64,000 bases of DNA from a virus, in IMG/VR virus record IMGVR_UViG_3300022746_000016, positions 1-64,000 of that record. One strand, given 5' to 3'. Positions 1-64,000 of the stretch are shown one piece after another (position 1 is the stretch's first letter; every line of letters begins with the position of its first letter). The notes beneath the pieces are model-generated. The model worked only from the letters and a program-made list of their open reading frames with translations, searched no databases and was not told where the DNA came from. A program made the translations under genes and the position numbers.

Positions 1-1242
1 AGATGTATAACCAGAACCTGCAGATGTAATATCAACTTCTAAGATACTACCATTTAAAACTACTCCAGTAACAACACCACCAGAAACTGCAACAGATCCA
101 GTTGCGCGTGTACCGATATATTTTAGAGAAGCTGTACCATTAGATACGATACCAGACTTATGTGTTGGTGCTGGTGTAGCAGTTACGCCTGTAACTGTAG
201 CTTCATAGATGTTGTTATTATATTCTACACGTTGACCCAATAAGATACCGATGTTGGCAACCCAAGTATTGGCACCAGAGAAAGGAGGATCGATCTGAAT
301 AGTTGCACCAGAATTGTATCCAGTGCCACCTGCAGAAATATTAACGTTCTGTAACAGTAGCGGATCAGACTCACGATATCCGTCGCCTGCAACAGAGATT
401 GAGGCAAATGTATAATTCTTACCGTTATTTTCTAGAATAACGTTTAAGATCTCTCCGTTAGAGTAAAACTGTGAACGGATAGAGTTAACGACTGGCATAT
501 ATGCATCAGTCAAGAATTTGTTGCGCAGAGCGATTGGAATACTATACATGTATTTCCACATATATCCGTCTGGCATTGTAACTGGATCTACAACAGTACC
601 GATTGGTTTGTATGTAGAAATTGCATTGTTATTATTATCAAGACATTTGTAAACGTTGTACTCGTCTGTTATAACAACAGAGTTAATGTCTTCTAAACGC
701 TGCGCGCCAGAGTAAGCAATGGTAACTTTAGCTTCTGCAGCTGCTCCATCACCACCTCCACCAGAAATAGTAACTGTTGGAACAGAAGTATATCCTCGTC
801 CCTTAGAAACCATTTCGATAGAAACGATAACACCATCCACGATATATGGCACAGCAACTGCGCCAGAACCGCCACCACCAGTGATTGTGATAGAAGGTGG
901 ATCTGAATATCCATAACCACCTGAGATTAGGTTGATACCTTGAACTTCATCGCTGTACTGATCATCGTACATATCCCAAACCTGATTAGCTACCCAGTCT
1001 ACACGTGGGATAACGAATGATACGTCTGTGCTCTTGATTTCTTTTAGAGTGATCATTTCGTTACGTGTTTGTAACTCATAATCGAAACTGTCAATTGGGT
1101 ATGGAGGAGTTGTGTCGTCCACCCAACTAACAGTCTTTCCTAAGAAATAGTAGTAACGTGCATTTCGGTTCTGGATCTCATCGTACAACGCCTCTGCAAT
1201 AGAGTTATGTAGAGGAGACTTCAGTAAAGAAGATGAGCTCAT
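1..1242 (-). CDS. 8: T4 gp8-like baseplate wedge protein, C-terminus beyond window
   Basis: At least 414 codons are open from the ATG at 1242 to the window edge, so the C-terminus is missing. The N-terminal part carries landmarks of T4 gp8: PPYPIDS, then VIPRVDW, then DGYMWKYMYSI (compare PPYPTDS, VIPRRDW and GDGYVWEYLFEI in T4 gp8, from memory). Between and after these lie glycine-rich repeats of the form GGGYGYSDPP / GGGGSGA, a common phage tail beta-repeat that lengthens the protein beyond T4 gp8. It is the last gene of a minus-strand baseplate operon in T4 order (5, PAAR, 25, 6, 7, 8), which supports a wedge role. The gp8 identity is by motif and position. Confidence 0.75.
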   Translation of the reverse strand, partial: MSSSSLLKSPLHNSIAEALYDEIQNRNARYYYFLGKTVSWVDDTTPPYPIDSFDYELQTRNEMITLKEIKSTDVSFVIPRVDWVANQVWDMYDDQYSDEVQGINLISGGYGYSDPPSITITGGGGSGAVAVPYIVDGVIVSIEMVSKGRGYTSVPTVTISGGGGDGAAAEAKVTIAYSGAQRLEDINSVVITDEYNVYKCLDNNNNAISTYKPIGTVVDPVTMPDGYMWKYMYSIPIALRNKFLTDAYMPVVNSIRSQFYSNGEILNVILENNGKNYTFASISVAGDGYRESDPLLLQNVNISAGGTGYNSGATIQIDPPFSGANTWVANIGILLGQRVEYNNNIYEATVTGVTATPAPTHKSGIVSNGTASLKYIGTRATGSVAVSGGVVTGVVLNGSILEVDITSAGSGYTS

Positions 1243-1258
1243 TGAATTTACCTAAAAA

Positions 1259-1711
1259 TTAGCTTACTGTAACAACCCAAGTGATAGCGATAGAGTCGCC
1301 AGCAGCCTTGTTAACAACTGGGAAAGTTGTACGGCAAAGCATTGTACCGCCAGTATTAGCATTGAAAATACCTGCTTCAGTGATAGCACCAGTACCAGTA
1401 CCTGCTGGGAAAGTAGCAGTAGCAGTAACTTGGTTAGCAGAAGATGAGAAAGAAGCCAATGCTACTCGACCAGCTTCAACGCCTAGTGTAGTGTTTGCTA
1501 CAGCTGGGGTTGCAGTACCTGTACCAATTGCCATGAAACCCATAACTGTTGGCACAGAAGTGCCCTGCATACGCGCAGCGATATAAGTCTTACCTGTTGT
1601 AACAACTAGGTTTTTAACCTTGTGTGTTTCTTTAACTTTACCAGAAGCGTCCAGAAGTTGAATCTGTACTTCGCCTGTAGCTTTAAGTTCTTCTTGTTGT
1701 TGAAATTCCAT
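1259..1711 (-). CDS. Virion structural protein of a widespread tail-associated family
   Basis: 150 residues. The N-terminus (VQIQLLDASGKVKET, then NLVVTTGK) and C-terminal part (GAITEAGIFN, then ITWVVTVS) follow a pattern I recognise from many phage structural proteins that start with a short beta-rich domain. No enzyme motif or membrane segment is visible. It lies between the gp7-like and gp8-like genes, so it is probably a small baseplate or fibre-attachment component; that role is inferred from position only. Confidence 0.6.
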   Translation of the reverse strand: MEFQQQEELKATGEVQIQLLDASGKVKETHKVKNLVVTTGKTYIAARMQGTSVPTVMGFMAIGTGTATPAVANTTLGVEAGRVALASFSSSANQVTATATFPAGTGTGAITEAGIFNANTGGTMLCRTTFPVVNKAAGDSIAITWVVTVS

Positions 1712-1736
1712 AAAATTCTCCTATTGAGTAATTGTG

Positions 1737-3959
1737 TTAGCCTGTGAATACGATCGGATTGCCAACATATAATCCACCATCATTTAAGAAGAAGCCAGCT
1801 TCTCCATAAGGGTTAATGTCGATAACGCCTCCAGAATCAGTAGGCGCAGCATTATCATCTCCACCATAGTATGATGGGTCGATAGTAGTTGTGTAAACAA
1901 ATGCTGGTGTCGTTCTATTTAGGTCGGTCGAGCTAGTAGCATCTGTATCAGACATAACTACTTGCTCAGAATCTGCTGTAACACCATCATTAATATAGTG
2001 ACCAGCAACTAAAGACTTAGTTACATCGATAATGTCTGCGCCAGTTCTAGTGCCTAATACGTATAATATAGCGTTTTCAGCCATTAACACTGTTTCATCA
2101 TCATAAACTAGGTCATAGTTAAGGTGATTATCTAGTGCTTTAAACAATGTTAGATACGGCATCGTTCTTGTAGAATCAGTGCCAGTTGTATCTATCATAT
2201 ACACAGACTCTGCGTCTTGTGTAGTGCCATCGTTGATATAGTGGTTTAATGTCAGAGACTTAGAAACTGCAAAATATGGCATTGTTCTTGTAGAGTCTTC
2301 TACATCTCCACCGTCTGCCAGAGAAATAGACTGTGACTCAACATCACCATTGTAATTTAGATTAGTTCCATCGATAGGTTTAGACAGTGTTAAGTATGGC
2401 ATTGTTCTGGTGCTGTCTAAAGCTAATCCAGTTTCAACCATAGTTACATAGTGACCTTCTACGAAGTCATCGTAATTTGATGTCTGATCATCGAAATACT
2501 TGCTAAAATCTAGATATGGCATTGTTCTACCTAGATCTAGCTCTTCTCCGATAGTAGTTGTTGTTACTTCATCTTGAACTGTAACTGCTAAAATCTTAAC
2601 CAAAGATTCTAATGTTTCACTAATATCAAATTCATTACGAATATCATACTCGCCGAAGATAGCCATACCTGAAGGGTGGATCAAGTTCTTAACGACTGTC
2701 TTATATGAGTTCAATGCCTCATCGATCTTAATAACATAAGAGAAGGCTTGGTAGTAGCGACTGTCTTGAATAAAGATTGCATCGTCCAAGAAGCCATCAT
2801 TGTTAACGTAGTAGCCTGGATATTTTGCCAATGGTCCAAGAGTACATTTAAGAATAGCAGGATCGTTACCTGTTGTTGTAGAGTCAACACTAGAGATACC
2901 AAACTCTCGTAATACTAGACCAACGTATGTTCCGTCAAATGCTGGGATTCCAGATTCATCAATGTTATAATCAGAAGTGTTAATCGTACCACTCTCGGCG
3001 AAACCATCTAACTTTTCAGAGATTGTGAGTTGAGTTACAACGTTACTGCCAACTACTGTGTCAACACGTTGTATAATTGTACCCGCTGTGCCAGAAACGT
3101 CTTGTCCCGATTTAGCAGAAATTGTTGTAGTGAAGTCAGTTGTGTAACCAACACCATACTTAATAAACTGAGCCTGTGCGATACCACCATTGGAATCTAC
3201 ACGAGCAACCTTCATAATGGATCCGTATCCATCGAAGTTTCTAATATTGTATAAGTCGCCAATCTTGAAACCAGTTCCAGGTTTTTGGATCTCTAATGTA
3301 GAAGTCGTGGCTAGAATCTCACCAGTAAAGTAGATGCCCGCAACGTCATCGCGATATCGCAGTCTATCGCCAACAGAGATGTTACCGAAGAAACGACGAT
3401 CGATGTAATATTCATAAACGTTGTCTGCAATTTTAACAACACGGTCTACTTCAACTTCAACATATTGGCGACGATCAACTAGAACACGAATAATCTTGTT
3501 TGGTGTAACAACGTCAACTAACTTACCGATTGGATCGTTTGGATGGCCAGTAAGAATCTTGATGAATACTGAAACGTCTTGGTTCCATTTACCATCAGAA
3601 GCACGAAGCATCTGCTTGGCTGGATACTCTACAGAAACGTCTTTATTGAATAAAATTCTGAACAATAACTTGTAAGAAGCCTCAGAACCTTTCGCTCCAT
3701 AATGTTCCTTGATATGTTCCATCAAGAATCGAGGTTCTACCGTAGTGTAAGGTAACTTTGATGCTAGTTCATCTTTGAAGTAGCGAATGAAAGAGTCTAG
3801 TGTTTTATCCAGATCTCTAAGATTACCTAAGTCTTGTTGTGTTGTTTCAAGATAATCATAATACGCTTGTAAGAATGCAACAAACGTACCGTAATCATCT
3901 CGAACAAACTCTGGTAACTGAGACGCTACCAGAGATGATAGCTTTGGTTTAGTAATCAT
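1737..3959 (-). CDS. 7: Large baseplate wedge protein, positional gp7 equivalent
   Basis: 740 residues. The N-terminus (SSLVASQLPEFVRDDY, then FVAFLQAYYDYLE) is typical of a large structural protein in cyanophage-type T4-like phages at the gp7 position. The C-terminal third contains five copies of a degenerate repeat around the core TRTMPYL (near residues 480, 520, 560, 610 and a diverged copy later), with spacers rich in Asp and Thr. It overlaps the gp6 gene by one base (TAATG). I do not see sequence similarity to T4 gp7 itself, so the assignment rests on gene order and size. Confidence 0.6.
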   Translation of the reverse strand: MITKPKLSSLVASQLPEFVRDDYGTFVAFLQAYYDYLETTQQDLGNLRDLDKTLDSFIRYFKDELASKLPYTTVEPRFLMEHIKEHYGAKGSEASYKLLFRILFNKDVSVEYPAKQMLRASDGKWNQDVSVFIKILTGHPNDPIGKLVDVVTPNKIIRVLVDRRQYVEVEVDRVVKIADNVYEYYIDRRFFGNISVGDRLRYRDDVAGIYFTGEILATTSTLEIQKPGTGFKIGDLYNIRNFDGYGSIMKVARVDSNGGIAQAQFIKYGVGYTTDFTTTISAKSGQDVSGTAGTIIQRVDTVVGSNVVTQLTISEKLDGFAESGTINTSDYNIDESGIPAFDGTYVGLVLREFGISSVDSTTTGNDPAILKCTLGPLAKYPGYYVNNDGFLDDAIFIQDSRYYQAFSYVIKIDEALNSYKTVVKNLIHPSGMAIFGEYDIRNEFDISETLESLVKILAVTVQDEVTTTTIGEELDLGRTMPYLDFSKYFDDQTSNYDDFVEGHYVTMVETGLALDSTRTMPYLTLSKPIDGTNLNYNGDVESQSISLADGGDVEDSTRTMPYFAVSKSLTLNHYINDGTTQDAESVYMIDTTGTDSTRTMPYLTLFKALDNHLNYDLVYDDETVLMAENAILYVLGTRTGADIIDVTKSLVAGHYINDGVTADSEQVVMSDTDATSSTDLNRTTPAFVYTTTIDPSYYGGDDNAAPTDSGGVIDINPYGEAGFFLNDGGLYVGNPIVFTG

Positions 3960-5791
3960 TATGAACGACTAGAAGTGAACTGATAGTTGTATCCACCACG
4001 TAGGTCACCAGAAGCTGTTTTATCAGCGATAGCGGTAATCTTCAAGTGGTCTGTGGCAATTTCTGCAACTTGAGTAAGAGCAGAAACTACGTCGTTAGAT
4101 TGTGGAGCGATAGAAATTTCAAAGTCAACATCTGCCAAAGCAGTGATGTTTAGGTTCTTAATATCAACGATACCATTGGCATAGTCAATAGTACCGATCT
4201 GATTGTCTACATAAATCTTAGCAGCGTTTTGTCCATAACGGAACATACGAACATACTTAGAACCATCATCATCAAGATAGTGGATCTGGTCAGAACCAGC
4301 AATATAGAAACCAGTGCTAGAGAAAGATTCCTCAGCAACACCAGAGTAGTAAATAGGGTTAATAATATTTAACAGATACTGAGCAGACACGTTATAACGT
4401 GGTGTCAATTTACGACGAAGCATCACAGTTGTGATATTATTTACGATAGAAGGATCTGTCTCATCGATAAGTTTACTTAGCTTAGAGAAACGGAATACAC
4501 CATCGAATGTTTGAAGGTCGGAATCGTTATAAGAAATAACTGTCTGACGAACAAGGGTAGCGATTTCTGAAGCAGTTTTTGTAGTTTCTTGTTCGTTGTA
4601 GTACACAGCAATATTCAATGCAATATTGATATACTCTGGATCTACAATCTCTGGGATAACAGAAACAACGTTACGTTTACTCAAAACAGAAGAAGTGATA
4701 GCAGCCTTCTGAACAGAAGTTAGCTTAGTCGCATCTTTTGGTTTGATGCAGATAAATGTCTTACCGTATACTGGAGGATTGTTATCCTCACCACCCCAAA
4801 CAGAAACAGATTTTGCTTCTGGTACGTTAGCGTAAATTAGAGCCTTGTAGTCATCTGGAGTAACTGCACGGTTTTGAGCAGCATAGAACTTTGGAGCATT
4901 GAAACGAATACTGTCATTTGATTCTTTATCTGAACCATTAGAAGCGATACCAGTAGTAATAACGTTAACAGTACCACCACCGAGCAGTGTCGCACCATTA
5001 TAGCTAAATGTCTTAGCGCCATTTGCAGCGTCTAAGCTAGAAACGAAATATTCTAGGTGAACTACGTTACCAGAATTTAATGCACGACCAATATTACCAT
5101 CACCGAATGTGATTTCATAAAGACCATCGTCGATTTCTTTAACCCAGAAAGATTTTGATGTAGGTGTCGCATTTACAACTGTGTCTGAATTAGACCATGT
5201 TTCGTACAAACTAGAAGTTGGATTCTCTTGAACCTGCACCTTCAGTGTAGATAAGTCTACGTTAGCATTTGGAATCAGATAACGTGTACCAGAGCCAACA
5301 ACATACTTATATGTCAATGGCTTACCTTCTACAATTTCAACATCAGTGAATGTATAAGCGTTATTGGATTTAGAAGATGTAACAGATCCTGTATTAAAGA
5401 AAGTATATTGAGCACCATCTACGTTTGTAGTGAACTCTGAGAATGCAGGTAGTGTAATCGCAGAAGGAGAATTAGTTCCACCAGAAACAGTTACTGTTAC
5501 GATAGCTCTTGCACAAGCGGCAGAACGTGGAGTGTAACCAAGCATCTTGGCAAGTGACACGACGCTATTGCGTTTACGCGCAGACTCCAAGAACATCTCA
5601 TTGATAGCCATGTTGTTATACAGAGCATTATAGTGAGTGTTATAAGCAAGAACGTCTAACAAAACGGACATTGCAGAACCTTCAAAATCATAATCTTGAA
5701 ACTGCTCTTGTCCCTTTAGGAATTCTTTTAAGTTAGACTTGATGTTATCGAAGTCTAATTCTGTTACGTTAATTTTCTTATTCGTTGCCAT
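3959..5791 (-). CDS. 6: Baseplate wedge protein gp6 (gpJ-like)
   Basis: 610 residues, close to T4 gp6 length. The start ELDFDNIKSNLKEFLKGQ and the conserved AYNTHYNALYNNMAINEMFLESA-type helix (around residues 50-75) are hallmarks of the gp6/gpJ family. The middle part has YFVSSLDAANGAKTF and PDDYKALIYANVPEA. gp6 forms the ring that joins baseplate wedges. It is translationally coupled to gp25 upstream (adjacent at 5791/5792) and to the gp7-like gene downstream. Confidence 0.92.
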   Translation of the reverse strand: MATNKKINVTELDFDNIKSNLKEFLKGQEQFQDYDFEGSAMSVLLDVLAYNTHYNALYNNMAINEMFLESARKRNSVVSLAKMLGYTPRSAACARAIVTVTVSGGTNSPSAITLPAFSEFTTNVDGAQYTFFNTGSVTSSKSNNAYTFTDVEIVEGKPLTYKYVVGSGTRYLIPNANVDLSTLKVQVQENPTSSLYETWSNSDTVVNATPTSKSFWVKEIDDGLYEITFGDGNIGRALNSGNVVHLEYFVSSLDAANGAKTFSYNGATLLGGGTVNVITTGIASNGSDKESNDSIRFNAPKFYAAQNRAVTPDDYKALIYANVPEAKSVSVWGGEDNNPPVYGKTFICIKPKDATKLTSVQKAAITSSVLSKRNVVSVIPEIVDPEYINIALNIAVYYNEQETTKTASEIATLVRQTVISYNDSDLQTFDGVFRFSKLSKLIDETDPSIVNNITTVMLRRKLTPRYNVSAQYLLNIINPIYYSGVAEESFSSTGFYIAGSDQIHYLDDDGSKYVRMFRYGQNAAKIYVDNQIGTIDYANGIVDIKNLNITALADVDFEISIAPQSNDVVSALTQVAEIATDHLKITAIADKTASGDLRGGYNYQFTSSRS

Positions 5792-6184
5792 TTATCGTGT
5801 TCTCTCTAGCGTTAAGTCAAGAGTAAGTGGTAGGTTGGTATTTACAATTTTGAACTCAATAGTGACACCAACTGTATATTCATCTGGATTGACAACCACA
5901 ATTACGTCCATAACCTGAACACGTGGTTCAAAGTTGTCGATAGTATCCAAGATTCCTCGACGAAGCATAACCTCAAGCATTGGTGTTGATGGTTCGAACA
6001 ACATCTTCTTGATCGGACTGCCGATTTCGCTGTGGAAAGGTCTTTCGTAGTTGCTTGTTAGAATCAGATTTTTCAGACTAGTTTTGATAGCGTTTTCATC
6101 AAATCTGCGTGATACGTCACCAGTCACAGGATGAGCGGTGAAGTTAAAGTCTAAATCTGAGAAGATTCTTGTATTGCGTGCCAT
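5792..6184 (-). CDS. 25: Baseplate wedge protein gp25
   Basis: 130 residues, matching gp25. The core SNYERPFHSEIGSPIKKMLFEP is the diagnostic gp25/gpW lysozyme-like-fold motif (YERPF....G), followed by IDNFEPRVQV. The family connects sheath and wedge and has no proven enzymatic activity. It sits directly upstream of gp6, as in many contractile tails. Confidence 0.93.
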   Translation of the reverse strand: MARNTRIFSDLDFNFTAHPVTGDVSRRFDENAIKTSLKNLILTSNYERPFHSEIGSPIKKMLFEPSTPMLEVMLRRGILDTIDNFEPRVQVMDVIVVVNPDEYTVGVTIEFKIVNTNLPLTLDLTLERTR

Positions 6185-6197
6185 ATTCTTATTTAGG

Positions 6198-6509
6198 TTA
6201 TTCTATGAAAGTCTTTGCATCTCCGTCTGCAACTTGATCGCCGTCAGCGACTGGATCATCAACTCTTGCAGCGAGATTACCTTCAAAGTATGTTTTTGAA
6301 GCACCAGAAGTTATCTGTCTTAGTGCGTCTTGATGTAAAGTACCAACTATGTTAGTGTGGTCTTCGAACTGATCACCAACTACACCGATTAGCTTACCAC
6401 CAACATAACTCTTAGAACATTGAATCTTTTTTGTTAGTGGGGTGGGTGGAGCAGTAGGAGTTTCTACAGAACCCTTACTCATCGCACCCTTGTAAGTTAC
6501 CGCTGTCAT
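6198..6509 (-). CDS. PAAR-repeat spike tip protein (T4 gp5.4-like)
   Basis: 103 residues. After a proline-rich linker (TPTAPPTPL) it has PAAR features: VVGDQFEDH, ALRQITSGASKTYFEGNLAARVDDP. PAAR proteins cap the membrane-piercing spike and bind a metal near the tip. It overlaps the start of the gp5 gene by four bases (ATGA), in the position of T4 gene 5.4. Confidence 0.85.
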   Translation of the reverse strand: MTAVTYKGAMSKGSVETPTAPPTPLTKKIQCSKSYVGGKLIGVVGDQFEDHTNIVGTLHQDALRQITSGASKTYFEGNLAARVDDPVADGDQVADGDAKTFIE

Positions 6510-9500
6510 ACCTTCTTAGCTTTCGGTGGAATAGAATCCAACAGAACAAACCCAGATGGGATACCTTTAGAATCACGTTTGTATACAGCGTCGTTTACCA
6601 TAGTGAATGCCATCTTACGGTTTCCTTGTGGTTTGTAACCAGTGTGGATCCAAACAGACTCTGGATAACGATACTCTAGAATCAATTGATCGTATGTGAT
6701 CAACTTCTCTAGTTGCTGAACTAACTGATATGTCTTATTGTAACGATCTGGTAACAACAATGCGATATCGAAACAATGACCCTTACAGTGATCAGAGAAT
6801 GGAGACTCAGTTGGCACAACACCCTTTAGGCGATAACCAGAAGAAATCTTCCATTGTTTGTTGTATCCACCAATACCACCTGGAAGTGCTTCTAGGTATG
6901 GTTCGAGAATGTTCTGAGCAGACATAGCTAAGTTACACACAATCTCTTGGACAGTGTAAATACGTTCAGCAGAGTTTGCAGATTCTTTAAGCATCTGGTC
7001 GACCAGTTTATGCTTACCATTAACACCACCATCCATACACATACCAAGAGTGAAGTTCTTAGAAAGGGTGTAGTCGTTCGTAAAGTTCTTAGTACCGTAG
7101 ATAATCTTACAATCTACTGGAATCTGCTTGCCAGAACCGCCTGATGGTGTACCAGCTTCTTCAGAAGCAACTGGAGCAGGAGCACCTGGAATTCCAGCTT
7201 GTGTCTGAGCATTAGAAGCTGCGCGTCCTTCTGGAGTTGAGTAGTCCTCTGGAGTCTCATTAGCTGCAAGTTCTTCAGTCTGGCGCTCAGGTGGAATCAG
7301 ATATGGCACAGAAGGGCTAACTGGAGAACCAGCTGGAGGTGGAGTAAGTTCAACAACTGTGGCACCGTCAGCACCGTTGCCGAATTGACCTTCAGCATAG
7401 TCGGCGTGCAATGTACCTCCAGCAAGAATACTCATATCTGCTGCGGATTCAGTATTTACTGTTTCACCTTTATGGCTAATAGAGTTTGCTTCTACAGCAA
7501 AAGACCCACCCGCTTTAACTAGAATGTCTCCACCAGCAGCGATGTACATATCATTGGCAACACCAAGATCTACGTTATTGCCAACTCTGATGTTTGCGTT
7601 CTGAGAAACTTCAATATTGGCATCAGTTCTGGCAAACACGTTTAAGTTACCATCAACAGTAATGTTGCACTCTCCACCAACGTGGATGCATCCATTACGT
7701 TCCATCAAAGTGAACTTGTCGCCGACAATGTAATTTGTTACAGAACCATTAGCATCAATCTCTTGGAATGTTCCTGCGCGATGGTATGTGTGAATACGTT
7801 CTTGGCCAGGAGTATCATCAAACTCTTGTACGTGACCAGACTCAGTCTCGAATACTTTATTATATGGATACTTTGCGCCAAATGGTGGAGCAGGTTGATC
7901 CCACGATCCACTATCAAGCGCCTTTGGAATTCCTTTAACTATGTTGGAGTCTTTCTTCTCAACGATAGTTCCATCTATGATACCACGTGCCAGACGGTTA
8001 GTGTCTGGTTCATTCAAATATTCTTGAAGTGGATATTTGTTGTTAGGGTCACGGAAACCAGTATTGTCTGTGCCACGTTTGATCGACTCAGCAGAAGGTC
8101 CAGGTGTTCCATTAAAATCTGCAGGAGGTGCTGCTGGTGGAGCACCAGCATCTTTATCTACAGAACCAGTCGATTGAGATCCATAGAAATATTCATAGTA
8201 TGCAGTTTTCTTAGCAGTGATGTCTGGTGAGTTTACACCGACAGCTTTCTTAGCTGCATAAAAATATCCAGGGTGGTCTGTAGGTTTAGTGCCCTTTGCT
8301 ACACGATCCTTAATATAGAGAGCAGCAACCAAAGCTGACACGTTAATATCAGAATCTAATGAATCTGGATTGTTAATCAAGTCGATGTTTATGCCTTCAG
8401 CTTGAGCAAGTTTCTGATATCGAGCATAGTTTGCGCGTCCAGTTAACTGAATGAAACCACGACCGTAATACTTACCACCATCTTCATCTGTTAAGTTTCC
8501 AAGGAAACCTTTACCACGTTTAGTTGGACCATATGCCCAAGAGAAGAACTGCTCACGTGTGATGCCTTTCTTAGAAGCATCAGAGTATCTTGCGATATCT
8601 TCATCAGTGGCAAATGAGTAGATCTGCTTCATACGAGAAGCTGAGTAGTTATATGATTCTAGCTGTGGAATCCAACGTGTTTCACCACCAGCGATACCCA
8701 ATAATGCACACTTTTGTTCTTTAGTGGTTAGTCCAACTTTATCACAAGCAGCAATAAGTGCTTTGATACCTGCAGATGACTTAGAAGTATCTGGAGATTC
8801 TTTAGGTGGTGGAATAGTTGGAATAGAAACGTTTGTGTCTGTTCTTGCTGGAGCACCAGCTTCAGGAGCAGCTACAACAGGAGTGCCATTACTTGTAGTT
8901 ACAGGCAGTCCAGTTGCAGTTGTTAATACACCTTCTAGCTTGCTTTTGTTAACCGCATCAATGTTAGTTGCAGCTGGTTTAAAGGTAATGATGTTCTCAC
9001 CATAACCTGTGACAATCTCGCTAATTGTAATCTGAGTAGAATTATCTACAGTGACGATAAAACAGTTATCTGATAATCCAAACCCAACAACTTTCATATT
9101 AGCAGTTAAGCCAGTTGTTAGATCAGTTCTTCCTGTTTCTCTATCAATGAATGTTAGTTTGGTGCCGTTGGTTGGTCCATCTACTGTTCTAAGAACAATA
9201 TCTTTTAGTTTTGTAGAACCTTCAATAGCTGTTCCACTATCGTCGTCTTCAATAGCTTTAGGTGCTTGTGGAATGCCACCGATAGTACCGAACATAATTG
9301 GTTGTTGCTGAGCATCATCCATAAATCCAATAATGACAGTAGTACCTTCAACTGGACCGATTGGGGTAGCACCAATACCGTTCATCGCAGCAGATGTAAC
9401 TGATTGGACTGGCACAGACCATGGTAATTGTTCAGTTGGTAACTGAGCCTTGTCGTGTGTATGAAGTCCTACAATACGAACTTGGCAACGACCAAGTTGT

Positions 9501-9541
9501 AGTGGATCTTGTCTATTTTCAACTACGCCTGTATAAAACAT
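6506..9541 (-). CDS. 5: Baseplate hub/spike gp5 with GH19-like and M15 peptidase domains
   Basis: 1011 residues, almost twice T4 gp5. Residues 1-95 are the gp5 OB fold (GVVENRQDPLQLGR, LPWSVPVQSV, GPVEGT). A flexible Pro/Thr linker leads to a chitinase-like GH19 domain at about 258-455 (GGETRW with candidate acid E287; GRGFIQLTGRANY at 360-372). About 590-735 is a repetitive valine/asparagine-rich gp5C-type triple beta-helix. The C-terminus (about 860-1000) looks like an M15 peptidase: SxHxxG...D at S916, H918, G921, D925 and ExxWxH at E961-H966. T4 gp5 instead carries a lysozyme domain. The protein should pierce the envelope and cut both glycan and peptide bonds locally during entry. Domain order is seen; activities are inferred. 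Confidence 0.88.
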   Translation of the reverse strand: MFYTGVVENRQDPLQLGRCQVRIVGLHTHDKAQLPTEQLPWSVPVQSVTSAAMNGIGATPIGPVEGTTVIIGFMDDAQQQPIMFGTIGGIPQAPKAIEDDDSGTAIEGSTKLKDIVLRTVDGPTNGTKLTFIDRETGRTDLTTGLTANMKVVGFGLSDNCFIVTVDNSTQITISEIVTGYGENIITFKPAATNIDAVNKSKLEGVLTTATGLPVTTSNGTPVVAAPEAGAPARTDTNVSIPTIPPPKESPDTSKSSAGIKALIAACDKVGLTTKEQKCALLGIAGGETRWIPQLESYNYSASRMKQIYSFATDEDIARYSDASKKGITREQFFSWAYGPTKRGKGFLGNLTDEDGGKYYGRGFIQLTGRANYARYQKLAQAEGINIDLINNPDSLDSDINVSALVAALYIKDRVAKGTKPTDHPGYFYAAKKAVGVNSPDITAKKTAYYEYFYGSQSTGSVDKDAGAPPAAPPADFNGTPGPSAESIKRGTDNTGFRDPNNKYPLQEYLNEPDTNRLARGIIDGTIVEKKDSNIVKGIPKALDSGSWDQPAPPFGAKYPYNKVFETESGHVQEFDDTPGQERIHTYHRAGTFQEIDANGSVTNYIVGDKFTLMERNGCIHVGGECNITVDGNLNVFARTDANIEVSQNANIRVGNNVDLGVANDMYIAAGGDILVKAGGSFAVEANSISHKGETVNTESAADMSILAGGTLHADYAEGQFGNGADGATVVELTPPPAGSPVSPSVPYLIPPERQTEELAANETPEDYSTPEGRAASNAQTQAGIPGAPAPVASEEAGTPSGGSGKQIPVDCKIIYGTKNFTNDYTLSKNFTLGMCMDGGVNGKHKLVDQMLKESANSAERIYTVQEIVCNLAMSAQNILEPYLEALPGGIGGYNKQWKISSGYRLKGVVPTESPFSDHCKGHCFDIALLLPDRYNKTYQLVQQLEKLITYDQLILEYRYPESVWIHTGYKPQGNRKMAFTMVNDAVYKRDSKGIPSGFVLLDSIPPKAKKV

Positions 9542-10824
9542 TATTTTGTATTCCTGTCAACGCTCATCATTAATGAGTCCTTAATTAGTTCCATATTACA
9601 CTCGTGTTTTTCTCTATTGATATCGTGGTTGATAGCAGAGATTAGATAATAGCCAGAGAACATCTTATCAGTAATATCTGAATCATTCGCAGAAATCGGT
9701 TCCATCTTGTTTAAGGTAACTTTAACCTTTTGACCAACAGTATAGTCGCAACGACCTGGAACAATAATCTGAATCTTATTAGATTCTGCAGCCTTCAATA
9801 GTGAAAGACGTTGTTGAGTATTTCTGTAGTTCGTGGCATCCCCAAAACCAGAAAAGTTTGCATTGGCTCTTGGATAATTCATAATTCTAGAATTGGATCT
9901 GAAGATAGCTTTACTAGAAGCAACGTTAAACTCATTCAAATGTTTCTGCTTGGAGAAATCATCGAACATATTGTAGTTCTTAACGTTGTACGCCTTCTTA
10001 GTTAGGTCATATGAAATCAACTTAGATGAAAACATACCACTACGAATACGATCCATATAATCAAAACCAGTAGGTATACTGATGGAGTTAATACGTTTGT
10101 AATCTTCTTGAACGTTCTTAGCGTCACCACCATTTTGTTTACTATCACGCATGTACTTGTCTAACACAAACTCTTGATATGGTAATGCTTCGTATAAACT
10201 CTCAAGACTCTTAAAATAGAATCCATCTCTGTTCTCATAGAATACAAAATTTGGAGATCCTGTTTTACTTTCAGCTAGTTGCGTAACATAGTTGATAGCT
10301 TCAACTGGTGACCAGAAGTTAGATATAAACTTAGCGATTTTAGCAGTCGAATCTGCAGTTAGAGTTTTCTCGCTTTGTAGTCCATTGACCTGATCTTCCA
10401 GTAAACTCTTAATGATAGATTCAGGCTTATCACCATAAACTTTACTGATCTTTTTGTTCAAGTCGACGATAGCTTCATTAGAGATAAAGTGTAGCTGATA
10501 CACCATACTTCTGTCGCCAAGTAGTTCTCTATCAGTCATCTTGTAGATATAGAACTTAGACTTGATGTTACCATTTTGTAGAGATGGTGTATTGATCTCG
10601 ATCTCGACTTCTTCCTCACCTTGGAATGGAAATAAGTTGATAAGGTCTAGAGATTCTTTGAGAATCAAACTGCCTGTGATAAATGGAGAGAACAAGTCTT
10701 CAAAAATTTGGATGTTAATAACCTGCGCTGTTACGTCTTGCGCTAATCCATTTCGTGTTACGATTTTAATTTTGCCGATGTTTACATCACCAGCAAATCT
10801 AACTGCTTGTTCTGACGATTGCAT
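9541..10824 (-). CDS. 27: Baseplate hub protein gp27-like
   Basis: 427 residues, near the size of T4 gp27 (about 390). Features: early FEDLFSPFITGSLIL-type strand, GSPNFVFYENRDGFYF in the middle, and a C-terminal YTVGQKVKVTL / MFSGYYLISAINH region like the barrel of gp27/gpD hub proteins. It directly precedes gp5 in the operon with a one-base overlap; gp27 and gp5 form the central hub complex. Assignment is by size, position and fold-level pattern. Confidence 0.78.
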   Translation of the reverse strand: MQSSEQAVRFAGDVNIGKIKIVTRNGLAQDVTAQVINIQIFEDLFSPFITGSLILKESLDLINLFPFQGEEEVEIEINTPSLQNGNIKSKFYIYKMTDRELLGDRSMVYQLHFISNEAIVDLNKKISKVYGDKPESIIKSLLEDQVNGLQSEKTLTADSTAKIAKFISNFWSPVEAINYVTQLAESKTGSPNFVFYENRDGFYFKSLESLYEALPYQEFVLDKYMRDSKQNGGDAKNVQEDYKRINSISIPTGFDYMDRIRSGMFSSKLISYDLTKKAYNVKNYNMFDDFSKQKHLNEFNVASSKAIFRSNSRIMNYPRANANFSGFGDATNYRNTQQRLSLLKAAESNKIQIIVPGRCDYTVGQKVKVTLNKMEPISANDSDITDKMFSGYYLISAINHDINREKHECNMELIKDSLMMSVDRNTK

Positions 10825-11579
10825 TATAGTTGATCTTTAAAGTTTTTCAAAACAACAGAAATTAGATCTTTAGAGATTAACTTGATTCTGCGTTTAGATT
10901 CATTGATAATCTCTTCGTACTGTCTATTTGATAGTGGCACAGCACCAGCAGAATCTGCATTTACTACATAACCTTCTGCATTTACATAGTGTTTAGTTGC
11001 ATCAGCATCCTGCCCGTACTTGTCAGATACAAACTTCTCTAATGCCAACTGAGTTAAAGGAAAGTCTGCACGATAGTCATAAATGTCATTCGCTAACATC
11101 ACAATCCAGTGATACTGTGGATTACCATATACTTTCTCTGCAATAATCTCTGGTGTTTCACCATCAACAATGTCATACTCATCGTATACTGAGATGTTTG
11201 CCAGAATGTCTCTTCTAAAACGAATGTTTCTAGAGATATCTGTCATCACGAATGCCTTGGTCTCTTTCTTAATGATACCGTAAGGTGCAGTGATAACTAC
11301 TGTTGGTGTTTGCGTGTAACCAGTTCCAGTAGTCAGCATAATAATGTTAGTGATAACACCATTAGAAATAACAGCCTTTGCAGAAGCAGTGACACCTGCA
11401 GTGTCTGGTTCAGAGAATGTAACAGAAGCTGAGGTATAACCAGATCCTGGGTTAACGATAGTTACTGAACCAACACCACCTGCAGCTAAGTTAGCGATAG
11501 CAGTGGCTTGTGTTCCTTCTGACTTTTTAGTATTGATGTCGAAGTCATATAAGACTTTCGGAAAATCCTTAAAGTACAT
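10824..11579 (-). CDS. 53: Baseplate wedge protein gp53 with inserted beta-repeats
   Basis: 251 residues. The start FPKVLYDFDI and the part NISVYDEYDIVDGETPEIIAEKVYG with YHWIVMLANDIYD match gp53 (compare FPEVLYDFD and the KLYG..YYW pattern of T4). Residues about 30-100 are an insertion of two glycine-rich repeats (VNPGSGYTSASVTF and TTGTGYTQTPTVVI) of the same kind as in the gp8-like protein. gp53 joins neighbouring wedges around the hub. Confidence 0.85.
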   Translation of the reverse strand: MYFKDFPKVLYDFDINTKKSEGTQATAIANLAAGGVGSVTIVNPGSGYTSASVTFSEPDTAGVTASAKAVISNGVITNIIMLTTGTGYTQTPTVVITAPYGIIKKETKAFVMTDISRNIRFRRDILANISVYDEYDIVDGETPEIIAEKVYGNPQYHWIVMLANDIYDYRADFPLTQLALEKFVSDKYGQDADATKHYVNAEGYVVNADSAGAVPLSNRQYEEIINESKRRIKLISKDLISVVLKNFKDQL

Positions 11580-11580
11580 T

Positions 11581-12729
11581 TTATAGACCGTCCTTAATTT
11601 TATCTTTTGTCAACAGAGCCAATTCACGGAAATTCAATGTGACATTGATTTGAGTAGGCATACCATTTGCAAATGTGGTGAACATACCGTTAGGTGTATA
11701 GTTGATATTCACATCAGTCAATACACAAGATGTATGACGATGGATAGCTCTGTTTTCTACACCACCTGAATAGTACATAATGTCAAACTCAGAAGGGTAA
11801 ATGTAAACGAAATTGTTGGCATCCTTAAATTCTGGATGCATATGATACTTGAACTCTTCGATGATTCTAAGAACATTCTTAGCTTCTGGTTCATTTCTTG
11901 GGAAGAACTGATAATCGAAAGAGAATGTTCTAAAGTCTACGCCTTTGAACACTTGTTCTTTTTTAGGGTTTGCTGCTAGACCAAGTGCTGCAGAGTTAGC
12001 AGAAGCATTTGGACCTTTTGACAGAGCGATATTGGCAATAACAGCTTGGGCAACGCCACTAATGTTACTGTCTTTAGATCCAGGTGTCACAGCCTTCATA
12101 ATTTCAGTACCAGCAGCATTAGCCATAGCAAGCATGCTGGTGTCGTCGTCGGACCACTGAACACCATAGTGAATAGACAATTGATTCGGAATATGAAGAG
12201 CGATGGCAGTCTTCAATCTACGCTGAGAACGTTTAGCATCTGGAGCCATAGTAGCAGCAACACCAACACCGACTGTGGCAGCTGCTGCAACTTTTGCATT
12301 AATATCTGCTGAACCAATACCAAGTTTCTTAGCTGCGTATGCTTCGACACCGATAACAGCTGCATTAGAACCAACCAAGCCAGCTCTTGTCATAGACTGA
12401 CCAATTAAATCACCACGATCTCTAGGAGAATAATTCTCAACAGTCTCTACTGTACCACTTTTGAATAACTTAGAATCTGTCGCTACGTTGATGTAGAACA
12501 TTGCATAGTGTCCACCATAACGTCCATCAGAAGCCATAAGATCAGATGGGTAACAATGGCTTTTAACGTCGTAAGTTCTATCTTCGAAGGGCGTTGGACC
12601 ACCTCTAGCTGTCCATAGATTTTCTGGATTCTCTAATGATTTAGCATAGCTATTGATCCCTTCTTTGACAGAAGAAACTCCGTTTTTGATAGCGTCTGCA
12701 GCTGCTTTTGCGTCTGAGATGAGTGACAT
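11581..12729 (-). CDS. 48: Baseplate tail-tube cap protein, gp48/gp54 type
   Basis: 382 residues. The C-terminal half has DFRTFSFDYQFFPRNEPEAK, then DVNINYTPNGMFTTFANG, then LNFRELALLTK, resembling T4 gp48 (TPNGNF, MREIITLNR). An Ala-rich stretch (about 120-165) may be a helical insertion. gp48 sits on the hub and starts tube polymerisation. It is the first gene of the minus-strand late baseplate operon; an AATAAATA late promoter lies 25-32 bases upstream of the ATG. Confidence 0.8.
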   Translation of the reverse strand: MSLISDAKAAADAIKNGVSSVKEGINSYAKSLENPENLWTARGGPTPFEDRTYDVKSHCYPSDLMASDGRYGGHYAMFYINVATDSKLFKSGTVETVENYSPRDRGDLIGQSMTRAGLVGSNAAVIGVEAYAAKKLGIGSADINAKVAAAATVGVGVAATMAPDAKRSQRRLKTAIALHIPNQLSIHYGVQWSDDDTSMLAMANAAGTEIMKAVTPGSKDSNISGVAQAVIANIALSKGPNASANSAALGLAANPKKEQVFKGVDFRTFSFDYQFFPRNEPEAKNVLRIIEEFKYHMHPEFKDANNFVYIYPSEFDIMYYSGGVENRAIHRHTSCVLTDVNINYTPNGMFTTFANGMPTQINVTLNFRELALLTKDKIKDGL

Positions 12730-12737
12730 ATTTTCTC

Positions 12738-12761
12738 TAAATAAAGGTGGTGTTATTTATT
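12738..12761. promoter_or_regulatory. Divergent T4-type late promoters
   Basis: The plus strand has CTAAATAA at 12737-12744, about 35 bases before the head-completion gene. The minus strand has AATAAATA at 12754-12761, 25 bases before the tail-cap gene. Both resemble the T4/cyanophage late -10 element (TATAAATA / nnTAAATA), which is read by a gp33-dependent polymerase; a gp33 gene is present in the window. A second minus-strand ATAAATA lies at 12773-12779. Confidence 0.6.
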
Positions 12762-12777
12762 CCCTAATTAGTTATTT

Positions 12778-13224
12778 ATGTTCCATAAAAGAAAGTTCGT
12801 TCCAGTCTTTGCAGAAAAGTACACTGGAGACCCATCAAACATCATTATGAGGTCTTCGTGGGAAACACAATTTGCAAATTGGTGTGATAAGAACCCTAAA
12901 GTAATTAAGTGGAGTTCAGAAGAGACAGTCATACCATATCGCTGTCCAACAGATAACAAGATCCATCGCTATTTCGTGGACTTTAAGATTCAGGTAGCAA
13001 CTACAGGCGATACGCTAAAGACCTATCTCGTTGAGGTTAAACCAGCCCAGCAGTGCCAACCACCTGTGTATCCAGGTCGAAATACTAAGAAGTATCTCAC
13101 AGAATCCTATACATACATCAAAAACCAAGCGAAGTGGGAGGCTGCTAAACAGTACTGTCTCGATCGTAAGTGGGAATTTAAGATTATCACTGAGTATGAA
13201 CTTGGGCTGAAGAAGCCTAAATAA
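12778..13224 (+). CDS. 4: Head completion protein gp4 (nuclease-like)
   Basis: 148 residues, T4 gp4 size. KYTGDPSNIIMRSSWE, then KWSSEETVIPY, then RYFVDFKI and LVEVKPAQQ match T4 gp4 (YNGDPSKI.YRSSWE, EWSSEE, RYFPDF, EVKPAKQ). The E..D..EVK pattern is that of a TnsA/PD-(D/E)XK-like endonuclease fold. gp4 (with gp50/gp65) completes DNA-filled heads before tail joining. First gene of the plus-strand operon. Confidence 0.92.
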   Translation: MFHKRKFVPVFAEKYTGDPSNIIMRSSWETQFANWCDKNPKVIKWSSEETVIPYRCPTDNKIHRYFVDFKIQVATTGDTLKTYLVEVKPAQQCQPPVYPGRNTKKYLTESYTYIKNQAKWEAAKQYCLDRKWEFKIITEYELGLKKPK

Positions 13225-13228
13225 GATT

Positions 13229-13831
13229 ATGGCTAAAAAACCACCAATGCAAGACGTCTTCGAACGCAACCAATACGATCTACTAACAGCTGTTAAGAGA
13301 TCTAGAGGTTGGTTTGACAAACAAGTCGCCGAAATGGCGAAGCAACAGTACACCCCAAAGAAAGTGCTTAACGGTGATGTGAGTAAACTCACCACTACAC
13401 TAATCCCAGGAAATTTGTACATGTACGCATATGATGCGAAGACTAAAGAAGATCTTCCATACTATGACAGATTCCCTCTAGTATTCCCATTCAGAAAAAC
13501 AGCTGATGGGTTTTATGGACTGAATATGCACTACTTGCCATACGTTCTTCGTATGCAGCTTCTAGATAATCTTCTAATGTTCAAGAACAACTCTAGACTA
13601 GATGAAACTACTAGACTAAAATATTCTTGGGCTATGATTGATGGTATCTCCAAATTCAAAGCAGCCCAACCATGCGTTAAACAATATCTGAATGGACACA
13701 TAAGAAGCCAATTTAGAAAAGTCGATTCCAGCGACTGGGCTACTGCTATGCTACTACCTGTCGAACAATTCGTTGGTGCAAGCAAGCAGAAAGTCTGGGA
13801 AGACTCTAGAAAAAAGATTAGAAAAGTATAA
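13229..13831 (+). CDS. Conserved T4-like protein next to gp4, candidate gp2 DNA-end protector
   Basis: 200 residues. The core IPGNLYMYAYDAKTKEDLPYYD, then FPLVFPF and GLNMHYLPYVLR recalls a family I know from T4-like cyanophages. In T4 gene 2 (DNA end protector/head completion) lies beside gene 4, so a gp2-like role is plausible. No catalytic motif is visible. It is coupled to the next gene by a one-base overlap. Confidence 0.5.
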   Translation: MAKKPPMQDVFERNQYDLLTAVKRSRGWFDKQVAEMAKQQYTPKKVLNGDVSKLTTTLIPGNLYMYAYDAKTKEDLPYYDRFPLVFPFRKTADGFYGLNMHYLPYVLRMQLLDNLLMFKNNSRLDETTRLKYSWAMIDGISKFKAAQPCVKQYLNGHIRSQFRKVDSSDWATAMLLPVEQFVGASKQKVWEDSRKKIRKV

Positions 13832-14505
13832 TGGCAACTATCAAAGAATTTACAGCAGCTGTAAAGAGTAACGGATTAGCTAGATCTAACCGTTATGCAG
13901 TCGTATTCTCTCTACCAAAAGGATTGACGTTTAATCCTAATGCGGTTCAGACTGCTCTAATGTTTTGTGACCAGATACAGCTTCCAGGTACTAATTTCTC
14001 TACAGCACAGAACAGGTCATTCGGTGAATTCAGAGAAACGCCATATGAGAAATTGTACGAACACATCAACCTGTCTTTCTATCTTGATAAAGACATGCAG
14101 GTTAAACAACTGTTCGATGCGTGGAACAATTCAATCTACAATCCAGAGACTCGCTCATTCAACTATTATGATGAGTATGTAACAGATATTTCTATCGAGA
14201 TACATGACCTTCAGGATAAGAAAACATATTGGGTAAAACTCCACGAGTGCTATCCAAAGAGCATCGGTGCAGTTCAACTAGATTATGCGTCTAAAGACAT
14301 TATGAAATTATCAGTTTCTATGGCGTACAAGTGGTTCGAGACTTCTATTATTCCTCCAACGGAATTAGCTCAAGGCTTACCAAAGAATGCATTTACAGAT
14401 AAGCTGATGAACTTCGCTATTGGCACTGCTGGTGCCTATGCAGTGACAAAGTTGCCTGCACTGCAATCAAAAATTTCAGGCTTTACATCAAAACTAAAAT
14501 TCTAA
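13831..14505 (+). CDS. Tail-tube-fold protein, gp19/gp54 family
   Basis: 224 residues. The N-terminal LARSNRYAVVFSLP is shared by tube and tube-initiator proteins, and the central IQLPGTNFSTA, YDEYVTDISIEIHDL and VKLHECYPKSIGAVQLDY follow the tail-tube fold. It is longer than a classic gp19 tube protein (about 163) and shorter than T4 gp54 (about 320). Either the baseplate tube initiator (gp54) or a tube subunit; no sheath gene lies beside it, which favours the initiator. Confidence 0.65.
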   Translation: MATIKEFTAAVKSNGLARSNRYAVVFSLPKGLTFNPNAVQTALMFCDQIQLPGTNFSTAQNRSFGEFRETPYEKLYEHINLSFYLDKDMQVKQLFDAWNNSIYNPETRSFNYYDEYVTDISIEIHDLQDKKTYWVKLHECYPKSIGAVQLDYASKDIMKLSVSMAYKWFETSIIPPTELAQGLPKNAFTDKLMNFAIGTAGAYAVTKLPALQSKISGFTSKLKF

Positions 14506-14516
14506 AGGTGGCATCT

Positions 14517-14966
14517 ATGGCAGAAGAAACAAAACTAAGCGACAGCGAACAGAAAAAAGAAGATTGGATGAACTCCAAGTGGCGTCCAATGATGGGTTGG
14601 ATGTACATGGCTATTTGTACAGCTGACTTTATGTTGTTCCCTATTCTATGGAGTCTTGCACAGACGATTTTGAAGCAGCCAATCACACAATGGCAACCAC
14701 TAACTCTACAAGGTGCAGGTTTGTTCCACGTAGCAATGGGTGCTGTTCTAGGTATCGCAGCAATGGGTCGTACTCAAGAAAAACTAGCAGGAGCAAATAA
14801 TGGCGGAGCCAACACACCAACAAGCATCTCTCCAGTTCCTAGCTTTGCGCCAGCAGCACCAAGCCCGATTCCAAAACCAGTACTTTCAACCCCAACCCCA
14901 GTTGCAGCAGCGCCACTCGGACTTGATCCAAGTGACCCACCAACTAGAAACACTAGAAACGACTAA
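14517..14966 (+). CDS. Holin-like membrane protein with Pro/Ala-rich tail
   Basis: 149 residues from the ATG at 14517, chosen over the GTG at 14508 because AAAGG sits eight bases upstream. KWRPMMGWMYMAICTADF is the signature of the 3TM gene-transfer/phage holin family (WRP..GW). Hydrophobic segments lie at about 27-50 and 66-84, and residues 95-149 are Pro/Ala/Ser-rich. It could form the membrane hole for the endolysins encoded at 22-27 kb. The late-operon position fits a lysis timer. Confidence 0.6.
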   Translation: MAEETKLSDSEQKKEDWMNSKWRPMMGWMYMAICTADFMLFPILWSLAQTILKQPITQWQPLTLQGAGLFHVAMGAVLGIAAMGRTQEKLAGANNGGANTPTSISPVPSFAPAAPSPIPKPVLSTPTPVAAAPLGLDPSDPPTRNTRND

Positions 14967-14971
14967 ACAAT

Positions 14972-15388
14972 ATGAAACTTGATGATTCTTTGTCAGAAAT
15001 CTTCGATGTCGCTCCGATGTCGAAGACTGAAGTGATTACGAAAGACGGCGAGGTTATTCCTGAGTCTAATGATAGAATTGAGAATGACTACGATGTCACT
15101 CGAAACAATCTTCGTGAGTTATTGTCTACTGGACAGGCTGCGTTAACGCATGCGTTAGAGGTAGCGAAACAATCTGAACACCCACGTGCCTTCGAGGTGG
15201 TGGGTAACTTAATGAAACAACTAGCTGATGTGAACCAACAATTGATGGACATCCACCAGCAAAAAGCCAAGCTAGACGCACCAAAGGGTGTTACTAAAAC
15301 TGGCGGTGATAAAGTGACCAACAATGCTATCTTCGTGGGTAGCACTGCTGAATTAAACAAAATGATCAAGAAGATGCAAGGAGAATAA
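14972..15388 (+). CDS. 16: Terminase small subunit gp16
   Basis: 138 residues. ENDYDVTRNNLRELLSTGQ, SEHPRAFEVVGNLMKQ, LDIHQQKAKL-type coiled coil, and the C-terminal NAIFVGSTAELNKMI match T4 gp16 (EDDYGVVRRNM, SPRHMEVFATLM, NATVFMGSPTELM). gp16 recognises DNA and regulates the gp17 motor. The large subunit gene is not in this window. Confidence 0.92.
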   Translation: MKLDDSLSEIFDVAPMSKTEVITKDGEVIPESNDRIENDYDVTRNNLRELLSTGQAALTHALEVAKQSEHPRAFEVVGNLMKQLADVNQQLMDIHQQKAKLDAPKGVTKTGGDKVTNNAIFVGSTAELNKMIKKMQGE

Positions 15389-15390
15389 TC

Positions 15391-16113
15391 ATGGCTTTAC
15401 CAGTAGCAGCAACACCAACATATAATTTGAAGGTGCCATCTAGCGGAGTGAATGTAAAATATCGACCATTCCTAGTGAAAGAAGAGAAGGCTCTTCTTAT
15501 CGCTCAACAATCAGAAGACCTAAACGTTATGGTCGATACTCTTAAGAATGTTATTAAGGGATGTGTTCTCGATAAGATTGATGTAGAGAAATTAGCAATG
15601 TTCGACATTGAGTATATCTTTACTCAGATTCGCGCTAAGTCAGTCGGTGAGGTCGTTGAACTTTTGTTCCCATGCGATGTTGACCATGGGGCTGAGAACG
15701 ATAAAGCTAAGGTAAAGATCTCGATTGATATCTCTAAACTAGAAGTAGAGTTTCCAGAAGGTCATACTAACAAAATCCAATTGTTTGATGATGTTGGTAT
15801 TGTGATGAGATATCCTTCTATGCGAGTTCTTGCGCGTCTAGAAGAATTAGATACAGAAAACATTGATGCTATTTTCGATGTTATCGCTGAGTGTGTTGAA
15901 CTGATCTATCAAGGTGATGATCTTCACTATGCATCTGAACAAAGTAAAGAAGACATTCTCCAGTTTCTTGGTAATCTGACTTCTGACCAATTTAAGAATC
16001 TACAAACATTCTTTACCACTATGCCTAAGATTAAAAAAGTGGTTGAGTATGATTGTCCTATTTGTGGCAAACACCACACAGCAGCCCTGGAGGGCATGCA
16101 AAGTTTTTTTTAA
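15391..16113 (+). CDS. 26: Tail chaperone / baseplate hub assembly protein gp26
   Basis: 240 residues of the T4 gp26 family: KYRPFLVKEEKALL near the start, YPSMRVLARLEEL at about 145-158 and a C-terminal CPICGKHH zinc-ribbon half. It lies immediately before gp51 and the tape measure gene, the place of tail-assembly chaperones. The last codons run into eight consecutive T residues directly before the stop, and the -1 frame stays open through the next gene, so a frameshifted gp26-gp51 fusion is likely (see slippery site). Confidence 0.85.
   Translation: MALPVAATPTYNLKVPSSGVNVKYRPFLVKEEKALLIAQQSEDLNVMVDTLKNVIKGCVLDKIDVEKLAMFDIEYIFTQIRAKSVGEVVELLFPCDVDHGAENDKAKVKISIDISKLEVEFPEGHTNKIQLFDDVGIVMRYPSMRVLARLEELDTENIDAIFDVIAECVELIYQGDDLHYASEQSKEDILQFLGNLTSDQFKNLQTFFTTMPKIKKVVEYDCPICGKHHTAALEGMQSFF
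16104..16113 (+). promoter_or_regulatory. Candidate -1 frameshift site joining gp26 and gp51
   Basis: The gp26 frame ends AGT TTT TTT TAA. The run of eight T lets both P-site and A-site Phe tRNAs re-pair in the -1 frame, after which TTA ATA AAC is read. That frame has no stop from before the site through 16295, so slippage would fuse gp26 to 15 linker codons plus all of gp51. The same chaperone-frameshift-tape measure order is known for lambda G/GT and other tails. Confidence 0.55.
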
Positions 16114-16151
16114 TAAACCTGTGTCATGAGAGTTTAGTAAATTTCTATAAG

Positions 16152-16295
16152 ATGAACTTCGCTCTGATGCAGTACCACAAGTATTCTTTGGATGATTTGG
16201 AAACGATGATTCCCTTTGAGCGTGAAATTTATGTACACATGTTGATACAGTATCTAGAAGAAGAAAAGCAAAGAATAGAATCTAAGAAGAGATAA
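16152..16295 (+). CDS. 51: gp51-like hub assembly catalyst / tail chaperone
   Basis: 47 residues from ATG 16152 (MNFALMQYHKYSLDDLETMI, then PFEREIYVHML). The Phe-Glu-Arg-Glu pattern and length fit the small gp51-type protein found after gp26. The frame is open upstream in the -1 frame of gp26, so it may also be made as the C-terminal part of a fusion. There is no clear Shine-Dalgarno site at the ATG, which favours frameshift expression. Confidence 0.65.
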   Translation: MNFALMQYHKYSLDDLETMIPFEREIYVHMLIQYLEEEKQRIESKKR

Positions 16296-16297
16296 AG

Positions 16298-17887
16298 ATG
16301 GCAAAAAACACCAACTACGTTGTCAATGTGAGTTCCAGTGAATTCAAAACACTGCTGGCAGTTCAAGAACTGGCACTAGTGGAGACTGTTTCCATTAAGA
16401 AATTGATGGAGTTATCTCAACATCAAGAGAAAACTAAACAGATGACTTCTGGTGGTTCAGATGATTTCCAACAAAGAATTCTAGAAACTCTTGAAGATCA
16501 ACTAAAGACTACTAAGCGCAGAGCCAAACAGCAAGAAGACTACGAACGTGAGTGGCGTATTGAGTCTGCTCACATTGCTGAGATGGCTAAACTAATGGAT
16601 ACACAAGGTAACGTATTCCAACAGTTAGGTGAATCTTTCAAACAAAAGAAAGAAGGCATCAAAGAAAAACTTAGTGGAGGTCTTGGCGGTGGGTTAGGTC
16701 GCACTGTTATGGGTGCTCTAAACGTTGGTGGTGTCTTTAACAAAGCTATCGAGAAGAGCAAGTTTAAAGAAAGACAACGCGCTCTTGGTGGTGATGCAAG
16801 TGACGCAAATGCTGAGAAAGCATATCAAACATCTAAACAAATCAAAGCCCATGATGCAGAGATTCAAAAGTTTAGAAAGACTACTGGTCTATCAGAAGAA
16901 CAAATGGCAGGTAACGTTAAGGGTGCTGCGCTATTGGAAAAACGTAACAAATTAACAGATACGTATGGTTCTACTGACGTTGGCACTGACGTGTTTAGTC
17001 CAACTCCAGTTATGTCTGTCAATCCAAATGCTACTCCAACACAGACTGCTGCTGATGCAACTCAGAATCAAGAGTCACAGATGGAAGCTGCCAAAACTCA
17101 ACAAGAGATGGCAGAGGTTCTAACTAAGATTGAAGAAAATACTCGTGGTGAGAAGGCTGAGAAGATTAAACTAACTAAAGCTGAAGGTACTGGTGGCGGT
17201 CTAATGGATATGATTACCAGCTTACTCGGTGAAGGTTTTATGAAGTCTCTGAAGACTATGTTTAGTCCAAAGAACATCCTAAAGTCTCTAGGTAAGGTAT
17301 TCGCCATTGGTATGATCGTTGGTGCTCTATTTGAAGGCATTATGGATGGCTTCACTGAGTATATGGAAACAGGGGATATCGGTAAAGCACTTATTGCTGG
17401 TCTTGCAGGTATCGTGGACTTCTTAACCTTCGGTCTATTCGATAAAGATTCTATCAAAGAAGTTATCGGTGATATGGCTGGATGGATTAATGACCATGTA
17501 GTTAAACCTGTGCTTGATTTCTTCAGTTATATGAAAGATGGTTTTATGTCGATGTTATCGAAGATCGGCATTCCAGAAATCACTCTTATCGATACAAAGT
17601 TAACTGGTAAAGTTAGCATTGGTCCATACTATCCGTTCTCTGATATGGCACCAAAGAGTACTGGTGGTGGAGCAGAAGCACCTTCTCCAACTTCTGCTTC
17701 TACTGTTGAACAGAAGTCTGCTGATAACGCAGGTGCTGCATTGCCAGAAGCTCAGAAGAGTAGCACTAACGTGGTCAATGCGCCAGTTAATAATAACACT
17801 ACTCAGAACCAGATTATTCGAGCACCGATTCGAAATCAGGATTCATCTGTCAATAGGTATCAAGACAGTCTTTTACGACAGGCATAA
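16298..17887 (+). CDS. 29: Tape measure protein, T4 gp29-like
   Basis: 529 residues. Helical, Lys/Glu/Gln-rich N-terminal half (about 60-280); hydrophobic stretch at about 330-400 with FAIGMIVGALFEGIMDG; then IVDFLTFGLFDKDSIKEVIG, which is the conserved core of gp29-type tape measures; and a low-complexity Asn/Thr/Gln tail. T4 gp29 has 590 residues. It sets tail length and is likely ejected. It follows gp26/gp51 as expected. Confidence 0.8.
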   Translation: MAKNTNYVVNVSSSEFKTLLAVQELALVETVSIKKLMELSQHQEKTKQMTSGGSDDFQQRILETLEDQLKTTKRRAKQQEDYEREWRIESAHIAEMAKLMDTQGNVFQQLGESFKQKKEGIKEKLSGGLGGGLGRTVMGALNVGGVFNKAIEKSKFKERQRALGGDASDANAEKAYQTSKQIKAHDAEIQKFRKTTGLSEEQMAGNVKGAALLEKRNKLTDTYGSTDVGTDVFSPTPVMSVNPNATPTQTAADATQNQESQMEAAKTQQEMAEVLTKIEENTRGEKAEKIKLTKAEGTGGGLMDMITSLLGEGFMKSLKTMFSPKNILKSLGKVFAIGMIVGALFEGIMDGFTEYMETGDIGKALIAGLAGIVDFLTFGLFDKDSIKEVIGDMAGWINDHVVKPVLDFFSYMKDGFMSMLSKIGIPEITLIDTKLTGKVSIGPYYPFSDMAPKSTGGGAEAPSPTSASTVEQKSADNAGAALPEAQKSSTNVVNAPVNNNTTQNQIIRAPIRNQDSSVNRYQDSLLRQA

Positions 17888-17908
17888 AAAAGGGAGCCTT
17901 GCGCTCCC
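17886..17908 (-). terminator. Rho-independent terminator of the gp32 operon
   Basis: On the minus strand GGGAGC-GCAAG-GCTCCC is followed by TTTTTT, a textbook terminator for the gp32 transcript. Read on the plus strand the same hairpin follows the tape measure stop. A second perfect 8-bp inverted repeat (ATTAATCA / TGATTAAT, 17909-17935) overlaps the gp32 stop. Confidence 0.85.
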
Positions 17909-17930
17909 ATTAATCATTTCACAGAAGTGA

Positions 17931-18839
17931 TTAATCGTCGTTGGCGATTTTCTGGAAATAAGACATCACATCTTCGTCATCGTCTTGGTTAGAGACTGAT
18001 GCTGGTTGTGGTGCAGCTTTCGCAGTGAAAGCAGGTGCTGGCGCAGAACGTGGTTCATCAGCAATTTCAGCTGCACTCTTAGGTGCAAAAGAATCACCAG
18101 ACAAAACTTCATTCAGCTTCTTCTTCAACTCATCATAAGACTTGAAGTTCTTACGATCAGTGAATTCAGACAGCTTGTGCTGAGCATTGACAATTGCTAA
18201 CAGTTTGTCTTCGTCATCGGTGATGGCAGAAGGCTCCATGAAAGCAGATTCGTCATAGTTAGCATAACCATCCTTCTTACGCATACGCATCTTGAAGTTG
18301 GCACCTTCCCACAAATCAAACACGTTGACTGGCTTCTCGTCCTCGAAAGTTGGACGTGCTTTGTCCATAATCTTGTCGAAGATCTTTTTACCGAACTTGA
18401 ACAAGAAGACTTTACCTTCGTTTTCTGGGTGCTTTGGATCAGACACAACCAAGACGTTAGCAGTGAAACTCAGCTTACGCTTTTGTTTACGTGCAATTTC
18501 TTTGTTGGCTTCAGAACCAGAGTTCCATAGCGTAGTATTCAGTTCACCGACAGGGTCATTCTCACCAAGAGTGGTCAGAGAGTTTTCGATGTACCATTTA
18601 CCAGTTGGACCTTGGAAACCATGAGAGAAGATACGAACCCATGGGAGTTCATCGCCTTCAACACGTGGTAGGAAACGCAAAGTGGCAGTACCATTGCCAG
18701 CTTTGTCACCTTCGAGACGCCAGAAGCGATCGTCGTTGTATGACTTGGTTTCAGTTTGTGGGTTTGCTACTTTTTCGAATGCGTTAGAGATTGCACCGAA
18801 GTCAGAGTTGCGCATAGCACGTAGTTTTTGAATATCCAT
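17931..18839 (-). CDS. 32: ssDNA-binding protein gp32, zinc ligands missing
   Basis: 302 residues, T4 gp32 size. WVRIFSHGFQGPTGKWYIE, NVLVVSDPKHPENEGKVF and FKFGKKIFDKI match the OB core, and residues 275-302 form the acidic tail (DDDEDVMSYF) that binds partner proteins. The protein has no cysteine at all: where T4 gp32 has its zinc loop, this one reads NSLTTLGENDPVGE. It binds ssDNA in replication and recombination, and T4 gp32 also regulates its own translation. gp59 and gp33 genes lie just upstream in the same operon, as in T4. Confidence 0.93.
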   Translation of the reverse strand: MDIQKLRAMRNSDFGAISNAFEKVANPQTETKSYNDDRFWRLEGDKAGNGTATLRFLPRVEGDELPWVRIFSHGFQGPTGKWYIENSLTTLGENDPVGELNTTLWNSGSEANKEIARKQKRKLSFTANVLVVSDPKHPENEGKVFLFKFGKKIFDKIMDKARPTFEDEKPVNVFDLWEGANFKMRMRKKDGYANYDESAFMEPSAITDDEDKLLAIVNAQHKLSEFTDRKNFKSYDELKKKLNEVLSGDSFAPKSAAEIADEPRSAPAPAFTAKAAPQPASVSNQDDDEDVMSYFQKIANDD

Positions 18840-18855
18840 ATATTTTCCTTAGTAT

Positions 18856-19071
18856 TTACTTTGTATTAGTATTGTGTTGTATTGAAATCTGATCATCTAG
18901 TTCAAACTCATCGTCGAAATCTTCGTCGTTGATATCATAATCTTCTTCAACATAACTATTTAGCGTTCTCATACCACCAGTCTTTCGACCACTAGCATGT
19001 CTAGCATGTTTCCCTGAACGCCCACTAGATTCATCGTCGAATTTCTTCGACTGTGTATAAGTCTTGCCCAT
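18856..19071 (-). CDS. Small acidic hypothetical protein between gp59 and gp32
   Basis: 71 residues from the ATG at 19071, five bases after the gp59 stop. The N-terminal half is basic (KTYTQSKKFDDES, GRKTGG) and the C-terminal half very acidic (EEDYDINDEDFDDEFELDD). No recognised domain. The charge split and location within the replication operon suggest a DNA- or protein-binding accessory factor, without firmer support. Confidence 0.65.
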   Translation of the reverse strand: MGKTYTQSKKFDDESSGRSGKHARHASGRKTGGMRTLNSYVEEDYDINDEDFDDEFELDDQISIQHNTNTK

Positions 19072-19075
19072 CGTA

Positions 19076-19687
19076 TTACTCTGCAATTTCTTCCATGAAG
19101 TGTGTAAAAATCATTTTCATCTTAATTTTATCGTATTTAACAAACCCAGTCAATTTTTTAACTCGAAGCAATTCGCTACTCCAGATATTCTGGACAGTAG
19201 TATTTGTACTCCAAGGTTGAATGATTGGATGTCTGTCGTCTATGATTCTAAGTGTCTCAATACTTATCTGTCCACCGATGAATAATTTTAACGCGACTGG
19301 GTATTCATCGTCGACAAAGGTGAAAAGAGATGCAGGTGTTAGCTTATTAACTTCGATGTATGTTAGCATCTTAGCTAAGTCGTCTACGAAAATTTGAGTA
19401 ATTGATTGTTTACGTTTATTCCAAAGAGTCAGATTGGAATCAGCCTCTCGTCCTTCGTAAATTGCACTCTCGTTTCCATACGCAAAGTTTGCAACAAAGA
19501 ACTGAATTATGTCTTTGTCGGTGTCAAACTTCTTAGCAAGTTTCTCAAAAATATATCTATCATTCCTAGCATTGAACGCATCACGAGTACCCTTAACGTT
19601 TCCTCGATTCTCGAAGACGTTAAATTTTTCAGTGGTAAAGTGCAGTTTGATTGCTAGGTAATAACGGTATGCTTTAAAGCCATCCAT
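19076..19687 (-). CDS. 59: Helicase loader gp59
   Basis: 203 residues (T4: 217). AYRYYLAIKLHFTTEKFNVF, then NDRYIFEKLAKKFDT, IQFFVANFAYGNESAI and FVDDEYPVALKLFIGGQISIET parallel T4 gp59 (KLYLMIKQHM, DKYFFQKLSEKY, LIFISNLVAN, ISFETFILL). gp59 loads the gp41 helicase onto gp32-covered forks. Lies between gp33 and gp32, as in T4. Confidence 0.9.
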   Translation of the reverse strand: MDGFKAYRYYLAIKLHFTTEKFNVFENRGNVKGTRDAFNARNDRYIFEKLAKKFDTDKDIIQFFVANFAYGNESAIYEGREADSNLTLWNKRKQSITQIFVDDLAKMLTYIEVNKLTPASLFTFVDDEYPVALKLFIGGQISIETLRIIDDRHPIIQPWSTNTTVQNIWSSELLRVKKLTGFVKYDKIKMKMIFTHFMEEIAE

Positions 19688-19691
19688 ATAA

Positions 19692-19964
19692 TCACACGTC
19701 TAATTTAGCCTGTTTGGGTAAGTAATTCAACTCACGGAAATCCATCTCGATCTTATCTTTTAATGATTTATTGATAAGTGATGCAACGTCCGCAGGTTCC
19801 AAGTAGTTTTCTTTGCAGTAATAAAGCACAGCGTCCATATAACTTATACGCTTATCCTTTACAATTGATTCAATATGTAGTGAAAATTCGTTCGCTGTCT
19901 TAAACATTGGCTTGTCGCTGGATGTAATAATTAGTGTTTCTGATTTCTTGACAGAGTTGTCCAT
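19692..19964 (-). CDS. 33: Late transcription coactivator gp33
   Basis: 90 residues from the ATG at 19964. The C-terminal two thirds (ISYMDAVLYYCKENYLEPAD, then FRELNYLPKQAKLDV) match the order in T4 gp33 (MSYLEATTAFLEENSIPE). gp33 links the sliding clamp to RNA polymerase at late promoters. The start is uncertain: ATG 19964 overlaps the upstream gene by 65 bases, ATG 19907 by 8. Its presence agrees with TAAATA late promoters in this window. Confidence 0.75.
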   Translation of the reverse strand: MDNSVKKSETLIITSSDKPMFKTANEFSLHIESIVKDKRISYMDAVLYYCKENYLEPADVASLINKSLKDKIEMDFRELNYLPKQAKLDV

Positions 19965-20118
19965 ATTCTTTATGCTTTTGTTTGTATAGTTTCCAGATAG
20001 GCGTATCGGTACGTTCGGGATCCATCTTACGTTCAAATTTATCCAAAAACATAGTGAAGAATTTATCCATCTTCATGCGCTCAGAGAGAAGGTTGTTGTA
20101 TTTAGTAATCAAGTCCAT
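19900..20118 (-). CDS. Small helical protein with a leaderless start
   Basis: 72 residues from ATG 20118 (MDLITKYNNLLSERMKMDKF). Predicted helical and charged, ending IQRQANV. This ATG lies exactly six bases after a TATAAT box, so the transcript would begin at or within a base of the start codon. An alternative ATG at 20124 touches the -10 box. No known domain. Overlaps the gp33 gene. Confidence 0.7.
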   Translation of the reverse strand: MDLITKYNNLLSERMKMDKFFTMFLDKFERKMDPERTDTPIWKLYKQKHKEYGQLCQEIRNTNYYIQRQANV

Positions 20119-20124
20119 ATTCAT

Positions 20125-20153
20125 ATTATACTCCAGTTTAGGGTGCAAGGCAA
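20125..20153 (-). promoter_or_regulatory. Early promoter TTGCCT-N17-TATAAT, leaderless type
   Basis: TTGCCT at 20148-20153 and TATAAT at 20125-20130 on the minus strand, 17 bp apart. Six bases separate the -10 box from the ATG at 20118. Confidence 0.75.
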
Positions 20154-20156
20154 GGT

Positions 20157-20408
20157 TTATTTCAGGTTCATGATATGAGAGAGAACGATCTTAGACTCTT
20201 CATAGTCAGAGAGTTCTAAGGCTTCTTCAATGTAATCTTCAGCCTTCTTTTGCATACGTTCTCGACGAGACATTCTAGTCTGTTTCTGGAGTTCGTTCAG
20301 AAGGAATTCATCGAGTTCTTGAAAGATGTCATTCTGATGACGTTCATAGACATGTTCCCACGTGCCATCTTCTTTCAAACGAATCTTTAAAAGTTTTTTC
20401 GGTTCCAT
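20157..20408 (-). CDS. Small charged hypothetical protein
   Basis: 83 residues, helical, with a basic middle (RMSRRERMQKKAEDYIEEAL). Coupled to the upstream gene by a one-base overlap at 20408. No recognised domain. Confidence 0.65.
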   Translation of the reverse strand: MEPKKLLKIRLKEDGTWEHVYERHQNDIFQELDEFLLNELQKQTRMSRRERMQKKAEDYIEEALELSDYEESKIVLSHIMNLK

Positions 20409-20752
20409 TAACCTCTCCTCATTGTTGCAATATCGTGGGCTTCTTCATCACTGAATACTGGTACAGCATTGCTCTTGTGCATCGTACCAATACCTTTTAT
20501 TTTATCACCTGTATAGACTGGATTGGGACGCCAGCTGGCATTTCCTCCAGCAGTTGAACGACTTGGCAGCTTAGGGGTCTCCCGACCAGCAGGTGCACCA
20601 AGTGAGTATGAAAGACCAGCATCCTTAGCAGCTGCTAGAGGCTTCTTTGGTTCATACTTCTTAAGAAGGTCAGACCAAGACTTATCCAATTCCCGCTGTT
20701 TAGCAGTGGGTTTACGTTTCTTAGTTTTCTTAGGGGTGGAATAATAAATCAT
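20408..20752 (-). CDS. Conserved phage protein of unknown function
   Basis: 114 residues. Basic N-terminus (YSTPKKTKKRKPTAKQREL), Pro-rich middle, and a C-terminal GDKIKGIGTMHKSNAVPVF motif that I recognise as conserved in many phage hypothetical proteins. Overlaps the Gp88-family gene by four bases. Function unknown. Confidence 0.75.
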   Translation of the reverse strand: MIYYSTPKKTKKRKPTAKQRELDKSWSDLLKKYEPKKPLAAAKDAGLSYSLGAPAGRETPKLPSRSTAGGNASWRPNPVYTGDKIKGIGTMHKSNAVPVFSDEEAHDIATMRRG

Positions 20753-21444
20753 ACTACAAAACCTGTCTTGTCTTTCTTAGCTTTACCCTTAGCCTTCAAA
20801 CCAACGATAACACCCTTTGGGTCGAGGAAACGTAAGTCTGTCTCATCGCCATTGATAACTTCACGACCAAGATAAGTCTCAGGCACTTCGTGGAAAACTG
20901 CAGCCACGTTCATTCCATTAGAAAGGGCAATACGTACATCCATGTCGTTGCCATCTGCCTTACTGAAAGTAAGGTGATAGTTAGGGATGTGGCTAACTTT
21001 ACGATTGTTGACTTTGGTGTAGTCGTAGAATTGAACATCAGGAAACATCTGGAAAATGTTCTTACCACCACGCACTTCATACTTCTCCCATGCCAAGTCA
21101 GAAGTACCATTCAAACGAAATACTGGAATCAGGTCTTTCTTCTCAGCTTTCTTAATTGTTTTGATAATCTCTTCTGTCAACTCATTCAAGAATGCACCAC
21201 GATCCTCGAAAAATGCCTTAGTCTTACGAATACGTGCTTGTTGAATCACGTTAGTGGTCTCACCCTTCTTGAAAATACCACCACGACCAGCGGTATTGAG
21301 ACAAGCAGCTGTACATCCAGCAGTACGTTTCGGACAGACTTCTTTACCAGACAAATCAGCTGGAGCGAAGTGGAGAACAGAAGACAAATAACCCTTCTTT
21401 TCGCCTTTGAGTAACTTTGGATTTCCAACAGTAAGTAGAGACAT
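20749..21444 (-). CDS. Gp88-family protein
   Basis: 231 residues. NPKLLKGEKKGYLSSVLHFAPA, CPKRTAGCTAACLNTAGRGG and the later DVQFYDYTKV / NYHLTFSKAD match the phage 'gene product 88' family, which has a conserved cysteine cluster (C37, C44, C48 by count) near the N-terminus. Function is unknown. First gene after the promoter at 21475-21503. Confidence 0.82.
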   Translation of the reverse strand: MSLLTVGNPKLLKGEKKGYLSSVLHFAPADLSGKEVCPKRTAGCTAACLNTAGRGGIFKKGETTNVIQQARIRKTKAFFEDRGAFLNELTEEIIKTIKKAEKKDLIPVFRLNGTSDLAWEKYEVRGGKNIFQMFPDVQFYDYTKVNNRKVSHIPNYHLTFSKADGNDMDVRIALSNGMNVAAVFHEVPETYLGREVINGDETDLRFLDPKGVIVGLKAKGKAKKDKTGFVV

Positions 21445-21474
21445 TCGATATCCTTTTCCTAATCAACTGTAGTA

Positions 21475-21503
21475 ATTATTGCTCATTTCAGCATTTAAGG
21501 CAA
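21475..21503 (-). promoter_or_regulatory. Early promoter TTGCCT-N17-AATAAT with conserved leader
   Basis: TTGCCT at 21498-21503 and AATAAT at 21475-21480 on the minus strand. The downstream leader TACAGTTGATTAGGA recurs at four other operon starts and supplies the Shine-Dalgarno site. Confidence 0.65.
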
Positions 21504-21547
21504 CAACTTTCTGGAGGCTCCGTAACTTGTTGATTCTACAAGGAAAA

Positions 21548-21572
21548 ATACCCCTCAAAAGCTGAGGGGTAT
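21548..21572 (-). terminator. Rho-independent terminator
   Basis: Minus strand ATACCCCTCA-GCTT(T)-TGAGGGGTAT, a 10-bp stem followed by TTTT. It follows the gene ending at 21591 and lies upstream of the next promoter. Confidence 0.85.
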
Positions 21573-21590
21573 TGGCGGAAACCAAAAGTA

Positions 21591-21803
21591 TTACTTTTTA
21601 ACTGTTACAGCATAAGCGATACAGATGTTATCAGTAGAGTTACCATAAGCACATCGTACTGCAACGGGATCAATACCCTTTGCAATAGCAGACTCAATAT
21701 TTCGTTCCATTGATTTTAGTGATGAATAGTTGTAAAAACCAACAGCACCAACAATAGATAACACGGCAGTCAAAATTGATAGTGTCCAAACATTATCATT
21801 CAT
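21591..21803 (-). CDS. Small single-pass membrane protein
   Basis: 70 residues from ATG 21803, chosen for AAGGAAA upstream. One hydrophobic segment at about residues 5-25 (TLSILTAVLSIVGAVGF), then a charged periplasmic or cytoplasmic tail with two cysteines. Function unknown. Last gene before a strong terminator. Confidence 0.65.
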   Translation of the reverse strand: MNDNVWTLSILTAVLSIVGAVGFYNYSSLKSMERNIESAIAKGIDPVAVRCAYGNSTDNICIAYAVTVKK

Positions 21804-21813
21804 AGTAATTTCC

Positions 21814-22371
21814 TTAAGAAAGTTCCTTAACGTCATCGCAGATTCCTAACTTTTTAGCTTCGGATGGGCTCAGCCAAATATCCTGTGGAGGCAAGAGCAC
21901 ATCACGAATTTGTTTTTCAGAAAGTCCTGTACACTTTTTATAGTGAGCAGTCATTTTCTTAGTTGTTAAATCGAATTCTTTAACTGTAGCAAAAAGTTCA
22001 TGTTCTTTACCAAAGGCACCCCACGAGTACTGATGACTCAGGATAGATGTATTGGGAGTAAGAATTCGCATCCCTTTATCACCAGCGATGAAAATCATAA
22101 GTCCAGCAGAAGCAATTTGTCCAAGACCGATTGTTCGCACTGGGATAGAAGACCCACGCATTACGTCAATTAACGCAAACGCAGCATTCAGGTCACCACC
22201 TGGAGATGTAATAATCAAGTTTAGTAACTCTGGTTTTTCTTCACCGAAGTTAGCTTCAAAGATCCACTCAACAGCACCTTTAACGGTATTGAGTGAAATT
22301 TCTTCCATCATCAGGTAGAATGCGTGTCGAGAGCTTTCTTCCTTTAGTTGGAGATTCATCTTTTGCATCAT
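21814..22371 (-). CDS. ClpP-like serine protease
   Basis: 185 residues from ATG 22371; the upstream in-frame TTG at 22410 is unlikely. ClpP fold signatures: TSPGGDLNAAFALID (about 56-69), GQIASAGLMIFIAG with nucleophile Ser88, SILSHQ with His113, and QDIWLSPSEAKKLGI with Asp164 in the place of the ClpP aspartate. This is a complete Ser-His-Asp set. Phage ClpP-like proteins often act as prohead proteases, but here no head genes are near. The tmRNA and GroES-like genes within 4 kb make a protein-turnover role possible. Confidence 0.85.
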   Translation of the reverse strand: MMQKMNLQLKEESSRHAFYLMMEEISLNTVKGAVEWIFEANFGEEKPELLNLIITSPGGDLNAAFALIDVMRGSSIPVRTIGLGQIASAGLMIFIAGDKGMRILTPNTSILSHQYSWGAFGKEHELFATVKEFDLTTKKMTAHYKKCTGLSEKQIRDVLLPPQDIWLSPSEAKKLGICDDVKELS

Positions 22372-22885
22372 AGTATCGTTCGCTTTCTTTATAAAATATA
22401 TGTCTACCAATTACAGTAGTCTTTTCTAATCCACGCCAACGAGGGTTGACGTAATCAGCATGATAAAACAGAGCACCATTTGTGATGTCTGTTGTAGTTT
22501 CGTAGTTAGCGAAAACTCGAAGTGCAATTTCTAAAGCATCTTCATAAACTGATTCATTTTTAGCTTTTACGCGCTGGCAGAACCAAGAGAACTGACATGT
22601 TGATTTTACTCTTTGTTTCACTACAGAGCAAATATCTTTTGGATACCTAGGATCTTGTAGACGATTGAGTGTAACCAAAGCTACTGCAACCTTACCATCT
22701 TCTGGTTCAAACCCAGCTTCATGGTAGATGTTATCAGCAAGGCACTTCACTTGTTGCTGCGACTCTTTTGTTAACTGAGACATCTTAATCGTGAGACTAA
22801 CTGTTTCAGTAAAAGTTGATTTGACAATAAGAGTCAAACTCAACGCCAATAATATGAACGGAATGTATATACGGTATAAGCGCAT
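22280..22885 (-). CDS. SleB/CwlJ-type cell wall hydrolase with signal anchor
   Basis: 201 residues. Hydrophobic segment at about 5-22 after MRLYR acts as signal or signal-anchor. The rest is Hydrolase_2: NIYHEAGFEPEDGKVAVALV with the conserved Glu, NRLQDPRYPKDICSVV, CQFSWFC, and GALFYHADYVNPRW. The family cleaves peptidoglycan glycan strands. With a membrane anchor it could be a SAR-type endolysin. Overlaps the ClpP-like gene by 92 bases in another frame. Confidence 0.82.
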   Translation of the reverse strand: MRLYRIYIPFILLALSLTLIVKSTFTETVSLTIKMSQLTKESQQQVKCLADNIYHEAGFEPEDGKVAVALVTLNRLQDPRYPKDICSVVKQRVKSTCQFSWFCQRVKAKNESVYEDALEIALRVFANYETTTDITNGALFYHADYVNPRWRGLEKTTVIGRHIFYKESERYYDAKDESPTKGRKLSTRILPDDGRNFTQYR

Positions 22886-22945
22886 AATTATCTCCTTTAT
22901 GGTTAAAAAGTCAGAAGGTGTGTGAACCCTCTGACCGATCCCTTA

Positions 22946-23224
22946 TCAGGTGGACTTTTTGCTAGTCTTTTCTAGTGTAGCGTGTGGGATTTGTGATACG
23001 AAACTGTTTAATTGGGTTGCCTTTGCGACAACATCTGCTTCGGTTGGATAAGATGGTATTGTTGGATGGTCTGGTGGGACAGCACCTGCGTTTCGAGCAG
23101 ATTCTACTCGTACTTGCCAATCATGTGATACTTGTTCTTTCTTACCGTAGTATTCTTCAACAAGCATATCTTTCGCCATTTTTAATAGTTCAAGGCGAAT
23201 CTCGAACGGAGTCATATTTGACAT
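22946..23224 (-). CDS. Conserved T4-like phage protein
   Basis: 92 residues. NMTPFEIRLELLKMAKDMLVEEYY is a conserved opening I know from marine and freshwater T4-like phages; the rest holds TIPSYPTEADVVAKA. Function unknown. Flanked by about 60-base gaps on each side without visible genes. Confidence 0.75.
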   Translation of the reverse strand: MSNMTPFEIRLELLKMAKDMLVEEYYGKKEQVSHDWQVRVESARNAGAVPPDHPTIPSYPTEADVVAKATQLNSFVSQIPHATLEKTSKKST

Positions 23225-23286
23225 TTAAGTCTCCTGTGTTGTGTGTAAAACGACGGTAGTGTGTCCAGCACCGTCAGGCTGGTCTA

Positions 23287-23496
23287 TTATTTAGGATTCT
23301 CTAGACCCCAAGAGACTCTATTCCAGAGTCTTTCGTGGATGAAGTATAGAATAGTGTTTGCTGTAATCTGAACCAGAGCCACTGAGCTAGCAATGGCAAA
23401 GTTTCCTGATATTAGATAAGTTATCAAAAATGTACTAAAACTTCCAGTTAGACGCCAACTAACAGTTTTGACTAAACTTCTTTTAGTGCTTTCCAT
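23287..23496 (-). CDS. DUF2061 membrane protein
   Basis: 69 residues. RSLVKTVSWRLTGSFSTFLITYLIS followed by a second hydrophobic segment and ILYFIHERLWNRVSWG matches the DUF2061 family of two-helix inner-membrane proteins. Role unknown. Overlaps the APS-kinase-like gene by 25 bases; in bacteria and phages DUF2061 is sometimes found with sulfate-activation genes. Confidence 0.8.
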   Translation of the reverse strand: MESTKRSLVKTVSWRLTGSFSTFLITYLISGNFAIASSVALVQITANTILYFIHERLWNRVSWGLENPK

Positions 23497-23894
23497 ATAA
23501 CTTCACTCCAGTTATCAGCATCTTGTGTAAGAACTCTATGATCATATCTATCTGGTTCCACAAAAATCTTATTGGTGTCTTCAAACCTACCAACATCAAT
23601 AGTGTCAACCCATATAGTAACGTCAGCACTGAATAAATCACGAATCTCTGGCGTTGGAGCTACAAAGTCACATATAACATAATCTGTGGATGCGTTTTTA
23701 GCTAGATCTCTCATTCGTATACTTTGACGTATACGACCAGCTTCACTAAAGTCCCAGTCTTCGTACTGCTCACGAACTTTATCAGCATTGAACCAAGCAC
23801 AGGTTCTACCGTCTTCCCATATTCTCTGCTGCAAGTGTTCTGCCAAAGTTGTCTTACCAGAACCTGGAAGACCCATAATCAAAATTGTAGACAT
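23472..23894 (-). CDS. Adenylylsulfate-kinase-like P-loop kinase
   Basis: 140 residues. Walker A GLPGSGKT at residues 8-15, then DGRTCAWFNADKVREQYEDWDFS and RIRQSIRMRDLAK, the pattern of APS kinase (CysC). It is shorter than bacterial CysC (about 200), and the C-terminal part (NKIFVEPDRYDHRVL) is diverged. It may phosphorylate APS or another nucleotide or sugar substrate. The ATG overlaps the stop of the upstream gene (TAATG). Confidence 0.75.
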   Translation of the reverse strand: MSTILIMGLPGSGKTTLAEHLQQRIWEDGRTCAWFNADKVREQYEDWDFSEAGRIRQSIRMRDLAKNASTDYVICDFVAPTPEIRDLFSADVTIWVDTIDVGRFEDTNKIFVEPDRYDHRVLTQDADNWSEVIWKALKEV

Positions 23895-24073
23895 TACTTC
23901 TTGTCTTCAGCCTTCTTCTTTGGAGTTGGCTTTGGTGACTTAGGTGCTGGAGGGCAATTACCTTTCTTGTCCTTAGTGACACAATTAGTCTGATTAGTTG
24001 GAGCCTTAGCGACTTCAGTAGCGAATGCAGAGAATGCGAATGCTGCTAATACGAATGCGATTAAATGTTTCAT
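23894..24073 (-). CDS. Small secreted Lys/Pro-rich protein
   Basis: 59 residues. MKHLIAFVLAAFAFSAFA is a clear signal peptide, with cleavage expected after AFA. The mature part is short, has two cysteines (NCVTKDKKGNC) and a C-terminal Pro/Lys-rich tail. It should be exported to the periplasm; it is not a lipoprotein by motif. It overlaps neighbours at both ends, which supports that it is real. Confidence 0.75.
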   Translation of the reverse strand: MKHLIAFVLAAFAFSAFATEVAKAPTNQTNCVTKDKKGNCPPAPKSPKPTPKKKAEDKK

Positions 24074-24576
24074 GTTGTATCCTTTATAAAATTTAAAGTA
24101 ACATTGGGATTATCCTCAATGATCTGGTTCCACCTAGTTCTCCAAGCACCAATACATCTCTTAGTTTCATCTGAAGTATTAACATAATCATGAGTACAAC
24201 TTTCTATTGTATCCGCAAACCAAGAGTCACATCCATAGATGTCTATTGTAGTGGCACCATTACGAATCATAACTTCAACAGCAACGTGTCCAGCTGATGG
24301 GTAAGGGTATTTAGGGTTGATAAGCTCAATAAGATATGGATCAAAGAGTTTCCTCTTTTTAATCTCATCTGTTATCATCCATGCTTTGCGAGAGAAATAA
24401 GCAGGTATCTTGATCAACTCTGGATGAAGACCCATATAATGGATAATCTCTGGATCAAGAATAACTGTTGCATCTACGACAGTCCAAGGAATGTTACAAC
24501 CGATAACATAATCATATTCCAGAGAGTCTCGAAAGACAACTCTACTTGGACCATTACATAGAACTGCTACCTTCAT
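24070..24576 (-). CDS. Rossmann-like conserved phage protein, possibly glycosyltransferase-like
   Basis: 168 residues. Opens VAVLCNGPSRVVF, then YDYVIGCNIPW and later SAGHVAVEVMIRNGATTIDI, followed by YGCDSW. The layout resembles DUF115/MptE-like or sialyltransferase-like Rossmann proteins, but I cannot place it firmly. Overlaps neighbours by four bases at each end. Confidence 0.6.
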   Translation of the reverse strand: MKVAVLCNGPSRVVFRDSLEYDYVIGCNIPWTVVDATVILDPEIIHYMGLHPELIKIPAYFSRKAWMITDEIKKRKLFDPYLIELINPKYPYPSAGHVAVEVMIRNGATTIDIYGCDSWFADTIESCTHDYVNTSDETKRCIGAWRTRWNQIIEDNPNVTLNFIKDTT

Positions 24577-24836
24577 TGTTCCAATACGGCTACAATGTTT
24601 TCTTGTTTGATGATAACACGTTGAGCATCACCAATCTTAACAACTGCTGCTTTATTCCACTCAAGATAAATCACATCGCCAACTTTAACATCTGTGACTT
24701 CTGGACCAATGGCTAAAACAGTGCCAGATTTTGATTGATCGAATCCTGCGCCTTGTAAAACAATACCAGATTCAGTAGTGTTCTCACGTTTGTTCTCTGC
24801 AACAAGAACTCTATCTTTTAACGGTGTAACGTTCAT
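24573..24836 (-). CDS. GroES-like co-chaperonin
   Basis: 87 residues from ATG 24836, with GAGGAT upstream. NVTPLKDRVLV, GIVLQGAGFDQSKSGTVLAIG, VKVGDVIYLEWNKA and IIKQENIVAVLE follow Cpn10 from end to end. A shortened mobile loop (ENTTESGIVL) binds GroEL. T4 gp31 plays the same role in capsid folding; this one is closer to bacterial GroES. Confidence 0.88.
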   Translation of the reverse strand: MNVTPLKDRVLVAENKRENTTESGIVLQGAGFDQSKSGTVLAIGPEVTDVKVGDVIYLEWNKAAVVKIGDAQRVIIKQENIVAVLEQ

Positions 24837-24877
24837 AATTATCCTCAATTAACGCAAACCTAAAAGTTTGCTTTTAC

Positions 24878-24883
24878 TAAATA
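24878..24883 (+). promoter_or_regulatory. Late-type promoter for homing endonuclease gene
   Basis: CTAAATAA with its TAAATA core on the plus strand, 22 bases before the ATG at 24905. This would separate the timing of the endonuclease gene from the surrounding minus-strand early genes. Confidence 0.45.
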
Positions 24884-24904
24884 ATTACATATCTTGGAGA
24901 AAAT

Positions 24905-25300
24905 ATGCAATACTTTACTTACCTATGGTTCGATAAGAACCGAAAAATGTTCTATATTGGAATGCACGAAGGTTCCGATGAAGATGGTTATGTGTCTTCA
25001 TCTAGATGGTTTAATGGCGAACAACAATATAGACCAAATGATTTTACTCGTAAAATACTCAAAATGTTTGATAATAGAGCCTTAGCTAGAAAAGAAGAAG
25101 CTAGACTGTTAGCTATGATCAAAGATTCTGAATATGGTAAACGATACTACAATCTTAAAAATGGTCGAAAGAAGGGTACTCCAGCTTCCAACAAAGGTAA
25201 ACCGATGTCAATGGAACAGCGAGAAAAACTAAGGTTAGCTAAACTCGGTAAACCATCGGCACGTAAAGGTATACCGAATAAAATTAAAAGTGCTGACTGA
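24905..25300 (+). CDS. GIY-YIG-type homing endonuclease
   Basis: 131 residues. FTYLWFDKNRKMFYIGMHEG at the start is a phage GIY-YIG-like core; EEARLLAMIKDSEYGKRYYN follows; the C-terminus has NUMOD3-type DNA-binding repeats (NKGKPMSMEQREKLRLAKLG and a shorter SARKGIPNK). It is on the opposite strand to all neighbours, has its own Shine-Dalgarno (TTGGAG) and ends within a few bases of the tmRNA gene. It is probably a free-standing mobile gene. Confidence 0.78.
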   Translation: MQYFTYLWFDKNRKMFYIGMHEGSDEDGYVSSSRWFNGEQQYRPNDFTRKILKMFDNRALARKEEARLLAMIKDSEYGKRYYNLKNGRKKGTPASNKGKPMSMEQREKLRLAKLGKPSARKGIPNKIKSAD

Positions 25301-25304
25301 TTGG

Positions 25305-25604
25305 GTAATAAGGACAGTCAGCGAAACCTCAGGTCAAGTCAGCTTACGCTGCAAGAGCCCAAACATTATCGTTTGCATTTACTTAGTTTGCTTGATTTAC
25401 GGTCATCGCCTACCGTGCTGTCCACTTGTTTACTTGTTGCCCTGTCGAAACCATGGCATCCCCATCAAAAGTATACTAGCCGAACTCCCGAACGTCTTCA
25501 GGCTTTGTTTAACAGGTACACTCTGCACTAATACACTTTTGGTGGAGATGGCGGGAGTCGAACCCGCGTCCAGAACACTTTTCTCTTTGCTTCATACAGC
25601 AATA
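25305..25604 (-). ncRNA. ssrA: Circularly permuted (two-piece) tmRNA
   Basis: On the minus strand the acceptor piece comes first, ending GCGGG-TTCGACT-CCCGC (T arm) and CATCTCC-ACCA at 25540. After a spacer of about 75 bases follows the 5' half: GGGGATG then CCATGGTTTCGACAGG starting at 25463, matching the tmRNA 5' consensus GGGG.TG...TGG.TTCGAC. The acceptor stem GGGGATG/CATCTCC pairs fully with G3-U70, the alanine identity element. The tag frame at 25344-25376 reads ANDNVWALAA then TAA (E. coli: ANDENYALAA). GGACAG near 25418 can pair with CTGTCC near 25312. This order (acceptor half before tag half) is that of permuted tmRNAs, so processing should give two RNA pieces. Outer ends are estimates. 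Confidence 0.92.
25344..25376 (-). other. tmRNA tag reading frame, ANDNVWALAA
   Basis: GCA AAC GAT AAT GTT TGG GCT CTT GCA GCG TAA. The resume codon GCA is preceded by AGTAAAT. The LAA end is the ClpXP degradation signal seen in nearly all tmRNA tags. The tag has Trp in place of the usual Tyr or Phe. Confidence 0.92.
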
Positions 25605-25610
25605 ACTCTA

Positions 25611-25639
25611 ATTATACTCTACAATTTCTTGCAAGGCAA
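25611..25639 (-). promoter_or_regulatory. Promoter of the permuted tmRNA
   Basis: TTGCCT at 25634-25639 and TATAAT at 25611-25616 on the minus strand, 17 bp apart, immediately after the stop of the nuclease gene at 25641. Initiation about seven bases on places the RNA 5' end near 25604, just upstream of the acceptor piece. Confidence 0.8.
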
Positions 25640-25640
25640 A

Positions 25641-26294
25641 TCAGATATTGTATTTATTCTTATAGTCTAGTCGTAACTTACGGAATGGACCAATCCAGTT
25701 ATCACGTTTCTCGATAAACCATCGTGGATCGTCATTCTCAACTGCCATCAAAATTGCAAGACGACCAATAGGAATTCCAGTACGTTCTTCAAATGCAACA
25801 GCATAAGCTGCACATTGCATAAAGTAGTGGTAAATGTCTTCTCGATCTTTAGGCTTGCTTGCTGTCTTGAAGTCAATAACAGTCAGCTTACCTTGAAACT
25901 CAGCGATACAGTCAACCGTTCCAGCAACCTGTAAGTGATCAGAGTACAGTGGAGTTTCTAAGCAGTGGATGTTATCAATCTGATCGAGTAAGAACTTGAT
26001 AGAGTTGAACATCTCCAAGTCAAACATATCAGCTTCGAATACATTTCCACGAAGATAATCCTCACAATACTGGTGAATCCGAGTGCCACGTGCTGATGCT
26101 CGTCCAGAGATTCGATTAGCTTCTTCAGCACCAACTCTCTGTCGCCATTTGGCAATTCCTTCTGCAGTTGCTTGTCCTGTGATTGTTGTTACGCTTGGAT
26201 ACGAAAAACCCGATGGAGTCAGATATGTTCTTTTTCCATCGGGTCTTGTGTCACGTACTAGTTTCGCAAAATCATGATGTATAAAGTTTTTCAT
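25641..26294 (-). CDS. PD-(D/E)XK nuclease, RecB/Cas4-like
   Basis: 217 residues from ATG 26294, which overlaps the previous stop (TAATG). RGTRIHQYCEDYL, VAGTVDCIAEFQGKLTVIDFKTA and CAAYAVAFEERTG are motifs I, II/III (D..DFK) and the Q-x(3)-Y motif of RecB-type exonuclease domains. A role in DNA end processing or host DNA degradation is likely. Last protein gene before the tmRNA. Confidence 0.85.
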   Translation of the reverse strand: MKNFIHHDFAKLVRDTRPDGKRTYLTPSGFSYPSVTTITGQATAEGIAKWRQRVGAEEANRISGRASARGTRIHQYCEDYLRGNVFEADMFDLEMFNSIKFLLDQIDNIHCLETPLYSDHLQVAGTVDCIAEFQGKLTVIDFKTASKPKDREDIYHYFMQCAAYAVAFEERTGIPIGRLAILMAVENDDPRWFIEKRDNWIGPFRKLRLDYKNKYNI

Positions 26295-26914
26295 TAAGTC
26301 AGTAGGTGAATACACTCATTGTAATGTTTAATTCTGTCTTCTAGACCAATGTATCCACCATTGATTTTCTTGGTCATAGTTTTAATGTCACCGATATCTG
26401 CTTCATTATTCAGCTTGTTCTTATTCCAGAACCAAATAGCTGACATCAAAGCAAAGTCACGATCCGCTGTAACCCAGTCTGGGTTGTTTACTACGTTCTC
26501 CCAGTCTTCGAACATTTCTTTGGCAAATGCCGTATAGTTCGCACGTCCAGTCAACTGAATTGGACCACGTCCACGGAAACGATATCCGTCTCCTGATTCT
26601 GGACCGCCATTACCCATGCGGTTAGCATAGATTTTGTTCGCAATCATTTCTGGCTTGCGAGCGTATGGTGTAGCTTCTTCAATTGTTGGGAAATACTTTC
26701 TGAAGATGCTATTCAATCCTTGTGCAGAATAGTTTAGGTTCTCTTCAAAAACAGTCCAACCACCAGACTCATGACCACATTGAGCTAAGAAAGCAGCAAC
26801 ACGTTGTGGTGTATTAATATCGTAAGTTGGAAATACTTCGTTCATCGAAGCTGCCCAAGATTCTGGATCTTGAGCGCGAGGAAATAATTGCTTAAATTGT
26901 TCTGCAGTTATCAT
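26294..26914 (-). CDS. GH19 chitinase-type endolysin
   Basis: 206 residues, single domain. FLAQCGHESGGW contains catalytic acid Glu49, FEENLNYSA the second acid Glu58, then RFRGRGPIQLTGRANY and SAIWFWNKNKLN. GH19 phage enzymes cut peptidoglycan glycan strands. There is no signal peptide, so it needs a holin. The same fold occurs inside the gp5 spike of this phage. Confidence 0.92.
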   Translation of the reverse strand: MITAEQFKQLFPRAQDPESWAASMNEVFPTYDINTPQRVAAFLAQCGHESGGWTVFEENLNYSAQGLNSIFRKYFPTIEEATPYARKPEMIANKIYANRMGNGGPESGDGYRFRGRGPIQLTGRANYTAFAKEMFEDWENVVNNPDWVTADRDFALMSAIWFWNKNKLNNEADIGDIKTMTKKINGGYIGLEDRIKHYNECIHLLT

Positions 26915-27684
26915 TGTTTCTTCTCATAGAAATCCTCATATTTAAGTTTAGCCAAAATATAGTCTTTCACGAGAGAAGATCTCACGATATCGTCAACAGT
27001 AAACTCGATACGAGTAAAAGCACTCATGTGGTGAGCAATGTCAAAGAATTTTAAAATTCCAGTAACGTCGCTTTTTCTTTTTGTCAAGTCTGTCTGGCGA
27101 TAATCACCACACCACATAATTTTAGAGCGATAACCGACACGAGTCATAACGGTATCAATCTCTTCATAAGTCAAGTTCTGCATCTCGTCAACGATAATGA
27201 TAGCATCATCGAATGACATACCACGAATAAACGAGGTAGAGATAAACTGAATATGTCCCTGCTCTTCTAATCTATCCCATGCGTCTTTGCGACCGAATAA
27301 AGTCTCGCAGATTTGACGATATGGTTGCTCATAAATTTCCATCTTCTCATTAACATCACCTGGAAGATGTCCAATCTCTCGACCTTGTACTGCTGAACGC
27401 ACTACAATAATCTTATCGAATGGATTTGATTTATCTAATACTTCTTCAATCGCTTTATACAAAGCACAGAAGGTCTTTCCTGTTCCTGCAACACCATGGA
27501 GTGCTACAAAATAATCACCACGTTTGTATGAGTCAAAGAATAATTTCTGATTCTGTGTTAGAGGGTCAAACGTTTTTAAGTCATCAATCCTTAATTTTAA
27601 GTGGTTATTTATTGGTTTGTCTTTCGTCTTAGGCTCACTTTGTACATTATCTAAAGGTCTTGTTTTTGCTGCTGCACGAGCCAT
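26911..27684 (-). CDS. phoH: PhoH-like ATPase
   Basis: 257 residues. A basic disordered N-terminus (1-35) precedes TQNQKLFFDSYKRGDYFVAL, Walker A GVAGTGKT (64-71), VRSAVQGREIGHLPGDVNEKM and Walker B DDAIIIVDEMQN. This is the PhoH/NTPase family common in T4-like phages, an RNA-helicase-related ATPase whose phage role is unknown. Coupled by four bases to the endolysin gene. Confidence 0.92.
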   Translation of the reverse strand: MARAAAKTRPLDNVQSEPKTKDKPINNHLKLRIDDLKTFDPLTQNQKLFFDSYKRGDYFVALHGVAGTGKTFCALYKAIEEVLDKSNPFDKIIVVRSAVQGREIGHLPGDVNEKMEIYEQPYRQICETLFGRKDAWDRLEEQGHIQFISTSFIRGMSFDDAIIIVDEMQNLTYEEIDTVMTRVGYRSKIMWCGDYRQTDLTKRKSDVTGILKFFDIAHHMSAFTRIEFTVDDIVRSSLVKDYILAKLKYEDFYEKKQ

Positions 27685-27693
27685 CAGGTTTCC

Positions 27694-27795
27694 TTATTTC
27701 GGTTTTCGTTTTTTAATAATATGACGACCGATAGTAACCCCACGACGTTTCGTTGGAGCAGTAGTAGGTTTTGGTTTCTTCGGTTTAGTTGCCAT
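27694..27795 (-). CDS. Very small basic protein
   Basis: 33 residues, about 40% Lys/Arg (KPKKPKPTTAPTKRR, then GRHIIKKRKPK). Fills the gap between the PhoH and FmdB-like genes. Could be a nucleic-acid-binding peptide. Only the open frame and composition support it. Confidence 0.5.
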   Translation of the reverse strand: MATKPKKPKPTTAPTKRRGVTIGRHIIKKRKPK

Positions 27796-27797
27796 AA

Positions 27798-28046
27798 TTA
27801 TAATTGAGATGATGATTTTTCTAATTGACTTCCAGGTGTTTTCTCATGGATTCTTTGTAAGACCTCCTTGAACCCACTATCGAATTTCCTTGTTGATGAA
27901 AGTTTGGTTGGGTCACCAAACGCTACAGCTTGGATAACAGTTTCCAACTGTGGATTCTCTGCTCTGAACGTATCAAGTTCAGAGATCTTCATAATCTTCT
28001 CAAATTGTTCGCCTGTTTCTTTATTGCGAAATACATATGTTGGCAT
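27798..28046 (-). CDS. FmdB-like conserved phage protein without zinc cysteines
   Basis: 82 residues. PTYVFRNKETGEQFEKIMKI and later FDSGFKEVLQRIHEKTPGS match a phage form of the FmdB/CxxC regulatory family that has lost the zinc-binding cysteines. Function unknown. GAGGAGAC is a strong Shine-Dalgarno site. Confidence 0.72.
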   Translation of the reverse strand: MPTYVFRNKETGEQFEKIMKISELDTFRAENPQLETVIQAVAFGDPTKLSSTRKFDSGFKEVLQRIHEKTPGSQLEKSSSQL

Positions 28047-28065
28047 AAAGTCTCCTCGTTTTTAT

Positions 28066-28599
28066 TTAGCGGATCCACGAGGGCGTTTCACGTTTTTTCC
28101 AAGAAAACATTCTTTTCTTGTCGCCATTGTAGTAATTGTGATATGACTGAATAGAGTCTCCAGCAACCTTATATTCATCTGGCATGGCTGGAGTTGGCTC
28201 AGTGAAAGCACCAACAGGAATTTTCTTGGGTGTAGATGAAAGGACTTCTACTAGTCTTTCGGTTGCGTGAACACGTTGATAACGATGGGTGTATTCAGCA
28301 CACAACTCTCTGAAGAGGTTCCAGAGGTAGATGTAGTTTTCGGTTGACTGTCTGGTCCAAATAGCACTAGGATGATTGTTATGAGTAGCAGAATAAAGTA
28401 CGTTATCGCGACTGTCTGGTAAAGTCCAGGTCTTTTTCTTTCGTCCAGAAACAGACAAACCAACAGACTCAGTGCCATCAAGGATACGGTGAGCAGTAGA
28501 CAAGAGTTGAGCATATTCGAGGATCATTTTGACGCAGTGCTTATCAACGTGTTGTTGAGCGCAGATGCGAGGGTCATTGTGTAGATAAAAGATGTTCAT
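28066..28599 (-). CDS. Conserved phage protein, Pyr_excise-like, leaderless start
   Basis: 177 residues. MNIFYLHNDPRICAQQHVDK, then CVKMILEYAQLLS, and the late NNHPSAIWTRQS are typical of a conserved phage family that I associate with pyrimidine-dimer glycosylase-like (Pyr_excise) proteins; that link is weak. The family begins MNIF, so the ATG at 28599 is right, and it lies six bases after TATAAT: the mRNA should be leaderless. Confidence 0.7.
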   Translation of the reverse strand: MNIFYLHNDPRICAQQHVDKHCVKMILEYAQLLSTAHRILDGTESVGLSVSGRKKKTWTLPDSRDNVLYSATHNNHPSAIWTRQSTENYIYLWNLFRELCAEYTHRYQRVHATERLVEVLSSTPKKIPVGAFTEPTPAMPDEYKVAGDSIQSYHNYYNGDKKRMFSWKKRETPSWIR

Positions 28600-28605
28600 A
28601 GTATA

Positions 28606-28634
28606 ATTATACTACAACTCTGCAAAAAAGTCAA
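28606..28634 (-). promoter_or_regulatory. Early promoter TTGACT-N17-TATAAT, leaderless type
   Basis: TTGACT at 28629-28634, TATAAT at 28606-28611, six bases (TATACT) and then ATG on the minus strand. Confidence 0.8.
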
Positions 28635-28921
28635 GGGGTTGTACCTAAGTCTGTTACAGGTGGAATCCAGATGACACTATTTTTCAATTTAACACGAGGT
28701 ACATCTACCCATCCTATACGCAGAATAGGTACTCCATATTCATCATGTTCGTGAATTTGAACTTGCAGACCAACACGTTCAACATTATTATTATCGTCTA
28801 AATGTTCTGCAACACGAAATTCATAAGACAAAGGTTTAACAAACTGCACAGGCATTGCAGGTGGAACTGCAGGAGTTGGGGGTGTTACAAAAATTTGTTT
28901 AGTGTTTAAAGATAATTGCAT
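28631..28921 (-). CDS. Hypothetical protein
   Basis: 96 residues: Pro-rich start (FVTPPTPAVPPAMPV), then beta-rich sequence ending VIWIPPVTDLGTTP. No known domain. One-base overlap with the next gene. Its 3' end contains the -35 box of the following promoter. Confidence 0.6.
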   Translation of the reverse strand: MQLSLNTKQIFVTPPTPAVPPAMPVQFVKPLSYEFRVAEHLDDNNNVERVGLQVQIHEHDEYGVPILRIGWVDVPRVKLKNSVIWIPPVTDLGTTP

Positions 28922-29208
28922 TATAAAACCATTCTCAATAATCCGATTGTGTCAATACTTGTTAGCAAGATGTAGTTAGCCAACATCCCAAATGATTTCC
29001 TAGTGTAAGCAGCCCAAGCATAAAGAGCACAGCCACTAATCCAGATAGGATATAGTACAAGAAGAGGAGGATTGGGGACTGTGACTGCCATCGTGATACT
29101 GCAGCCAATGCTAATAGCCCAAGCAAGCAACTCAATAATAAATCGAACAGGGTGGCTTTTATAATCATCTTTGATCCAAGCTAAAGTGTTTATGAAAATA
29201 TCGTTCAT
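28921..29208 (-). CDS. Membrane protein, three hydrophobic segments
   Basis: 95 residues, hydrophobic at about 22-43, 47-66 and 74-93. ILLTSIDTIGLLRM near the end resembles small phage membrane proteins of the PnuC/DUF type, but no substrate motif is visible. Overlaps the phosphatase gene by four bases. Confidence 0.65.
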   Translation of the reverse strand: MNDIFINTLAWIKDDYKSHPVRFIIELLAWAISIGCSITMAVTVPNPPLLVLYPIWISGCALYAWAAYTRKSFGMLANYILLTSIDTIGLLRMVL

Positions 29209-29708
29209 GAGTGTTTACGCAATACTTCTAACGTAAGAATTTGCTTCAATATAGAGTTTAATTGATCGATGGTATCTTTAGCATTCGTATGAAGAATACC
29301 ATAACCACCAGCTTCTTTAAAAGGAGTAATACAACCAATTGAATCGTCAATAAGAATAGAAGTTGGAGTGGCGTATTGAGCCTTTTCTTCTTTACTGCGA
29401 ACGAAATTTGCTTTGTATGGGATGTTTTTAGCGTTGAGCCACTTCAATTTTTGCATTTTAGCAGCATCACCTTGAAATGGGTCATGTGTGCCCATTGATG
29501 TTAGAATCTCAATGTTGATTCCTTGCAGTTTTGACACGTGATTCAACAATTCTTGAGTGTCTGGCATAAAATCCAGCTTCTCAAAGATGTGATGATCCAG
29601 AACAGAGGCTCGAAATTTCTTTCGATCATCACGATTCGGGTCAAATTTGTCATATTCCTTGTGAAAATCGGCAAGGACACCGTCCATATCAAGATAAAGT
29701 GTAATCAT
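29205..29708 (-). CDS. HAD phosphatase, 5'(3')-deoxyribonucleotidase-like, leaderless start
   Basis: 167 residues. Motif I DMDGVLADF at 7-15; motif II ILTSMG; motif IV ILIDDSIGCITPF. This is the C-type 5'(3')-deoxyribonucleotidase group found in phages, which would trim (d)NMP pools. ATG 29708 lies six bases after TAAAAT, so the message is probably leaderless. Confidence 0.85.
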   Translation of the reverse strand: MITLYLDMDGVLADFHKEYDKFDPNRDDRKKFRASVLDHHIFEKLDFMPDTQELLNHVSKLQGINIEILTSMGTHDPFQGDAAKMQKLKWLNAKNIPYKANFVRSKEEKAQYATPTSILIDDSIGCITPFKEAGGYGILHTNAKDTIDQLNSILKQILTLEVLRKHS

Positions 29709-29714
29709 AATGTT

Positions 29715-29743
29715 ATTTTACTTCAAATTTCACAAAAATTCAA
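29715..29743 (-). promoter_or_regulatory. Early promoter TTGAAT-N17-TAAAAT, leaderless type
   Basis: TTGAAT at 29738-29743 and TAAAAT at 29715-29720 on the minus strand, then six bases to the ATG. Weaker match than its siblings but the same geometry. Confidence 0.55.
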
Positions 29744-29744
29744 C

Positions 29745-30119
29745 TTATTTCACGAATTTTGTAAAATCTGGTGGTTTCCAACCTTCTGGTTTCAGAATTT
29801 TACCGTCTTCACGACGACGAACAAGCCCAGTAACAGGGTCAATCTTGGATAAATTGGATTTTGCACCTTCGTCCCAGATATTTTCACAATCCCAACCACG
29901 TGATTTCATATATCCGATGATAACCCACATCATATCGAAGCAAGCATCAATTTCTTCAACAGTATCATCAGTGTAGAAGGCTTCTAAGAACTCATGATAC
30001 TCTTCATCGATGAGTTTTTTGTATAATTTTGATTGATCAGTCTCACCGATAGGTTTTACTGGCACTTGTTGGCCAACTGCAGAGAGAAATACTGATACGT
30101 CTGTGAATGTTTTGCTCAT
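29745..30119 (-). CDS. MazG-like nucleotide pyrophosphohydrolase
   Basis: 124 residues from ATG 30119 (AGGATT upstream). LIDEEYHEFLEAFYTDDTVEEIDACFDMMWV gives the EExxE...ExxD metal-binding helices of the all-alpha NTP-PPase family. The C-terminal SKIDPVTGLVRRREDGKILK is a motif I know from phage members. It probably cleaves a nucleoside triphosphate; substrate unknown. Confidence 0.82.
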   Translation of the reverse strand: MSKTFTDVSVFLSAVGQQVPVKPIGETDQSKLYKKLIDEEYHEFLEAFYTDDTVEEIDACFDMMWVIIGYMKSRGWDCENIWDEGAKSNLSKIDPVTGLVRRREDGKILKPEGWKPPDFTKFVK

Positions 30120-30123
30120 AATT

Positions 30124-30267
30124 TTAATCCTGTTCAATTAGTCGCCATCGCAACTCTTTGTTTTCTTGCCTTAGGTTTTCGTTTTCGTGTTCTAGTCGGT
30201 TAATACGAATCATCAAAGCAAGAACGGCTTCTTCGATGTCGTCGAGTTTTAACTCAAGTTGTTTCAT
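30124..30267 (-). CDS. Small coiled-coil protein
   Basis: 47 residues, almost entirely one amphipathic helix with a leucine-zipper pattern (LELKLDDIEEAVLALMIRIN, then RLEHENENLRQENKELR). Expected to dimerise. The position between two operon genes and clean overlap spacing support it. Confidence 0.65.
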   Translation of the reverse strand: MKQLELKLDDIEEAVLALMIRINRLEHENENLRQENKELRWRLIEQD

Positions 30268-30301
30268 AGTGGCTTCCAAGTGAATGATACTTTCTTATCT
30301 A

Positions 30302-30634
30302 TCATTCATATGGTAACTCTAAGAAGTCTGTGTCTTCCTCAAGAATCTGAATAAGAGCACCCTCATCTGCAGCGCGTTTAATCATACCATCGAGAATACC
30401 CCAAGTATAACCAGTGGCTCCATAAGAACGCTCACGGCATTCATATACAGAACCAGAACTACCCTCGAAATGATATACACCATCAACGAGAGTAGCCTTA
30501 GTAATACCTGAGTTTAATTTCCATGAGTCGCCATTGAGATATCCACCACCCCAAGAACCAAAAACACGATAGTGAGTTTTAGCATTATTGGTAATAGATA
30601 CAACCATCCAACGATCTGGATTATATGTACTCAT
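30302..30634 (-). CDS. Conserved phage hypothetical protein
   Basis: 110 residues, rich in Gly/Tyr/Trp: YNPDRWMVV, HYRVFGSWGGGYLNGDSWKL, ATGYTWGILDGMI. Matches a family I know only as hypothetical in phages and a few bacteria. Four-base overlap with the next gene. Confidence 0.7.
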   Translation of the reverse strand: MSTYNPDRWMVVSITNNAKTHYRVFGSWGGGYLNGDSWKLNSGITKATLVDGVYHFEGSSGSVYECRERSYGATGYTWGILDGMIKRAADEGALIQILEEDTDFLELPYE

Positions 30635-30822
30635 TTTCCAAGTACCCAGTTCTCTGCATAATCTTCAGCGTCATCAATCACATCAAATGTTGCAGTAAAA
30701 TAAGTACCAGCTTCATTTCGAATAGAGACTTTATATTCTTTAGTCTCCAAGTCTTTATAAACGCTGGCGCTACGATTGTTTTCTTCTCCGATATACTCAG
30801 AGACTAGTTTGATTGCACTCAT
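30631..30822 (-). CDS. Small conserved hypothetical protein
   Basis: 63 residues, beta-rich (SASVYKDLETKEYKVSIRNE, TYFTATFDVIDDAEDYAENW). No known function. Overlaps both neighbours by four bases. Confidence 0.65.
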   Translation of the reverse strand: MSAIKLVSEYIGEENNRSASVYKDLETKEYKVSIRNEAGTYFTATFDVIDDAEDYAENWVLGK

Positions 30823-31751
30823 ACTTCTACTACTTTCAATTTAAAGTTATCAGCGATCTCTTCGTGTCCGATGTATCCACGAGGATTACACACGATACGA
30901 GTATCACCAATCATATAATCAAATGCTTCATGGGTGTGGCCATGAGTCCACAACTTGATAGCTGGACGATCCAAGATAAACTCAGACAAGTCGCTATGGT
31001 ATCCACCATTCATTACTTGGTCATCCTTATAGCGAGGATGGCAAGACGTATGAGATGGAGTGTGATGACCAACGACCACAACAGACTTCCAAGGTGGAGT
31101 CTCAGAAACCATAAAGCTGATGTAATCCAAACACTTCTTGTGTTCTTCAACTGCATCTTCTGGACAGAAGGTTGCAGTGCGAGTTTTGAACACAGTTTTT
31201 AGTCTCTGTTCTGCAGGTAAGGCTTGGAATTCTTCGTCAGTCATTCCAACTGGTTTGTCTTTGAGAACTTCTGTACGATAGCTGACTTCACGATTGCTGT
31301 TTTCCACGCAACGGAAATCATTCATCATACGCTTCATCGCATGCAACGTGAGTGGGTCTTCTTTGTTCATATCAGTCCACAGAGTAGAACCGATGAAACG
31401 AACATCGCCAAGATCAAACACTTCACGATCCAAGATGTGAAGATTAGTGTGATGCGCCAGCTTACGCTTCAATTCATTTAGAGTGAATTTAAAGTCGCCA
31501 TGATAATGTTCGTGATTACCTGCAACGTAGACTACGTGAGGGAACTGGAAACAAACACGATTGAAAAAGTCATGGAAACGTTGAGAACGTGCGCGCGCAA
31601 AACCCATCTCTTCTTGACGACGATCGTACATATCCAAATCACGTTCGACAAGGATATCCCCAGACAAGATGAGTACATCCACGTTGTCTTCGTTCTTGAT
31701 GTTAAGGTCACCAAACTCTAGATGTAGGTCTGAACACACACCGATTTTCAT
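30819..31751 (-). CDS. Metallophosphoesterase
   Basis: 310 residues. Calcineurin-like motifs in order: SDLHLEF (8-14), LILSGDIL, VAGNHEHYHGDF, VGHHTPSHTS, THGHTHEAFDY. A two-metal phosphoesterase; the substrate may be a nucleotide or RNA. The insertion with conserved CVENSNREVSYRTEVL is typical of a phage subgroup. Coupled by ATGA to the preceding small gene. Confidence 0.88.
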   Translation of the reverse strand: MKIGVCSDLHLEFGDLNIKNEDNVDVLILSGDILVERDLDMYDRRQEEMGFARARSQRFHDFFNRVCFQFPHVVYVAGNHEHYHGDFKFTLNELKRKLAHHTNLHILDREVFDLGDVRFIGSTLWTDMNKEDPLTLHAMKRMMNDFRCVENSNREVSYRTEVLKDKPVGMTDEEFQALPAEQRLKTVFKTRTATFCPEDAVEEHKKCLDYISFMVSETPPWKSVVVVGHHTPSHTSCHPRYKDDQVMNGGYHSDLSEFILDRPAIKLWTHGHTHEAFDYMIGDTRIVCNPRGYIGHEEIADNFKLKVVEV

Positions 31752-31888
31752 TCTGTTTCTTTCCTGTTGTAATAGTCGAACATGCGCACATAGTACGCAA
31801 ATTGTCGAGGATGATGTTCGAAGTTTGGCAGTTCACCAAAGTATTCTTCCATAGCCTCATACTTGGCCAATGCTTCTTCGTCAGTCAT
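31748..31888 (-). CDS. Small conserved phage protein
   Basis: 46 residues: acidic start (TDEEALAKYEAMEEYFGE), then LPNFEHHPRQFAYYVRMFDY, a compact conserved motif I have seen in other phage small proteins. ATGA overlap with the phosphoesterase gene. Confidence 0.65.
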   Translation of the reverse strand: MTDEEALAKYEAMEEYFGELPNFEHHPRQFAYYVRMFDYYNRKETE

Positions 31889-31897
31889 ATGTATATT

Positions 31898-32002
31898 TTA
31901 GTCTAAAAGAAGAATAAAGGCAAGTATTAATGCCAGACCTGGATTGCCTGTGGCTACAAGAGCCAATGCAACTACCCAGCCCATAAAGTTAGCTTCACTC
32001 AC
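31898..32002 (-). CDS. Very small membrane peptide, GTG start
   Basis: 34 residues (MGWVVALALVATGN core, then a second hydrophobic half). GTG at 32002 has GGAG eight bases upstream and lies within the end of the previous gene. One or two membrane passes. Supported only by composition and Shine-Dalgarno. Confidence 0.4.
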   Translation of the reverse strand: MSEANFMGWVVALALVATGNPGLALILAFILLLD

Positions 32003-32150
32003 ACAGTATCTCCACAGCTTCGATCAACAGTTCTAGTAATTCGGAATTGGACAATTCATCCAACTCGTTAGGAGAGATATCCAACTCCACCATTAGATCT
32101 GGATACTCTCGCATCAATTCACTGATACGTTCAATTACTAAATTTCTCAT
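31995..32150 (-). CDS. Small acidic helical protein
   Basis: 51 residues: RNLVIERISELMREYPDLMV followed by LDISPNELDELSNSELLELL. Ends in a GTGAGTGA overlap with the next start and begins with an ATGA overlap, so it is part of a coupled string. Confidence 0.6.
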   Translation of the reverse strand: MRNLVIERISELMREYPDLMVELDISPNELDELSNSELLELLIEAVEILCE

Positions 32151-32704
32151 CGAATTAGACTCCGCGCAACAACTAGATCTTTACCTTTCATCCAGACACA
32201 TTCGTCGAGGATGACACCATTTCGTACAGTACCTTCTTGCAGCAAATGGAACAACGACTGCACTGTAATCTCGAACTCTACACCACGAGGATCCAAAACC
32301 TTGAACAGCTTATTACCACGATAGCGATTCACTGTATCAATAATCTTGAAACCTTCCACTGGAACGTTATCCCAAATCTTGGGTGCATACAACTTATCGA
32401 TGGGACGATCGTAGTTTACAACAGTGTAGGGATGACCATTGGCATTAGGTGTGTTTGGAGTATATTTCCACTCAGAACCCTTCTCCCATGGCTCACCATT
32501 CTTCTCATAGTACCCATCATAAGCCCAACTATGCTGAGTGCTCTTACGCTTGGCATCCGTAGCCTTGTTAGGCTCATGTGGATGGAGGAAACCGAAATTA
32601 TGCTCGATCTCGTTTTTGATCGCCCAATTTCCAGGTACAGGATATTCGTTTTCAACCCTCTTCTGAGAAACCACGTAAATTTGATCAGGAACTTTTTTAG
32701 ACAT
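32147..32704 (-). CDS. Conserved phage hypothetical protein
   Basis: 185 residues from ATG 32704, with GGAG six bases upstream. KKVPDQIYVVSQKRVENEY, GNWAIKNEIEHNFGFLHPHE and WAYDGYYEKNG recall a family common in large phages, without known function. Rich in aromatic residues and Asn. The C-terminal part holds FEITVQSLFHLLQEGTV. Confidence 0.7.
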   Translation of the reverse strand: MSKKVPDQIYVVSQKRVENEYPVPGNWAIKNEIEHNFGFLHPHEPNKATDAKRKSTQHSWAYDGYYEKNGEPWEKGSEWKYTPNTPNANGHPYTVVNYDRPIDKLYAPKIWDNVPVEGFKIIDTVNRYRGNKLFKVLDPRGVEFEITVQSLFHLLQEGTVRNGVILDECVWMKGKDLVVARSLIR

Positions 32705-32876
32705 CGACATCTCCAATACAACCGCAAAAGGGTAGACCCCACACAACTGCAAGACCAATCCAACAATCTGGACTTACAGAACCATTATCAAGATAGACTC
32801 CAACAAGAGAGCCCACGAACATACCCAGAACTCCGATGAAGAGCCAGAATAATACAGTCATCCCATCGTTACTCAT
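32697..32876 (-). CDS. Small two-pass membrane protein
   Basis: 59 residues, hydrophobic at about 7-28 (VLFWLFIGVLGMFVGSLVGV) and 38-53. Three cysteines in the second half. TAATG overlap with the upstream gene. Confidence 0.55.
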   Translation of the reverse strand: MSNDGMTVLFWLFIGVLGMFVGSLVGVYLDNGSVSPDCWIGLAVVWGLPFCGCIGDVDV

Positions 32877-33055
32877 TACTCATCCTCTGGATACTCATAG
32901 TACCCTACAACATTACCAATATCTGCCACTAGGTTAGGAGCCTCTTCATAGACTCGATCTTCACAACAGCACTCTTCACAGGACACTTGTTGAGTCTCAA
33001 TAAAGTCTTTACAAACTTTCCAGAGAGCCATCAATTCAGCATGGGTGGGATTCAT
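32876..33055 (-). CDS. Small cysteine-rich protein
   Basis: 59 residues. HAELMALWKVCKDFI, then CEECCCED and an acidic tail. The cysteine cluster could bind metal. No known family. Confidence 0.55.
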   Translation of the reverse strand: MNPTHAELMALWKVCKDFIETQQVSCEECCCEDRVYEEAPNLVADIGNVVGYYEYPEDE

Positions 33056-33211
33056 AATGTAGTTCTTTCATCAATTTTCTTACAGATCCAATAGGTCAAG
33101 AGAGCGATACCTTCCCAGTACGATCGTTCTAGTGCAACTCATATCTCTCCGAGGTAAAAAATTGGGCGAACAGGTTTGACGCCATCAAAATCAGGAATAC
33201 GTTTAATTCTC
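33052..33211 (-). other. Short gap with possible tiny or broken genes
   Basis: A 28-codon frame at 33129-33215 begins with an ATGA overlap (RELNVFLILMASNLFAQFFT), followed by an ATG with a good GGAGAG site that opens only 20 codons. One base off, a frame reading ERSYWEGIALLTYWICKKID runs to an ATGA overlap with the next gene but has no start. This looks like a small gene with a one-base shift. Low certainty. Confidence 0.3.
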
Positions 33212-33343
33212 TCATTTTCCAACTATCCCTTCAATTATAGCTGTGAGCATACACATAGCACCAAAGAACAACCATCCATACACAGCACCATAGATGATAC
33301 CGAGACAGAAAGCCACAATAATTACTCCAATAGCCCAGTCCAT
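33212..33343 (-). CDS. Very small membrane protein
   Basis: 43 residues, hydrophobic for most of its length (DWAIGVIIVAFCLGIIYGAV, then YGWLFFGAMCML). Shares an ATGA-type junction with the next frame. Confidence 0.5.
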   Translation of the reverse strand: MDWAIGVIIVAFCLGIIYGAVYGWLFFGAMCMLTAIIEGIVGK

Positions 33344-33519
33344 TATTTCTTACCTTTCAACTTTAAATATTGCTCATCATCTAGATCTCGAGCACCATCA
33401 CAACCCTTGTTAATCGCCTTCGCAGTGGCTTTATTACCAAGTCGAACTAATCCACACTTACCGCAGTAGAGAAACATCCCCACTGTATGCAGCTTGCGGT
33501 TAAAGTTATGTCCTTGCAT
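33343..33519 (-). CDS. Small zinc-ribbon-like protein
   Basis: 58 residues from ATG 33519 (AGGAT upstream). LYCGKCGLVRLGN gives one CxxC pair, with another cysteine at INKGCDGA. Basic C-terminus. Possibly nucleic-acid binding; unknown. Confidence 0.55.
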   Translation of the reverse strand: MQGHNFNRKLHTVGMFLYCGKCGLVRLGNKATAKAINKGCDGARDLDDEQYLKLKGKK

Positions 33520-33527
33520 ATTATATC

Positions 33528-33767
33528 CTAGGGATAAAAAATTACCACAGGAGTCGAAGCCTTTATAGCTTCCCACTCATCCTCTTCCATATCCACATCA
33601 TCGGCAGTCCAGTCTCGAGGATACGCTTCACGATTATTCCTATCATAGACTGCATCAAAGTCTGCACCACGGAATTCATTGAATCCATTAGCCTCAGCAT
33701 CCTTCTGAAGTACAATCTCCATATCTGGACGGGAGAGCAAAATTTTAGCTAGTTCATGTGTATTCAT
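33528..33767 (-). CDS. Small conserved phage protein
   Basis: 79 residues from ATG 33767. THELAKILLSRPDMEIVLQK, then DAEANGFNEFRGADFDAVYD, is a pattern of a phage protein family of unknown function (a domain with MEIVLQKDAEGN). Acidic C-terminal half. Confidence 0.65.
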   Translation of the reverse strand: MNTHELAKILLSRPDMEIVLQKDAEANGFNEFRGADFDAVYDRNNREAYPRDWTADDVDMEEDEWEAIKASTPVVIFYP

Positions 33768-33768
33768 A

Positions 33769-34041
33769 TTAACCCTTAATGCCCAAAGCAACCTTTTCCA
33801 GATCCGTCAGTTTAGCCAGACCACTCTTACGAAGATTCTCCTGAGAATACTCGATTACATCTTGCATACTCTCGAAGATAACGAAATTTTTACGAATACG
33901 AGTCTTACCGAAGTAGTTCTTATTCTTGTGAGAACTAATGAACTGATTAGCCAGAACCTCAGTGTCAAAGTATCCCACATGAGTAGAGTCTCGATCGTAA
34001 GACTCATACACTTCAAAACAATCAATATGAACTTGCTTCAT
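33769..34041 (-). CDS. Small hypothetical protein
   Basis: 90 residues. DCFEVYESYDRDSTHVGYFD, TRIRKNFVIFESMQDVIEYS. Mixed alpha/beta, no recognised domain. ATGA coupling upstream. Confidence 0.6.
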   Translation of the reverse strand: MKQVHIDCFEVYESYDRDSTHVGYFDTEVLANQFISSHKNKNYFGKTRIRKNFVIFESMQDVIEYSQENLRKSGLAKLTDLEKVALGIKG

Positions 34042-34160
34042 TTCTTCTCCAGTAATTCAATGAGTTTAGCAACCTTCTGGATTAGTTCGATATTAGCCTG
34101 TAACAGCATTAACTCGATCTGCTCTTTGGGTATAGTGACCTCAACATCTTCGTCGTTCAT
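34038..34160 (-). CDS. Very small helical protein
   Basis: 40 residues: VEVTIPKEQIELMLLQANIE, then LIQKVAKLIELLEKK. A single amphipathic helix. ATGA overlaps at both ends support translation. Confidence 0.55.
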   Translation of the reverse strand: MNDEDVEVTIPKEQIELMLLQANIELIQKVAKLIELLEKK

Positions 34161-34237
34161 TTTAATACCACCAAGAAAAACATTAGATTAACACCAACGA
34201 ATACGCCAAGAACAAAGCAATGAATATAGTGAATCAT
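34157..34237 (-). CDS. Very small membrane peptide
   Basis: 26 residues, one hydrophobic segment (CFVLGVFVGVNLMFFLVVL). ATGA overlap with the next gene is the main support. Confidence 0.4.
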   Translation of the reverse strand: MIHYIHCFVLGVFVGVNLMFFLVVLK

Positions 34238-34246
34238 AGTGAATCC

Positions 34247-34420
34247 TTAGACCATTTTATTGAAGAGAGCCTGAAATTCCTTAGAATTCAGTCGAGGAGA
34301 TGCAGCTTTAAGAGCAGTAAGTATCTCCAAGGATTCCTTGCGTGCGCTACGACGGGCACGACGACGAGCCAGTTTAGCCTGATGAATATATTCGGCTTGG
34401 ATCAGAGAGAAGGTTGACAT
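34247..34420 (-). CDS. Small Arg-rich protein
   Basis: 57 residues: TFSLIQAEYIHQAKLARRRA followed by RRSARKES, then a helical tail. Strongly basic in the middle, so RNA or DNA binding is possible. TTAAGGAAT upstream as Shine-Dalgarno. Confidence 0.6.
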   Translation of the reverse strand: MSTFSLIQAEYIHQAKLARRRARRSARKESLEILTALKAASPRLNSKEFQALFNKMV

Positions 34421-34569
34421 AGTTAATTCCTTAGTACAAAAGGGTTTTCACACAAAAAATTTCTCGGGCGCATTTTTTCGAGCAACTGAAACCAATACGC
34501 TTAGAAAAAGAGGGGAGGGGTTGTATCGGGTTTTAGGCAGAAGGGGAGGAGTCCCTTCAATACAGATTT
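34421..34569 (-). other. Intergenic region, no gene seen
   Basis: 149 bases. The minus strand has purine/pyrimidine-rich runs (CCCCTCCCCTC, TTTTTTGTGTG) and a possible weak hairpin but no clear -10 box or terminator. Confidence 0.5.
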
Positions 34570-34731
34570 TCATCCTCGCATCGTGATTTTATTCACACCA
34601 GCAGCCATAATCATCAATCCACCAATAGCCACCAAGACCAATCCTAGCAGCTGTTCGTCGCTACCATTGTCCATGCCACCAACTGCACCAAAAACCATCA
34701 TAAATCCAACAATCGCACGAATCATCATCAT
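34570..34731 (-). CDS. Small membrane protein
   Basis: 53 residues from ATG 34731, which overlaps the upstream stop as ATGA. Two hydrophobic stretches (IRAIVGFMMVFGAVGG, LLGLVLVAIGGLMIMAAGV). Unknown function. Confidence 0.5.
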   Translation of the reverse strand: MMMIRAIVGFMMVFGAVGGMDNGSDEQLLGLVLVAIGGLMIMAAGVNKITMRG

Positions 34732-34847
34732 TCTCCAGTAATTACAGCAATTATACCACAAATAACAGCTTCACCAAGACCAAACGCAATAGCACACAAA
34801 GTATTCATGAATCCACTCTTTTCTTTGTCGTAGTCGTATTGCATCAT
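34728..34847 (-). CDS. Very small membrane protein
   Basis: 39 residues: charged start MMQYDYDKEKSGF, then one hydrophobic helix. AGGAGAG lies just before the ATG. First gene downstream of the promoter at 34867. Confidence 0.55.
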   Translation of the reverse strand: MMQYDYDKEKSGFMNTLCAIAFGLGEAVICGIIAVITGE

Positions 34848-34866
34848 TCTCTCCTAGTATGGCTCT

Positions 34867-34894
34867 ATTATACAGCAATTTACAATCTCGACAA
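34867..34894 (-). promoter_or_regulatory. Early promoter TTGTCG-N16-TATAAT
   Basis: TTGTCG at 34889-34894, TATAAT at 34867-34872 on the minus strand. Confidence 0.75.
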
Positions 34895-34928
34895 GCACTA
34901 TATGGATAACCATACGTGCCTGAGGGGA

Positions 34929-35819
34929 TTATGCAGTAAGCATGTATGTAGCAAGGTCTTTCCAGTCTTTGTTACTAGCACGAACCTTAGTAACAGAGAT
35001 AAGGGTACGGAGCGACACTTCCTTGCAGTCGTCCTTGATCTCACGAATCAGAGCCAGAGCATCAGTCTTGGTCTTAGCATCGTACTCAGGCAAGAACTCA
35101 GCAGAGAGAGCGATGTGCTCCATACGATCGATCTTCTGATCCAGAGTCATAGACAGGTCGATCATCATCGAACGACTACGAATGGCTTGGTCGATACGAG
35201 ACTGGTCCATATTAGAGATGAAGATAACACGACCTTCGAAGTTGAAAGAACGAGGCAGATCGTCATCACGCATATCGGCATTCCAGCTAATAACACGTTT
35301 ACCGTAAGAGTCCAAAGCACCTTTCAACAGGTTCAGAGCCACTGGGTCTTTCAACACAGCATCACAGTCATCGAACACAATGATAGACTTGTTGTTCTCG
35401 AACAGAGTGCGGTAGAGACCTTTGGCAGTGCTATAGCCTTTAACCATCGTGAAACACTTGCGAGTATTGATGATTGAACCAACTTCAAACTCAGCCAGAT
35501 CAGTGATGTCTTTGTAACCATTAGTCTCAAGAGTCTTAGTCACAGTGTAAGTCTTACCGAGACCGCCTTCACCAGTGATCACAGCGGATGGCTGAACACC
35601 AGTAGCAACCATCGTCACCAGTTTCTCAACGAAACCGAATCGTGTGTTAATGTCGAAACGATTAGACTTCTCAGTGGCCACGACGATGGCTTGTTCCATG
35701 TCACCAGCGAGGGCTTTTACTTTGCGCTCCACGTATGCCTTAGAATAAGACTTAATAGTCTTCGAACCCACTTTAGCCACGTAGTTACCACTCACTGCGT
35801 CAAAACTCACTGTAGTCAT
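34929..35819 (-). CDS. AAA+ ATPase
   Basis: 296 residues. Walker A GEGGLGKT at 83-90, Walker B SIIVFDDCDAVL, sensor-like GRVIFISNMD and an arginine-finger candidate in QAIRSRSM. The N-terminal 60 residues look like a small binding domain. The family is widespread in large phages; substrate unknown. The gene has its own promoter and conserved leader. Confidence 0.85.
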   Translation of the reverse strand: MTTVSFDAVSGNYVAKVGSKTIKSYSKAYVERKVKALAGDMEQAIVVATEKSNRFDINTRFGFVEKLVTMVATGVQPSAVITGEGGLGKTYTVTKTLETNGYKDITDLAEFEVGSIINTRKCFTMVKGYSTAKGLYRTLFENNKSIIVFDDCDAVLKDPVALNLLKGALDSYGKRVISWNADMRDDDLPRSFNFEGRVIFISNMDQSRIDQAIRSRSMMIDLSMTLDQKIDRMEHIALSAEFLPEYDAKTKTDALALIREIKDDCKEVSLRTLISVTKVRASNKDWKDLATYMLTA

Positions 35820-35849
35820 CTCAAATCCTTTTCCTAATCAACTGTAGTA

Positions 35850-35878
35850 ATTATTACCGATTGCAACATTAAAGGCAA
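35850..35878 (-). promoter_or_regulatory. Early promoter TTGCCT-N17-AATAAT with conserved leader
   Basis: TTGCCT at 35873-35878, AATAAT at 35850-35855; the leader TACAGTTGATTAGGAAAAGG is the same as at the Gp88 gene. Confidence 0.65.
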
Positions 35879-35910
35879 GGTCTTTTTGAAAGACCCCACA
35901 ATCTGTAAGG

Positions 35911-36045
35911 TTATCGACTCGGAAAATAGTAATCCATAAGTTTTACTTGAAGGCTCAAAGCGGATCGGGCGGTCTCAAAATCGGGGGCGTCCAGTGTGAG
36001 GTCGGCCAAAAACTCTAAAAGTTCTGAAAGTTCGATATAGTCCAT
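35911..36045 (-). CDS. Small acidic protein
   Basis: 44 residues: DYIELSELLEFLADLTLDAP, then DFETARSALSLQVKLMDYYF. GGAG four to five bases before the ATG, and a promoter upstream. Helical, unknown. Confidence 0.6.
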   Translation of the reverse strand: MDYIELSELLEFLADLTLDAPDFETARSALSLQVKLMDYYFPSR

Positions 36046-36063
36046 AATCACTCCAAAAGAGAG

Positions 36064-36092
36064 ATTATACACCACTCGCAAGACTAAGACAA
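36064..36092 (-). promoter_or_regulatory. Early promoter TTGTCT-N17-TATAAT
   Basis: TTGTCT at 36087-36092, TATAAT at 36064-36069 on the minus strand, before the small acidic gene. Confidence 0.75.
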
Positions 36093-36096
36093 CACC

Positions 36097-36297
36097 TTAT
36101 TGATTATGGATACAGACACACTCGTACTGGAATACTTCTTCCTCGAACTCATCGATGGACTCGTCGTCTCCTACAGCTTGGACCACTAGTCCATCACCGA
36201 TCACCTCTAGTCGAGTAAGAGTAACACCCATCGCTTCTGCGATCGAAACCACTACAGCTGGGTCTACCAGAGTAAGAGTACATTCAAAATTAGTCAT
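36097..36297 (-). CDS. Small acidic hypothetical protein
   Basis: 66 residues from ATG 36297 (AAGGACTGG upstream). TNFECTLTLVDPAVVVSIAE, then an acidic tail EEEVFQYECVCIHNQ. The region upstream of this ATG is a promoter, which excludes a longer start. Confidence 0.6.
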   Translation of the reverse strand: MTNFECTLTLVDPAVVVSIAEAMGVTLTRLEVIGDGLVVQAVGDDESIDEFEEEVFQYECVCIHNQ

Positions 36298-36329
36298 CAG
36301 TCCAGTCCTTATCATCCACTCACACAGTG

Positions 36330-36358
36330 AGTATACCATAAAGTCAACTGTTAGTCAA
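36330..36358 (-). promoter_or_regulatory. Early promoter TTGACT-N17-TATACT
   Basis: TTGACT at 36353-36358, TATACT at 36330-36335 on the minus strand. Confidence 0.7.
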
Positions 36359-36381
36359 CTCTTTTTTGCAACTATAGTCCG

Positions 36382-36669
36382 CTATACTTCAGACCATAGA
36401 TCACCATCTTGCACGAATTGGTTGACTTCTAAGTTATTCTGTGTACGTATAGGTGCGACTGGCTCAGGCTCTTCGTGGTTGTTGATACGCCATCGGGCTT
36501 CTTCGGCAGTGTCGGAATCACCAGTAATGAACTCAGTTTGCTTCTGGCGAAACACTTCACGCATAGCATCAGTCCACACACGACCATTACCACAGCTGCG
36601 ACTGCAATATTCCCCGCGCTTTTTATGCTTGACGCCACATTTCTTGCAGTCTTTTTCTTTATATGCCAT
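36382..36669 (-). CDS. Small zinc-finger protein, conserved in phages
   Basis: 95 residues. CKKCGVKHKKRGEYCSRSCG at 8-27 is a compact four-cysteine zinc knuckle, then VWTDAMREVFRQKQTEF. This type is common in phages, possibly nucleic-acid binding. The C-terminal part is acidic and disordered. The 80 bases upstream of it hold no gene. Confidence 0.7.
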   Translation of the reverse strand: MAYKEKDCKKCGVKHKKRGEYCSRSCGNGRVWTDAMREVFRQKQTEFITGDSDTAEEARWRINNHEEPEPVAPIRTQNNLEVNQFVQDGDLWSEV

Positions 36670-36749
36670 ATACTTTTAGCTTATTAACACTGAATCACCC
36701 TATTTAGCCGTGCTCGTCCACCACATCCTAGACACTGCCTATATAAGCA

Positions 36750-37193
36750 TCAATGCAGCTGGGCTGTGTCTCTCTCGTATTCCTCACTCCATTCTTCTTG
36801 ATATAACTCCCAGCAATGGCTAATGATATCATCGTAGACTCCATAGTAATAATCTCTCTCGGTCATCATTGACTCTGGGTCTAATAGAATCAAGAATCGA
36901 ACGGCACTGGATACTGCAATTCTTTCGTACTGAAGAATCTCTGTCTTAGCATATAGAGCATCGTACACGTCCTTACGCATTGGATTGTTCTTATAGTACT
37001 CTGCCTTCTCTATATCGAATTGCTTGGTTGATTCTTCTAGGTAAGCTGAATATTCTGCTCGAGTCATACTTACTCTTAGTTCTTGTTGTTCGATTAGTTC
37101 TCTTGGAGCATTGGTTTGCTTCATCTGGATTAGAATTTTTTCTTGTTTTTCTTTCCAGTTCTTCTCTCGAGTGATTGTGTCTTCCAGTATCAT
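36750..37193 (-). CDS. Hypothetical helical protein
   Basis: 147 residues. Coiled-coil-rich first half (REKNWKEKQEKILIQMKQTN), then hydrophobic ISSAVRFLILLDPES-like helix. No recognised family. Confidence 0.6.
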   Translation of the reverse strand: MILEDTITREKNWKEKQEKILIQMKQTNAPRELIEQQELRVSMTRAEYSAYLEESTKQFDIEKAEYYKNNPMRKDVYDALYAKTEILQYERIAVSSAVRFLILLDPESMMTERDYYYGVYDDIISHCWELYQEEWSEEYERDTAQLH

Positions 37194-37204
37194 TTCATTT
37201 TCTT

Positions 37205-37441
37205 TTAAATAGCAGCATTCAACGCCATTGCCACACTCTCTGCATACTCTAGCTTCTCGGCATCGCTAGAGAAGTCTCCATCGATATACATCCTTGCATC
37301 ATAGGTAAAGTTATCATCCTCTACCCATGTGCGACCATTGGTATCTTGCTGAGCACTGAATTGCTTATAGTCCGACCAGCCTTGTTTCTCTCTGTACTCT
37401 CGTTTCTTCTCGGAGTTTGGATCACGTAGGTTCATTGTCAT
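37205..37441 (-). CDS. Small hypothetical protein
   Basis: 78 residues (start may be the second ATG at 37435). NLRDPNSEKKREYREKQGWS, later TYDARMYIDGDFSSDAEKLE. Overlaps the previous gene by 20 bases. Confidence 0.55.
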   Translation of the reverse strand: MTMNLRDPNSEKKREYREKQGWSDYKQFSAQQDTNGRTWVEDDNFTYDARMYIDGDFSSDAEKLEYAESVAMALNAAI

Positions 37442-37682
37442 CTTGTTTCTTCCTCTCTACTCTCTCTGTTAGTAGTCGTTTCTTAGTCTTCCCATCGGTG
37501 CATCTCCAACAGCCACATACCCAGAGCTTCTTCCTTGTATTCTTTATACCTTTGTCTCTGTTCTTTCTGTCACTCATTGCATCTCCATTGAGAGAACGGT
37601 CTACCTTCTCTAATTGCTTCTGCCATATACGCAGAGTATTGTCTACGGTACTGGGTGAACCAATATGGATGAGGATAGTCAA
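37422..37682 (-). CDS. Small basic protein with Cys pair
   Basis: 86 residues. GKTKKRLLTERVERKKQ and KNTRKKLWVCGCWRCTD. ATGA overlap at the start with the upstream gene. Possible nucleic-acid binder. Confidence 0.5.
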   Translation of the reverse strand: MTILIHIGSPSTVDNTLRIWQKQLEKVDRSLNGDAMSDRKNRDKGIKNTRKKLWVCGCWRCTDGKTKKRLLTERVERKKQDDNEPT

Positions 37683-37879
37683 TCATTGGATTCTCTCTGT
37701 ATCTGCTCTAATTGGATTAGTTTGCTCTCCCAGCGATCCATCATAGTTCTAAACTCGATTCGATTCTTCTCTAACATAAACATATCACCAGAGAATACAG
37801 CTGCATCGATCTCGTCAATAGCGGTATCGGACAGACGATTATAAGCATTTACATAACGCCATTCATCTAGTTTATCCAT
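37679..37879 (-). CDS. Small helical hypothetical protein
   Basis: 66 residues: DKLDEWRYVNAYNRLSDTAI, later EFRTMMDRWESKLIQLEQIQ. Coiled-coil-like. Coupled on both sides. Confidence 0.55.
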   Translation of the reverse strand: MDKLDEWRYVNAYNRLSDTAIDEIDAAVFSGDMFMLEKNRIEFRTMMDRWESKLIQLEQIQRESND

Positions 37880-38072
37880 TGTTATTCCTCATTTTCTTTA
37901 GTTCAGCCACTGATTCTATTGGCGCTTTCCCATGATAGAAGTTAGCTCTTAGACGAGTCCATTCCTCTTGGGTTGGATTCGGTATCTTATCCCATCCACA
38001 TACTACGCAGACCCACTCTGACCAGAGACTAGACTCAAGAGCTGGATTATCTCTTAGGTAATCATCGGTCAT
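37872..38072 (-). CDS. Small hypothetical protein with CxxC
   Basis: 66 residues: VCVVCGWDKIPNPTQEEWTR is one half of a possible zinc site. No known family. Confidence 0.55.
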   Translation of the reverse strand: MTDDYLRDNPALESSLWSEWVCVVCGWDKIPNPTQEEWTRLRANFYHGKAPIESVAELKKMRNNNG

Positions 38073-38365
38073 ACGTTGTTTGCTCCTATTCGTGCATAGC
38101 CACTGGTTGGTTTATTACTCTCTGGATGGGTTGGCCAGCTTCTTGGATCTACCATTTCTCCAGTTAATTCATAGCGAAAGTCTGGATCATACACCATATG
38201 ACCACATGTCTTATAAGAGATACGTTCTGGATTATAGACGAATATCACTCCACGTTGCATACAGAAGGAGAATCCTTTCCTCCAGACTGGTCCATTGATA
38301 GTGCCGATGTATTGGACTACGTTTCCCTTATGCATCTCTAGTATGGCTTGGTGGTAGTCGATCAT
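38069..38365 (-). CDS. Small hypothetical protein
   Basis: 98 residues. GNVVQYIGTINGPVWRKGFS, later VYDPDFRYELTGEMVDPRSW; beta-rich. Unknown function; ATGA overlaps at both ends. Confidence 0.6.
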   Translation of the reverse strand: MIDYHQAILEMHKGNVVQYIGTINGPVWRKGFSFCMQRGVIFVYNPERISYKTCGHMVYDPDFRYELTGEMVDPRSWPTHPESNKPTSGYARIGANNV

Positions 38366-38493
38366 CGCTTTCTCCCATAGATCCTATCCAGTTCTTTCTC
38401 GTATCGTTCATCTGATGCCTTATTAGCCAATACGAACCAGACGGCTATGGCGCAGAGAGGGATTATTAGTATTGCAAAGAGTAAGTATATCAT
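38362..38493 (-). CDS. Very small membrane-anchored protein
   Basis: 43 residues from ATG 38493. IYLLFAILIIPLCAIAVWFV is one hydrophobic segment, followed by a charged tail ERYEKELDRIYGRKR. Confidence 0.55.
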   Translation of the reverse strand: MIYLLFAILIIPLCAIAVWFVLANKASDERYEKELDRIYGRKR

Positions 38494-38651
38494 TTGAACG
38501 ACTTGATCCACTCTATTAGAACGATATTGGCTTCTGCTCGAGTCAGATCGAATTGGGCTTCGAGATATGGACCAGCACCCCACATATTAGTTACTCCACT
38601 GTCTCTTAGAGCAATTAGGTATTCTTTGTGTTCTTCAGTTAGTTTCATCAT
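38490..38651 (-). CDS. Conserved small protein (YLxxLRxSGVTNMWGAGPYL type)
   Basis: 53 residues. HKEYLIALRDSGVTNMWGAG, then PYLEAQFDLTRAEANIVLIE. I recognise this compact family from phages and cyanobacteria, unknown function. The fold looks like a helical DNA-binding or protein-binding unit. Confidence 0.75.
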   Translation of the reverse strand: MMKLTEEHKEYLIALRDSGVTNMWGAGPYLEAQFDLTRAEANIVLIEWIKSFK

Positions 38652-38854
38652 TCAACTCCGAAGTGTTCTTGAATATTATCTACAATCTGTTGATATGGTT
38701 CTGGCCGCAACAGTTTCTTACTGCCGTGGGTGGTATCAATCACATCAATACATTCTTTGATAACTAGGGCCGCATAGAGTTCTTTGCTAAAAATCAACTC
38801 GCCATTGTGTTCTACAAGACTTTTTACAGCCAGACTTTCTAATAGTTTAGTCAT
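38648..38854 (-). CDS. Small-paralogue family member A (diverged N-terminus)
   Basis: 68 residues. Keeps the C-terminal IQEHFGVE end and a diverged central ALVIKECIDVI, but the N-terminal NERI box is replaced. First of seven adjacent members of the family described in the findings. Confidence 0.7.
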   Translation of the reverse strand: MTKLLESLAVKSLVEHNGELIFSKELYAALVIKECIDVIDTTHGSKKLLRPEPYQQIVDNIQEHFGVE

Positions 38855-39119
38855 TCTTTACTCCTAGTAATTCTTTGATTAGGGTCTTTTTATCTTCCGT
38901 GGTCATCCCAAATTCAAATCGTTCTCGTATATCACTAACACAATGTAGCCTGCCAGTATTGTAATCGCTGTTACCTACACGGCTTTTACAAACTTCAATA
39001 CAATCGTCCACAATTCGTTCAGCCAATGCTTCAATCAATGCCCACTGCTTGGTATTGTTTAGATATTCAACACTGATGCCAACTTCCGTTGCTAACTGTT
39101 TAATTCGTTCGTTCATCAT
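38847..39119 (-). CDS. Small-paralogue family member B
   Basis: 90 residues. Begins NERIKQLATEVG; the central ALAERIVDDCIEVC matches the FAELIVREC box loosely; the C-terminus (KTLIKELLGVKND) has lost HFGVE and carries an extra segment. Confidence 0.7.
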   Translation of the reverse strand: MMNERIKQLATEVGISVEYLNNTKQWALIEALAERIVDDCIEVCKSRVGNSDYNTGRLHCVSDIRERFEFGMTTEDKKTLIKELLGVKND

Positions 39120-39349
39120 TCAACTCCAAAGTGCTGTTTAATCTCATTCATACAATGAATGCCACCTTGTTCAAAAGTATCAACTGATTTAGGAACAGGA
39201 TCACTAATAACTTGTTCACAACATCCGATACATTCTCTCACAATCAACTCGGCGAACTCGACCAAATTCTTTTCTTCGCACCAATACATTGATTCTCTGC
39301 CATCATAGATGTTTGCCTGTAACAAGAGTTTTTTAATTCGTTCGTTCAT
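39116..39349 (-). CDS. Small-paralogue family member C
   Basis: 77 residues with all three boxes: NERIKKLLLQA, VEFAELIVRECIGCCEQV, and the end EIKQHFGVE. Variable segments between boxes contain Cys and Tyr. ATGA overlaps link it to B and D. Confidence 0.75.
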   Translation of the reverse strand: MNERIKKLLLQANIYDGRESMYWCEEKNLVEFAELIVRECIGCCEQVISDPVPKSVDTFEQGGIHCMNEIKQHFGVE

Positions 39350-39561
39350 TCTTCAACTCCGAAATGTTGTTTAATCCTGTCCTTGATAACTTGAGAAACA
39401 TTGCCATTGATACCATCTTCACGAGTATACCAAACCTGCTCCATACATTCCCTGACCATCAACTCGGCGAACTTTTTGTAATCAAATTCTTCGCTGGCGT
39501 GGTCAACATAAAACTTACGGGCCACGCATTGTTCAGCAAGTTGTTGAATTCGTTTGTTCAT
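39346..39561 (-). CDS. Small-paralogue family member D
   Basis: 71 residues: NKRIQQLAEQC, KKFAELMVRECMEQVW, and end RIKQHFGVEE. Overlaps C and E by four bases. Confidence 0.75.
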   Translation of the reverse strand: MNKRIQQLAEQCVARKFYVDHASEEFDYKKFAELMVRECMEQVWYTREDGINGNVSQVIKDRIKQHFGVEE

Positions 39562-39842
39562 TCTTCAACTCCAAAGTGTTCTTTGATCGACTGAGCACAA
39601 TCTCTTGGACCGCTGGACGAATCAGGTTCATTATCCCATCTCCAAGTATGGTGTCGATCTAGGCAAATACCGACACATTCCTTAATAAGTAACTCTGCGA
39701 ACTTTTCTGGATCAAATGAACTGAATTCAAAATTACCATCACCGACATTCTTCTGATAAGCAGGAAAGTAGGTCAATTTCCCATCATACATACGAACAAG
39801 TCCACCAGATTGGTTGTAAAGTTCTTTGATTCGTGCGTTCAT
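39558..39842 (-). CDS. Small-paralogue family member E
   Basis: 94 residues: NARIKELYNQSG, EKFAELLIKECVGICLD, end SIKEHFGVEE. Longest insert between boxes 1 and 2 in this group except G. Confidence 0.75.
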   Translation of the reverse strand: MNARIKELYNQSGGLVRMYDGKLTYFPAYQKNVGDGNFEFSSFDPEKFAELLIKECVGICLDRHHTWRWDNEPDSSSGPRDCAQSIKEHFGVEE

Positions 39843-40042
39843 TCTTTAACCCCGAAATGTTCTTTATACAAGTTGTGCAAGTTTTTACAAGTATTATGGC
39901 CCAATAATGTTGAGTTGATTTCCATACATTCCCAAACAATCAACTCGGCAAACTTTTCCAGCATCTTGCTCTGCGAATCATTCAAGAGTTCTACATCAAT
40001 AATGCCAGTTTGCCCAGCAAGTTCTTTAATTCGTTCACTCAT
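39839..40042 (-). CDS. Small-paralogue family member F
   Basis: 67 residues: SERIKELAGQTG, EKFAELIVWECMEIN, end LYKEHFGVKE. Confidence 0.75.
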   Translation of the reverse strand: MSERIKELAGQTGIIDVELLNDSQSKMLEKFAELIVWECMEINSTLLGHNTCKNLHNLYKEHFGVKE

Positions 40043-40347
40043 TTTTCAACTCCAAAATGATTCGCAATAGCAGAACCACAATTCATAGCTCCACCCCAAA
40101 CACCATTATACAACTGCTTACCGTCTTGAGTTAGGAAAGAACTGCTCTTTAGCTTATGTGCATCCTCAGCAACTTGACCACAGCAACCCATACACTCTTT
40201 GACAATCAACTCGGCGAACTTTTTGTTAAACCCTGCCAAGTCTTTCATAATGATATTAGTATTTTCCGATCTCTTATATCTTGGATTACGCTCCACGCTA
40301 TCAGCAATAAATGCCTGCATAGCAAGTTCTTGAATTCGTTTGTTCAT
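40039..40347 (-). CDS. Small-paralogue family member G
   Basis: 102 residues: NKRIQELAMQA, KKFAELIVKECMGCCGQV, end AIANHFGVEK. The insert between boxes 2 and 3 is the longest in the family. Confidence 0.75.
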   Translation of the reverse strand: MNKRIQELAMQAFIADSVERNPRYKRSENTNIIMKDLAGFNKKFAELIVKECMGCCGQVAEDAHKLKSSSFLTQDGKQLYNGVWGGAMNCGSAIANHFGVEK

Positions 40348-40505
40348 ACTGGCTCCACTTGGATGTTACCCTTGACTACCTTTAATAGTGTAGCATACAA
40401 CGGGTGAAACTTTTTCTTTCCCTCGACTGCAGCTTCAACTGTGCGGAATGGACCAGCGTGGATGCCTTCTGCATTGGCGAGATAATATACTTGGTAGTTT
40501 GTCAT
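40344..40505 (-). CDS. Small hypothetical protein
   Basis: 53 residues from ATG 40505, which overlaps the upstream stop. NYQVYYLANAEGIHAGPFRT, then EAAVEGKKKFHPLYATL. Compact alpha/beta; not a family member of the array. Confidence 0.6.
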   Translation of the reverse strand: MTNYQVYYLANAEGIHAGPFRTVEAAVEGKKKFHPLYATLLKVVKGNIQVEPV

Positions 40506-40672
40506 GCTTTCTTCCTTAGTGCTTTCATCCATCGAATCTCTGCGTTCAGGATCTGTATTGCTTCCTTCTGTCGTTGCTTGGTTCCTTCATAGGCTGGACC
40601 GAAGTCGATAGTTGGATCTGGCACTAGCTCTTGTAGCAGTTCTTTAATCTTTAGTGCATTCTCTAGAGTCAT
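40502..40672 (-). CDS. Small helical protein
   Basis: 56 residues: TLENALKIKELLQELVPDPT, later KQRQKEAIQILNAEIRWMKA. Coupled by ATGA at both ends. Confidence 0.55.
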   Translation of the reverse strand: MTLENALKIKELLQELVPDPTIDFGPAYEGTKQRQKEAIQILNAEIRWMKALRKKA

Positions 40673-40896
40673 AGCTTCTTCAGTGATGGATAGTCGTTCT
40701 CTAGTTCTTGCAGGCGACTCTTTAGATTGAGATATTCTTTTGATGCTTCGTTCTCTGCTTTCACTCGATCTTGGCGACGTTCTGCCTTAACCTTTAGAGT
40801 TGCCAGTTGTTCACTATCTGGTAGAGATAGTACGACTAGATCGAGTGCAATCTCCACCTGCTTTAGACGGATGAATAATTCAGTTATTTGGTCCAT
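40669..40896 (-). CDS. Small coiled-coil protein
   Basis: 75 residues, helical throughout (RLKQVEIALDLVVLSLPDSE, later KAENEASKEYLNLKSRLQEL). Unknown function. Confidence 0.55.
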   Translation of the reverse strand: MDQITELFIRLKQVEIALDLVVLSLPDSEQLATLKVKAERRQDRVKAENEASKEYLNLKSRLQELENDYPSLKKL

Positions 40897-41104
40897 TTTT
40901 CTTCCTTAATAGAGAATATCGATATTCTCCCAGTTCCACGCATCGTTTTCTTAGTTGATATGCCAGTTGTCTCTCTTCGGGAGTCCAGTTCTTTTCACCT
41001 GTATTATGTAGAGAGACGAATGCCTGCTGGATCTGGCTTAGTTCTTCAGTTGTCTCTTCCCACGTCATCGTCGGTTCATCCATGCTAGTATGTTTGCAGG
41101 TCAT
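40880..41104 (-). CDS. Small helical hypothetical protein
   Basis: 74 residues (a start at residue 8, MDEPTM, is also possible). TWEETTEELSQIQQAFVSLH, later TPEERQLAYQLRKRCVELGE. Confidence 0.55.
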   Translation of the reverse strand: MTCKHTSMDEPTMTWEETTEELSQIQQAFVSLHNTGEKNWTPEERQLAYQLRKRCVELGEYRYSLLRKKNGPNN

Positions 41105-41340
41105 TGGTCCACTCCAAAGTGTTGTTTAATCAATTCAACTGCACGACCACGAGAGACCATATCACGTAGCATAGGATTCAATGCCACACTACACTCTTGG
41201 ATGATCAACTCGACGAACTTTTCAGGATTGAACTTATTAGGTTGCTCCCATAAAATGTCTTTAGTTAGCGTTCCTGTTCCTCTAGTCGGAGGTTGTGGTT
41301 CATGCGCCTGTTGGTAAAGTTGTTGAATTCGTTCGTTCAT
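41101..41340 (-). CDS. Small-paralogue family member H
   Basis: 79 residues: NERIQQLYQQAHEP, EKFVELIIQECSVAL, end LIKQHFGVDQ. Separated from the main array by four unrelated small genes. Confidence 0.75.
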   Translation of the reverse strand: MNERIQQLYQQAHEPQPPTRGTGTLTKDILWEQPNKFNPEKFVELIIQECSVALNPMLRDMVSRGRAVELIKQHFGVDQ

Positions 41341-41459
41341 TTTGAAATCCTATATCCAACGCACCACAGATCGATTCGAGCGAACCAGTTACCCCGATTC
41401 TTACCGAAGCCGATACGTAGCATTCGATCGTCCTTGTCCAGTAAAATTTTAGTTAGCAT
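41337..41459 (-). CDS. Conserved very small phage protein (NWFARIDLW type)
   Basis: 40 residues: KDDRMLRIGFGKNRGNWFAR, then IDLWCVGYRIS. This tiny conserved pattern (RxGFGxNRxNWFARxDLWxVGxR) occurs in other large phages; function unknown. Confidence 0.65.
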   Translation of the reverse strand: MLTKILLDKDDRMLRIGFGKNRGNWFARIDLWCVGYRISK

Positions 41460-41644
41460 TCGTATTTCCTTACAATCTCATCAGCGCAGTGGTGTCCATC
41501 TAGACCAGCATCACCTGCATTTTCACAGATGATTAGAACGTCCGAGATAAGCAACTTGGCGAACTTCTTAGAATCGAACCATGGTGGACCATACGGTTTA
41601 GCTTCCCAGCACTGTGACTCAAGTTCTCGAAGTCGAGCATTCAT
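41453..41644 (-). CDS. Small-paralogue family member I (diverged)
   Basis: 63 residues: NARLRELESQCWE, KKFAKLLISDVLIIC. The C-terminal box is degenerate (EIVRKYEC). Confidence 0.6.
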   Translation of the reverse strand: MNARLRELESQCWEAKPYGPPWFDSKKFAKLLISDVLIICENAGDAGLDGHHCADEIVRKYEC

Positions 41645-41820
41645 TCTTCACCACCATGATAAATGTGTTCAGTGACTTCCCATTCCATACGATCAGAATA
41701 ATGGACTCGTTCCTTCTCGATAAACTTACCAGCTTTCTCGAGGGTTTCAAATAGGCCACAGTCGATTCGTTCAGAAGGACAATGTGGATCAATCATATCT
41801 ACAGCGTATGCTACTTTCAT
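41641..41820 (-). CDS. Small hypothetical protein
   Basis: 59 residues: KVAYAVDMIDPHCPSERIDC, later KAGKFIEKERVHYSDRMEWE. Shares ATGA overlaps at both ends. Confidence 0.6.
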   Translation of the reverse strand: MKVAYAVDMIDPHCPSERIDCGLFETLEKAGKFIEKERVHYSDRMEWEVTEHIYHGGEE

Positions 41821-42023
41821 TGTGTTACTCCATTCATTGGTCGTGGACCAGTTTCCTCACCGATAATGACTGTACTTGATTGTTTGGCAGCAGCTTCCAG
41901 TTGAGCCAGAAAGTTTCGATTAGTCCGTTCTTCGTCCTTCATGGCACACTCAAAGCAGATGTATGCTCCATTATGTCCATATGGTCGGCAGTCTTCGTCT
42001 TGTTTACATTCAGTGCAAATCAT
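41817..42023 (-). CDS. Conserved small zinc-ribbon protein
   Basis: 68 residues. ICTECKQDEDCRPYGHNGAY, then ICFECAMKDEE: two CxxC pairs. A family known from phages (CxxC..ECRPYG...ICFxCAMK). Probable zinc ribbon, role unknown. Confidence 0.7.
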   Translation of the reverse strand: MICTECKQDEDCRPYGHNGAYICFECAMKDEERTNRNFLAQLEAAAKQSSTVIIGEETGPRPMNGVTQ

Positions 42024-42205
42024 CGTGGGTCCAGTGGCATCAGTGTACCGTTTTGCGTTATAAAATACTTACCAGACTTGCGGATCTCTTCCTGTCTGAT
42101 ATCAAACTTTGCTCGTTGGTAGCCTTCAGTGTAACCAGTGCAGTACATCCATCGTGTAACAGCCACTGATGCAATGAAGAGTAGTAGTACGTCTTGCCAA
42201 ATCAT
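42020..42205 (-). CDS. Small membrane-anchored protein
   Basis: 61 residues from ATG 42205 (TAATG overlap). IWQDVLLLFIASVAVTRWMY is one membrane segment, then a soluble tail GYQRAKFDIRQEEIRKSGKY. Confidence 0.55.
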   Translation of the reverse strand: MIWQDVLLLFIASVAVTRWMYCTGYTEGYQRAKFDIRQEEIRKSGKYFITQNGTLMPLDPR

Positions 42206-42366
42206 TAGTAACACTCCTCGACTGTGACTGTGTGACCAAGATGTTCCAGTAGCTTCTTGATGCCTTCTGTTCCCATATCTTCGTCGTTATGATCCCAACG
42301 GAAACGCTTCCCATCTACTTCAACAGACCAGCCATCGCAGTATTGTTCAATTGTAATATCTTTCAT
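42205..42366 (-). CDS. Small acidic protein
   Basis: 53 residues: KDITIEQYCDGWSVEVDGKR, then FRWDHNDEDMGTEGIKKLLE. Beta-then-helix pattern, unknown. Confidence 0.6.
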   Translation of the reverse strand: MKDITIEQYCDGWSVEVDGKRFRWDHNDEDMGTEGIKKLLEHLGHTVTVEECY

Positions 42367-42548
42367 TCGTCAACTCCGAAATGTTCTTTGATAATGTTAG
42401 CCCAGAAGCCAGTGTCAGAATCATCCCTTGAATTTACAGCACTGGCACATTCTCGAACAATCAACTCGGCGAACTTTTTTGCAAATTCTGGATGATAGTC
42501 ATAATTTTCAGATGCCTGTAGAGCAAGTTGTTCAATTCGTTCGTTCAT
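42363..42548 (-). CDS. Small-paralogue family member J
   Basis: 61 residues, shortest complete member: NERIEQLALQASEN, KKFAELIVRECASAV, end IIKEHFGVDE. Confidence 0.75.
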   Translation of the reverse strand: MNERIEQLALQASENYDYHPEFAKKFAELIVRECASAVNSRDDSDTGFWANIIKEHFGVDE

Positions 42549-42742
42549 TCTCTATACTCCGTAACGTAAGGTACAGTGACCCATTCCATCAGATGACCAT
42601 CCCAGTATTGTAGATTAGTGGACGACTTGTTCTCCAGTCGTCGCTTGGCGTCCATGAGCGACAGATCATTGGCTCTGGCATATTCCTTCACCGTCTCAGC
42701 TGTGACTCTATTTTGGATAGTGAAATATCGTAGTTTAACCAT
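42545..42742 (-). CDS. Small conserved phage protein
   Basis: 65 residues from ATG 42742. VKLRYFTIQNRVTAETVKEY, then MDAKRRLENKSSTNLQYWD and VPYVTEYRE. A recurring phage family of unknown function. Confidence 0.65.
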   Translation of the reverse strand: MVKLRYFTIQNRVTAETVKEYARANDLSLMDAKRRLENKSSTNLQYWDGHLMEWVTVPYVTEYRE

Positions 42743-42962
42743 GGCGATAGATCTCATTAATTGTCTTGTTGGCAACCACTTCCACGTCAGCGAGGATACG
42801 CTTGAGTTCGTCAATGTTGACATCCAACATCTTTACTACAATATACGCTACCATACGTTCGTGGGCATCTTCGGAGTTTAGCTTTTCTCGTTCCGAAACA
42901 AGAAACATCTCCTTGCCAGCGATCGTATTCTCGAGGTTTGATTTAATTTTGAAGATATCCAT
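42735..42962 (-). CDS. Small conserved helical protein
   Basis: 75 residues from ATG 42962. DIFKIKSNLENTIAGKEMFL, later DVNIDELKRILADVEVV: conserved motif (INELKRILADVE) in phages. Coiled coil. Confidence 0.65.
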   Translation of the reverse strand: MDIFKIKSNLENTIAGKEMFLVSEREKLNSEDAHERMVAYIVVKMLDVNIDELKRILADVEVVANKTINEIYRHG

Positions 42963-42964
42963 GA

Positions 42965-43240
42965 TTACTCGCAACGGGTGTTAGTGAATGTACCGAAGAC
43001 TGGACCAGTGTGTTCAACCTTCTTACAGGTAGCTGGCACTGACTTGTAGCCCATACATTGGGTTTGCTTCAGGGAGTTATTATACTGATAATGAGTACAA
43101 ACTGATTTCTGACCTTCGAACGTATCCAAGACTTTATCGCTACCAAAACCTTGATCAATAGCACACACCACGAGCAGCAGAGGCATAGCGATAATGCAGC
43201 CAAGGATCAAGTGGGGGATGTAGTCAAGAGGGTTTCGCAT
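42965..43240 (-). CDS. Membrane-anchored protein with cysteine-containing tail
   Basis: 91 residues. Hydrophobic at about 10-30 (LILGCIIAMPLLLVVCAI), then about 60 residues with five cysteines that may form disulfides outside the membrane. Related in shape to phage superinfection or inner-membrane factors, but unidentified. Confidence 0.6.
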   Translation of the reverse strand: MRNPLDYIPHLILGCIIAMPLLLVVCAIDQGFGSDKVLDTFEGQKSVCTHYQYNNSLKQTQCMGYKSVPATCKKVEHTGPVFGTFTNTRCE

Positions 43241-43266
43241 TTCGTTCTTCCTTATCAGATGAATCT

Positions 43267-43294
43267 ATTATACACCAATCCACGAGAAAGACAA
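43267..43294 (-). promoter_or_regulatory. Early promoter TTGTCT-N16-TATAAT
   Basis: TTGTCT at 43289-43294, TATAAT at 43267-43272 on the minus strand, serving the genes from 43240 downward. Confidence 0.75.
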
Positions 43295-43321
43295 CAACTT
43301 TCTGCTAATAACCCTCAAATA

Positions 43322-43347
43322 AAAAGTAATACTTTCGGTTTACTTTT
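43322..43347 (-). terminator. Gene-end palindrome / probable terminator
   Basis: Minus strand AAAAGTAA-N10-TTACTTTT followed by TATTTGAGGGTTATT. The 8-bp stem includes the region just after the stop codon of the 43346 gene. The same AAGTAA-TACTT palindrome ends other operons. Confidence 0.5.
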
Positions 43348-43654
43348 AGTCGTAGTAAGACCTACGTTGTGCTTGCTCTTCGTAGCCCTTACGACACTCG
43401 TCCCAGTCCTCTTTCTCGACTGCACCGATAACGTCGCTCAGACCCTTGCCATCGTCGAATAGCTTCTGCCCGATAGCGTATGGATCGTAGTATTGCTTCC
43501 AAGCACGTTCAGCGCAGAACCGAGCATCCTCGACTGGTTGGTGGTCGTATGGTTCGTTTGGATGACCTTCAGCGCAGTCACGTTCATAGTTCCCAGCCAT
43601 GTAGCTAGCCAGAAACGTGCACACGTAGTGGTCTATGAATTGTTGCTTGGTCAC
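43346..43654 (-). CDS. Conserved phage hypothetical protein
   Basis: 102 residues. TKQQFIDHYVCTFLASYMAG, later EDARFCAERAWKQYYDPYAI and DWDECRKGYEEQAQR. Helical, unknown function. Its TGA-ATG junction couples it to the next gene. Confidence 0.6.
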   Translation of the reverse strand: MTKQQFIDHYVCTFLASYMAGNYERDCAEGHPNEPYDHQPVEDARFCAERAWKQYYDPYAIGQKLFDDGKGLSDVIGAVEKEDWDECRKGYEEQAQRRSYYD

Positions 43655-44112
43655 TGGAATTGCTCCGATACGTTAATGCACTCCAATGGAATCAAGAACA
43701 CTTCATGGCTTGAATAGACTCGACAGAATCGTTCGTAGTCATAGCGATAGAATTCTTCCACTGGATAGCCCAGCAGCGTCTCAGTCAGCCATTCATAGAC
43801 ATAGAATCCATTGGTGTCATCTTCGTCTTCCTCATCTTTGATTGTATAGAAAGCATCGATCTGATCTTGGAGTTTCTGGTTTGGTTTGCATACTGTCAGA
43901 GCAGATGTAATAGCAGCAATCAACTCATCACGAGTGGTTGCTCCATTACCAAGACCATTGCTACTATTGCGTGACTTAAATTGCTTGGCGAGAGCCACGA
44001 GGAATGTGACATCGTTGATGCCAAGACCATTCAGGATCTTTGTCTGATATGCATCAGCATCGTTCTCCCAAGTGGTGACGTGCAACTGATAACCTGCAGG
44101 AATATTACTCAT
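43651..44112 (-). CDS. Conserved phage hypothetical protein
   Basis: 153 residues from ATG 44112. SNIPAGYQLHVTTWENDADA, then VTFLVALAKQFKSRNSSNGL and a late FYRYDYERFCRVYSSHEVFL. I recognise the opening (IPAGYQLHxTTWENDAD) as a phage family of unknown function. Confidence 0.7.
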   Translation of the reverse strand: MSNIPAGYQLHVTTWENDADAYQTKILNGLGINDVTFLVALAKQFKSRNSSNGLGNGATTRDELIAAITSALTVCKPNQKLQDQIDAFYTIKDEEDEDDTNGFYVYEWLTETLLGYPVEEFYRYDYERFCRVYSSHEVFLIPLECINVSEQFQ

Positions 44113-44305
44113 TATCTTCAACTCCAAAATATGCCTTTACGACTCGAGGCTTAATGTTACCGTGTCGGTTCTGTAATGTCAAAACTTCTTCACCAATCAG
44201 TCGTGCGAACTCAGCCAGCAGCAATTCTTGAGTGAAGTACGAGCCTTGTTTCTTGAATGGCTCATACGCTTTATCCATTAGACATTTGACTCTTTTGGGG
44301 TTCAT
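44105..44305 (-). CDS. Small-paralogue family member K (diverged)
   Basis: 66 residues: NPKRVKCLMDKAYEP, LAEFARLIGEEVLTL, and VVKAYFGVEDNE. The same three-box plan with weaker conservation. Confidence 0.6.
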   Translation of the reverse strand: MNPKRVKCLMDKAYEPFKKQGSYFTQELLLAEFARLIGEEVLTLQNRHGNIKPRVVKAYFGVEDNE

Positions 44306-44526
44306 ACGTCCAATCCAAACTTCTCTTGTAGATGGGCTTCGATCTCTTCGATAGGTACACAGTCGTCTGGTGGATACGAGTTACGCAGTCCACGGATAAC
44401 CTCAAAGATCAAATTCTCAGCGAAACAGTGCATGTCATCCATAGAGAGCAGAGCAATGGGCACACCAGCGACTGCCTCTTCGAATACGATGTCAGACTCT
44501 CTCATCACTTCATTAACGATACTCAT
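44302..44526 (-). CDS. Small-paralogue family member L (distant)
   Basis: 74 residues. Central CFAENLIFEVIRGL and the end HLQEKFGLDV are reminiscent of the family; the N-terminus is not. Weakly supported membership; gene real by ATGA coupling. Confidence 0.5.
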   Translation of the reverse strand: MSIVNEVMRESDIVFEEAVAGVPIALLSMDDMHCFAENLIFEVIRGLRNSYPPDDCVPIEEIEAHLQEKFGLDV

Positions 44527-44529
44527 TCT

Positions 44530-44760
44530 TCAACTCCGAAATGTTCTTGGATCAATATCCCAATGTTCAATAAGCATATCACAACTTTCGTCATATCCAT
44601 TCTCAGCAAACATTTGGACACATTCTTTTACAATTAACTCAGCATGTTTACCACAGGCAGTTGCATAGTAGATGTCATTGTATCGTCGTTCAGCAGGAAT
44701 TACACTGTTAGTATATTGGATAGCCTGTTTATACAGTTCTTGAATTCGTTCTACGTTCAT
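44530..44760 (-). pseudogene. Small-paralogue family member M with a C-terminal frameshift
   Basis: 76 codons: NVERIQELYKQAI and KHAELIVKECVQMF are normal, but the end reads IDPRTFRS. In the +1 frame the same DNA reads IQEHFGVEE then TGA, overlapping the next ATG as usual. So a one-base change has shifted the C-terminal box out of frame. Either a recently damaged member or a sequencing/assembly error. Confidence 0.6.
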
Positions 44761-44948
44761 TTTGATTCCTCAAAGTTCACTAAGTCTTTCTCAAGCACTT
44801 CACACCAAATTTTCGTAGGTTCAGAAATCAACGCAAATTGAAACCATGAGCCGACTTGACGCAAGTATTCCAATCGTTCAGGTTGCCATTTCCAATTGTA
44901 CTTGCCACCACGAACTAAGGTATCTTTGGTTACAGGATTAGTCATCAT
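44757..44948 (-). CDS. Small conserved phage protein
   Basis: 63 residues. VTKDTLVRGGKYNWKWQPER, then LEYLRQVGSWFQFALISEPT and WCEVLEKDLVNFEE. A phage family of unknown function (LxRGGxYNWxxQPERLxY). Confidence 0.65.
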   Translation of the reverse strand: MMTNPVTKDTLVRGGKYNWKWQPERLEYLRQVGSWFQFALISEPTKIWCEVLEKDLVNFEESK

Positions 44949-45184
44949 TTACCCCACAACAATAAAAATTTCCATATGACGATCTCATACATCGTTTGGC
45001 CATTCATATTACGAACCTTGCCAACGTGGATGTAATCAGTCTTTTCTTTCTCACGATCAGTGATATGTGTCCAGCAGTCGTCAGCCCAGTTGGCAGAGAA
45101 CAGATAGCCGAACATTGTGAAATATCGTGGCTCATTAGGGCAAGGATACGTATTGAAATATTCTCGTGCTCTTTGACTCATCAT
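44945..45184 (-). CDS. Small hypothetical protein
   Basis: 79 residues, aromatic-rich: AREYFNTYPCPNEPRYFTMF, later GKVRNMNGQTMYEIVIWKFL. Unknown. Confidence 0.6.
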   Translation of the reverse strand: MMSQRAREYFNTYPCPNEPRYFTMFGYLFSANWADDCWTHITDREKEKTDYIHVGKVRNMNGQTMYEIVIWKFLLLWGK

Positions 45185-45369
45185 TTACTTTCTGGTAGTT
45201 TACAATCAGCATCTTTACCGCACCAGACGGATTCGATAACTCCCTTGACACCATGTTCATTCACAGCGTCAATACTCTTGTATGCGATAACACCCATAGT
45301 GATCCAACTGGCGAAGATGAATACAAACACCATTCCAATAAACCAAGGTACGATTTTATGTACGTTCAT
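45181..45369 (-). CDS. Small single-pass membrane protein
   Basis: 62 residues, hydrophobic at about 7-30 (VPWFIGMVFVFIFASWITMG), then a soluble tail with two cysteines (WCGKDADCKLP). Confidence 0.6.
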   Translation of the reverse strand: MNVHKIVPWFIGMVFVFIFASWITMGVIAYKSIDAVNEHGVKGVIESVWCGKDADCKLPESK

Positions 45370-45378
45370 TTTGTTTCC

Positions 45379-45708
45379 TTACCAGCTAATTTGAATGCCG
45401 TAGTTTATATGCTTTGGACCATTACCGTCATCGTCTGCTAAGCCGCGAGGCACATACCAGTCACCGTCGAGTTTAATCTCTGCACGATATCCCAACTCTT
45501 TGAGTTTCCAAACCACAGCCTTTTGCAAGGGAGTAATTATCTGATCAAGATGGTCGTATGAGCCCATACTACCCAAGTGGATGATAGTTTCACGTTTGCC
45601 ACCTTCTGCGGCTTTAACGACTTCTTTCTCTACTGTATGCTTCAAATAGTCAGCAACTTCTTGACCACTTTGGTCATACAGTTCTTTGGCTTCCTTTGCG
45701 GTAATCAT
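45379..45708 (-). CDS. Hypothetical protein
   Basis: 109 residues from ATG 45708. ITAKEAKELYDQSGQEVADY, later LKELGYRAEIKLDGDWYVPR. Alpha/beta, unknown family. The start is chosen at an ATG with AAGGAAAA upstream. Confidence 0.6.
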   Translation of the reverse strand: MITAKEAKELYDQSGQEVADYLKHTVEKEVVKAAEGGKRETIIHLGSMGSYDHLDQIITPLQKAVVWKLKELGYRAEIKLDGDWYVPRGLADDDGNGPKHINYGIQISW

Positions 45709-45718
45709 TTTGTTTTCC

Positions 45719-45982
45719 TTAAATGCTGCTGCCGAATTGGATAGTGAAGTATGGACGAACAGTCTCGCCATCTTTGTAGATGCAGTCAAAGTCCACGTCG
45801 ATACCTTCAACGTAGCTGGCATAACCACTGGTGTTCTCACGAACAGAGAATTCTACCTTATACTTCTCGCACATGGCAGCAAACTCTTCCTGAAACTCGA
45901 TGGCAACTTGTTCTGCCACAGTGCGTTGTCGAGCATTTTCTTCGTTGCTCACGTATGTGCTTGGGTATACTTTGATAGTCAT
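45719..45982 (-). CDS. Hypothetical protein
   Basis: 87 residues. TIKVYPSTYVSNEENARQRT, then AIEFQEEFAAMCEKYKVEFS and VDFDCIYKDGETVRPYFTIQ. Unknown. Confidence 0.6.
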   Translation of the reverse strand: MTIKVYPSTYVSNEENARQRTVAEQVAIEFQEEFAAMCEKYKVEFSVRENTSGYASYVEGIDVDFDCIYKDGETVRPYFTIQFGSSI

Positions 45983-46059
45983 TCTTCACTCCATGCTTCT
46001 TCTTGGCAAAACAACCAAAACCATTCCAATTGTTCCTGAAATTCTTTAGCGTTCAACAT
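45979..46059 (-). CDS. Very small Trp/Glu-rich peptide
   Basis: 26 residues (LNAKEFQEQLEWFWLFCQEE). AGGAGATC Shine-Dalgarno and an ATGA overlap support it; it is first in its transcript. Confidence 0.45.
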   Translation of the reverse strand: MLNAKEFQEQLEWFWLFCQEEAWSEE

Positions 46060-46084
46060 TTTGATCTCCTAAGCAGATGACTCT

Positions 46085-46112
46085 ATTATACATCAATTTG
46101 CAATAAAGTCAA
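46085..46112 (-). promoter_or_regulatory. Early promoter TTGACT-N16-TATAAT
   Basis: TTGACT at 46107-46112, TATAAT at 46085-46090 on the minus strand. Confidence 0.8.
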
Positions 46113-46116
46113 CAAC

Positions 46117-46383
46117 TCACATAAATTCTTCTGGCTCACCTGCCCAAAGTTCTTTCAAGTACAATTGCTGGCGCACAGCTGCTTTACGAAACGCTTCGGG
46201 AGTCACTTTGCTAACATCGACTTCGATGTACTGATTGTGCCACATTTGCTCAGCAAAGTCTTTCAGATCAGCGATAATCTTTTCATCCGACCAAGTTGTT
46301 CGCACAAGAGCCTCGCTTGGCCAAGAACAGTCGTTCATAATGTTCTTCAAGATTGTCGAGGGTTGGTTCATTTTGCGTGGCAT
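46117..46383 (-). CDS. Hypothetical protein
   Basis: 88 residues. TILKNIMNDCSWPSEALVRT, then IADLKDFAEQMWHNQYIEVD. Unknown. It is preceded by the conserved leader TACAGTTGATTAGGAAA. Confidence 0.6.
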   Translation of the reverse strand: MPRKMNQPSTILKNIMNDCSWPSEALVRTTWSDEKIIADLKDFAEQMWHNQYIEVDVSKVTPEAFRKAAVRQQLYLKELWAGEPEEFM

Positions 46384-46407
46384 TTTGTTTCCTAATCAAC
46401 TGTAGTT

Positions 46408-46435
46408 ATTATACATCAATCTGCAATTTGGACAA
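46408..46435 (-). promoter_or_regulatory. Early promoter TTGTCC-N16-TATAAT with conserved leader
   Basis: TTGTCC at 46430-46435, TATAAT at 46408-46413 on the minus strand. Confidence 0.75.
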
Positions 46436-46449
46436 CAACTTTCTGGAAT

Positions 46450-46470
46450 AACCCTCAGAAGTATGGGGTT
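46450..46470 (-). terminator. Weak terminator-like hairpin
   Basis: Minus strand AACCC-N11-GGGTT followed by ATTCC; overlaps the stop region of the gene ending at 46455. Short stem, no T run. Confidence 0.35.
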
Positions 46471-46652
46471 TTATCTGTCAGGATTCGGTCGTGACCGACG
46501 ATAGCCTTAGCCTTCCACTTCAGAGCACGGCGAGTATAGTGTCCTTCTTCAGCCCTATGGGACGCTGTAGAGGCGTATTCCTTGTATGCTGCTACCTTAG
46601 CGTAAGTGCTCCACAAGTAATTGAGGGCTTTACCGACTTTGATTAGATCCAT
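46455..46652 (-). CDS. Small basic hypothetical protein
   Basis: 65 residues. DLIKVGKALNYLWSTYAKVA, then SHRAEEGHYTRRALKWKAKA. Helical, basic. Unknown. Confidence 0.6.
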   Translation of the reverse strand: MDLIKVGKALNYLWSTYAKVAAYKEYASTASHRAEEGHYTRRALKWKAKAIVGHDRILTDKTPYF

Positions 46653-46661
46653 TTTGATTCC

Positions 46662-46838
46662 TTACTTGTGAAGACGATCGATCTCAGCGTTGATCTTCAT
46701 TTGCTTGATTATACTACGATTGTAGAAATAAATTCCAACCATACCCAACAGAAGCCACACACCAGCCACGATAACTGCTATTTTAAGCAGAGTGATCAGG
46801 AATGTAGGGATAGCGAAGGTAGTTATTTCGATGTACAT
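46662..46838 (-). CDS. Small membrane protein
   Basis: 58 residues, hydrophobic through about 7-40 (LLKIAVIVAGVWLLLGMVGI), then charged (KQMKINAEIDRLHK). Confidence 0.55.
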   Translation of the reverse strand: MYIEITTFAIPTFLITLLKIAVIVAGVWLLLGMVGIYFYNRSIIKQMKINAEIDRLHK

Positions 46839-46847
46839 TTTATATCC

Positions 46848-46994
46848 TTAGATGGTGCAGTCGTCAGTCTGGCTGAAGTAGAACGTATGGGGAGCAGAGA
46901 GCATCAGCGCAGTCCGAGTGGACTTCTTTACATAAGTGTTACCATTACAGTTAAACACTTCACCGATACGAACAAGACGAAAAGTAACACGCAT
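46848..46994 (-). CDS. Small conserved phage protein
   Basis: 48 residues from ATG 46994. RVTFRLVRIGEVFNCNGNTY, then VKKSTRTALML. A compact beta unit found in phages (FxxLxxGxxFxxxGxxYxKxSxxTA). Role unknown. Confidence 0.65.
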   Translation of the reverse strand: MRVTFRLVRIGEVFNCNGNTYVKKSTRTALMLSAPHTFYFSQTDDCTI

Positions 46995-47004
46995 TTTGAT
47001 CTCC

Positions 47005-47148
47005 TTAGATGGCGTCTTCAAATTTCTCGAGGATGGCACCCAGTTCAGAATCACTGCTACCACGCAGACGATCCATAAACATTTCAGAGTAAGTACCAGT
47101 CTGGATAGCATGGTCAAGAATCAATTCAATCAGATCATTTCGGTTCAT
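47005..47148 (-). CDS. Small helical protein
   Basis: 47 residues: NRNDLIELILDHAIQTGTYS, then EMFMDRLRGSSDSELGAILE. First in its transcript with AGGAG before the ATG. Confidence 0.6.
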   Translation of the reverse strand: MNRNDLIELILDHAIQTGTYSEMFMDRLRGSSDSELGAILEKFEDAI

Positions 47149-47173
47149 TTCGTTCTCCTAATCAACTGTAGTT

Positions 47174-47202
47174 ATTATACAGCCATCTTGCAACTACGAC
47201 AA
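47174..47202 (-). promoter_or_regulatory. Early promoter TTGTCG-N17-TATAAT with conserved leader
   Basis: TTGTCG at 47197-47202, TATAAT at 47174-47179 on the minus strand; leader TACAGTTGATTAGGAG. Confidence 0.8.
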
Positions 47203-47236
47203 CAAGTATCTGGATAACCTACAATTCTGAGGGTTA

Positions 47237-47467
47237 TTATCGAGCCTCGAAACGACCTTTAGCGTCCCGAGCAGGGTGACGATTGATCTGGCGATAACCC
47301 TCTGTACGAGGCTGATAAACGGCTATATCGACCTTCTCGGAGTCCCAACGCTTGGATGAGTAGGTGATAGCCTGAGCCAAACAGTCGGATTCGAAGAGGA
47401 TGGGAGCATCGTCCTCGTGAGCGCATTTGTAGTTAGGCGAGAGGTGGACTACGACGTATTCAGACAT
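47237..47467 (-). CDS. Hypothetical protein
   Basis: 76 residues. SEYVVVHLSPNYKCAHEDDA, later KRWDSEKVDIAVYQPRTEGY and an Arg-rich end. Resembles short beta-alpha phage proteins, unknown. Confidence 0.6.
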   Translation of the reverse strand: MSEYVVVHLSPNYKCAHEDDAPILFESDCLAQAITYSSKRWDSEKVDIAVYQPRTEGYRQINRHPARDAKGRFEAR

Positions 47468-47621
47468 GTTCTTTCACCATTGCTTGAGTGTAATAGATGC
47501 TACCGCTATAGTGGCAGGCAACGCTGATTCCACCTTGTGGCGTGTAGCCTTCACCAATAAAATCGTTTACACGAACCATTAGCTCTTTAGGGTTTGTTGC
47601 TTCAACTAGGATATACTTCAT
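47460..47621 (-). CDS. DUF1737-like small protein
   Basis: 53 residues: KYILVEATNPKELMVRVNDF, then IGEGYTPQGGISVACH. Matches the DUF1737 pattern (long-lived hypothetical family, GWxxQGGxSV). Confidence 0.65.
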   Translation of the reverse strand: MKYILVEATNPKELMVRVNDFIGEGYTPQGGISVACHYSGSIYYTQAMVKEHV

Positions 47622-47797
47622 TTTGTTGGCTCCATTGAGTTCAGGGTCTGTTTAATGGCTTCGGCTAACTCTCGGCTAGCAGCTTCAGCGACGTTCTTAC
47701 CAGTGGCGTCCTCGACCCAATAACCATGAACACGGAAAGGCATCGTGAACCAAGTGTTAGCGTAGTAGAGGCGAGAGGTTTTGTTTTTCGTTTCCAT
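47618..47797 (-). CDS. Small protein with a leaderless start
   Basis: 59 residues from ATG 47797. METKNKTSRLYYANTWFTMP, then FRVHGYWVEDATGKNVAEAA. The ATG is six bases after TATAAT. Other copies of this cassette carry a Shine-Dalgarno leader at this place (AACTACAGTTGATTAGG); here the leader is cut to AACTAC. Confidence 0.65.
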   Translation of the reverse strand: METKNKTSRLYYANTWFTMPFRVHGYWVEDATGKNVAEAASRELAEAIKQTLNSMEPTK

Positions 47798-47803
47798 GTA
47801 GTT

Positions 47804-47831
47804 ATTATACATCAATTTGCAATAACGACAA
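47804..47831 (-). promoter_or_regulatory. Early promoter TTGTCG-N16-TATAAT, leaderless type
   Basis: TTGTCG at 47826-47831, TATAAT at 47804-47809, then AACTAC and ATG on the minus strand. Confidence 0.8.
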
Positions 47832-47845
47832 GGGATAAATGACAA

Positions 47846-47866
47846 AACCCCACGCAAGGTGGGGTT
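47846..47866 (-). terminator. Rho-independent terminator
   Basis: Minus strand AACCCCAC-CTTGC-GTGGGGTT, 8-bp stem, following a gene-end palindrome (47867-47887). Confidence 0.75.
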
Positions 47867-47887
47867 ATTAAAAGTAAACCTAAAGGA

Positions 47888-48139
47888 TTACCCGTACCAG
47901 CTATGGTCTTTCACGATCTCTTCGCTCTTCTTACCGCAGACAGTGCATTCATTCCAGTACGTAGTGTGGGCTGTATCGTTGTAAGAACCACTAAAGTATC
48001 GACTCTTCCGTTCCAATGTACCTTCGTGGGTGCACTGGTCGTATATCTCCTGAAGTTCTTTCTGGTGCTTACGAATCAGTTTGACCTTAGCGTTTGCACG
48101 ACGATTGATTTCTTTGATTACGTCAGACTCGTTTAACAT
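47888..48139 (-). CDS. Small conserved zinc-ribbon-like phage protein
   Basis: 83 residues. NESDVIKEINRRANAKVKLI, then YDQCTHEGTLERKSRYFSGS and NECTVCGKKSEEI. Cys/His set (CTHEG, CTVCG) suggests a zinc site. Known as a hypothetical family in phages. Confidence 0.65.
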   Translation of the reverse strand: MLNESDVIKEINRRANAKVKLIRKHQKELQEIYDQCTHEGTLERKSRYFSGSYNDTAHTTYWNECTVCGKKSEEIVKDHSWYG

Positions 48140-48464
48140 ATACTAACAATCCTTTTTTAGTGGCAGTCTCGATCATATTCTTAGTGCCACGTGACTGTCC
48201 ATCCCAGATAGCAATGAGTGCTTCTGCATTCTCTGCCATCTTACGATTACGAATTGGACCAGCAGCACGACCATGCGTAGCCCAGTCAGCTTCGTACACG
48301 TTGAGAGTTTTATTCATCTCTTCAGCGTATCGTTCTCCAAGAGCATCAACACCATTGGCTCCACCAGACACTACAGTAGTAATATCGAATTGTGCTTCCT
48401 TGATTGCTTCTAGGAGAGTTTCGTAGTTATGGTAGTCACGACCACCAGCAATGATTACCTTCAT
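48123..48464 (-). CDS. SLOG-domain protein (YspA/DUF2493)
   Basis: 113 residues. KVIIAGGRDYHNYETLLEAI, VVSGGANGVDALG (GGAxGVD nucleotide-binding motif), HGRAAGPIRNRKMAENAEAL. SLOG proteins bind nucleotides or their derivatives (ADP-ribose or cyclic nucleotides in some defence systems). The phage role may be sensing or sponging of such a signal; that is inference. Confidence 0.88.
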   Translation of the reverse strand: MKVIIAGGRDYHNYETLLEAIKEAQFDITTVVSGGANGVDALGERYAEEMNKTLNVYEADWATHGRAAGPIRNRKMAENAEALIAIWDGQSRGTKNMIETATKKGLLVYVKRV

Positions 48465-48646
48465 CGAATCCAGCCCATATCAGTGGCAACAGTGAATGGA
48501 AATACCCAGAATGCGAATATCAATAGTAGAGCCACACCAGCCTCGTCCCAGTAGAACTTACGGCGACAGAAATTAGCAAAAGCCATGCTAGCATAAGTTG
48601 TGGCAGCGATGTATGCGATTGTCAGTACTGCGAATAGTGTCATCAT
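48461..48646 (-). CDS. Small membrane protein
   Basis: 61 residues from ATG 48646. Two hydrophobic segments (TLFAVLTIAYIAATTYASMA, EAGVALLLIFAFWVF). Confidence 0.55.
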   Translation of the reverse strand: MMTLFAVLTIAYIAATTYASMAFANFCRRKFYWDEAGVALLLIFAFWVFPFTVATDMGWIR

Positions 48647-48816
48647 TTTGCGGTGAGCCTTTGAATTTCTTTCCATACATCGTCTGCAGCACGAGCAGCT
48701 GCAGTACCAGAGAAGTCCTCACGGAATGCTGCACGAGTCAACACCCACTGTTGTAAGAATTCTTCCTTGGTTAGTTTCTTTTGTCGAACTGGAATTGGTT
48801 TAGTTTTTGGTTGCAT
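48643..48816 (-). CDS. Small basic hypothetical protein
   Basis: 57 residues from ATG 48816. QPKTKPIPVRQKKLTKEEFL, later TRAAFREDFSGTAAARAADD. Helical C-terminus. Unknown. Confidence 0.55.
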   Translation of the reverse strand: MQPKTKPIPVRQKKLTKEEFLQQWVLTRAAFREDFSGTAAARAADDVWKEIQRLTAK

Positions 48817-49060
48817 TGATTTTCTCCAAAATAGCAATCATCTCAGGAATAGCTTTCTTGTCAATATGCAAGAAGATTCCACGTTGGTAGATATCGTCGT
48901 AGTGATGCAGACGCATACTGATTGTAGTATCACGATCAGCGATAGACATGTATGGACGACCATTTCCACCAGTGATAGTGTGTAATGGAATCTCTTCGTA
49001 GCCCTTGTCATCGTCGCCTTGTTGTTCAGCGCCAGCACGTATATTGTCTAATAGGTTCAT
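48800..49060 (-). CDS. Hypothetical protein
   Basis: 86 residues. GGNGRPYMSIADRDTTISMR, later RGIFLHIDKKAIPEMIAILE. Unknown. Confidence 0.6.
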   Translation of the reverse strand: MNLLDNIRAGAEQQGDDDKGYEEIPLHTITGGNGRPYMSIADRDTTISMRLHHYDDIYQRGIFLHIDKKAIPEMIAILEKINATKN

Positions 49061-49356
49061 ACTTTAAGAACAGATCTAATAATTTTAACTTGAGAGTCTG
49101 GAGCCAGATAAGCACGACAAGCAACCATCTTATCACCAGTAGCGATATCGTCTTGGTAAGTAAACTCAACCAGCTTGTGCGTTAGCATGTAGTCTGCCAT
49201 CTGATGGATCAATTCAGCCTTTAACTTATCTCTGGCGTCTTGATCACCATCTTCCAATAGAGTTTTCCATTCATAAGACATTCGAGCACGACCAACCACC
49301 ATCTTACCACCGATGGCATATTCGTATACATCGAACCTCACATCACTTGTCAGCAT
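49057..49356 (-). CDS. Hypothetical protein
   Basis: 99 residues. DVRFDVYEYAIGGKMVVGRA, later LIHQMADYMLTHKLVEFTYQ. Unknown, ATGA coupled. Confidence 0.6.
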   Translation of the reverse strand: MLTSDVRFDVYEYAIGGKMVVGRARMSYEWKTLLEDGDQDARDKLKAELIHQMADYMLTHKLVEFTYQDDIATGDKMVACRAYLAPDSQVKIIRSVLKV

Positions 49357-49513
49357 CTACTTTGTACCAGTAAGAGTAAGAATCAGGTTCATCTTCGAAG
49401 TCTGATTGTTTCTCCGCATGTCGTTCGCAGTATGGGTGATCACCAGCAAATTGTGTAGAGCGAATCCACACAGCAGGTTCACTGCACTCCATGCATGTTA
49501 GTGTTATTGTCAT
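49343..49513 (-). CDS. Small zinc-binding protein
   Basis: 56 residues. LTCMECSEPAVWIRSTQFAG, then HPYCERHAE: a C2-CH type zinc site. Overlaps the next gene by 14 bases. Confidence 0.6.
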   Translation of the reverse strand: MTITLTCMECSEPAVWIRSTQFAGDHPYCERHAEKQSDFEDEPDSYSYWYKVDADK

Positions 49514-49568
49514 TTTTCATCTCCTCGAGATAGCCTCTGATAATCTCAGAGAGTAATTGTCTAAACAT
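49479..49568 (-). CDS. Very small peptide
   Basis: 29 residues (FRQLLSEIIRGYLEEMKNDN). It overlaps the zinc-binding gene in a different frame; supported only by the start context. Confidence 0.3.
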   Translation of the reverse strand: MFRQLLSEIIRGYLEEMKNDNNTNMHGVQ

Positions 49569-49833
49569 TAGTGTCTCCTGTGGTCTGTGCAACAATTGGA
49601 CTGGTCAGAGTCATCTCTTGCACTGTACCGTCTGCAGTCTTGCACCAGATAGTGTATGGTGGCTCCCAAGGATACGTTGGACCATATGGATTCTTTGGTT
49701 GAATCGGTTGGTATGGCATCGATGGATTCCAAGGTGTATATGGCACTGGTGGATTCACTGGTGTCAAAGATGGAGTCGATTCATCGAATGTACCATCATC
49801 ATAGAACGTAACGATTTTAGTAATTTTCTTCAT
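49561..49833 (-). CDS. Conserved Pro/Tyr-rich phage protein
   Basis: 90 residues from ATG 49833 (ATGA overlap). KKITKIVTFYDDGTFDESTP, then a Pro-rich PWNPSMPYQPIQPKNPYG stretch and TIWCKTADGTVQEMTL. The opening KIVTFYDDGTF is a recurrent phage motif. Unknown. Confidence 0.65.
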   Translation of the reverse strand: MKKITKIVTFYDDGTFDESTPSLTPVNPPVPYTPWNPSMPYQPIQPKNPYGPTYPWEPPYTIWCKTADGTVQEMTLTSPIVAQTTGDTNV

Positions 49834-50126
49834 AGCCATTCATCATCCTTATCCCAACGGCGATTGATATAATATTCCTGCACTGCAAGAATTGCTTGAG
49901 TTAGAAACCATACACGTTCTTCACGATCGAAGATACCATCACCTTGTGGTTCTGCTTCATAAACTACATCACCACCATAATCTGGTACTGATGCAGTGAA
50001 CCCACCATGACGCAGACGGAAATATGCAACCTGTTCTTCACCAGCATATACGTCATATTGCTCTGGACATGCAGAGCAAGTTTGTTGAAGGCGATAGCCG
50101 TGAATCATCACTGGCTTCTTCCACAT
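49830..50126 (-). CDS. Conserved phage protein
   Basis: 98 residues from ATG 50126. WKKPVMIHGYRLQQTCSACP, then EQYDVYAGEEQVAYFRLRHG. The pattern GYRLQQTCxACPEQYDV is one I know from several phages. Unknown function; possible zinc site. Confidence 0.65.
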   Translation of the reverse strand: MWKKPVMIHGYRLQQTCSACPEQYDVYAGEEQVAYFRLRHGGFTASVPDYGGDVVYEAEPQGDGIFDREERVWFLTQAILAVQEYYINRRWDKDDEWL

Positions 50127-50128
50127 CT

Positions 50129-50590
50129 TTACGGTTTCAGGGGTAACATTGTCCATGCGCTTGTATCTTTCATTACATATTCGTTAATATAATCTGGGGT
50201 GTTACTTATCAATTGTTTAAGAACCTGAGCATCAATCTCTTTAGCGAGCAATTCAGCAGCTGATTGTACCACATCATCTGGTTTTAGTTTCGGAGTTGGT
50301 CTCTTTTTAGGAAATAGTCCATCGTAGACATCAACCAATGCTTTGTTTGGCACATCAGAAGCCAACATCAATGTCTCGAGTATTTCGACAATGTCTGGTC
50401 GTTCTCTCCACGTACCAATCAATACACCCTTTGGATTACGAATACCCTTAAGATGCATCACATTGGTCACTGCCAGATAGTTTGGCATCAATAATGGTGG
50501 TGCGCCAGATATCGCATAGTTTGATCTCTTTTTAGCGATGTATTCTTTTGCTTGGTCAAACGTACCAGCAACTACGTAGATGTGAGTCAT
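50129..50590 (-). CDS. Hypothetical protein
   Basis: 153 residues from ATG 50590. THIYVVAGTFDQAKEYIAKK, LKGIRNPKGVLIGTWRERPD and a helical C-terminal half. Unknown. Confidence 0.6.
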   Translation of the reverse strand: MTHIYVVAGTFDQAKEYIAKKRSNYAISGAPPLLMPNYLAVTNVMHLKGIRNPKGVLIGTWRERPDIVEILETLMLASDVPNKALVDVYDGLFPKKRPTPKLKPDDVVQSAAELLAKEIDAQVLKQLISNTPDYINEYVMKDTSAWTMLPLKP

Positions 50591-50952
50591 TTTGTAACAA
50601 GAGCAACCAAGCCAACATAAGTCATTGCATGCAGGAATTGATCCATGCCAAGCAACCACCAGAACTGTTCATGAGTGTTTGGACCCCAACCCATCTTGGC
50701 ATTGAGATTCATCTTAGCCCAGTCGATGTTGTAATGAATCGCAGCATCCAAGAACGAGAGATAAACAGCAGCCTCTGGAGCATACCAAGCGAAACAACAC
50801 CAAGTACCCATGCCATGGAATGCAGCATGCAGGATTCCACCCACATGGCCATACGTACCTTTGTTACTCCACTGGAACTTAGTCTGCAGTGGAAAGTCCA
50901 CTACAAAGTGTTTAGTGAATAACAGAGCAATGAGTATTAGTGTATCGTTCAT
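50587..50952 (-). CDS. DUF3307 membrane protein
   Basis: 121 residues. LIALLFTKHFVVDFPLQTKF, HVGGILHAAFHGMGTW and LDAAIHYNIDWAKMN carry the DUF3307 His/Asp motifs in a three-to-four-helix membrane protein. Function unknown. Seen in large phages. Confidence 0.8.
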   Translation of the reverse strand: MNDTLILIALLFTKHFVVDFPLQTKFQWSNKGTYGHVGGILHAAFHGMGTWCCFAWYAPEAAVYLSFLDAAIHYNIDWAKMNLNAKMGWGPNTHEQFWWLLGMDQFLHAMTYVGLVALVTK

Positions 50953-51443
50953 TTGTTTGCTGGAGTAAAGAGTGGATCTAACGGAGCAACATGCAGGTGA
51001 TCAAAGACCAATTGGAACTTTGGTAGTGGCAGAGTAGCAGGATCGATATCCTGAGTGATATTGTATGCCAATGTCACATGTGGTTTGTACGAATCGTAGT
51101 CAGATGTAGCACCCATTGCACCAAGAGTATTATTCAACGCACGAGCCTCAGCAGACTCAACACGGAGCACCAAACACTTACCACCATCCTTAGTGTCGAA
51201 CATTTCATAACCAACAGCATCAGCCTTCACTGAGTATTCACGAGAGAGTTTCTCTGCATCAGGCACTGGTGTGCGAGAGTAGATTACAGTGATGTGATAC
51301 GAATTCTTAGTGACACGTTCATCAAGACCAAGATTAGCCTCAACAAAGTGGTCCAACAGATCCATTGACGATTCACTCATTTCCAGAGCAACGTAAGTGC
51401 CATCCTTATGCTTGGCGTATTCTGATAATGTGGCTAACTTCAT
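50949..51443 (-). CDS. 2H phosphoesterase, candidate anti-CBASS Acb1-like
   Basis: 164 residues. Two HxT motifs: SYHITVIYSRTPVP (H50, T52) and YKPHVTLAYN (H122, T124), the active site of the 2H superfamily (2'-5' RNA ligase/cyclic phosphodiesterase). Size, a short HxT...HxT spacing of 72 residues and the HITVIYS/PHVTLAY style resemble T4 Acb1 (gene 57B), which hydrolyses cyclic-nucleotide alarm signals of CBASS. Other 2H functions in RNA repair remain possible, since an RNA ligase is encoded 3 kb away. Confidence 0.8.
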   Translation of the reverse strand: MKLATLSEYAKHKDGTYVALEMSESSMDLLDHFVEANLGLDERVTKNSYHITVIYSRTPVPDAEKLSREYSVKADAVGYEMFDTKDGGKCLVLRVESAEARALNNTLGAMGATSDYDSYKPHVTLAYNITQDIDPATLPLPKFQLVFDHLHVAPLDPLFTPANK

Positions 51444-51844
51444 TTAGTCTTCTTCCTTGTTGTGGAGCCAGTCGAACTCTTCGGCTTCGCTGGAGAGGAT
51501 GGCGTCGTTTTTCTTGTACTCTTCGTAGCAGTCTTTGCAGACACTTTTGAAGGCAACGGCTTTTTGCCAACCGTCTTCGTTGATCTCCCACTCTTTGGTG
51601 GCGATGTTGTAGGTGTCTTCGATTTCTTGGACTTGGTGTCCGCAACTGGCGATGATAGACATTCGTCTGGGTCTCCTAACATTAGATGGTTGTAAATACG
51701 TTCATTGATTTCTTCAACATCGTATTTAGAACCGAGTCTATCCTCGAATGCTTTCCACGATTTTAAATTGTATCCACGACACGGAACCTTTAACTCAAAG
51801 CCAGAAGGTAACGTGACGTGAAGAACAAAGAACTTGTCTCTCAT
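51440..51844 (-). CDS. Hypothetical protein with overprinted Lys/Ser/Thr tail
   Basis: 134 residues. The first 65 residues (FFVLHVTLPSGFELKVPCRG, NLKSWKAFEDRLGSKYDVEE) look like a folded domain. The last 70 are Lys/Ser/Thr/Pro-rich because a second gene uses the same DNA in another frame. It ends in an ATGA overlap with the 2H gene. Either the whole frame is used or the tail is tolerated. Confidence 0.6.
   Translation of the reverse strand: MRDKFFVLHVTLPSGFELKVPCRGYNLKSWKAFEDRLGSKYDVEEINERIYNHLMLGDPDECLSSPVADTKSKKSKTPTTSPPKSGRSTKTVGKKPLPSKVSAKTATKSTRKTTPSSPAKPKSSTGSTTRKKTK
51444..51662 (-). CDS. Conserved small zinc-type protein, nested in another gene
   Basis: 72 residues. SIIASCGHQVQEIEDTYNIA, then AFKSVCKDCYEEYKK and FDWLHNKEED. 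The pattern (CGH...VCxxCYExY...EWL) is a conserved phage family. It lies wholly within the 3' part of the 51440-51844 gene on the same strand. Ends directly before the 2H gene start. Confidence 0.65.
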   Translation of the reverse strand: MSIIASCGHQVQEIEDTYNIATKEWEINEDGWQKAVAFKSVCKDCYEEYKKNDAILSSEAEEFDWLHNKEED

Positions 51845-51848
51845 TTAA

Positions 51849-52169
51849 TTACTGCAGACCCCACCACTTACCAGCACCATCTTCATAGATGTCGTCTTTG
51901 GTATTCAGGTACATCTTGTCACCGTCCACTGGATCGATAACGAATGGAGTAGAACCATCGAACTGTCGAGTCAGCATGCCAACGATAGGTACACCGTTGA
52001 TATTCAGACCAGTCGTTGCTGGTGCATCAGTCGTAGTTGTAGTAGTGGTAGTTGTAGTCGTTACAACTTCCTCATCATAATCCCATGGACCCACGGCATA
52101 ACTCCTCATAATAGAAACAGTGATAATAAGAAAGAACAGAATCAGGACGATAAAAAGAAGTGCGCTCAT
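51849..52169 (-). CDS. Membrane-anchored protein with poly-Thr spacer
   Basis: 106 residues. Hydrophobic helix at about 4-22 (LLFIVLILFFLIITVSI), then an acidic piece, 11 consecutive Thr (about 37-47), and a C-terminal beta-rich domain (PIVGMLTRQFDGSTPFVIDP). The Thr codons vary, so the run is not a simple DNA repeat. Confidence 0.65.
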   Translation of the reverse strand: MSALLFIVLILFFLIITVSIMRSYAVGPWDYDEEVVTTTTTTTTTTTDAPATTGLNINGVPIVGMLTRQFDGSTPFVIDPVDGDKMYLNTKDDIYEDGAGKWWGLQ

Positions 52170-52840
52170 GCTAAAATTCCAATCAAGATAATAAACAAAA
52201 TAATTGCCAAGAAACCAAGCAATACCATACCAACAATGTCACCAGCAGATGGACCAGATTGAATCACAACTGGTTGTGGTTGTACTTGTGTGGCACCAGC
52301 ATCAGCAGGAACAGGTTGTGCAACCATACCACCATTCATTGCAGTGAACTGACCATTTTGGTAGACACCGACTTGGTAGCCTTGTTGGTTCACAACACGA
52401 CCATCTGGATACAAGAGTGCGTTGTTACTGTATTGACCTGGACCAACGTACATAACTGTGTTGTGTGGGTGCATCATATTCGCAATGATCATACCAGTCA
52501 ACAGTCCGTTATTGTAGCCGTAACCCATACCCCAACCACCGTACATCATGCCACCGCCGATATATGGAGAGTTGTAGTGGTAATAGTTACCAGTTGAACT
52601 ACGTGATGCAGTGGTAGTAGTTGTAGTTGTGGTAGTCGTGCGAGGTGCAGCTACTGGAGCAGATGGGCGAGATCCAACACCAGCAGAAGACGAGAAGCCA
52701 CCACGACTGCCAGCAGAAGATGATGCATGACCACCGCCACCACCGTGTCCGCCACCACCAGATGAGCCTCCACCTTTAGCGTCGGCAACGTTGGCTACCA
52801 ACATCAAACTAACAGCGAGGACAGCGAGAAATTTCTTCAT
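52166..52840 (-). CDS. Secreted Gly/Ser-rich protein with poly-Thr spacer and C-terminal anchor
   Basis: 224 residues. Signal peptide KKFLAVLAVSLMLVANVADA, then Gly/His/Ser-rich repeats, 10 consecutive Thr at about 68-77, a Tyr/Gly/Met-rich middle (IGGGMMYGGWGMGYGYNN), and a C-terminal membrane helix (VGMVLLGFLAIILFIILIGI). It would be exported and anchored by its C-terminus. Possibly an envelope modifier or superinfection factor; unknown. Confidence 0.7.
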   Translation of the reverse strand: MKKFLAVLAVSLMLVANVADAKGGGSSGGGGHGGGGGHASSSAGSRGGFSSSAGVGSRPSAPVAAPRTTTTTTTTTTASRSSTGNYYHYNSPYIGGGMMYGGWGMGYGYNNGLLTGMIIANMMHPHNTVMYVGPGQYSNNALLYPDGRVVNQQGYQVGVYQNGQFTAMNGGMVAQPVPADAGATQVQPQPVVIQSGPSAGDIVGMVLLGFLAIILFIILIGILA

Positions 52841-52867
52841 GATAATTTTCCAAGTTTCGATAAGTTA

Positions 52868-52896
52868 ATTATACCCCAAGTCTTATTGCAAGACAA
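52868..52896 (-). promoter_or_regulatory. Early promoter TTGTCT-N17-TATAAT
   Basis: TTGTCT at 52891-52896, TATAAT at 52868-52873 on the minus strand, followed by a 30-base leader to the secreted-protein gene. Confidence 0.8.
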
Positions 52897-52906
52897 GGGG
52901 AACTGA

Positions 52907-53953
52907 TCACAGAGCCAAGTAGTTGTAACCAGTGCTCTTGGCACGAGTCAAGATACAAACAGCGTTGTCCACTTGGTAGACGAATCGACCTTCTGTTGCG
53001 TCGACTTTGATGATGTTGTTTGGTGTGAATGTCACATCCTTGTACTCAGCGTCATCGTTCTCTGGTTCTGGATCCCATTCACAGTAGATGATACCAACCA
53101 ATGGATTGCCAGACCACTTCTTGCGAGCATCGACTTCAACACCATCAACCAACACTTTGCATTCAAACTCACCATTGTTGTTGAACTCTGGTTTAGCGTT
53201 CAGCATAGATAATGCATCTTGTGGTGTTTCACCGTAGCGATTCATTTCTTCAACCAATGCTTTCAGCATGTCGAAGTTGAATTGTTCGAACAAAGAAGCG
53301 ATCTCCACGATCTTATCGATGTAGCCTTTGTTGTCCAAACGTTCATCGCAGTACTCACGAATGAAGTCAGAGTCCAAACCTTTAAAGTCGATCATGTAGT
53401 AGATACGACCTGGACGGTTGCGCATGTGCTCATTGACACGCCACTTATCATTACAAGTCAAGATGAACAATTTGCGAGAAGGGAACACGCCATCCAACAG
53501 AGTCAGAGCAGCTTCTTGTTCAGAAGCATCATAAACTTTCTCGAACTCATCAAACAAGATGATACATGGTTGTTCGATATCCTGCATAAACTTGTTGAAG
53601 GCATCACCAGTCCAAGCAGCGTTGATGATGATAGTTGGAACACCTTGCTTTGCAGCTTCGATGGACAGAGTCTTGGCCAACAGAGTCTTGCCAGAACCCT
53701 TCTCACCATTCAGCATAATGCCAGTAGAGTTAGGGCGATCGAAGAATGTATTCAAGATACGATCTGCGTGTCGAGTTGTATTTCCATACAACTTTGGAAC
53801 TTGAGGGAACGAGTCCACCATTTCCAAGAAGAACTGACCAGTCATCTCGTTGCGTTTGACGGTGTAATTACCGACAGGCAACGTTGGCTGCAGATCCATT
53901 GCTTCCTCTGACACGACAGAGTACATATTACCATTACGAATAAAGTGAGACAT
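52907..53953 (-). CDS. AAA+ ATPase, Bcs1/ClpX-like core
   Basis: 348 residues. Walker A GEKGSGKT at 83-90, Walker B CIILFDEFEKV, sensor-1 LFILTCNDKWRV, arginine finger in MRNRPGRIYY. The C-terminal 110 residues form a separate beta-rich domain. Widespread in large phages without a known role; similar to the ATPase at 34929 only in the core. Confidence 0.85.
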   Translation of the reverse strand: MSHFIRNGNMYSVVSEEAMDLQPTLPVGNYTVKRNEMTGQFFLEMVDSFPQVPKLYGNTTRHADRILNTFFDRPNSTGIMLNGEKGSGKTLLAKTLSIEAAKQGVPTIIINAAWTGDAFNKFMQDIEQPCIILFDEFEKVYDASEQEAALTLLDGVFPSRKLFILTCNDKWRVNEHMRNRPGRIYYMIDFKGLDSDFIREYCDERLDNKGYIDKIVEIASLFEQFNFDMLKALVEEMNRYGETPQDALSMLNAKPEFNNNGEFECKVLVDGVEVDARKKWSGNPLVGIIYCEWDPEPENDDAEYKDVTFTPNNIIKVDATEGRFVYQVDNAVCILTRAKSTGYNYLAL

Positions 53954-53978
53954 TCAATTTCCTTAAAACAATACCAAA

Positions 53979-54007
53979 ATTATACTACAAGATTCACTGC
54001 AAGACAA
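53979..54007 (-). promoter_or_regulatory. Early promoter TTGTCT-N17-TATAAT
   Basis: TTGTCT at 54002-54007, TATAAT at 53979-53984 on the minus strand. Confidence 0.8.
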
Positions 54008-55054
54008 TCATTTTTCACCAAGCAGATACTTGTTAGAGATAGCTTTCATGCTCATGCCACCATCGACTTGCTTGAATACAACACCTTCACGTTCAACATC
54101 TGCAAGAGTAGACTTACCTTCAGCAAACGCCAGCATCTGTGGGATGTCGGTTAGACCAAGAGTATCGTACATGTCAGCAGAAGCTGCAAGAACAGGCGCA
54201 TGCTTCAGACCCATCTGTTCGATCAGACGACGACGAGCCTGTGGCAGCATGTATTCACCAGCTTGGATGTTGTATACATCGAACACACGGAACTCACATT
54301 CTTTCAGATTGTAGATGTTGCCTTGAATTCCTGGTCCAATCAATTCACCTTGGATAGCGAAGTCCCAGTACTCATCAACAGCCATCATCTTTTCTTGGAT
54401 ACCTTCCTTGCGAGCAGTAGCCCAGAAAGAGTTACCTTCGGTTTCTTTCAGATCCATGTTACGAGAGCAGACACCAAATTCACCTTTGATCTGGTACACA
54501 GTCATTGAAGAGCCTTCCAGCTTCTCAGTCACCTCGAACTTCAGACCAGCTTCATTGGCAGCAACGATTTCTTTCTTCAGGTTCTGGCAACGCTCTTGAT
54601 CAGTCTTTGGAATCAGAGATGGAAAGTTACCTTTACACACACCAGCAAGTTGGGCGTTCATTGGCTTTTCCCACTTCTTGATGCCAAGCAATTCAGTCAG
54701 GTCAGCACCTTCTTCAGCGCAAATTTCTCCAAAAATCTGACCACCAACATGATCATAGATTTCAGAAAGTGGCATCAGCAGACCTTGAGACAGTTGGCCA
54801 CGCAGTTTGATAGTGCGCAGACGTTCACCCTTGACACCTTCGAACTCACGTGGCTCTTTACCTTTAGACAGGAATGGAGCAAGTTCAGTCGGGATCCAAG
54901 AATCGATCTCAAAGTACACAGCAAAGTTACCGACATTGTAGAGACCCTTCTGAGCCACTACCTTCCAACCACCGATGACAGCACACTCAATGGCATCTGC
55001 ACCTTCGATGGGGTTCAGTTCATCAATACGACGAATAGTAGCAAGTTTACGCAT
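54008..55054 (-). CDS. RNA ligase, Rnl5/DRB0094-like
   Basis: 348 residues from ATG 55054. The N-terminal domain (RKLATIRRIDELNPIEGADA) precedes the nucleotidyltransferase: KLEG motif I at 178-181, EGVVFK motif IV and MKAISNKYLL motif V. This domain order is that of the Deinococcus-type RNA ligase group common in phages. Repairs RNA nicks, perhaps tRNA breaks by host anticodon nucleases. Confidence 0.85.
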   Translation of the reverse strand: MRKLATIRRIDELNPIEGADAIECAVIGGWKVVAQKGLYNVGNFAVYFEIDSWIPTELAPFLSKGKEPREFEGVKGERLRTIKLRGQLSQGLLMPLSEIYDHVGGQIFGEICAEEGADLTELLGIKKWEKPMNAQLAGVCKGNFPSLIPKTDQERCQNLKKEIVAANEAGLKFEVTEKLEGSSMTVYQIKGEFGVCSRNMDLKETEGNSFWATARKEGIQEKMMAVDEYWDFAIQGELIGPGIQGNIYNLKECEFRVFDVYNIQAGEYMLPQARRRLIEQMGLKHAPVLAASADMYDTLGLTDIPQMLAFAEGKSTLADVEREGVVFKQVDGGMSMKAISNKYLLGEK

Positions 55055-55403
55055 TTTCAATTTCCTTCATAACAAATAAATTTTGTGGTACTGGACCAAA
55101 CAACGAATACAATTGTCTACTTGATGTAGACGCCACAGCGAGTTTCATACTCTTCTTGGCAGCTTGTGTCTTGTAATAATCACGGGCAATTCTGTTGCGA
55201 ACGGCACCACGACTATTGTTACACTGATAACAAGCAGCGACTAGGTTAGACGAACATTCAATCTTACGATGTTTCGGGCTAGACCATTTATCAACCAAGT
55301 GCTCAATGGTCGCTTGGTTTGGAGACTTATTAGTCTGGTTCATTTCGCAGTTACAGTAATAGCACTTATTACTCTGCCGTGAAATTAAACTAGAGAGAGT
55401 CAT
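55047..55403 (-). CDS. HNH endonuclease
   Basis: 118 residues. CYYCNCEMN, ATIEHLVDKWSSPKHRK with the catalytic His, and NLVAACYQCNNSRGA: the HNH zinc-supported fold. Could be a homing endonuclease or a restriction-like nuclease. Same strand as the neighbours, ATGA-coupled, so a fixed gene rather than an insertion is likely. Confidence 0.82.
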   Translation of the reverse strand: MTLSSLISRQSNKCYYCNCEMNQTNKSPNQATIEHLVDKWSSPKHRKIECSSNLVAACYQCNNSRGAVRNRIARDYYKTQAAKKSMKLAVASTSSRQLYSLFGPVPQNLFVMKEIENA

Positions 55404-55627
55404 CAGTACGCCACTCCGTAAGCATAGAACTTACCATTATCGTACTGACCAGTTTCCCAGCTAACACGACGATTACCGCAGTCGCAGCGACGATCCACTC
55501 CATCCCAACCATCGCAGACTACATCTTCATCGTAGTCCATACAGTTTTGACCTTCAAACTCATCCACACCACCAGCATCAATGCCAGCTTGGATGGCTTC
55601 CTCAGCAGTATTATATCCTTGGCTCAT
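55403..55627 (-). CDS. Conserved small phage protein
   Basis: 74 residues. TAEEAIQAGIDAGGVDEFEG, DVVCDGWDGVDRRCDCGNRR and a C-terminal YAYGVAY. Conserved family with a Cys-Cys-Cys site, unknown. Confidence 0.7.
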   Translation of the reverse strand: MSQGYNTAEEAIQAGIDAGGVDEFEGQNCMDYDEDVVCDGWDGVDRRCDCGNRRVSWETGQYDNGKFYAYGVAY

Positions 55628-55636
55628 GATAACTCC

Positions 55637-56026
55637 TTAGTTCTTGTACAAGATTGCAGTTTGTGGATAAGTCACACCAGTGGTAGCAGGGAGCAGAACA
55701 TTACTACCATTTACATTATACACTACATAAGTGAAGTGTTTGTCAACGTAACTCTTACCAGACCTTTCCTTGTAGCCTTCAGCTTCGAAACCGACGAATG
55801 TAGCAGTCACCTTCTCATTTACGAACGTCTTTGGTGTCTGATCAGTCCAGCTATACGAAACGAAATAAGCAAGGACACAAGTCACAGTAGCCACGAAGAA
55901 CCACTGAAAGAACAACTCAGCTTCATTCATCAACACAACGAGGGTGATAAAGATGCAGAGACCGACGATGATACCGAATCCAGTATGGTCAGCAGGGATA
56001 GTGGCGAGAGGGTTAAAGCTATACAT
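55637..56026 (-). CDS. Membrane protein
   Basis: 129 residues. Two hydrophobic segments at about 17-35 and 38-58 (FGIIVGLCIFITLVVLM, FFVATVTCVLAYFVSY), then a 70-residue beta-rich soluble domain. Unknown. Confidence 0.6.
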   Translation of the reverse strand: MYSFNPLATIPADHTGFGIIVGLCIFITLVVLMNEAELFFQWFFVATVTCVLAYFVSYSWTDQTPKTFVNEKVTATFVGFEAEGYKERSGKSYVDKHFTYVVYNVNGSNVLLPATTGVTYPQTAILYKN

Positions 56027-56057
56027 TTGGGTCTTTCTTTCCTAATCAACTGTAGTT

Positions 56058-56085
56058 ATTATACAGTAACTATGCAAGATGTCAA
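56058..56085 (-). promoter_or_regulatory. Early promoter TTGACA-N16-TATAAT with conserved leader
   Basis: A perfect consensus pair: TTGACA at 56080-56085 and TATAAT at 56058-56063 on the minus strand. Leader TACAGTTGATTAGGAAAG. Confidence 0.85.
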
Positions 56086-56100
56086 CAACTAAATGAAATA

Positions 56101-56147
56101 ACCCCACACGAAGTGGGGTCATTAAAGTAATACCTAAGGTTTACTTT
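56101..56147 (-). terminator. Double hairpin: gene-end palindrome plus terminator
   Basis: Minus strand: AAAGTAA-N10-TTACTTT (56124-56147, stem overlaps the nadV stop), then ACCCCAC-TTCGT-GTGGGGT (56101-56119) and TTATTT. Confidence 0.7.
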
Positions 56148-57541
56148 TTAGCGTTGGCTCGAACCTCTGCGAAGTCGTATTCACGGATGATCTGACCATC
56201 ACGGAACACGGTCTGCATAGCCTCTGTCCAGCCTCCGAAGCCTCGATCAGTCCAACCAGCAGGTGGTTTAACACCAGAGGCGAACTCACCTCCAGAATTG
56301 GTCCAGAGGGTCACTCGACCGCCTTTAGAACGCTTTCCAGAGTCGGTTACAGGGTCTTTTACAACGTCCTGCCACACGCCATTGATCTGGATAGACGAAC
56401 ACTTCATAGCGAATCGTTGTGTATCTCGGTTGACGATCTGGAGCAATGCACCACCCATACCGAACGCAATGTTATCAGCAGACCAACCCATTGCCATGAA
56501 GGCACCAAGGATGGAACGGATGGACAATTCGTTCACACCGTCACCTTGGATCAAGCGAACATTGTTCAACACTTTGAATCCTTTGGCGTTGGTTGTGTAA
56601 CCGAACTTCTGACCAAGAATCTCGATCAATTGACGGTTAACAGCAACAGGGTCACCAGAGTCAGGACGAATCACAACAGTGGCACCAGAAGCAATCACTT
56701 CGTCACGCAGTTCTTCACCCCACAGTTTTGATGCAGCATTGAACACGTCATAGCTATCAGACACAACAGCGAGGATGGAACCTTCACGACCGAATTGCTT
56801 CAGCATGTTACGGTATGCATCTACTTCACCATCACGACCCCAAGATGTTACAGTGCTGTGCTCAGCTGCAGGAATTGAGAACCCTGCGATACCAGCGTTA
56901 TAATACTCACGAGCATAGAGCAAACCAGTAATAGTATCAGTGCCCATGAAGTTGACCAAGTGAGCCGCACCCCCAATTCCAGCAGACTCAAGGCTAGATA
57001 CACCACGAGCACCAAAATCGTGCAACTTAAAATCAATGAGAGCAGGGTCACCAGTTTTCTCCAAGTATTCAGCAATCACTTGCTTGATAGTATAAGACTG
57101 GGTTGCCACAGTTGTACCATACCATACGGCACGGAGCAATGCAGTTTCCAGATAAGTTGTCAGCCAGAAACATTCTGGGTCTGTGTTTTCGACAGTCGCC
57201 AGTACATTCGAGACAGGCACCACAGTACCTTCAGGTACAGCACGAATGACCAGAGGCAAGTAGCCTTTGTGCGTATCAAGGATGTATTGCCACCCCTCAC
57301 GATTAAATGGCTCGCCGTGGGCTGTAAGAATCTCATCTGCAACATCAATGTCGGCTTGTGTGATGGGGTCAAGTAAATACTCCTTAATGAACGCTTGAAG
57401 ACCGAACATCAGTGTGCGATCGTATTGACCACCACGAGATTCGATATAAGAATAAACGCCAGTTGTACCAGCAGGATATTGTTTGAACATGCTAACTTTG
57501 TAGCTGTCTGTGTTCAAGAGGATGTTTTTTGCGAGTTTCAT
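56141..57541 (-). CDS. nadV: Nicotinamide phosphoribosyltransferase NadV
   Basis: 466 residues, full length. DSYKVSMFKQYPAGTTGVYS, then LHDFGARGVSSLESAGIGGA, AAEHSTVTSWG, VSDSYDVFNA and VIRPDSGDP are the NAMPT signatures. It makes NMN from nicotinamide and PRPP. The next upstream gene, nadM, is in the same operon and converts NMN to NAD+, so the pair is a complete two-step salvage pathway. Confidence 0.97.
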   Translation of the reverse strand: MKLAKNILLNTDSYKVSMFKQYPAGTTGVYSYIESRGGQYDRTLMFGLQAFIKEYLLDPITQADIDVADEILTAHGEPFNREGWQYILDTHKGYLPLVIRAVPEGTVVPVSNVLATVENTDPECFWLTTYLETALLRAVWYGTTVATQSYTIKQVIAEYLEKTGDPALIDFKLHDFGARGVSSLESAGIGGAAHLVNFMGTDTITGLLYAREYYNAGIAGFSIPAAEHSTVTSWGRDGEVDAYRNMLKQFGREGSILAVVSDSYDVFNAASKLWGEELRDEVIASGATVVIRPDSGDPVAVNRQLIEILGQKFGYTTNAKGFKVLNNVRLIQGDGVNELSIRSILGAFMAMGWSADNIAFGMGGALLQIVNRDTQRFAMKCSSIQINGVWQDVVKDPVTDSGKRSKGGRVTLWTNSGGEFASGVKPPAGWTDRGFGGWTEAMQTVFRDGQIIREYDFAEVRANAKK

Positions 57542-57557
57542 GATTAGCTCCTAATCT

Positions 57558-58532
57558 TTACAGTTTTGAAAATGCTGGCATTGGAACAACACCAGTTACT
57601 TTTGACAAGATGTCTTTGTGGTCGTCATACATCTGAATTGTATTCAGTGCATCAGTGAGTGGCACCCACTTACACAAAGCAGCATCGTCGGCACCATTGG
57701 CACGTGGCAACGAGAAATCAGGATTTGGATTGATTCTCATATACACAGCCATAGTGTTTCGGGGAATACCGAATGAACGACTTGGATCATCGAACAATTC
57801 AGTCTTCACGATAGAGCCACGGAGAACTTTCTCTGGAACTCTAACATTGGTTTCTTCGATCAATTCACGAATGGCACAATCGAGGAATGTCTCACGTTGA
57901 TTACGAAAACCACCTGGAAGAGCCCATGCTCCAGCACCTGGTGCGAACTTGCGTTGGATAAGCAACACATGTCCTTGGCATTCCAGAATCGCATCAGAGC
58001 AGTTGAAGTTCAAAGTCTCTGGGAATGGATAGTTGGCGAAAGTTGTTTTCTCTTTTTGGTAGAATGCGTAGTCAGCTTGAACAGTTGCAGGCATGTCTGG
58101 ATCTTTCAGATCGAACATACGCTGGCGAACCATCGTAGCGTTCACGTTGTACTGTGACTCAATACTCTTGAATGGCCAGTCAGGGAACCATGTCAGATAG
58201 TTGTTACCTTCTTTCATGTGACCGAACAGAGTTGGAACGCCCATGTCATAGTGTTCAACAGTGGCACGAACGTCCGACATCCATTGTGAGTCAGAGTAGC
58301 GATAGTCGTTTAGTGGGAGAATCTCATAATTCGAGATGTTGACATTACGCAGTTTGCTACGTAACATTGATACACGCTCTTGGAATGTCCAAGGGTTTTT
58401 GATTGATCGACATTGATTCGCAGAACCAACGAGGATGTAGAGTTTATCTACTTGAGAAGCGGCAATGCCCAGTGCGTGGACATGACCAGTGTGAACGGGT
58501 TGAAAACGTCCGATAAAAATTCCATTTTTCAT
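57558..58532 (-). CDS. nadM: Bifunctional NMN adenylyltransferase / Nudix hydrolase
   Basis: 324 residues. N-terminal nucleotidyltransferase with GRFQPVHTGH at 8-17 and the second motif NVNATMVRQRM; C-terminal Nudix domain with GGFRNQRETFLDCAIRELIE followed by ETNV (GX5EX7REUXEE). The enzyme makes NAD+ from NMN; Nudix partners in this fusion often hydrolyse ADP-ribose. Together with nadV matches the phage NAD+ restoring route described as NARP2. Confidence 0.93.
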   Translation of the reverse strand: MKNGIFIGRFQPVHTGHVHALGIAASQVDKLYILVGSANQCRSIKNPWTFQERVSMLRSKLRNVNISNYEILPLNDYRYSDSQWMSDVRATVEHYDMGVPTLFGHMKEGNNYLTWFPDWPFKSIESQYNVNATMVRQRMFDLKDPDMPATVQADYAFYQKEKTTFANYPFPETLNFNCSDAILECQGHVLLIQRKFAPGAGAWALPGGFRNQRETFLDCAIRELIEETNVRVPEKVLRGSIVKTELFDDPSRSFGIPRNTMAVYMRINPNPDFSLPRANGADDAALCKWVPLTDALNTIQMYDDHKDILSKVTGVVPMPAFSKL

Positions 58533-58558
58533 TTTCTTAGCTCCTAAGAATTCATTCT

Positions 58559-58579
58559 AGAGTCTGACTACCAGACTCT
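58559..58579 (-). other. Leader hairpin before nadM
   Basis: AGAGTCTG-GTAGT-CAGACTCT, a perfect 8-bp stem in the 5' leader on the minus strand. There is no T run after it, so it may protect or regulate the mRNA rather than terminate. Confidence 0.6.
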
Positions 58580-58589
58580 TTGTTTATAT

Positions 58590-58618
58590 ATCTTACTCCA
58601 AAACTATCTGCAAGTCAA
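58590..58618 (-). promoter_or_regulatory. Promoter of the nadM-nadV operon, TTGACT-N17-TAAGAT
   Basis: TTGACT at 58613-58618 and a weak -10 box TAAGAT at 58590-58595 on the minus strand, overlapping the 3' end of the HD gene. Confidence 0.6.
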
Positions 58619-59079
58619 GTAGTAATTTTCTCAAAAGAGGCAACACGAGCCTTGATTTCCATGTAGAAGGTTTGGTACTTAGCGATTCGAGCGATATCCT
58701 TCTCAGTCACACCCTTCAACCGACGGATATCGGTATTGTGTCGCAAGTCAGCCATCTTAACACGCATGGCGTCGTAGTTGGAGAACACGCCAGTCTTGTA
58801 CTCTTCGTAAGTCTGGCCACGTTGCTTTGTCAAGCACTGTAGACCTTTGATTACTCGCTCAGAGATGCCAGCATCACGTAGATCTTGGTAAGTCACATCA
58901 GTGTCTTCAATCACGTCATGACCAAGAGCCATGCACATCAGTTCTTCGTCGTCAGACTTCAGGTAGTGCATCACTTTCAAAGGATGGAGAATGTAGGGAT
59001 TTCCACCCTTGTCGAATTGACCGTGATGAGCATTAACAGCGATGTTAAGCATTTTGTCGAGCATCTCACCTTTTCTCAT
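58615..59079 (-). CDS. HD-domain (p)ppGpp hydrolase-like protein (MESH1 type)
   Basis: 154 residues. NAHHGQFDKGGNPYILHPLK, then ALGHDVIEDTDVTYQDLRDA and MADLRHNTDIRRL are the RelA/SpoT hydrolase motifs (H, HD, D, N). No synthetase or regulatory domain, so it is a stand-alone hydrolase. It may lower (p)ppGpp or a related alarmone in the infected cell; other HD substrates are possible. Confidence 0.87.
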   Translation of the reverse strand: MRKGEMLDKMLNIAVNAHHGQFDKGGNPYILHPLKVMHYLKSDDEELMCMALGHDVIEDTDVTYQDLRDAGISERVIKGLQCLTKQRGQTYEEYKTGVFSNYDAMRVKMADLRHNTDIRRLKGVTEKDIARIAKYQTFYMEIKARVASFEKITT

Positions 59080-59105
59080 AACCTTCTCTCCTAATCAGTA
59101 ACTTT

Positions 59106-59134
59106 ATTATACAACAAATATCATAAGAAGACAA
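59106..59134 (-). promoter_or_regulatory. Early promoter TTGTCT-N17-TATAAT
   Basis: TTGTCT at 59129-59134 and TATAAT at 59106-59111 on the minus strand. The -35 box lies in the end of the 38-residue gene. Confidence 0.8.
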
Positions 59135-59237
59135 CCAAGCAGACTAATCCCATGACGACAATAAGGGCAATAGAGTCAGCCAGATCCTCTCCAGAACTAA
59201 TACTTTTGGTTGACTTTAGGTAATCGTACCACTTCAT
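59121..59237 (-). CDS. Very small membrane protein
   Basis: 38 residues: KWYDYLKSTKSISSGEDLAD followed by one hydrophobic helix (SIALIVVMGLVCLVVFL). ATGA overlap with the next gene. Confidence 0.55.
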   Translation of the reverse strand: MKWYDYLKSTKSISSGEDLADSIALIVVMGLVCLVVFL

Positions 59238-59395
59238 TCTGGAACTCCAATAACTTTACAATGTTGGTCTCTCGGGAGACTTTTCTCGCACTGTTGCACA
59301 GCTTCTCGGTACTTAGTGTTATTGCTCCAAGGGCTGTTGAACAACCAAATTGCGATCATAAAGCCCATTAACATCGACCAAAGAACGTCTCTCAT
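59234..59395 (-). CDS. Small membrane-anchored protein with CxxxxPxxxC tail
   Basis: 53 residues. RDVLWSMLMGFMIAIWLFNS is a membrane segment; the tail contains CEKSLPRDQHCKVI. This is a short pattern seen in T4-like phages. Function unknown. Confidence 0.6.
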   Translation of the reverse strand: MRDVLWSMLMGFMIAIWLFNSPWSNNTKYREAVQQCEKSLPRDQHCKVIGVPE

Positions 59396-59886
59396 TCCCA
59401 CTCTCCTACAGGCACTACGATGCCACCAGTTGTTACGATACCATTGACCACTTGAGTAGACTCTTCAGAGTCGTAAGTCAAGCCGAGAACCTTCATCATC
59501 TTGTGCTTGACAAGCATGTTCGGGATTCGTAGGCGCTCAGTGGCAGTAAAGCCCATCATTGTAGCCACTTCAGTAACCGCACCTGAGCGACAGATTCCAG
59601 CGTGACAGTGGACCACTACGTTCATAGAATTGTCCAATGCGTATTGGAGCAAGTCAACCAGTTCTTGGGCGTCTGCGTCACTGATGAGACATTCCTCTGG
59701 GAAAGTACCATCGTTCTCAGCATCGAGGAACTCAAAGTGGCGAGACACTACTTTGAATGGGAACTTCGGTGTAGGAAACGTAGATGCAGGATCTCCAATT
59801 TGGATCAGCATGGCATTTGGACCAGCATCAAAGTGATGGCCATTACGCACAGCGTCCTTGCTTACATTCTCGATCCAGCGAGTCAT
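59392..59886 (-). CDS. Dual-specificity-type protein phosphatase
   Basis: 164 residues. VVVHCHAGICRSGAV holds the CX5R signature (Cys94, Arg100) followed by Ser; a general-acid Asp may be in the FLDAEND loop. Similar phage phosphatases are common; target could be a host phosphoprotein or an RNA cap. Ends with ATGA to the small gene downstream. Confidence 0.85.
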   Translation of the reverse strand: MTRWIENVSKDAVRNGHHFDAGPNAMLIQIGDPASTFPTPKFPFKVVSRHFEFLDAENDGTFPEECLISDADAQELVDLLQYALDNSMNVVVHCHAGICRSGAVTEVATMMGFTATERLRIPNMLVKHKMMKVLGLTYDSEESTQVVNGIVTTGGIVVPVGEWE

Positions 59887-60098
59887 TTTGTTACCTTTGA
59901 TAGTTGTACTTCGAATGAAGACTTGTTCATTTTGTTGTCGTAGAAGACGAAGGTCTTACCAAGTCCAAGGCTGTTACCCATTTCCTCAGCACAGAGACGC
60001 ACAGCTGCATTCACAGCGATAGAGTCACCCACGCCACGCTTGATGGCAGTAGCTGTTGAATAGAACGAAACTCCATTCACAATCACACGATATTTCAT
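59883..60098 (-). CDS. Small hypothetical protein
   Basis: 71 residues. KYRVIVNGVSFYSTATAIKR, later EEMGNSLGLGKTFVFYDNKM. Beta-rich. The next gene upstream begins similarly (KYVLITKTG), so the two may be related. Confidence 0.6.
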   Translation of the reverse strand: MKYRVIVNGVSFYSTATAIKRGVGDSIAVNAAVRLCAEEMGNSLGLGKTFVFYDNKMNKSSFEVQLSKVTK

Positions 60099-60220
60099 AC
60101 CATTTCCTCGATTTCTTCACAACAGATTACACCACCATTGATAGTGAGATACAACTCAGCTACCGACTTTATATAGAAACACATTACTCGACCAGTCTTT
60201 GTAATCAGCACGTATTTCAT
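60095..60220 (-). CDS. Very small hypothetical protein
   Basis: 41 residues: KYVLITKTGRVMCFYIKSVA, then ELYLTINGGVICCEEIEEM. First gene after the promoter at 60245; Shine-Dalgarno AGGAGAACG. Confidence 0.55.
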   Translation of the reverse strand: MKYVLITKTGRVMCFYIKSVAELYLTINGGVICCEEIEEMV

Positions 60221-60244
60221 TCGTTCTCCTAAGCAGATAACTCT

Positions 60245-60272
60245 ATTATACAGTAACCTTGCAAGAAGTCAA
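60245..60272 (-). promoter_or_regulatory. Early promoter TTGACT-N16-TATAAT
   Basis: TTGACT at 60267-60272, TATAAT at 60245-60250 on the minus strand. Confidence 0.8.
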
Positions 60273-60287
60273 CAACTAAATGCAGAA

Positions 60288-60308
60288 AACCCTACACTCG
60301 GTAGGGTT
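60288..60308 (-). terminator. Rho-independent terminator
   Basis: Minus strand AACCCTAC-CGAGT-GTAGGGTT followed by TTCTG; ends the radical SAM operon. Confidence 0.75.
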
Positions 60309-60332
60309 ATTCTTGGAAAACGAAAGTATTAC

Positions 60333-61031
60333 TTATTCATAGCTGTTAATGAAGATCTTTTCTTCTTTGGCAGTTCTTGAGATCCACTTATCAGATGGAG
60401 GTTCAATCCCGTTATCTTTCATAATCTCGATCAGGTGCCAACGATTTGACTTTAGAATCTGTAGGTCGATTCCATTGTCCTTGGCTATCTGCTTGGCAAG
60501 TTCAATCTGATGTTCATTGTGTTTGAATACGATAAACTGCCAGACTACAGCTACACCCATCGACGCGCCCAACTTCATTGCTTCAAGAACTTCATCGAAT
60601 CGAGTATTGACACGATAGATGTTTGCAGCTTCTTGGTCAGCGCCGTCAAGTCCGAATATCCAACTGACATTCTTATGTGATAGCGAGTACATTTTCTTCC
60701 ACCACTCAGGTTTCTTTCTTGTACCATTGGTATTGATAGAGAAAGACTTATGTGGATTCTCCGAAACAAGTTTCATAACCTGATCAAACTTGCTATGGTA
60801 AATTGGATCAGAAATTTGACCACAGAAGCTAATATGTCTAGCTTTACTAATGACCATCTTCAATTCAGTCATAGTCATTTCACCAGACTCCTTGATTCTT
60901 TCCTTACCACCTTCTAGCTGTCGGACACAGAATGGGCATTCTAGTGGACACTTATACGTAATATCCAAGTTGAATTTATCTACACTGTTGATGTAGTCAG
61001 CATAGAAACTCGCGAACTCTTTAGGATTCAT
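60333..61031 (-). CDS. Radical SAM enzyme
   Basis: 232 residues from ATG 61031. LDITYKCPLECPFCVRQLEG holds CX3CX2C (C28, C32, C35) for the [4Fe-4S] cluster; FSINTNGTRKKPEWW and WIFGLDGADQE follow the radical SAM barrel. It is short and has no auxiliary SPASM region. The overlapping upstream gene encodes a Cys-rich protein that may supply it. Substrate unknown. Confidence 0.88.
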   Translation of the reverse strand: MNPKEFASFYADYINSVDKFNLDITYKCPLECPFCVRQLEGGKERIKESGEMTMTELKMVISKARHISFCGQISDPIYHSKFDQVMKLVSENPHKSFSINTNGTRKKPEWWKKMYSLSHKNVSWIFGLDGADQEAANIYRVNTRFDEVLEAMKLGASMGVAVVWQFIVFKHNEHQIELAKQIAKDNGIDLQILKSNRWHLIEIMKDNGIEPPSDKWISRTAKEEKIFINSYE

Positions 61032-61326
61032 TACACTTCTGCTTACACACTGTTGGTGCATTATCTGGATCGTTAATTAGAGTGTTATGTAGATTGACCC
61101 ACTGCGGAGACATAAAGATTGTCTTGAGAGATGAATGTTTCTTCATCTGCAGATCTTCATTTAGTAAATCAAACTTGCTGATGTCCTGTCGTTCAGGATT
61201 GATTGAGTTTGCCCAGCAACAGGGTAAAAGATAACCTGTTGCTGTGTGTCCTGCGCTAACCTGAGATTCATTGATAACTTTTTCTCCATCAATGATCCAG
61301 TAAGGATGACACTTTGGTTTAAGCAT
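61021..61326 (-). CDS. Cys-rich SPASM-like partner of the radical SAM enzyme
   Basis: 101 residues from ATG 61326, which touches the previous stop. Cysteines: C6, C36-C37 (GYLLPCCWAN), C94 and C98 (VCKQKC). A CC...C...C arrangement after an LPC motif resembles the C-terminal SPASM region of radical SAM enzymes, here encoded as a separate protein. QWVNLHNTL sits between. The operon overlap (11 bases) argues for a two-subunit enzyme. Confidence 0.7.
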   Translation of the reverse strand: MLKPKCHPYWIIDGEKVINESQVSAGHTATGYLLPCCWANSINPERQDISKFDLLNEDLQMKKHSSLKTIFMSPQWVNLHNTLINDPDNAPTVCKQKCNES

Positions 61327-61532
61327 CAACCACCACGTCCTGCGCCACGATTAGTTGGTCGTGCAGCAATACGATTAACAGATTGCTTGACCAGCTTAGT
61401 AGCTTCACCTTTACTGAAACCTCTTTGTTGGAGTTGCTTACGTGCTTTCTTTTTAGTACGTTTTAGAAGTTTTTCTGCATGCCACTTATCAGCAAAAGAT
61501 GCATGTTTAACTTCAGTTGTTTCAGTGTTCAT
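61326..61532 (-). CDS. Small basic protein with Gly/Arg tail
   Basis: 68 residues. KLLKRTKKKARKQLQQRGFS, then KGEATKLVKQSVN and a C-terminal ARPTNRGAGRGG. Located directly upstream of the radical SAM pair, so it could be an RNA- or DNA-binding partner or a substrate. No leader-peptide motif is evident. Confidence 0.55.
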   Translation of the reverse strand: MNTETTEVKHASFADKWHAEKLLKRTKKKARKQLQQRGFSKGEATKLVKQSVNRIAARPTNRGAGRGG

Positions 61533-61539
61533 AATTTAA

Positions 61540-61788
61540 TTAGATAGTAGTGACTGTTACAGTATAGCCATTTTTTGATGCAAGATCAGTGATGAACGCA
61601 GACCATTCATCTGCGGCAGCTTGATCAATCCAAACTTTAGAAGCTGAAAGAGAATCAAGCTGCACGAAATCGACAGTTGTTTTTCCAGCAGCAATTGCAT
61701 TTTGTACCCAAGGTTGCTTCACAGATTGAATATTAGAATCTGTGGCATATCCTAGTTTATTCCATGCCGTTTTAGTAGTTACAGACAT
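61540..61788 (-). CDS. Small hypothetical protein heading the radical SAM operon
   Basis: 82 residues. KLGYATDSNIQSVKQPWVQN, later KVWIDQAAADEWSAFITDLA and a beta C-terminus. AAGGAAAA is a strong Shine-Dalgarno site. It looks like one of the short beta-alpha proteins common in T4-like phages. Unknown. Confidence 0.65.
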   Translation of the reverse strand: MSVTTKTAWNKLGYATDSNIQSVKQPWVQNAIAAGKTTVDFVQLDSLSASKVWIDQAAADEWSAFITDLASKNGYTVTVTTI

Positions 61789-61813
61789 ATATTTTCCTTA
61801 TAGTTATTATGAT

Positions 61814-61883
61814 AGTTGGTGGAGATATTCTAGGTTTCTCGCTTATCGCACCATGATCGTCCTAGTACCTAGGTAGACCAACT
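61814..61883 (-). ncRNA. Candidate structured leader RNA
   Basis: 70 bases closed by a perfect 7-bp helix (minus AGTTGGT with ACCAACT), with an inner 6-bp helix (CTAGGT with ACCTAG, + positions 61830-61835 and 61867-61872) and an apical loop of about 30 bases. It lies 25 bases before the first gene of the radical SAM operon. It is tRNA-sized but not a tRNA cloverleaf. Could be a riboswitch or processing signal. Confidence 0.35.
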
Positions 61884-62001
61884 TACCATATAGAAACATA
61901 CTGCCAATTATTCTAGATATGCTAACAAACCTAGACTATTTTTATCTGAAACGACTCGGAGTACGACTCCCAAGCTCAATATGTTTTTATATAGTGGCAG
62001 T
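61884..62001 (-). other. Intergenic, with a fragment similar to the next gene
   Basis: No start codon, but minus-strand reading HIELGSRTP near 61960 parallels HFEFGSHDP of the 62002 gene. It looks like a remnant of a duplicated 5' end. Confidence 0.35.
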
Positions 62002-62196
62002 TTAGTCCGACAACTGCCAAAGAGTTGTTGTAGTTTGCTCTAGAAACAACATACATTTAGCTTTCGCAAGGCACTCCACGTTTGTACCTTCTGGTAGATA
62101 CCATAATTCAATATACTCCCAGAAGTCGTCACCTCCTGTAACCATTACACTTCTCTTGTTCGGGTCATGACTCCCAAACTCAAAATGTCTTGACAC
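62002..62196 (-). CDS. Small hypothetical protein, GTG start
   Basis: 64 residues from GTG 62196: RHFEFGSHDPNKRSVMVTGG, then DDFWEYIELWYLPEG and two cysteines. No clear Shine-Dalgarno. Acidic/aromatic. Unknown; moderate support. Confidence 0.5.
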   Translation of the reverse strand: MSRHFEFGSHDPNKRSVMVTGGDDFWEYIELWYLPEGTNVECLAKAKCMLFLEQTTTTLWQLSD

Positions 62197-62294
62197 GACT
62201 GGCTATGCCTGCATTTGACTAAAAGTATACTGAATTATAGTGACTGGTGATTACGCACACCAGTCAATGCGCCCGCCCCTAAGCGACTAGGAAT

Positions 62295-62302
62295 TATAAA
62301 TA
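62295..62302 (+). promoter_or_regulatory. T4-type late promoter TATAAATA
   Basis: An exact T4 late -10 element on the plus strand, 59 bases before the ATG of the homing-endonuclease-like gene. The surrounding genes are all on the minus strand. Confidence 0.75.
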
Positions 62303-62360
62303 GGTGTGAGTCACGAGATTGCCGTCTCTACTCACTCTAACATAAAAGGACTATGCCAGC

Positions 62361-62846
62361 ATGAGTATTTATACTTACACCCAAGAGTCATTCGACTCAC
62401 AAAATCTCCAACTCTCTAAGTTATTCTGTATCGAGTACGTTCACATCAAACTAACAGATGAAGAACGAACCGTTGAACGAGTTAAACACACAAGATTCAA
62501 AAACCCTGGATTTCCTGGTACTGGTCGCAGAGCAGCTGAAACCAAAAGAAAACTAGGCATTCCTACTGGATTAACATCAGAAACTGCAAAGCGTATGGTT
62601 GAAACAAAACGTAAAAAATACGGTTCTAATACCTACCATATGCAAAACACTGAGTGTGTTAATAAAGCCAAACAGAAGAATCTAGAATTGTCAAACAGAC
62701 CAATCGTAGAACAACTTAGACAGTTGGCGAAAATTCACCAACTGAAACTTGGATCAGGGTGGATCCGAAAATCTGACCACTGGATCCAAGAGATGATCGA
62801 TCTAATTAAAGATCGTAACGTGGATTCATCAATGCCTTCAGCATGA
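62361..62846 (+). CDS. Homing-endonuclease-like DNA-binding protein
   Basis: 161 residues on the strand opposite to its neighbours. NPGFPGTGRRAAETKRKLGI and MVETKRKKYGSNTYHMQNTE are short helix-turn repeats of the kind in the DNA-binding parts of phage homing endonucleases (ETKRKKYG-type); SGWIRKSDHWIQEMIDLIKD ends it. I see no GIY-YIG or HNH catalytic core, so it may be a DNA-binding remnant or a relative of Mob/Seg genes. Overlaps the end of the vWA gene by 41 bases. Confidence 0.6.
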   Translation: MSIYTYTQESFDSQNLQLSKLFCIEYVHIKLTDEERTVERVKHTRFKNPGFPGTGRRAAETKRKLGIPTGLTSETAKRMVETKRKKYGSNTYHMQNTECVNKAKQKNLELSNRPIVEQLRQLAKIHQLKLGSGWIRKSDHWIQEMIDLIKDRNVDSSMPSA

Positions 62847-64000
62847 TGCTGTGTGGAGTGAATTGCTCAGTGTCGCCACCAAGAACCGCTACCATGATAG
62901 CTGGGCTGAACCCAGATACCAAAGCTACACCACGTGTGTCATACTTAACAGGAACATTGTCCTTAGCGTTAAGATTCCAGAACACGATCTTTGGCAGTTC
63001 GTATCCTGCGTCTTCGAACTTGCGAGACATCATCTTCATCGCAGTGTCGTCGAAACGAGCACATTGATCGAATTGCATGTCTGACATGATCAGAAGCATT
63101 TCTGGCATTTCTTCTTGAGGAACATTACCGTTCTTGGCAGTAGACAGGATCTTGTCCATAGCCTTAACCAAGTTAGTATTCATACCCCAGTTAGAAGATG
63201 ACATTTGTTGACACTTCTCAACGATGTTACCCTTCAGATGCAAAAGTTCTGGATTGCCAGAGAAAGTCAGGAATGTATCCTTGAACTTACCCTTGTTCTT
63301 GTCGGCAACGTACAATCCCAAAGAGATCGCAACATCCATACAAGTAGTCACTGACTTGGAATCAGAACCACCTGCGCGGCAAGACATGGAGCCAGAAACG
63401 TCAACCAAAGGCAACACGTTAGCGTCACCGATGAAGTTTTCCATAGATTCCCATTGCTTTTGCACAACCACCAATTCGTTTGCAGAGAAGTTGTTACGGT
63501 ATGAACCGATAACACCCTTCAACACATCGTATGGGAACACTGCACCAGCGTTTACCTTAACTTTTGGGTCATCACCCTTAACCAAAGCAGTTACGTATTC
63601 AGCGTACTTTGAAGTGTTACGTCCAAAAGCCTTCTTATAACGAGCGTGTGCCACTGATGGAACGTGAGAGAAGTTGATTTCATCCCACTCCTTGGCACAC
63701 ATGCTTTGTTCAACCACTTTAGTCATTTCGACCAAAGACTTACGGTAGAACTTAGGTGACATACCGAAGAACTCACGAATTTCTCGTGCGACTTCACCTT
63801 TACGTGGAGTCCATTTTGCAGCCAAACCATTCTTAGCACGCAGAGCGTCACCAAGCATAGCGTAGGCTTGTGCCTTCAGAGGTTGAGTCTTGAAGACGAA
63901 CAAGTCATCCCAACGACCAACTTCTGGTACTTTCGCCAGCAACTTTGCAGCTAGATCTGGACGAGTGTTTTCTAATTGAACCATGATTTGACGGAACAAT
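62806..64000 (-). CDS. vWA-domain protein of the DUF2828/TROVE-like type, N-terminus beyond window
   Basis: At least 397 codons; the frame is open to the window edge and the N-terminus is probably outside. The N-terminal portion seen here is helical (KVPEVGRWDDLFVF, FFGMSPKFYRKSLVEMTKVV), like the RNA-binding HEAT ring of TROVE/DUF2828 proteins. The C-terminal vWA domain has the MIDAS DVSGSMS, then LTFSGNPEL and MLLIMSDMQFD. Members bind metal and possibly small RNAs (Ro60/Rsr type). Role in phage unknown. Confidence 0.82.
   Translation of the reverse strand, partial: LFRQIMVQLENTRPDLAAKLLAKVPEVGRWDDLFVFKTQPLKAQAYAMLGDALRAKNGLAAKWTPRKGEVAREIREFFGMSPKFYRKSLVEMTKVVEQSMCAKEWDEINFSHVPSVAHARYKKAFGRNTSKYAEYVTALVKGDDPKVKVNAGAVFPYDVLKGVIGSYRNNFSANELVVVQKQWESMENFIGDANVLPLVDVSGSMSCRAGGSDSKSVTTCMDVAISLGLYVADKNKGKFKDTFLTFSGNPELLHLKGNIVEKCQQMSSSNWGMNTNLVKAMDKILSTAKNGNVPQEEMPEMLLIMSDMQFDQCARFDDTAMKMMSRKFEDAGYELPKIVFWNLNAKDNVPVKYDTRGVALVSGFSPAIMVAVLGGDTEQFTPHSIMLKALMNPRYDL

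Follow-up and report, generated by a model that had tools for sequence, protein, structure and literature searches.

Permuted tmRNA genes as such are an already known kind of phage gene. In a survey of phage tmRNAs from 2021–2022, 53 of 133 unique structures were two-piece, and the two-piece tmRNA of the Methylophilales phage Melnitz is of the alphaproteobacterial type and is accompanied by a glutamine riboswitch (PMC9004378). Endonuclease ORFs that bring a replacement C-terminus for a gene have been described in fungal mitochondria, for Allomyces atp6 and for Glomus atp6, atp9, cox2, and nad3 (PMC3630166). The Seg enzymes of phage T4 are homing endonucleases that act without introns and leave 2-nt 3′ overhangs (PMC2988022); one of them, SegB, is associated with tRNA genes, whose amplification it can bring about (PMC13096335). 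Group I introns encoding a LAGLIDADG endonuclease are known in bacterial tmRNA genes (PMC11915505). We found no report in the open-access literature of a homing endonuclease inserted in the tmRNA tag, and what is new here is a tag-replacing endonuclease element at the 3′ end of a tmRNA.

The stretch of DNA that was analyzed (64,000 nucleotides, hereafter the window) comprises bases 1–64000 of a 166,547-bp virus record. The phage carries T4-like structural genes, whose nearest cultured matches show 25–33% protein identity. ARAGORN called one permuted tmRNA in the window, on the minus strand at 25253–25632, with the tag ANDNVWALAA. This gene matched the Rfam family RF04321 (tmRNA_permuted) with 146 bits (E 8e-29, gathering score 47) and the older model RF01850 (beta_tmRNA) with 117.6 bits. 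The initial annotation, made from the letters alone, had proposed a phage-encoded permuted tmRNA with this tag and had named a covariance-model search in permuted mode as its check; both programs returned the expected match, and covariation over 27 sequences agreed with it. The window tmRNA is thus a beta-type, phage-encoded, circularly permuted gene.

The match to the permuted models is full, with the 3′ tRNA-like half encoded ahead of the 5′ half on the minus strand, exactly as had been read. The 3′ half (25540–25567, minus; supported by ARAGORN, Rfam, and covariation) consists of the T arm GCGGG-TTCGACT-CCCGC, the acceptor strand CATCTCC, and an encoded ACCA, with the CCA end at 25540. The 5′ half, recognized by the same three approaches, starts with GGGGATG at 25463 and extends as GGGGATG...TGGTTTCGACAGG into the tag-coding region (25344–25463, minus). 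The segment between them (25464–25539, minus), expected to be removed between the pieces, is fast-evolving and poorly conserved in the alignment of relatives. The tag ORF GCA...TAA called by ARAGORN, GCAAACGATAATGTTTGGGCTCTTGCAGCGTAA, was found at 25344–25376 (minus); it encodes ANDNVWALAA with an ALAA-like C-terminus and is closed by a stop codon. Upstream of the gene lies a sigma70-type promoter sequence, TTGCCT-N17-TATAAT (25611–25639, minus), present as the initial annotation described it. A −10-like UAUAAU is part of the RF01850 consensus and is matched by the window sequence, and TTGACA/TATAAT-like sites precede the tmRNAs of several relatives.

When 27 phage homologues were aligned, 97.1% of cells in the tmRNA helices could pair, double-sided changes were found in 26 of 36 pairs, and every proposed helix was supported. 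The covariation score was reached by none of 500 shuffles and the signal was lost on sliding the helix partners, which excludes a chance origin of the structure. The predicted G3-U70 alanine identity pair of the acceptor stem was present and invariant (U-G in 27/27 aligned relatives). The 3′ hairpin (helix 7, 8 bp, 25292–25322, minus), identified by covariation, showed double changes in 8/8 pairs across relatives. The extent first proposed for the gene, 25305–25639, was correct in sequence and coordinates but not at its 3′ end: the hairpin runs on a little further, to 25292, and is overlapped by an endonuclease ORF, which the initial annotation had overlooked along with the element that supplied the tag. 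Like the Melnitz gene, the window tmRNA is borne by a T4-like phage, has its 3′ half before the 5′ half, and retains a tRNA-like domain and a tag ORF. Unlike it, the gene belongs to the beta type and has a plain promoter, and an endonuclease element provides its tag end.

Thirty related records were collected by the tail protein, and a permuted tmRNA was present in 17 of them, those without it being mostly short fragments. The order PhoH, GH19 endolysin, exonuclease, tmRNA, cell-wall hydrolase, ssb was conserved in 13/13 tmRNA-bearing relatives examined, which share 76–97% ssb identity, and a looser version of it was found in further loci down to about 50% ssb identity. The upstream neighbor in the window is the PD-(D/E)XK exonuclease (25641–26315, minus; phrog_298, 9.4e-72), assigned also by synteny. 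Since the same locus and gene order recur across relatives, the tmRNA is a long-standing resident of this T4-like clade and not a recent capture.

Convergent to the tmRNA lies an ORF of 131 aa (24905–25300, plus), whose stop codon falls inside the tmRNA 3′ hairpin. The protein matched the phrog_314 homing endonucleases (2.6e-13), as did 19/19 of its relatives, and the top three PDB matches of its AF2 model were to the I-TevI catalytic domain (probability 0.97–0.99, E 0.05–0.11). A PDB sequence search with the family profile gave no match, and the Pfam GIY-YIG model scored above cut-off for one relative (L210) only, the window protein falling below it. Residues Y6, Y17, G19, E65, and N83 are invariant in the family, and tblastn detected homologues in Vibrio phages annotated as Seg-like. 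By family, modeled fold, and residues, the protein is best described as a Seg-like GIY-YIG homing endonuclease with predicted cleavage activity. An alignment-based scan gave 43 endonuclease loci (19 distinct clusters at 95%). A permuted tmRNA adjoins the endonuclease in 33 of the 43 according to ARAGORN and in 6 more according to Rfam, 39/43 in total; in the remaining four the contig breaks off no more than about 200 nt from the gene, but a displaced tmRNA 3′ domain is still present. No tmRNA is annotated beside the endonuclease's cultured relatives in Rhizobium, Sinorhizobium, and Vibrio phages, which lie between other genes. In L213/L214 (2083–2881) the endonuclease is on the tmRNA's own strand (tag ANDSEYRLAA), unlike the convergent layout elsewhere, which may be a second insertion mode.

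Evidence that the endonuclease belongs to an inserted element comes from two before/after pairs and from displaced tmRNA domains. In the first pair, the window is compared with L031, a nearly identical phage without the endonuclease ORF. The 5′ part of the tmRNA is 90–100% identical between them, the variable intervening segment excepted, while identity drops to about 55% between GCAAACGA in the tag and the tmRNA 3′ end. The endonuclease block is missing from L031, in which a GroES-like gene follows the tmRNA directly; from GroES onwards the two phages are again 95–100% identical. This co-chaperonin gene is also the next gene downstream in the window (24573–24848, minus; PF00166, 4.5e-16). In the second pair, the empty locus L019 and the occupied locus L047 share >99% identity as far as AGTAAACGCA, where the tag starts. 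In L047 the element comes next, then AGTAAACGCA once more and a 3′ domain in decay, before the flank of L019 resumes. A search for further empty/occupied pairs beyond these two found none. From both pairs the inserted element of the window extends approximately over 24866–25368 (no strand assigned) and contains the endonuclease together with substitutes for the tag end and for the 3′ hairpin (the version of helix 7 described above). Within the tag ORF its DNA begins at about 25368 and runs downwards, divergence from L031 beginning after GCAAACGA.

A second, ordinary tmRNA 3′ domain lies beyond the endonuclease, on the side away from the tmRNA, in 33/42 loci (E ≤ 3e-5) and in 0/21 endonuclease-free controls. 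In L210, L211, and L215 this displaced copy still opens with the old tag end CAGTTCGCATTRGCAGCCTAA. In the window phage it is cut to about 30 nt (AGTAAAAGCAAACTTTTAGGTTTGCGTTAA, 24849–24878, minus), comparable to AGTAAATGCAAAC at 25371–25383 and assigned as a remnant by its form and its position, which are those of the fuller copies in relatives; the rest of the displaced domain is deleted. As this short copy also forms a hairpin ahead of the endonuclease start, the right-hand repeat, judged from the window alone, might be taken for a leader of the endonuclease. The tag and 3′ hairpin of ANDNVWALAA loci are near-identical in L048, L049, L053, and L056, the other genes of which have diverged, so that the tag evidently moves together with the 3′ end. 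Thus, the element consists of a replacement gene end and an antisense endonuclease and is followed, in most relatives, by the displaced original 3′ domain.

The structural features of the fungal mitochondrial cases are present at this locus, namely insertion inside a gene with an empty-site relative, a replacement end upstream of the endonuclease, and a displaced end downstream. As in the fungal ORFs, the endonuclease lies in a gene whose function a replacement end would restore, the displaced native end is found downstream, and the inserted end differs in DNA while largely keeping the peptide. The differences are that the interrupted gene is here a phage RNA gene, that the exchanged part comprises the degradation tag of a tmRNA together with an RNA hairpin, and that the endonuclease is Seg-like GIY-YIG and antisense. 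With the free-standing T4 Seg enzymes, SegB in particular, the locus shares a small GIY-YIG enzyme, a T4-like phage, linkage to a tRNA-type gene, and a hairpin before the start codon; T4 seg genes, however, sit between genes, whereas this element is inside an RNA gene and has a duplicate of its end. The group I introns of bacterial tmRNAs likewise place a homing endonuclease within the gene, but they are spliced from the T-loop region, whereas the present element replaces the tag and is no intron. The integrative islands found at tmRNA genes of bacteria also insert in the 3′ part, restore the gene, and displace a 3′ fragment. In contrast to them, the present element has no integrase, is endonuclease-based, and lies inside the tag rather than at the CCA end.

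Ordinary tags end with GCATTRGCAGCC in the ALAA codons (GCAAACGACAACGTTTTCGCATTAGCAGCCTAA in L031), and element-borne tags differ in these last four codons. We fetched 80 ordinary-tag loci, found independently of the endonuclease and with up to 1.3 kb of downstream sequence available; none contained the endonuclease within that sequence. Conversely, the ordinary end was absent from the working tag of every endonuclease-bearing locus, so that the two are mutually exclusive in our collection. Counted as distinct tag alleles, the endonuclease accompanied 0/17 ordinary and 16/38 other alleles (Fisher p = 0.001), a comparison with ascertainment bias because the endonuclease-positive loci were gathered through the endonuclease; for independently collected loci alone the counts were 0/26 and 2/21 (p = 0.19, not significant). 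The two pairs and the displaced domains weigh more than this test as evidence for the element. At shared residues, codon identity was 38% between element and ordinary tags vs. 78% among ordinary tags. Five element alleles agree with an ordinary allele in 17–18 of the first 18 nt and differ in 5–6 of the last 12, giving the pairs ERFALAA to ERFLMAA, SRFALAA to SRFLMAA, EKFALAA to EKFLMAA, and ESYALAA to both ESYRIAA and ESYRMAA. Another element tag leaves the peptide ANDSRFALAA unchanged with 8/10 codons different (GCTAATGATAGCCGCTTCGCTCTAGCCGCC vs. GCAAACGACTCACGTTTCGCATTGGCAGCC). Element tags thus look as cleavage-resistant working tags would, and the ALAA codons GCATTRGCAGCC are the probable cleavage target; separate ancestry, rather than selection against cleavage, could contribute to the differences. 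We lean slightly towards the wider proposal that a tag-specialized homing endonuclease family cuts the ALAA codons, inserts a recoded or altered tag (NVWALAA, FLMAA, YRIAA, YRLAA), and drives tag diversification in a large T4-like group.

Three loci with the tag ANDNVWALAA lack the window-type endonuclease (L048, L050, L053), which requires either later loss or plain recombination. In L053, a different GIY-YIG/NUMOD-like ORF of 188 aa lies on the same strand about 290–850 nt past the tmRNA. Tags ending in LMAA, RIAA, or AIAA were also seen with no endonuclease in the up to about 1.5 kb of sequence at hand in L004/L154, L006, L014, L040, L016, L020, and L164; these are possibly past homing targets from which the element has since been lost.

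The region right after the tmRNA seems to be a cargo hotspot. Genes just after the 3′ hairpin vary in almost every relative (L165–L177 and others), include those for porin/outer-membrane-like proteins, GroES, hydrolases, and dioxygenase-like proteins, and often start within 20–30 nt of the hairpin. The tmRNA might then be a homology anchor for swapping downstream cargo, the endonuclease being one cargo among many, and tag segments such as ANDSVYALAA and ANDAQFALAA are indeed common to distant backbones without the endonuclease. We regard this explanation as unlikely, because it does not account for the tmRNA beside 39 of 43 endonuclease relatives, the displaced 3′ domain behind the endonuclease, the insertion in L047 exactly at the tag start, or the lack of the endonuclease in the ordinary-tag loci. 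Somewhat less probable still is a domesticated endonuclease that serves the tmRNA, e.g., by amplifying the locus under host defense as SegB does for tRNA-Tyr in T6. SegB does drive amplification of an adjacent tRNA gene (PMC13096335), and its catalytic Y17 and G19 correspond to the invariant Y17 and G19 of the present family. Yet, the endonuclease is patchy among close relatives (absent from L031, L165, and L019), which fits a selfish element better, and the contigs showed no tandem amplification, although assemblies would hide it. That the tmRNA is a decaying, non-functional host fragment is very improbable: tmRNA genes often serve as integration sites, and prophages can contain fragments of them (PMC9004378), but here the gene is complete, the compensatory changes in 26/36 pairs contradict decay, G3-U70 is invariant, the tag reading frame is retained, and the locus is conserved in a lytic-type T4-like clade.

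Directly observed are the conserved, permuted gene structure, the way in which the element is inserted, and the fact that ordinary tags and the endonuclease exclude each other. On these grounds we consider it probable that a mobile homing-endonuclease element has captured the tag-coding end of this permuted tmRNA. The element lies inside the tag ORF, its presumed target, and its substitute tag end and 3′ hairpin make the tmRNA complete again. The old tag end and 3′ domain have been shifted downstream, and of this relic the window phage retains only a remnant. From this we infer homing in mixed infections, in which the endonuclease would cut the ordinary tag end (ALAA codons) of a co-infecting phage, and repair would copy the element by means of two homology arms, one provided by the 5′ part of the tmRNA and the other by the displaced 3′ domain or the downstream gene. 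Owing to its altered last codons, the element-borne tag would resist cutting. As for the tmRNA itself, its own promoter would drive transcription, and the transcript would be processed into two pieces, receive alanine, and act in tagging together with host SmpB. No SmpB gene was found in the window phage or in related records, and the phage would therefore need that of its host; within this limit, it plausibly supplies its own ribosome-rescue RNA.

In the whole source record, TAG makes up 26% of stop triplets and ends 7/169 ORFs of ≥100 aa, and 0/64 in 104001–166547. ARAGORN found about 30 tRNA genes, for most amino acids, in one array (L126:1366–10046, ~65.4–74.0 kb of the record), among them one with the anticodon CUA (L126:5301–5375, minus) that is possibly an amber suppressor. 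Amber recoding of phage genes was considered and rejected: TAG readthrough gave upstream extensions or spurious frames, not lengthened versions of known genes, and we saw no sign of TAG read as sense inside genes of the record. Readthrough of host TAG stops could yield non-stop ribosomes for tmRNA rescue.

The initial annotation had further raised the possibility of a permuted tmRNA in the host lineage too, which the phage gene by itself does not establish. Cultured Stenotrophomonas, Xanthomonas, Acinetobacter, and Alcaligenes phages (L132–L138) carry permuted tmRNAs, several of them unannotated, and those of the first three are beta-type. Stenotrophomonas, Xanthomonas, and Acinetobacter are gammaproteobacteria, the own tmRNA of which is one-piece; the form found in a phage is therefore no guide to that of its host. 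The tag predicted for Xanthomonas phage X1 ends in ...ARYA. A strict permuted-gene pattern was found in 46 IMG/VR contigs, and one ordinary tag-end variant alone in at least 120. Scanning a genome collection with the tag pattern returned four Bacteroidota contigs, in which ARAGORN found no tmRNA. Plasmid p2 of Cupriavidus pinatubonensis contains a permuted tmRNA with the tag ANDEKFALAA at a position where no gene is listed (L139:544–875).

If the wider proposal of tag diversification by a tag-specialized endonuclease family is true, the ribosome-rescue tag is a battleground of selfish elements, and the degradation of tagged proteins during infection is possibly altered. The element offers a candidate, testable cause for the odd variety of tags in phage permuted tmRNAs, and its Seg-like enzyme has a predicted, easily assayed site. 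The natural tag variants could serve as tools for asking what phages need the tag for. Finally, the locus would extend the range of elements made of an endonuclease plus a duplicated gene end from fungal mitochondria to the RNA genes of phages.
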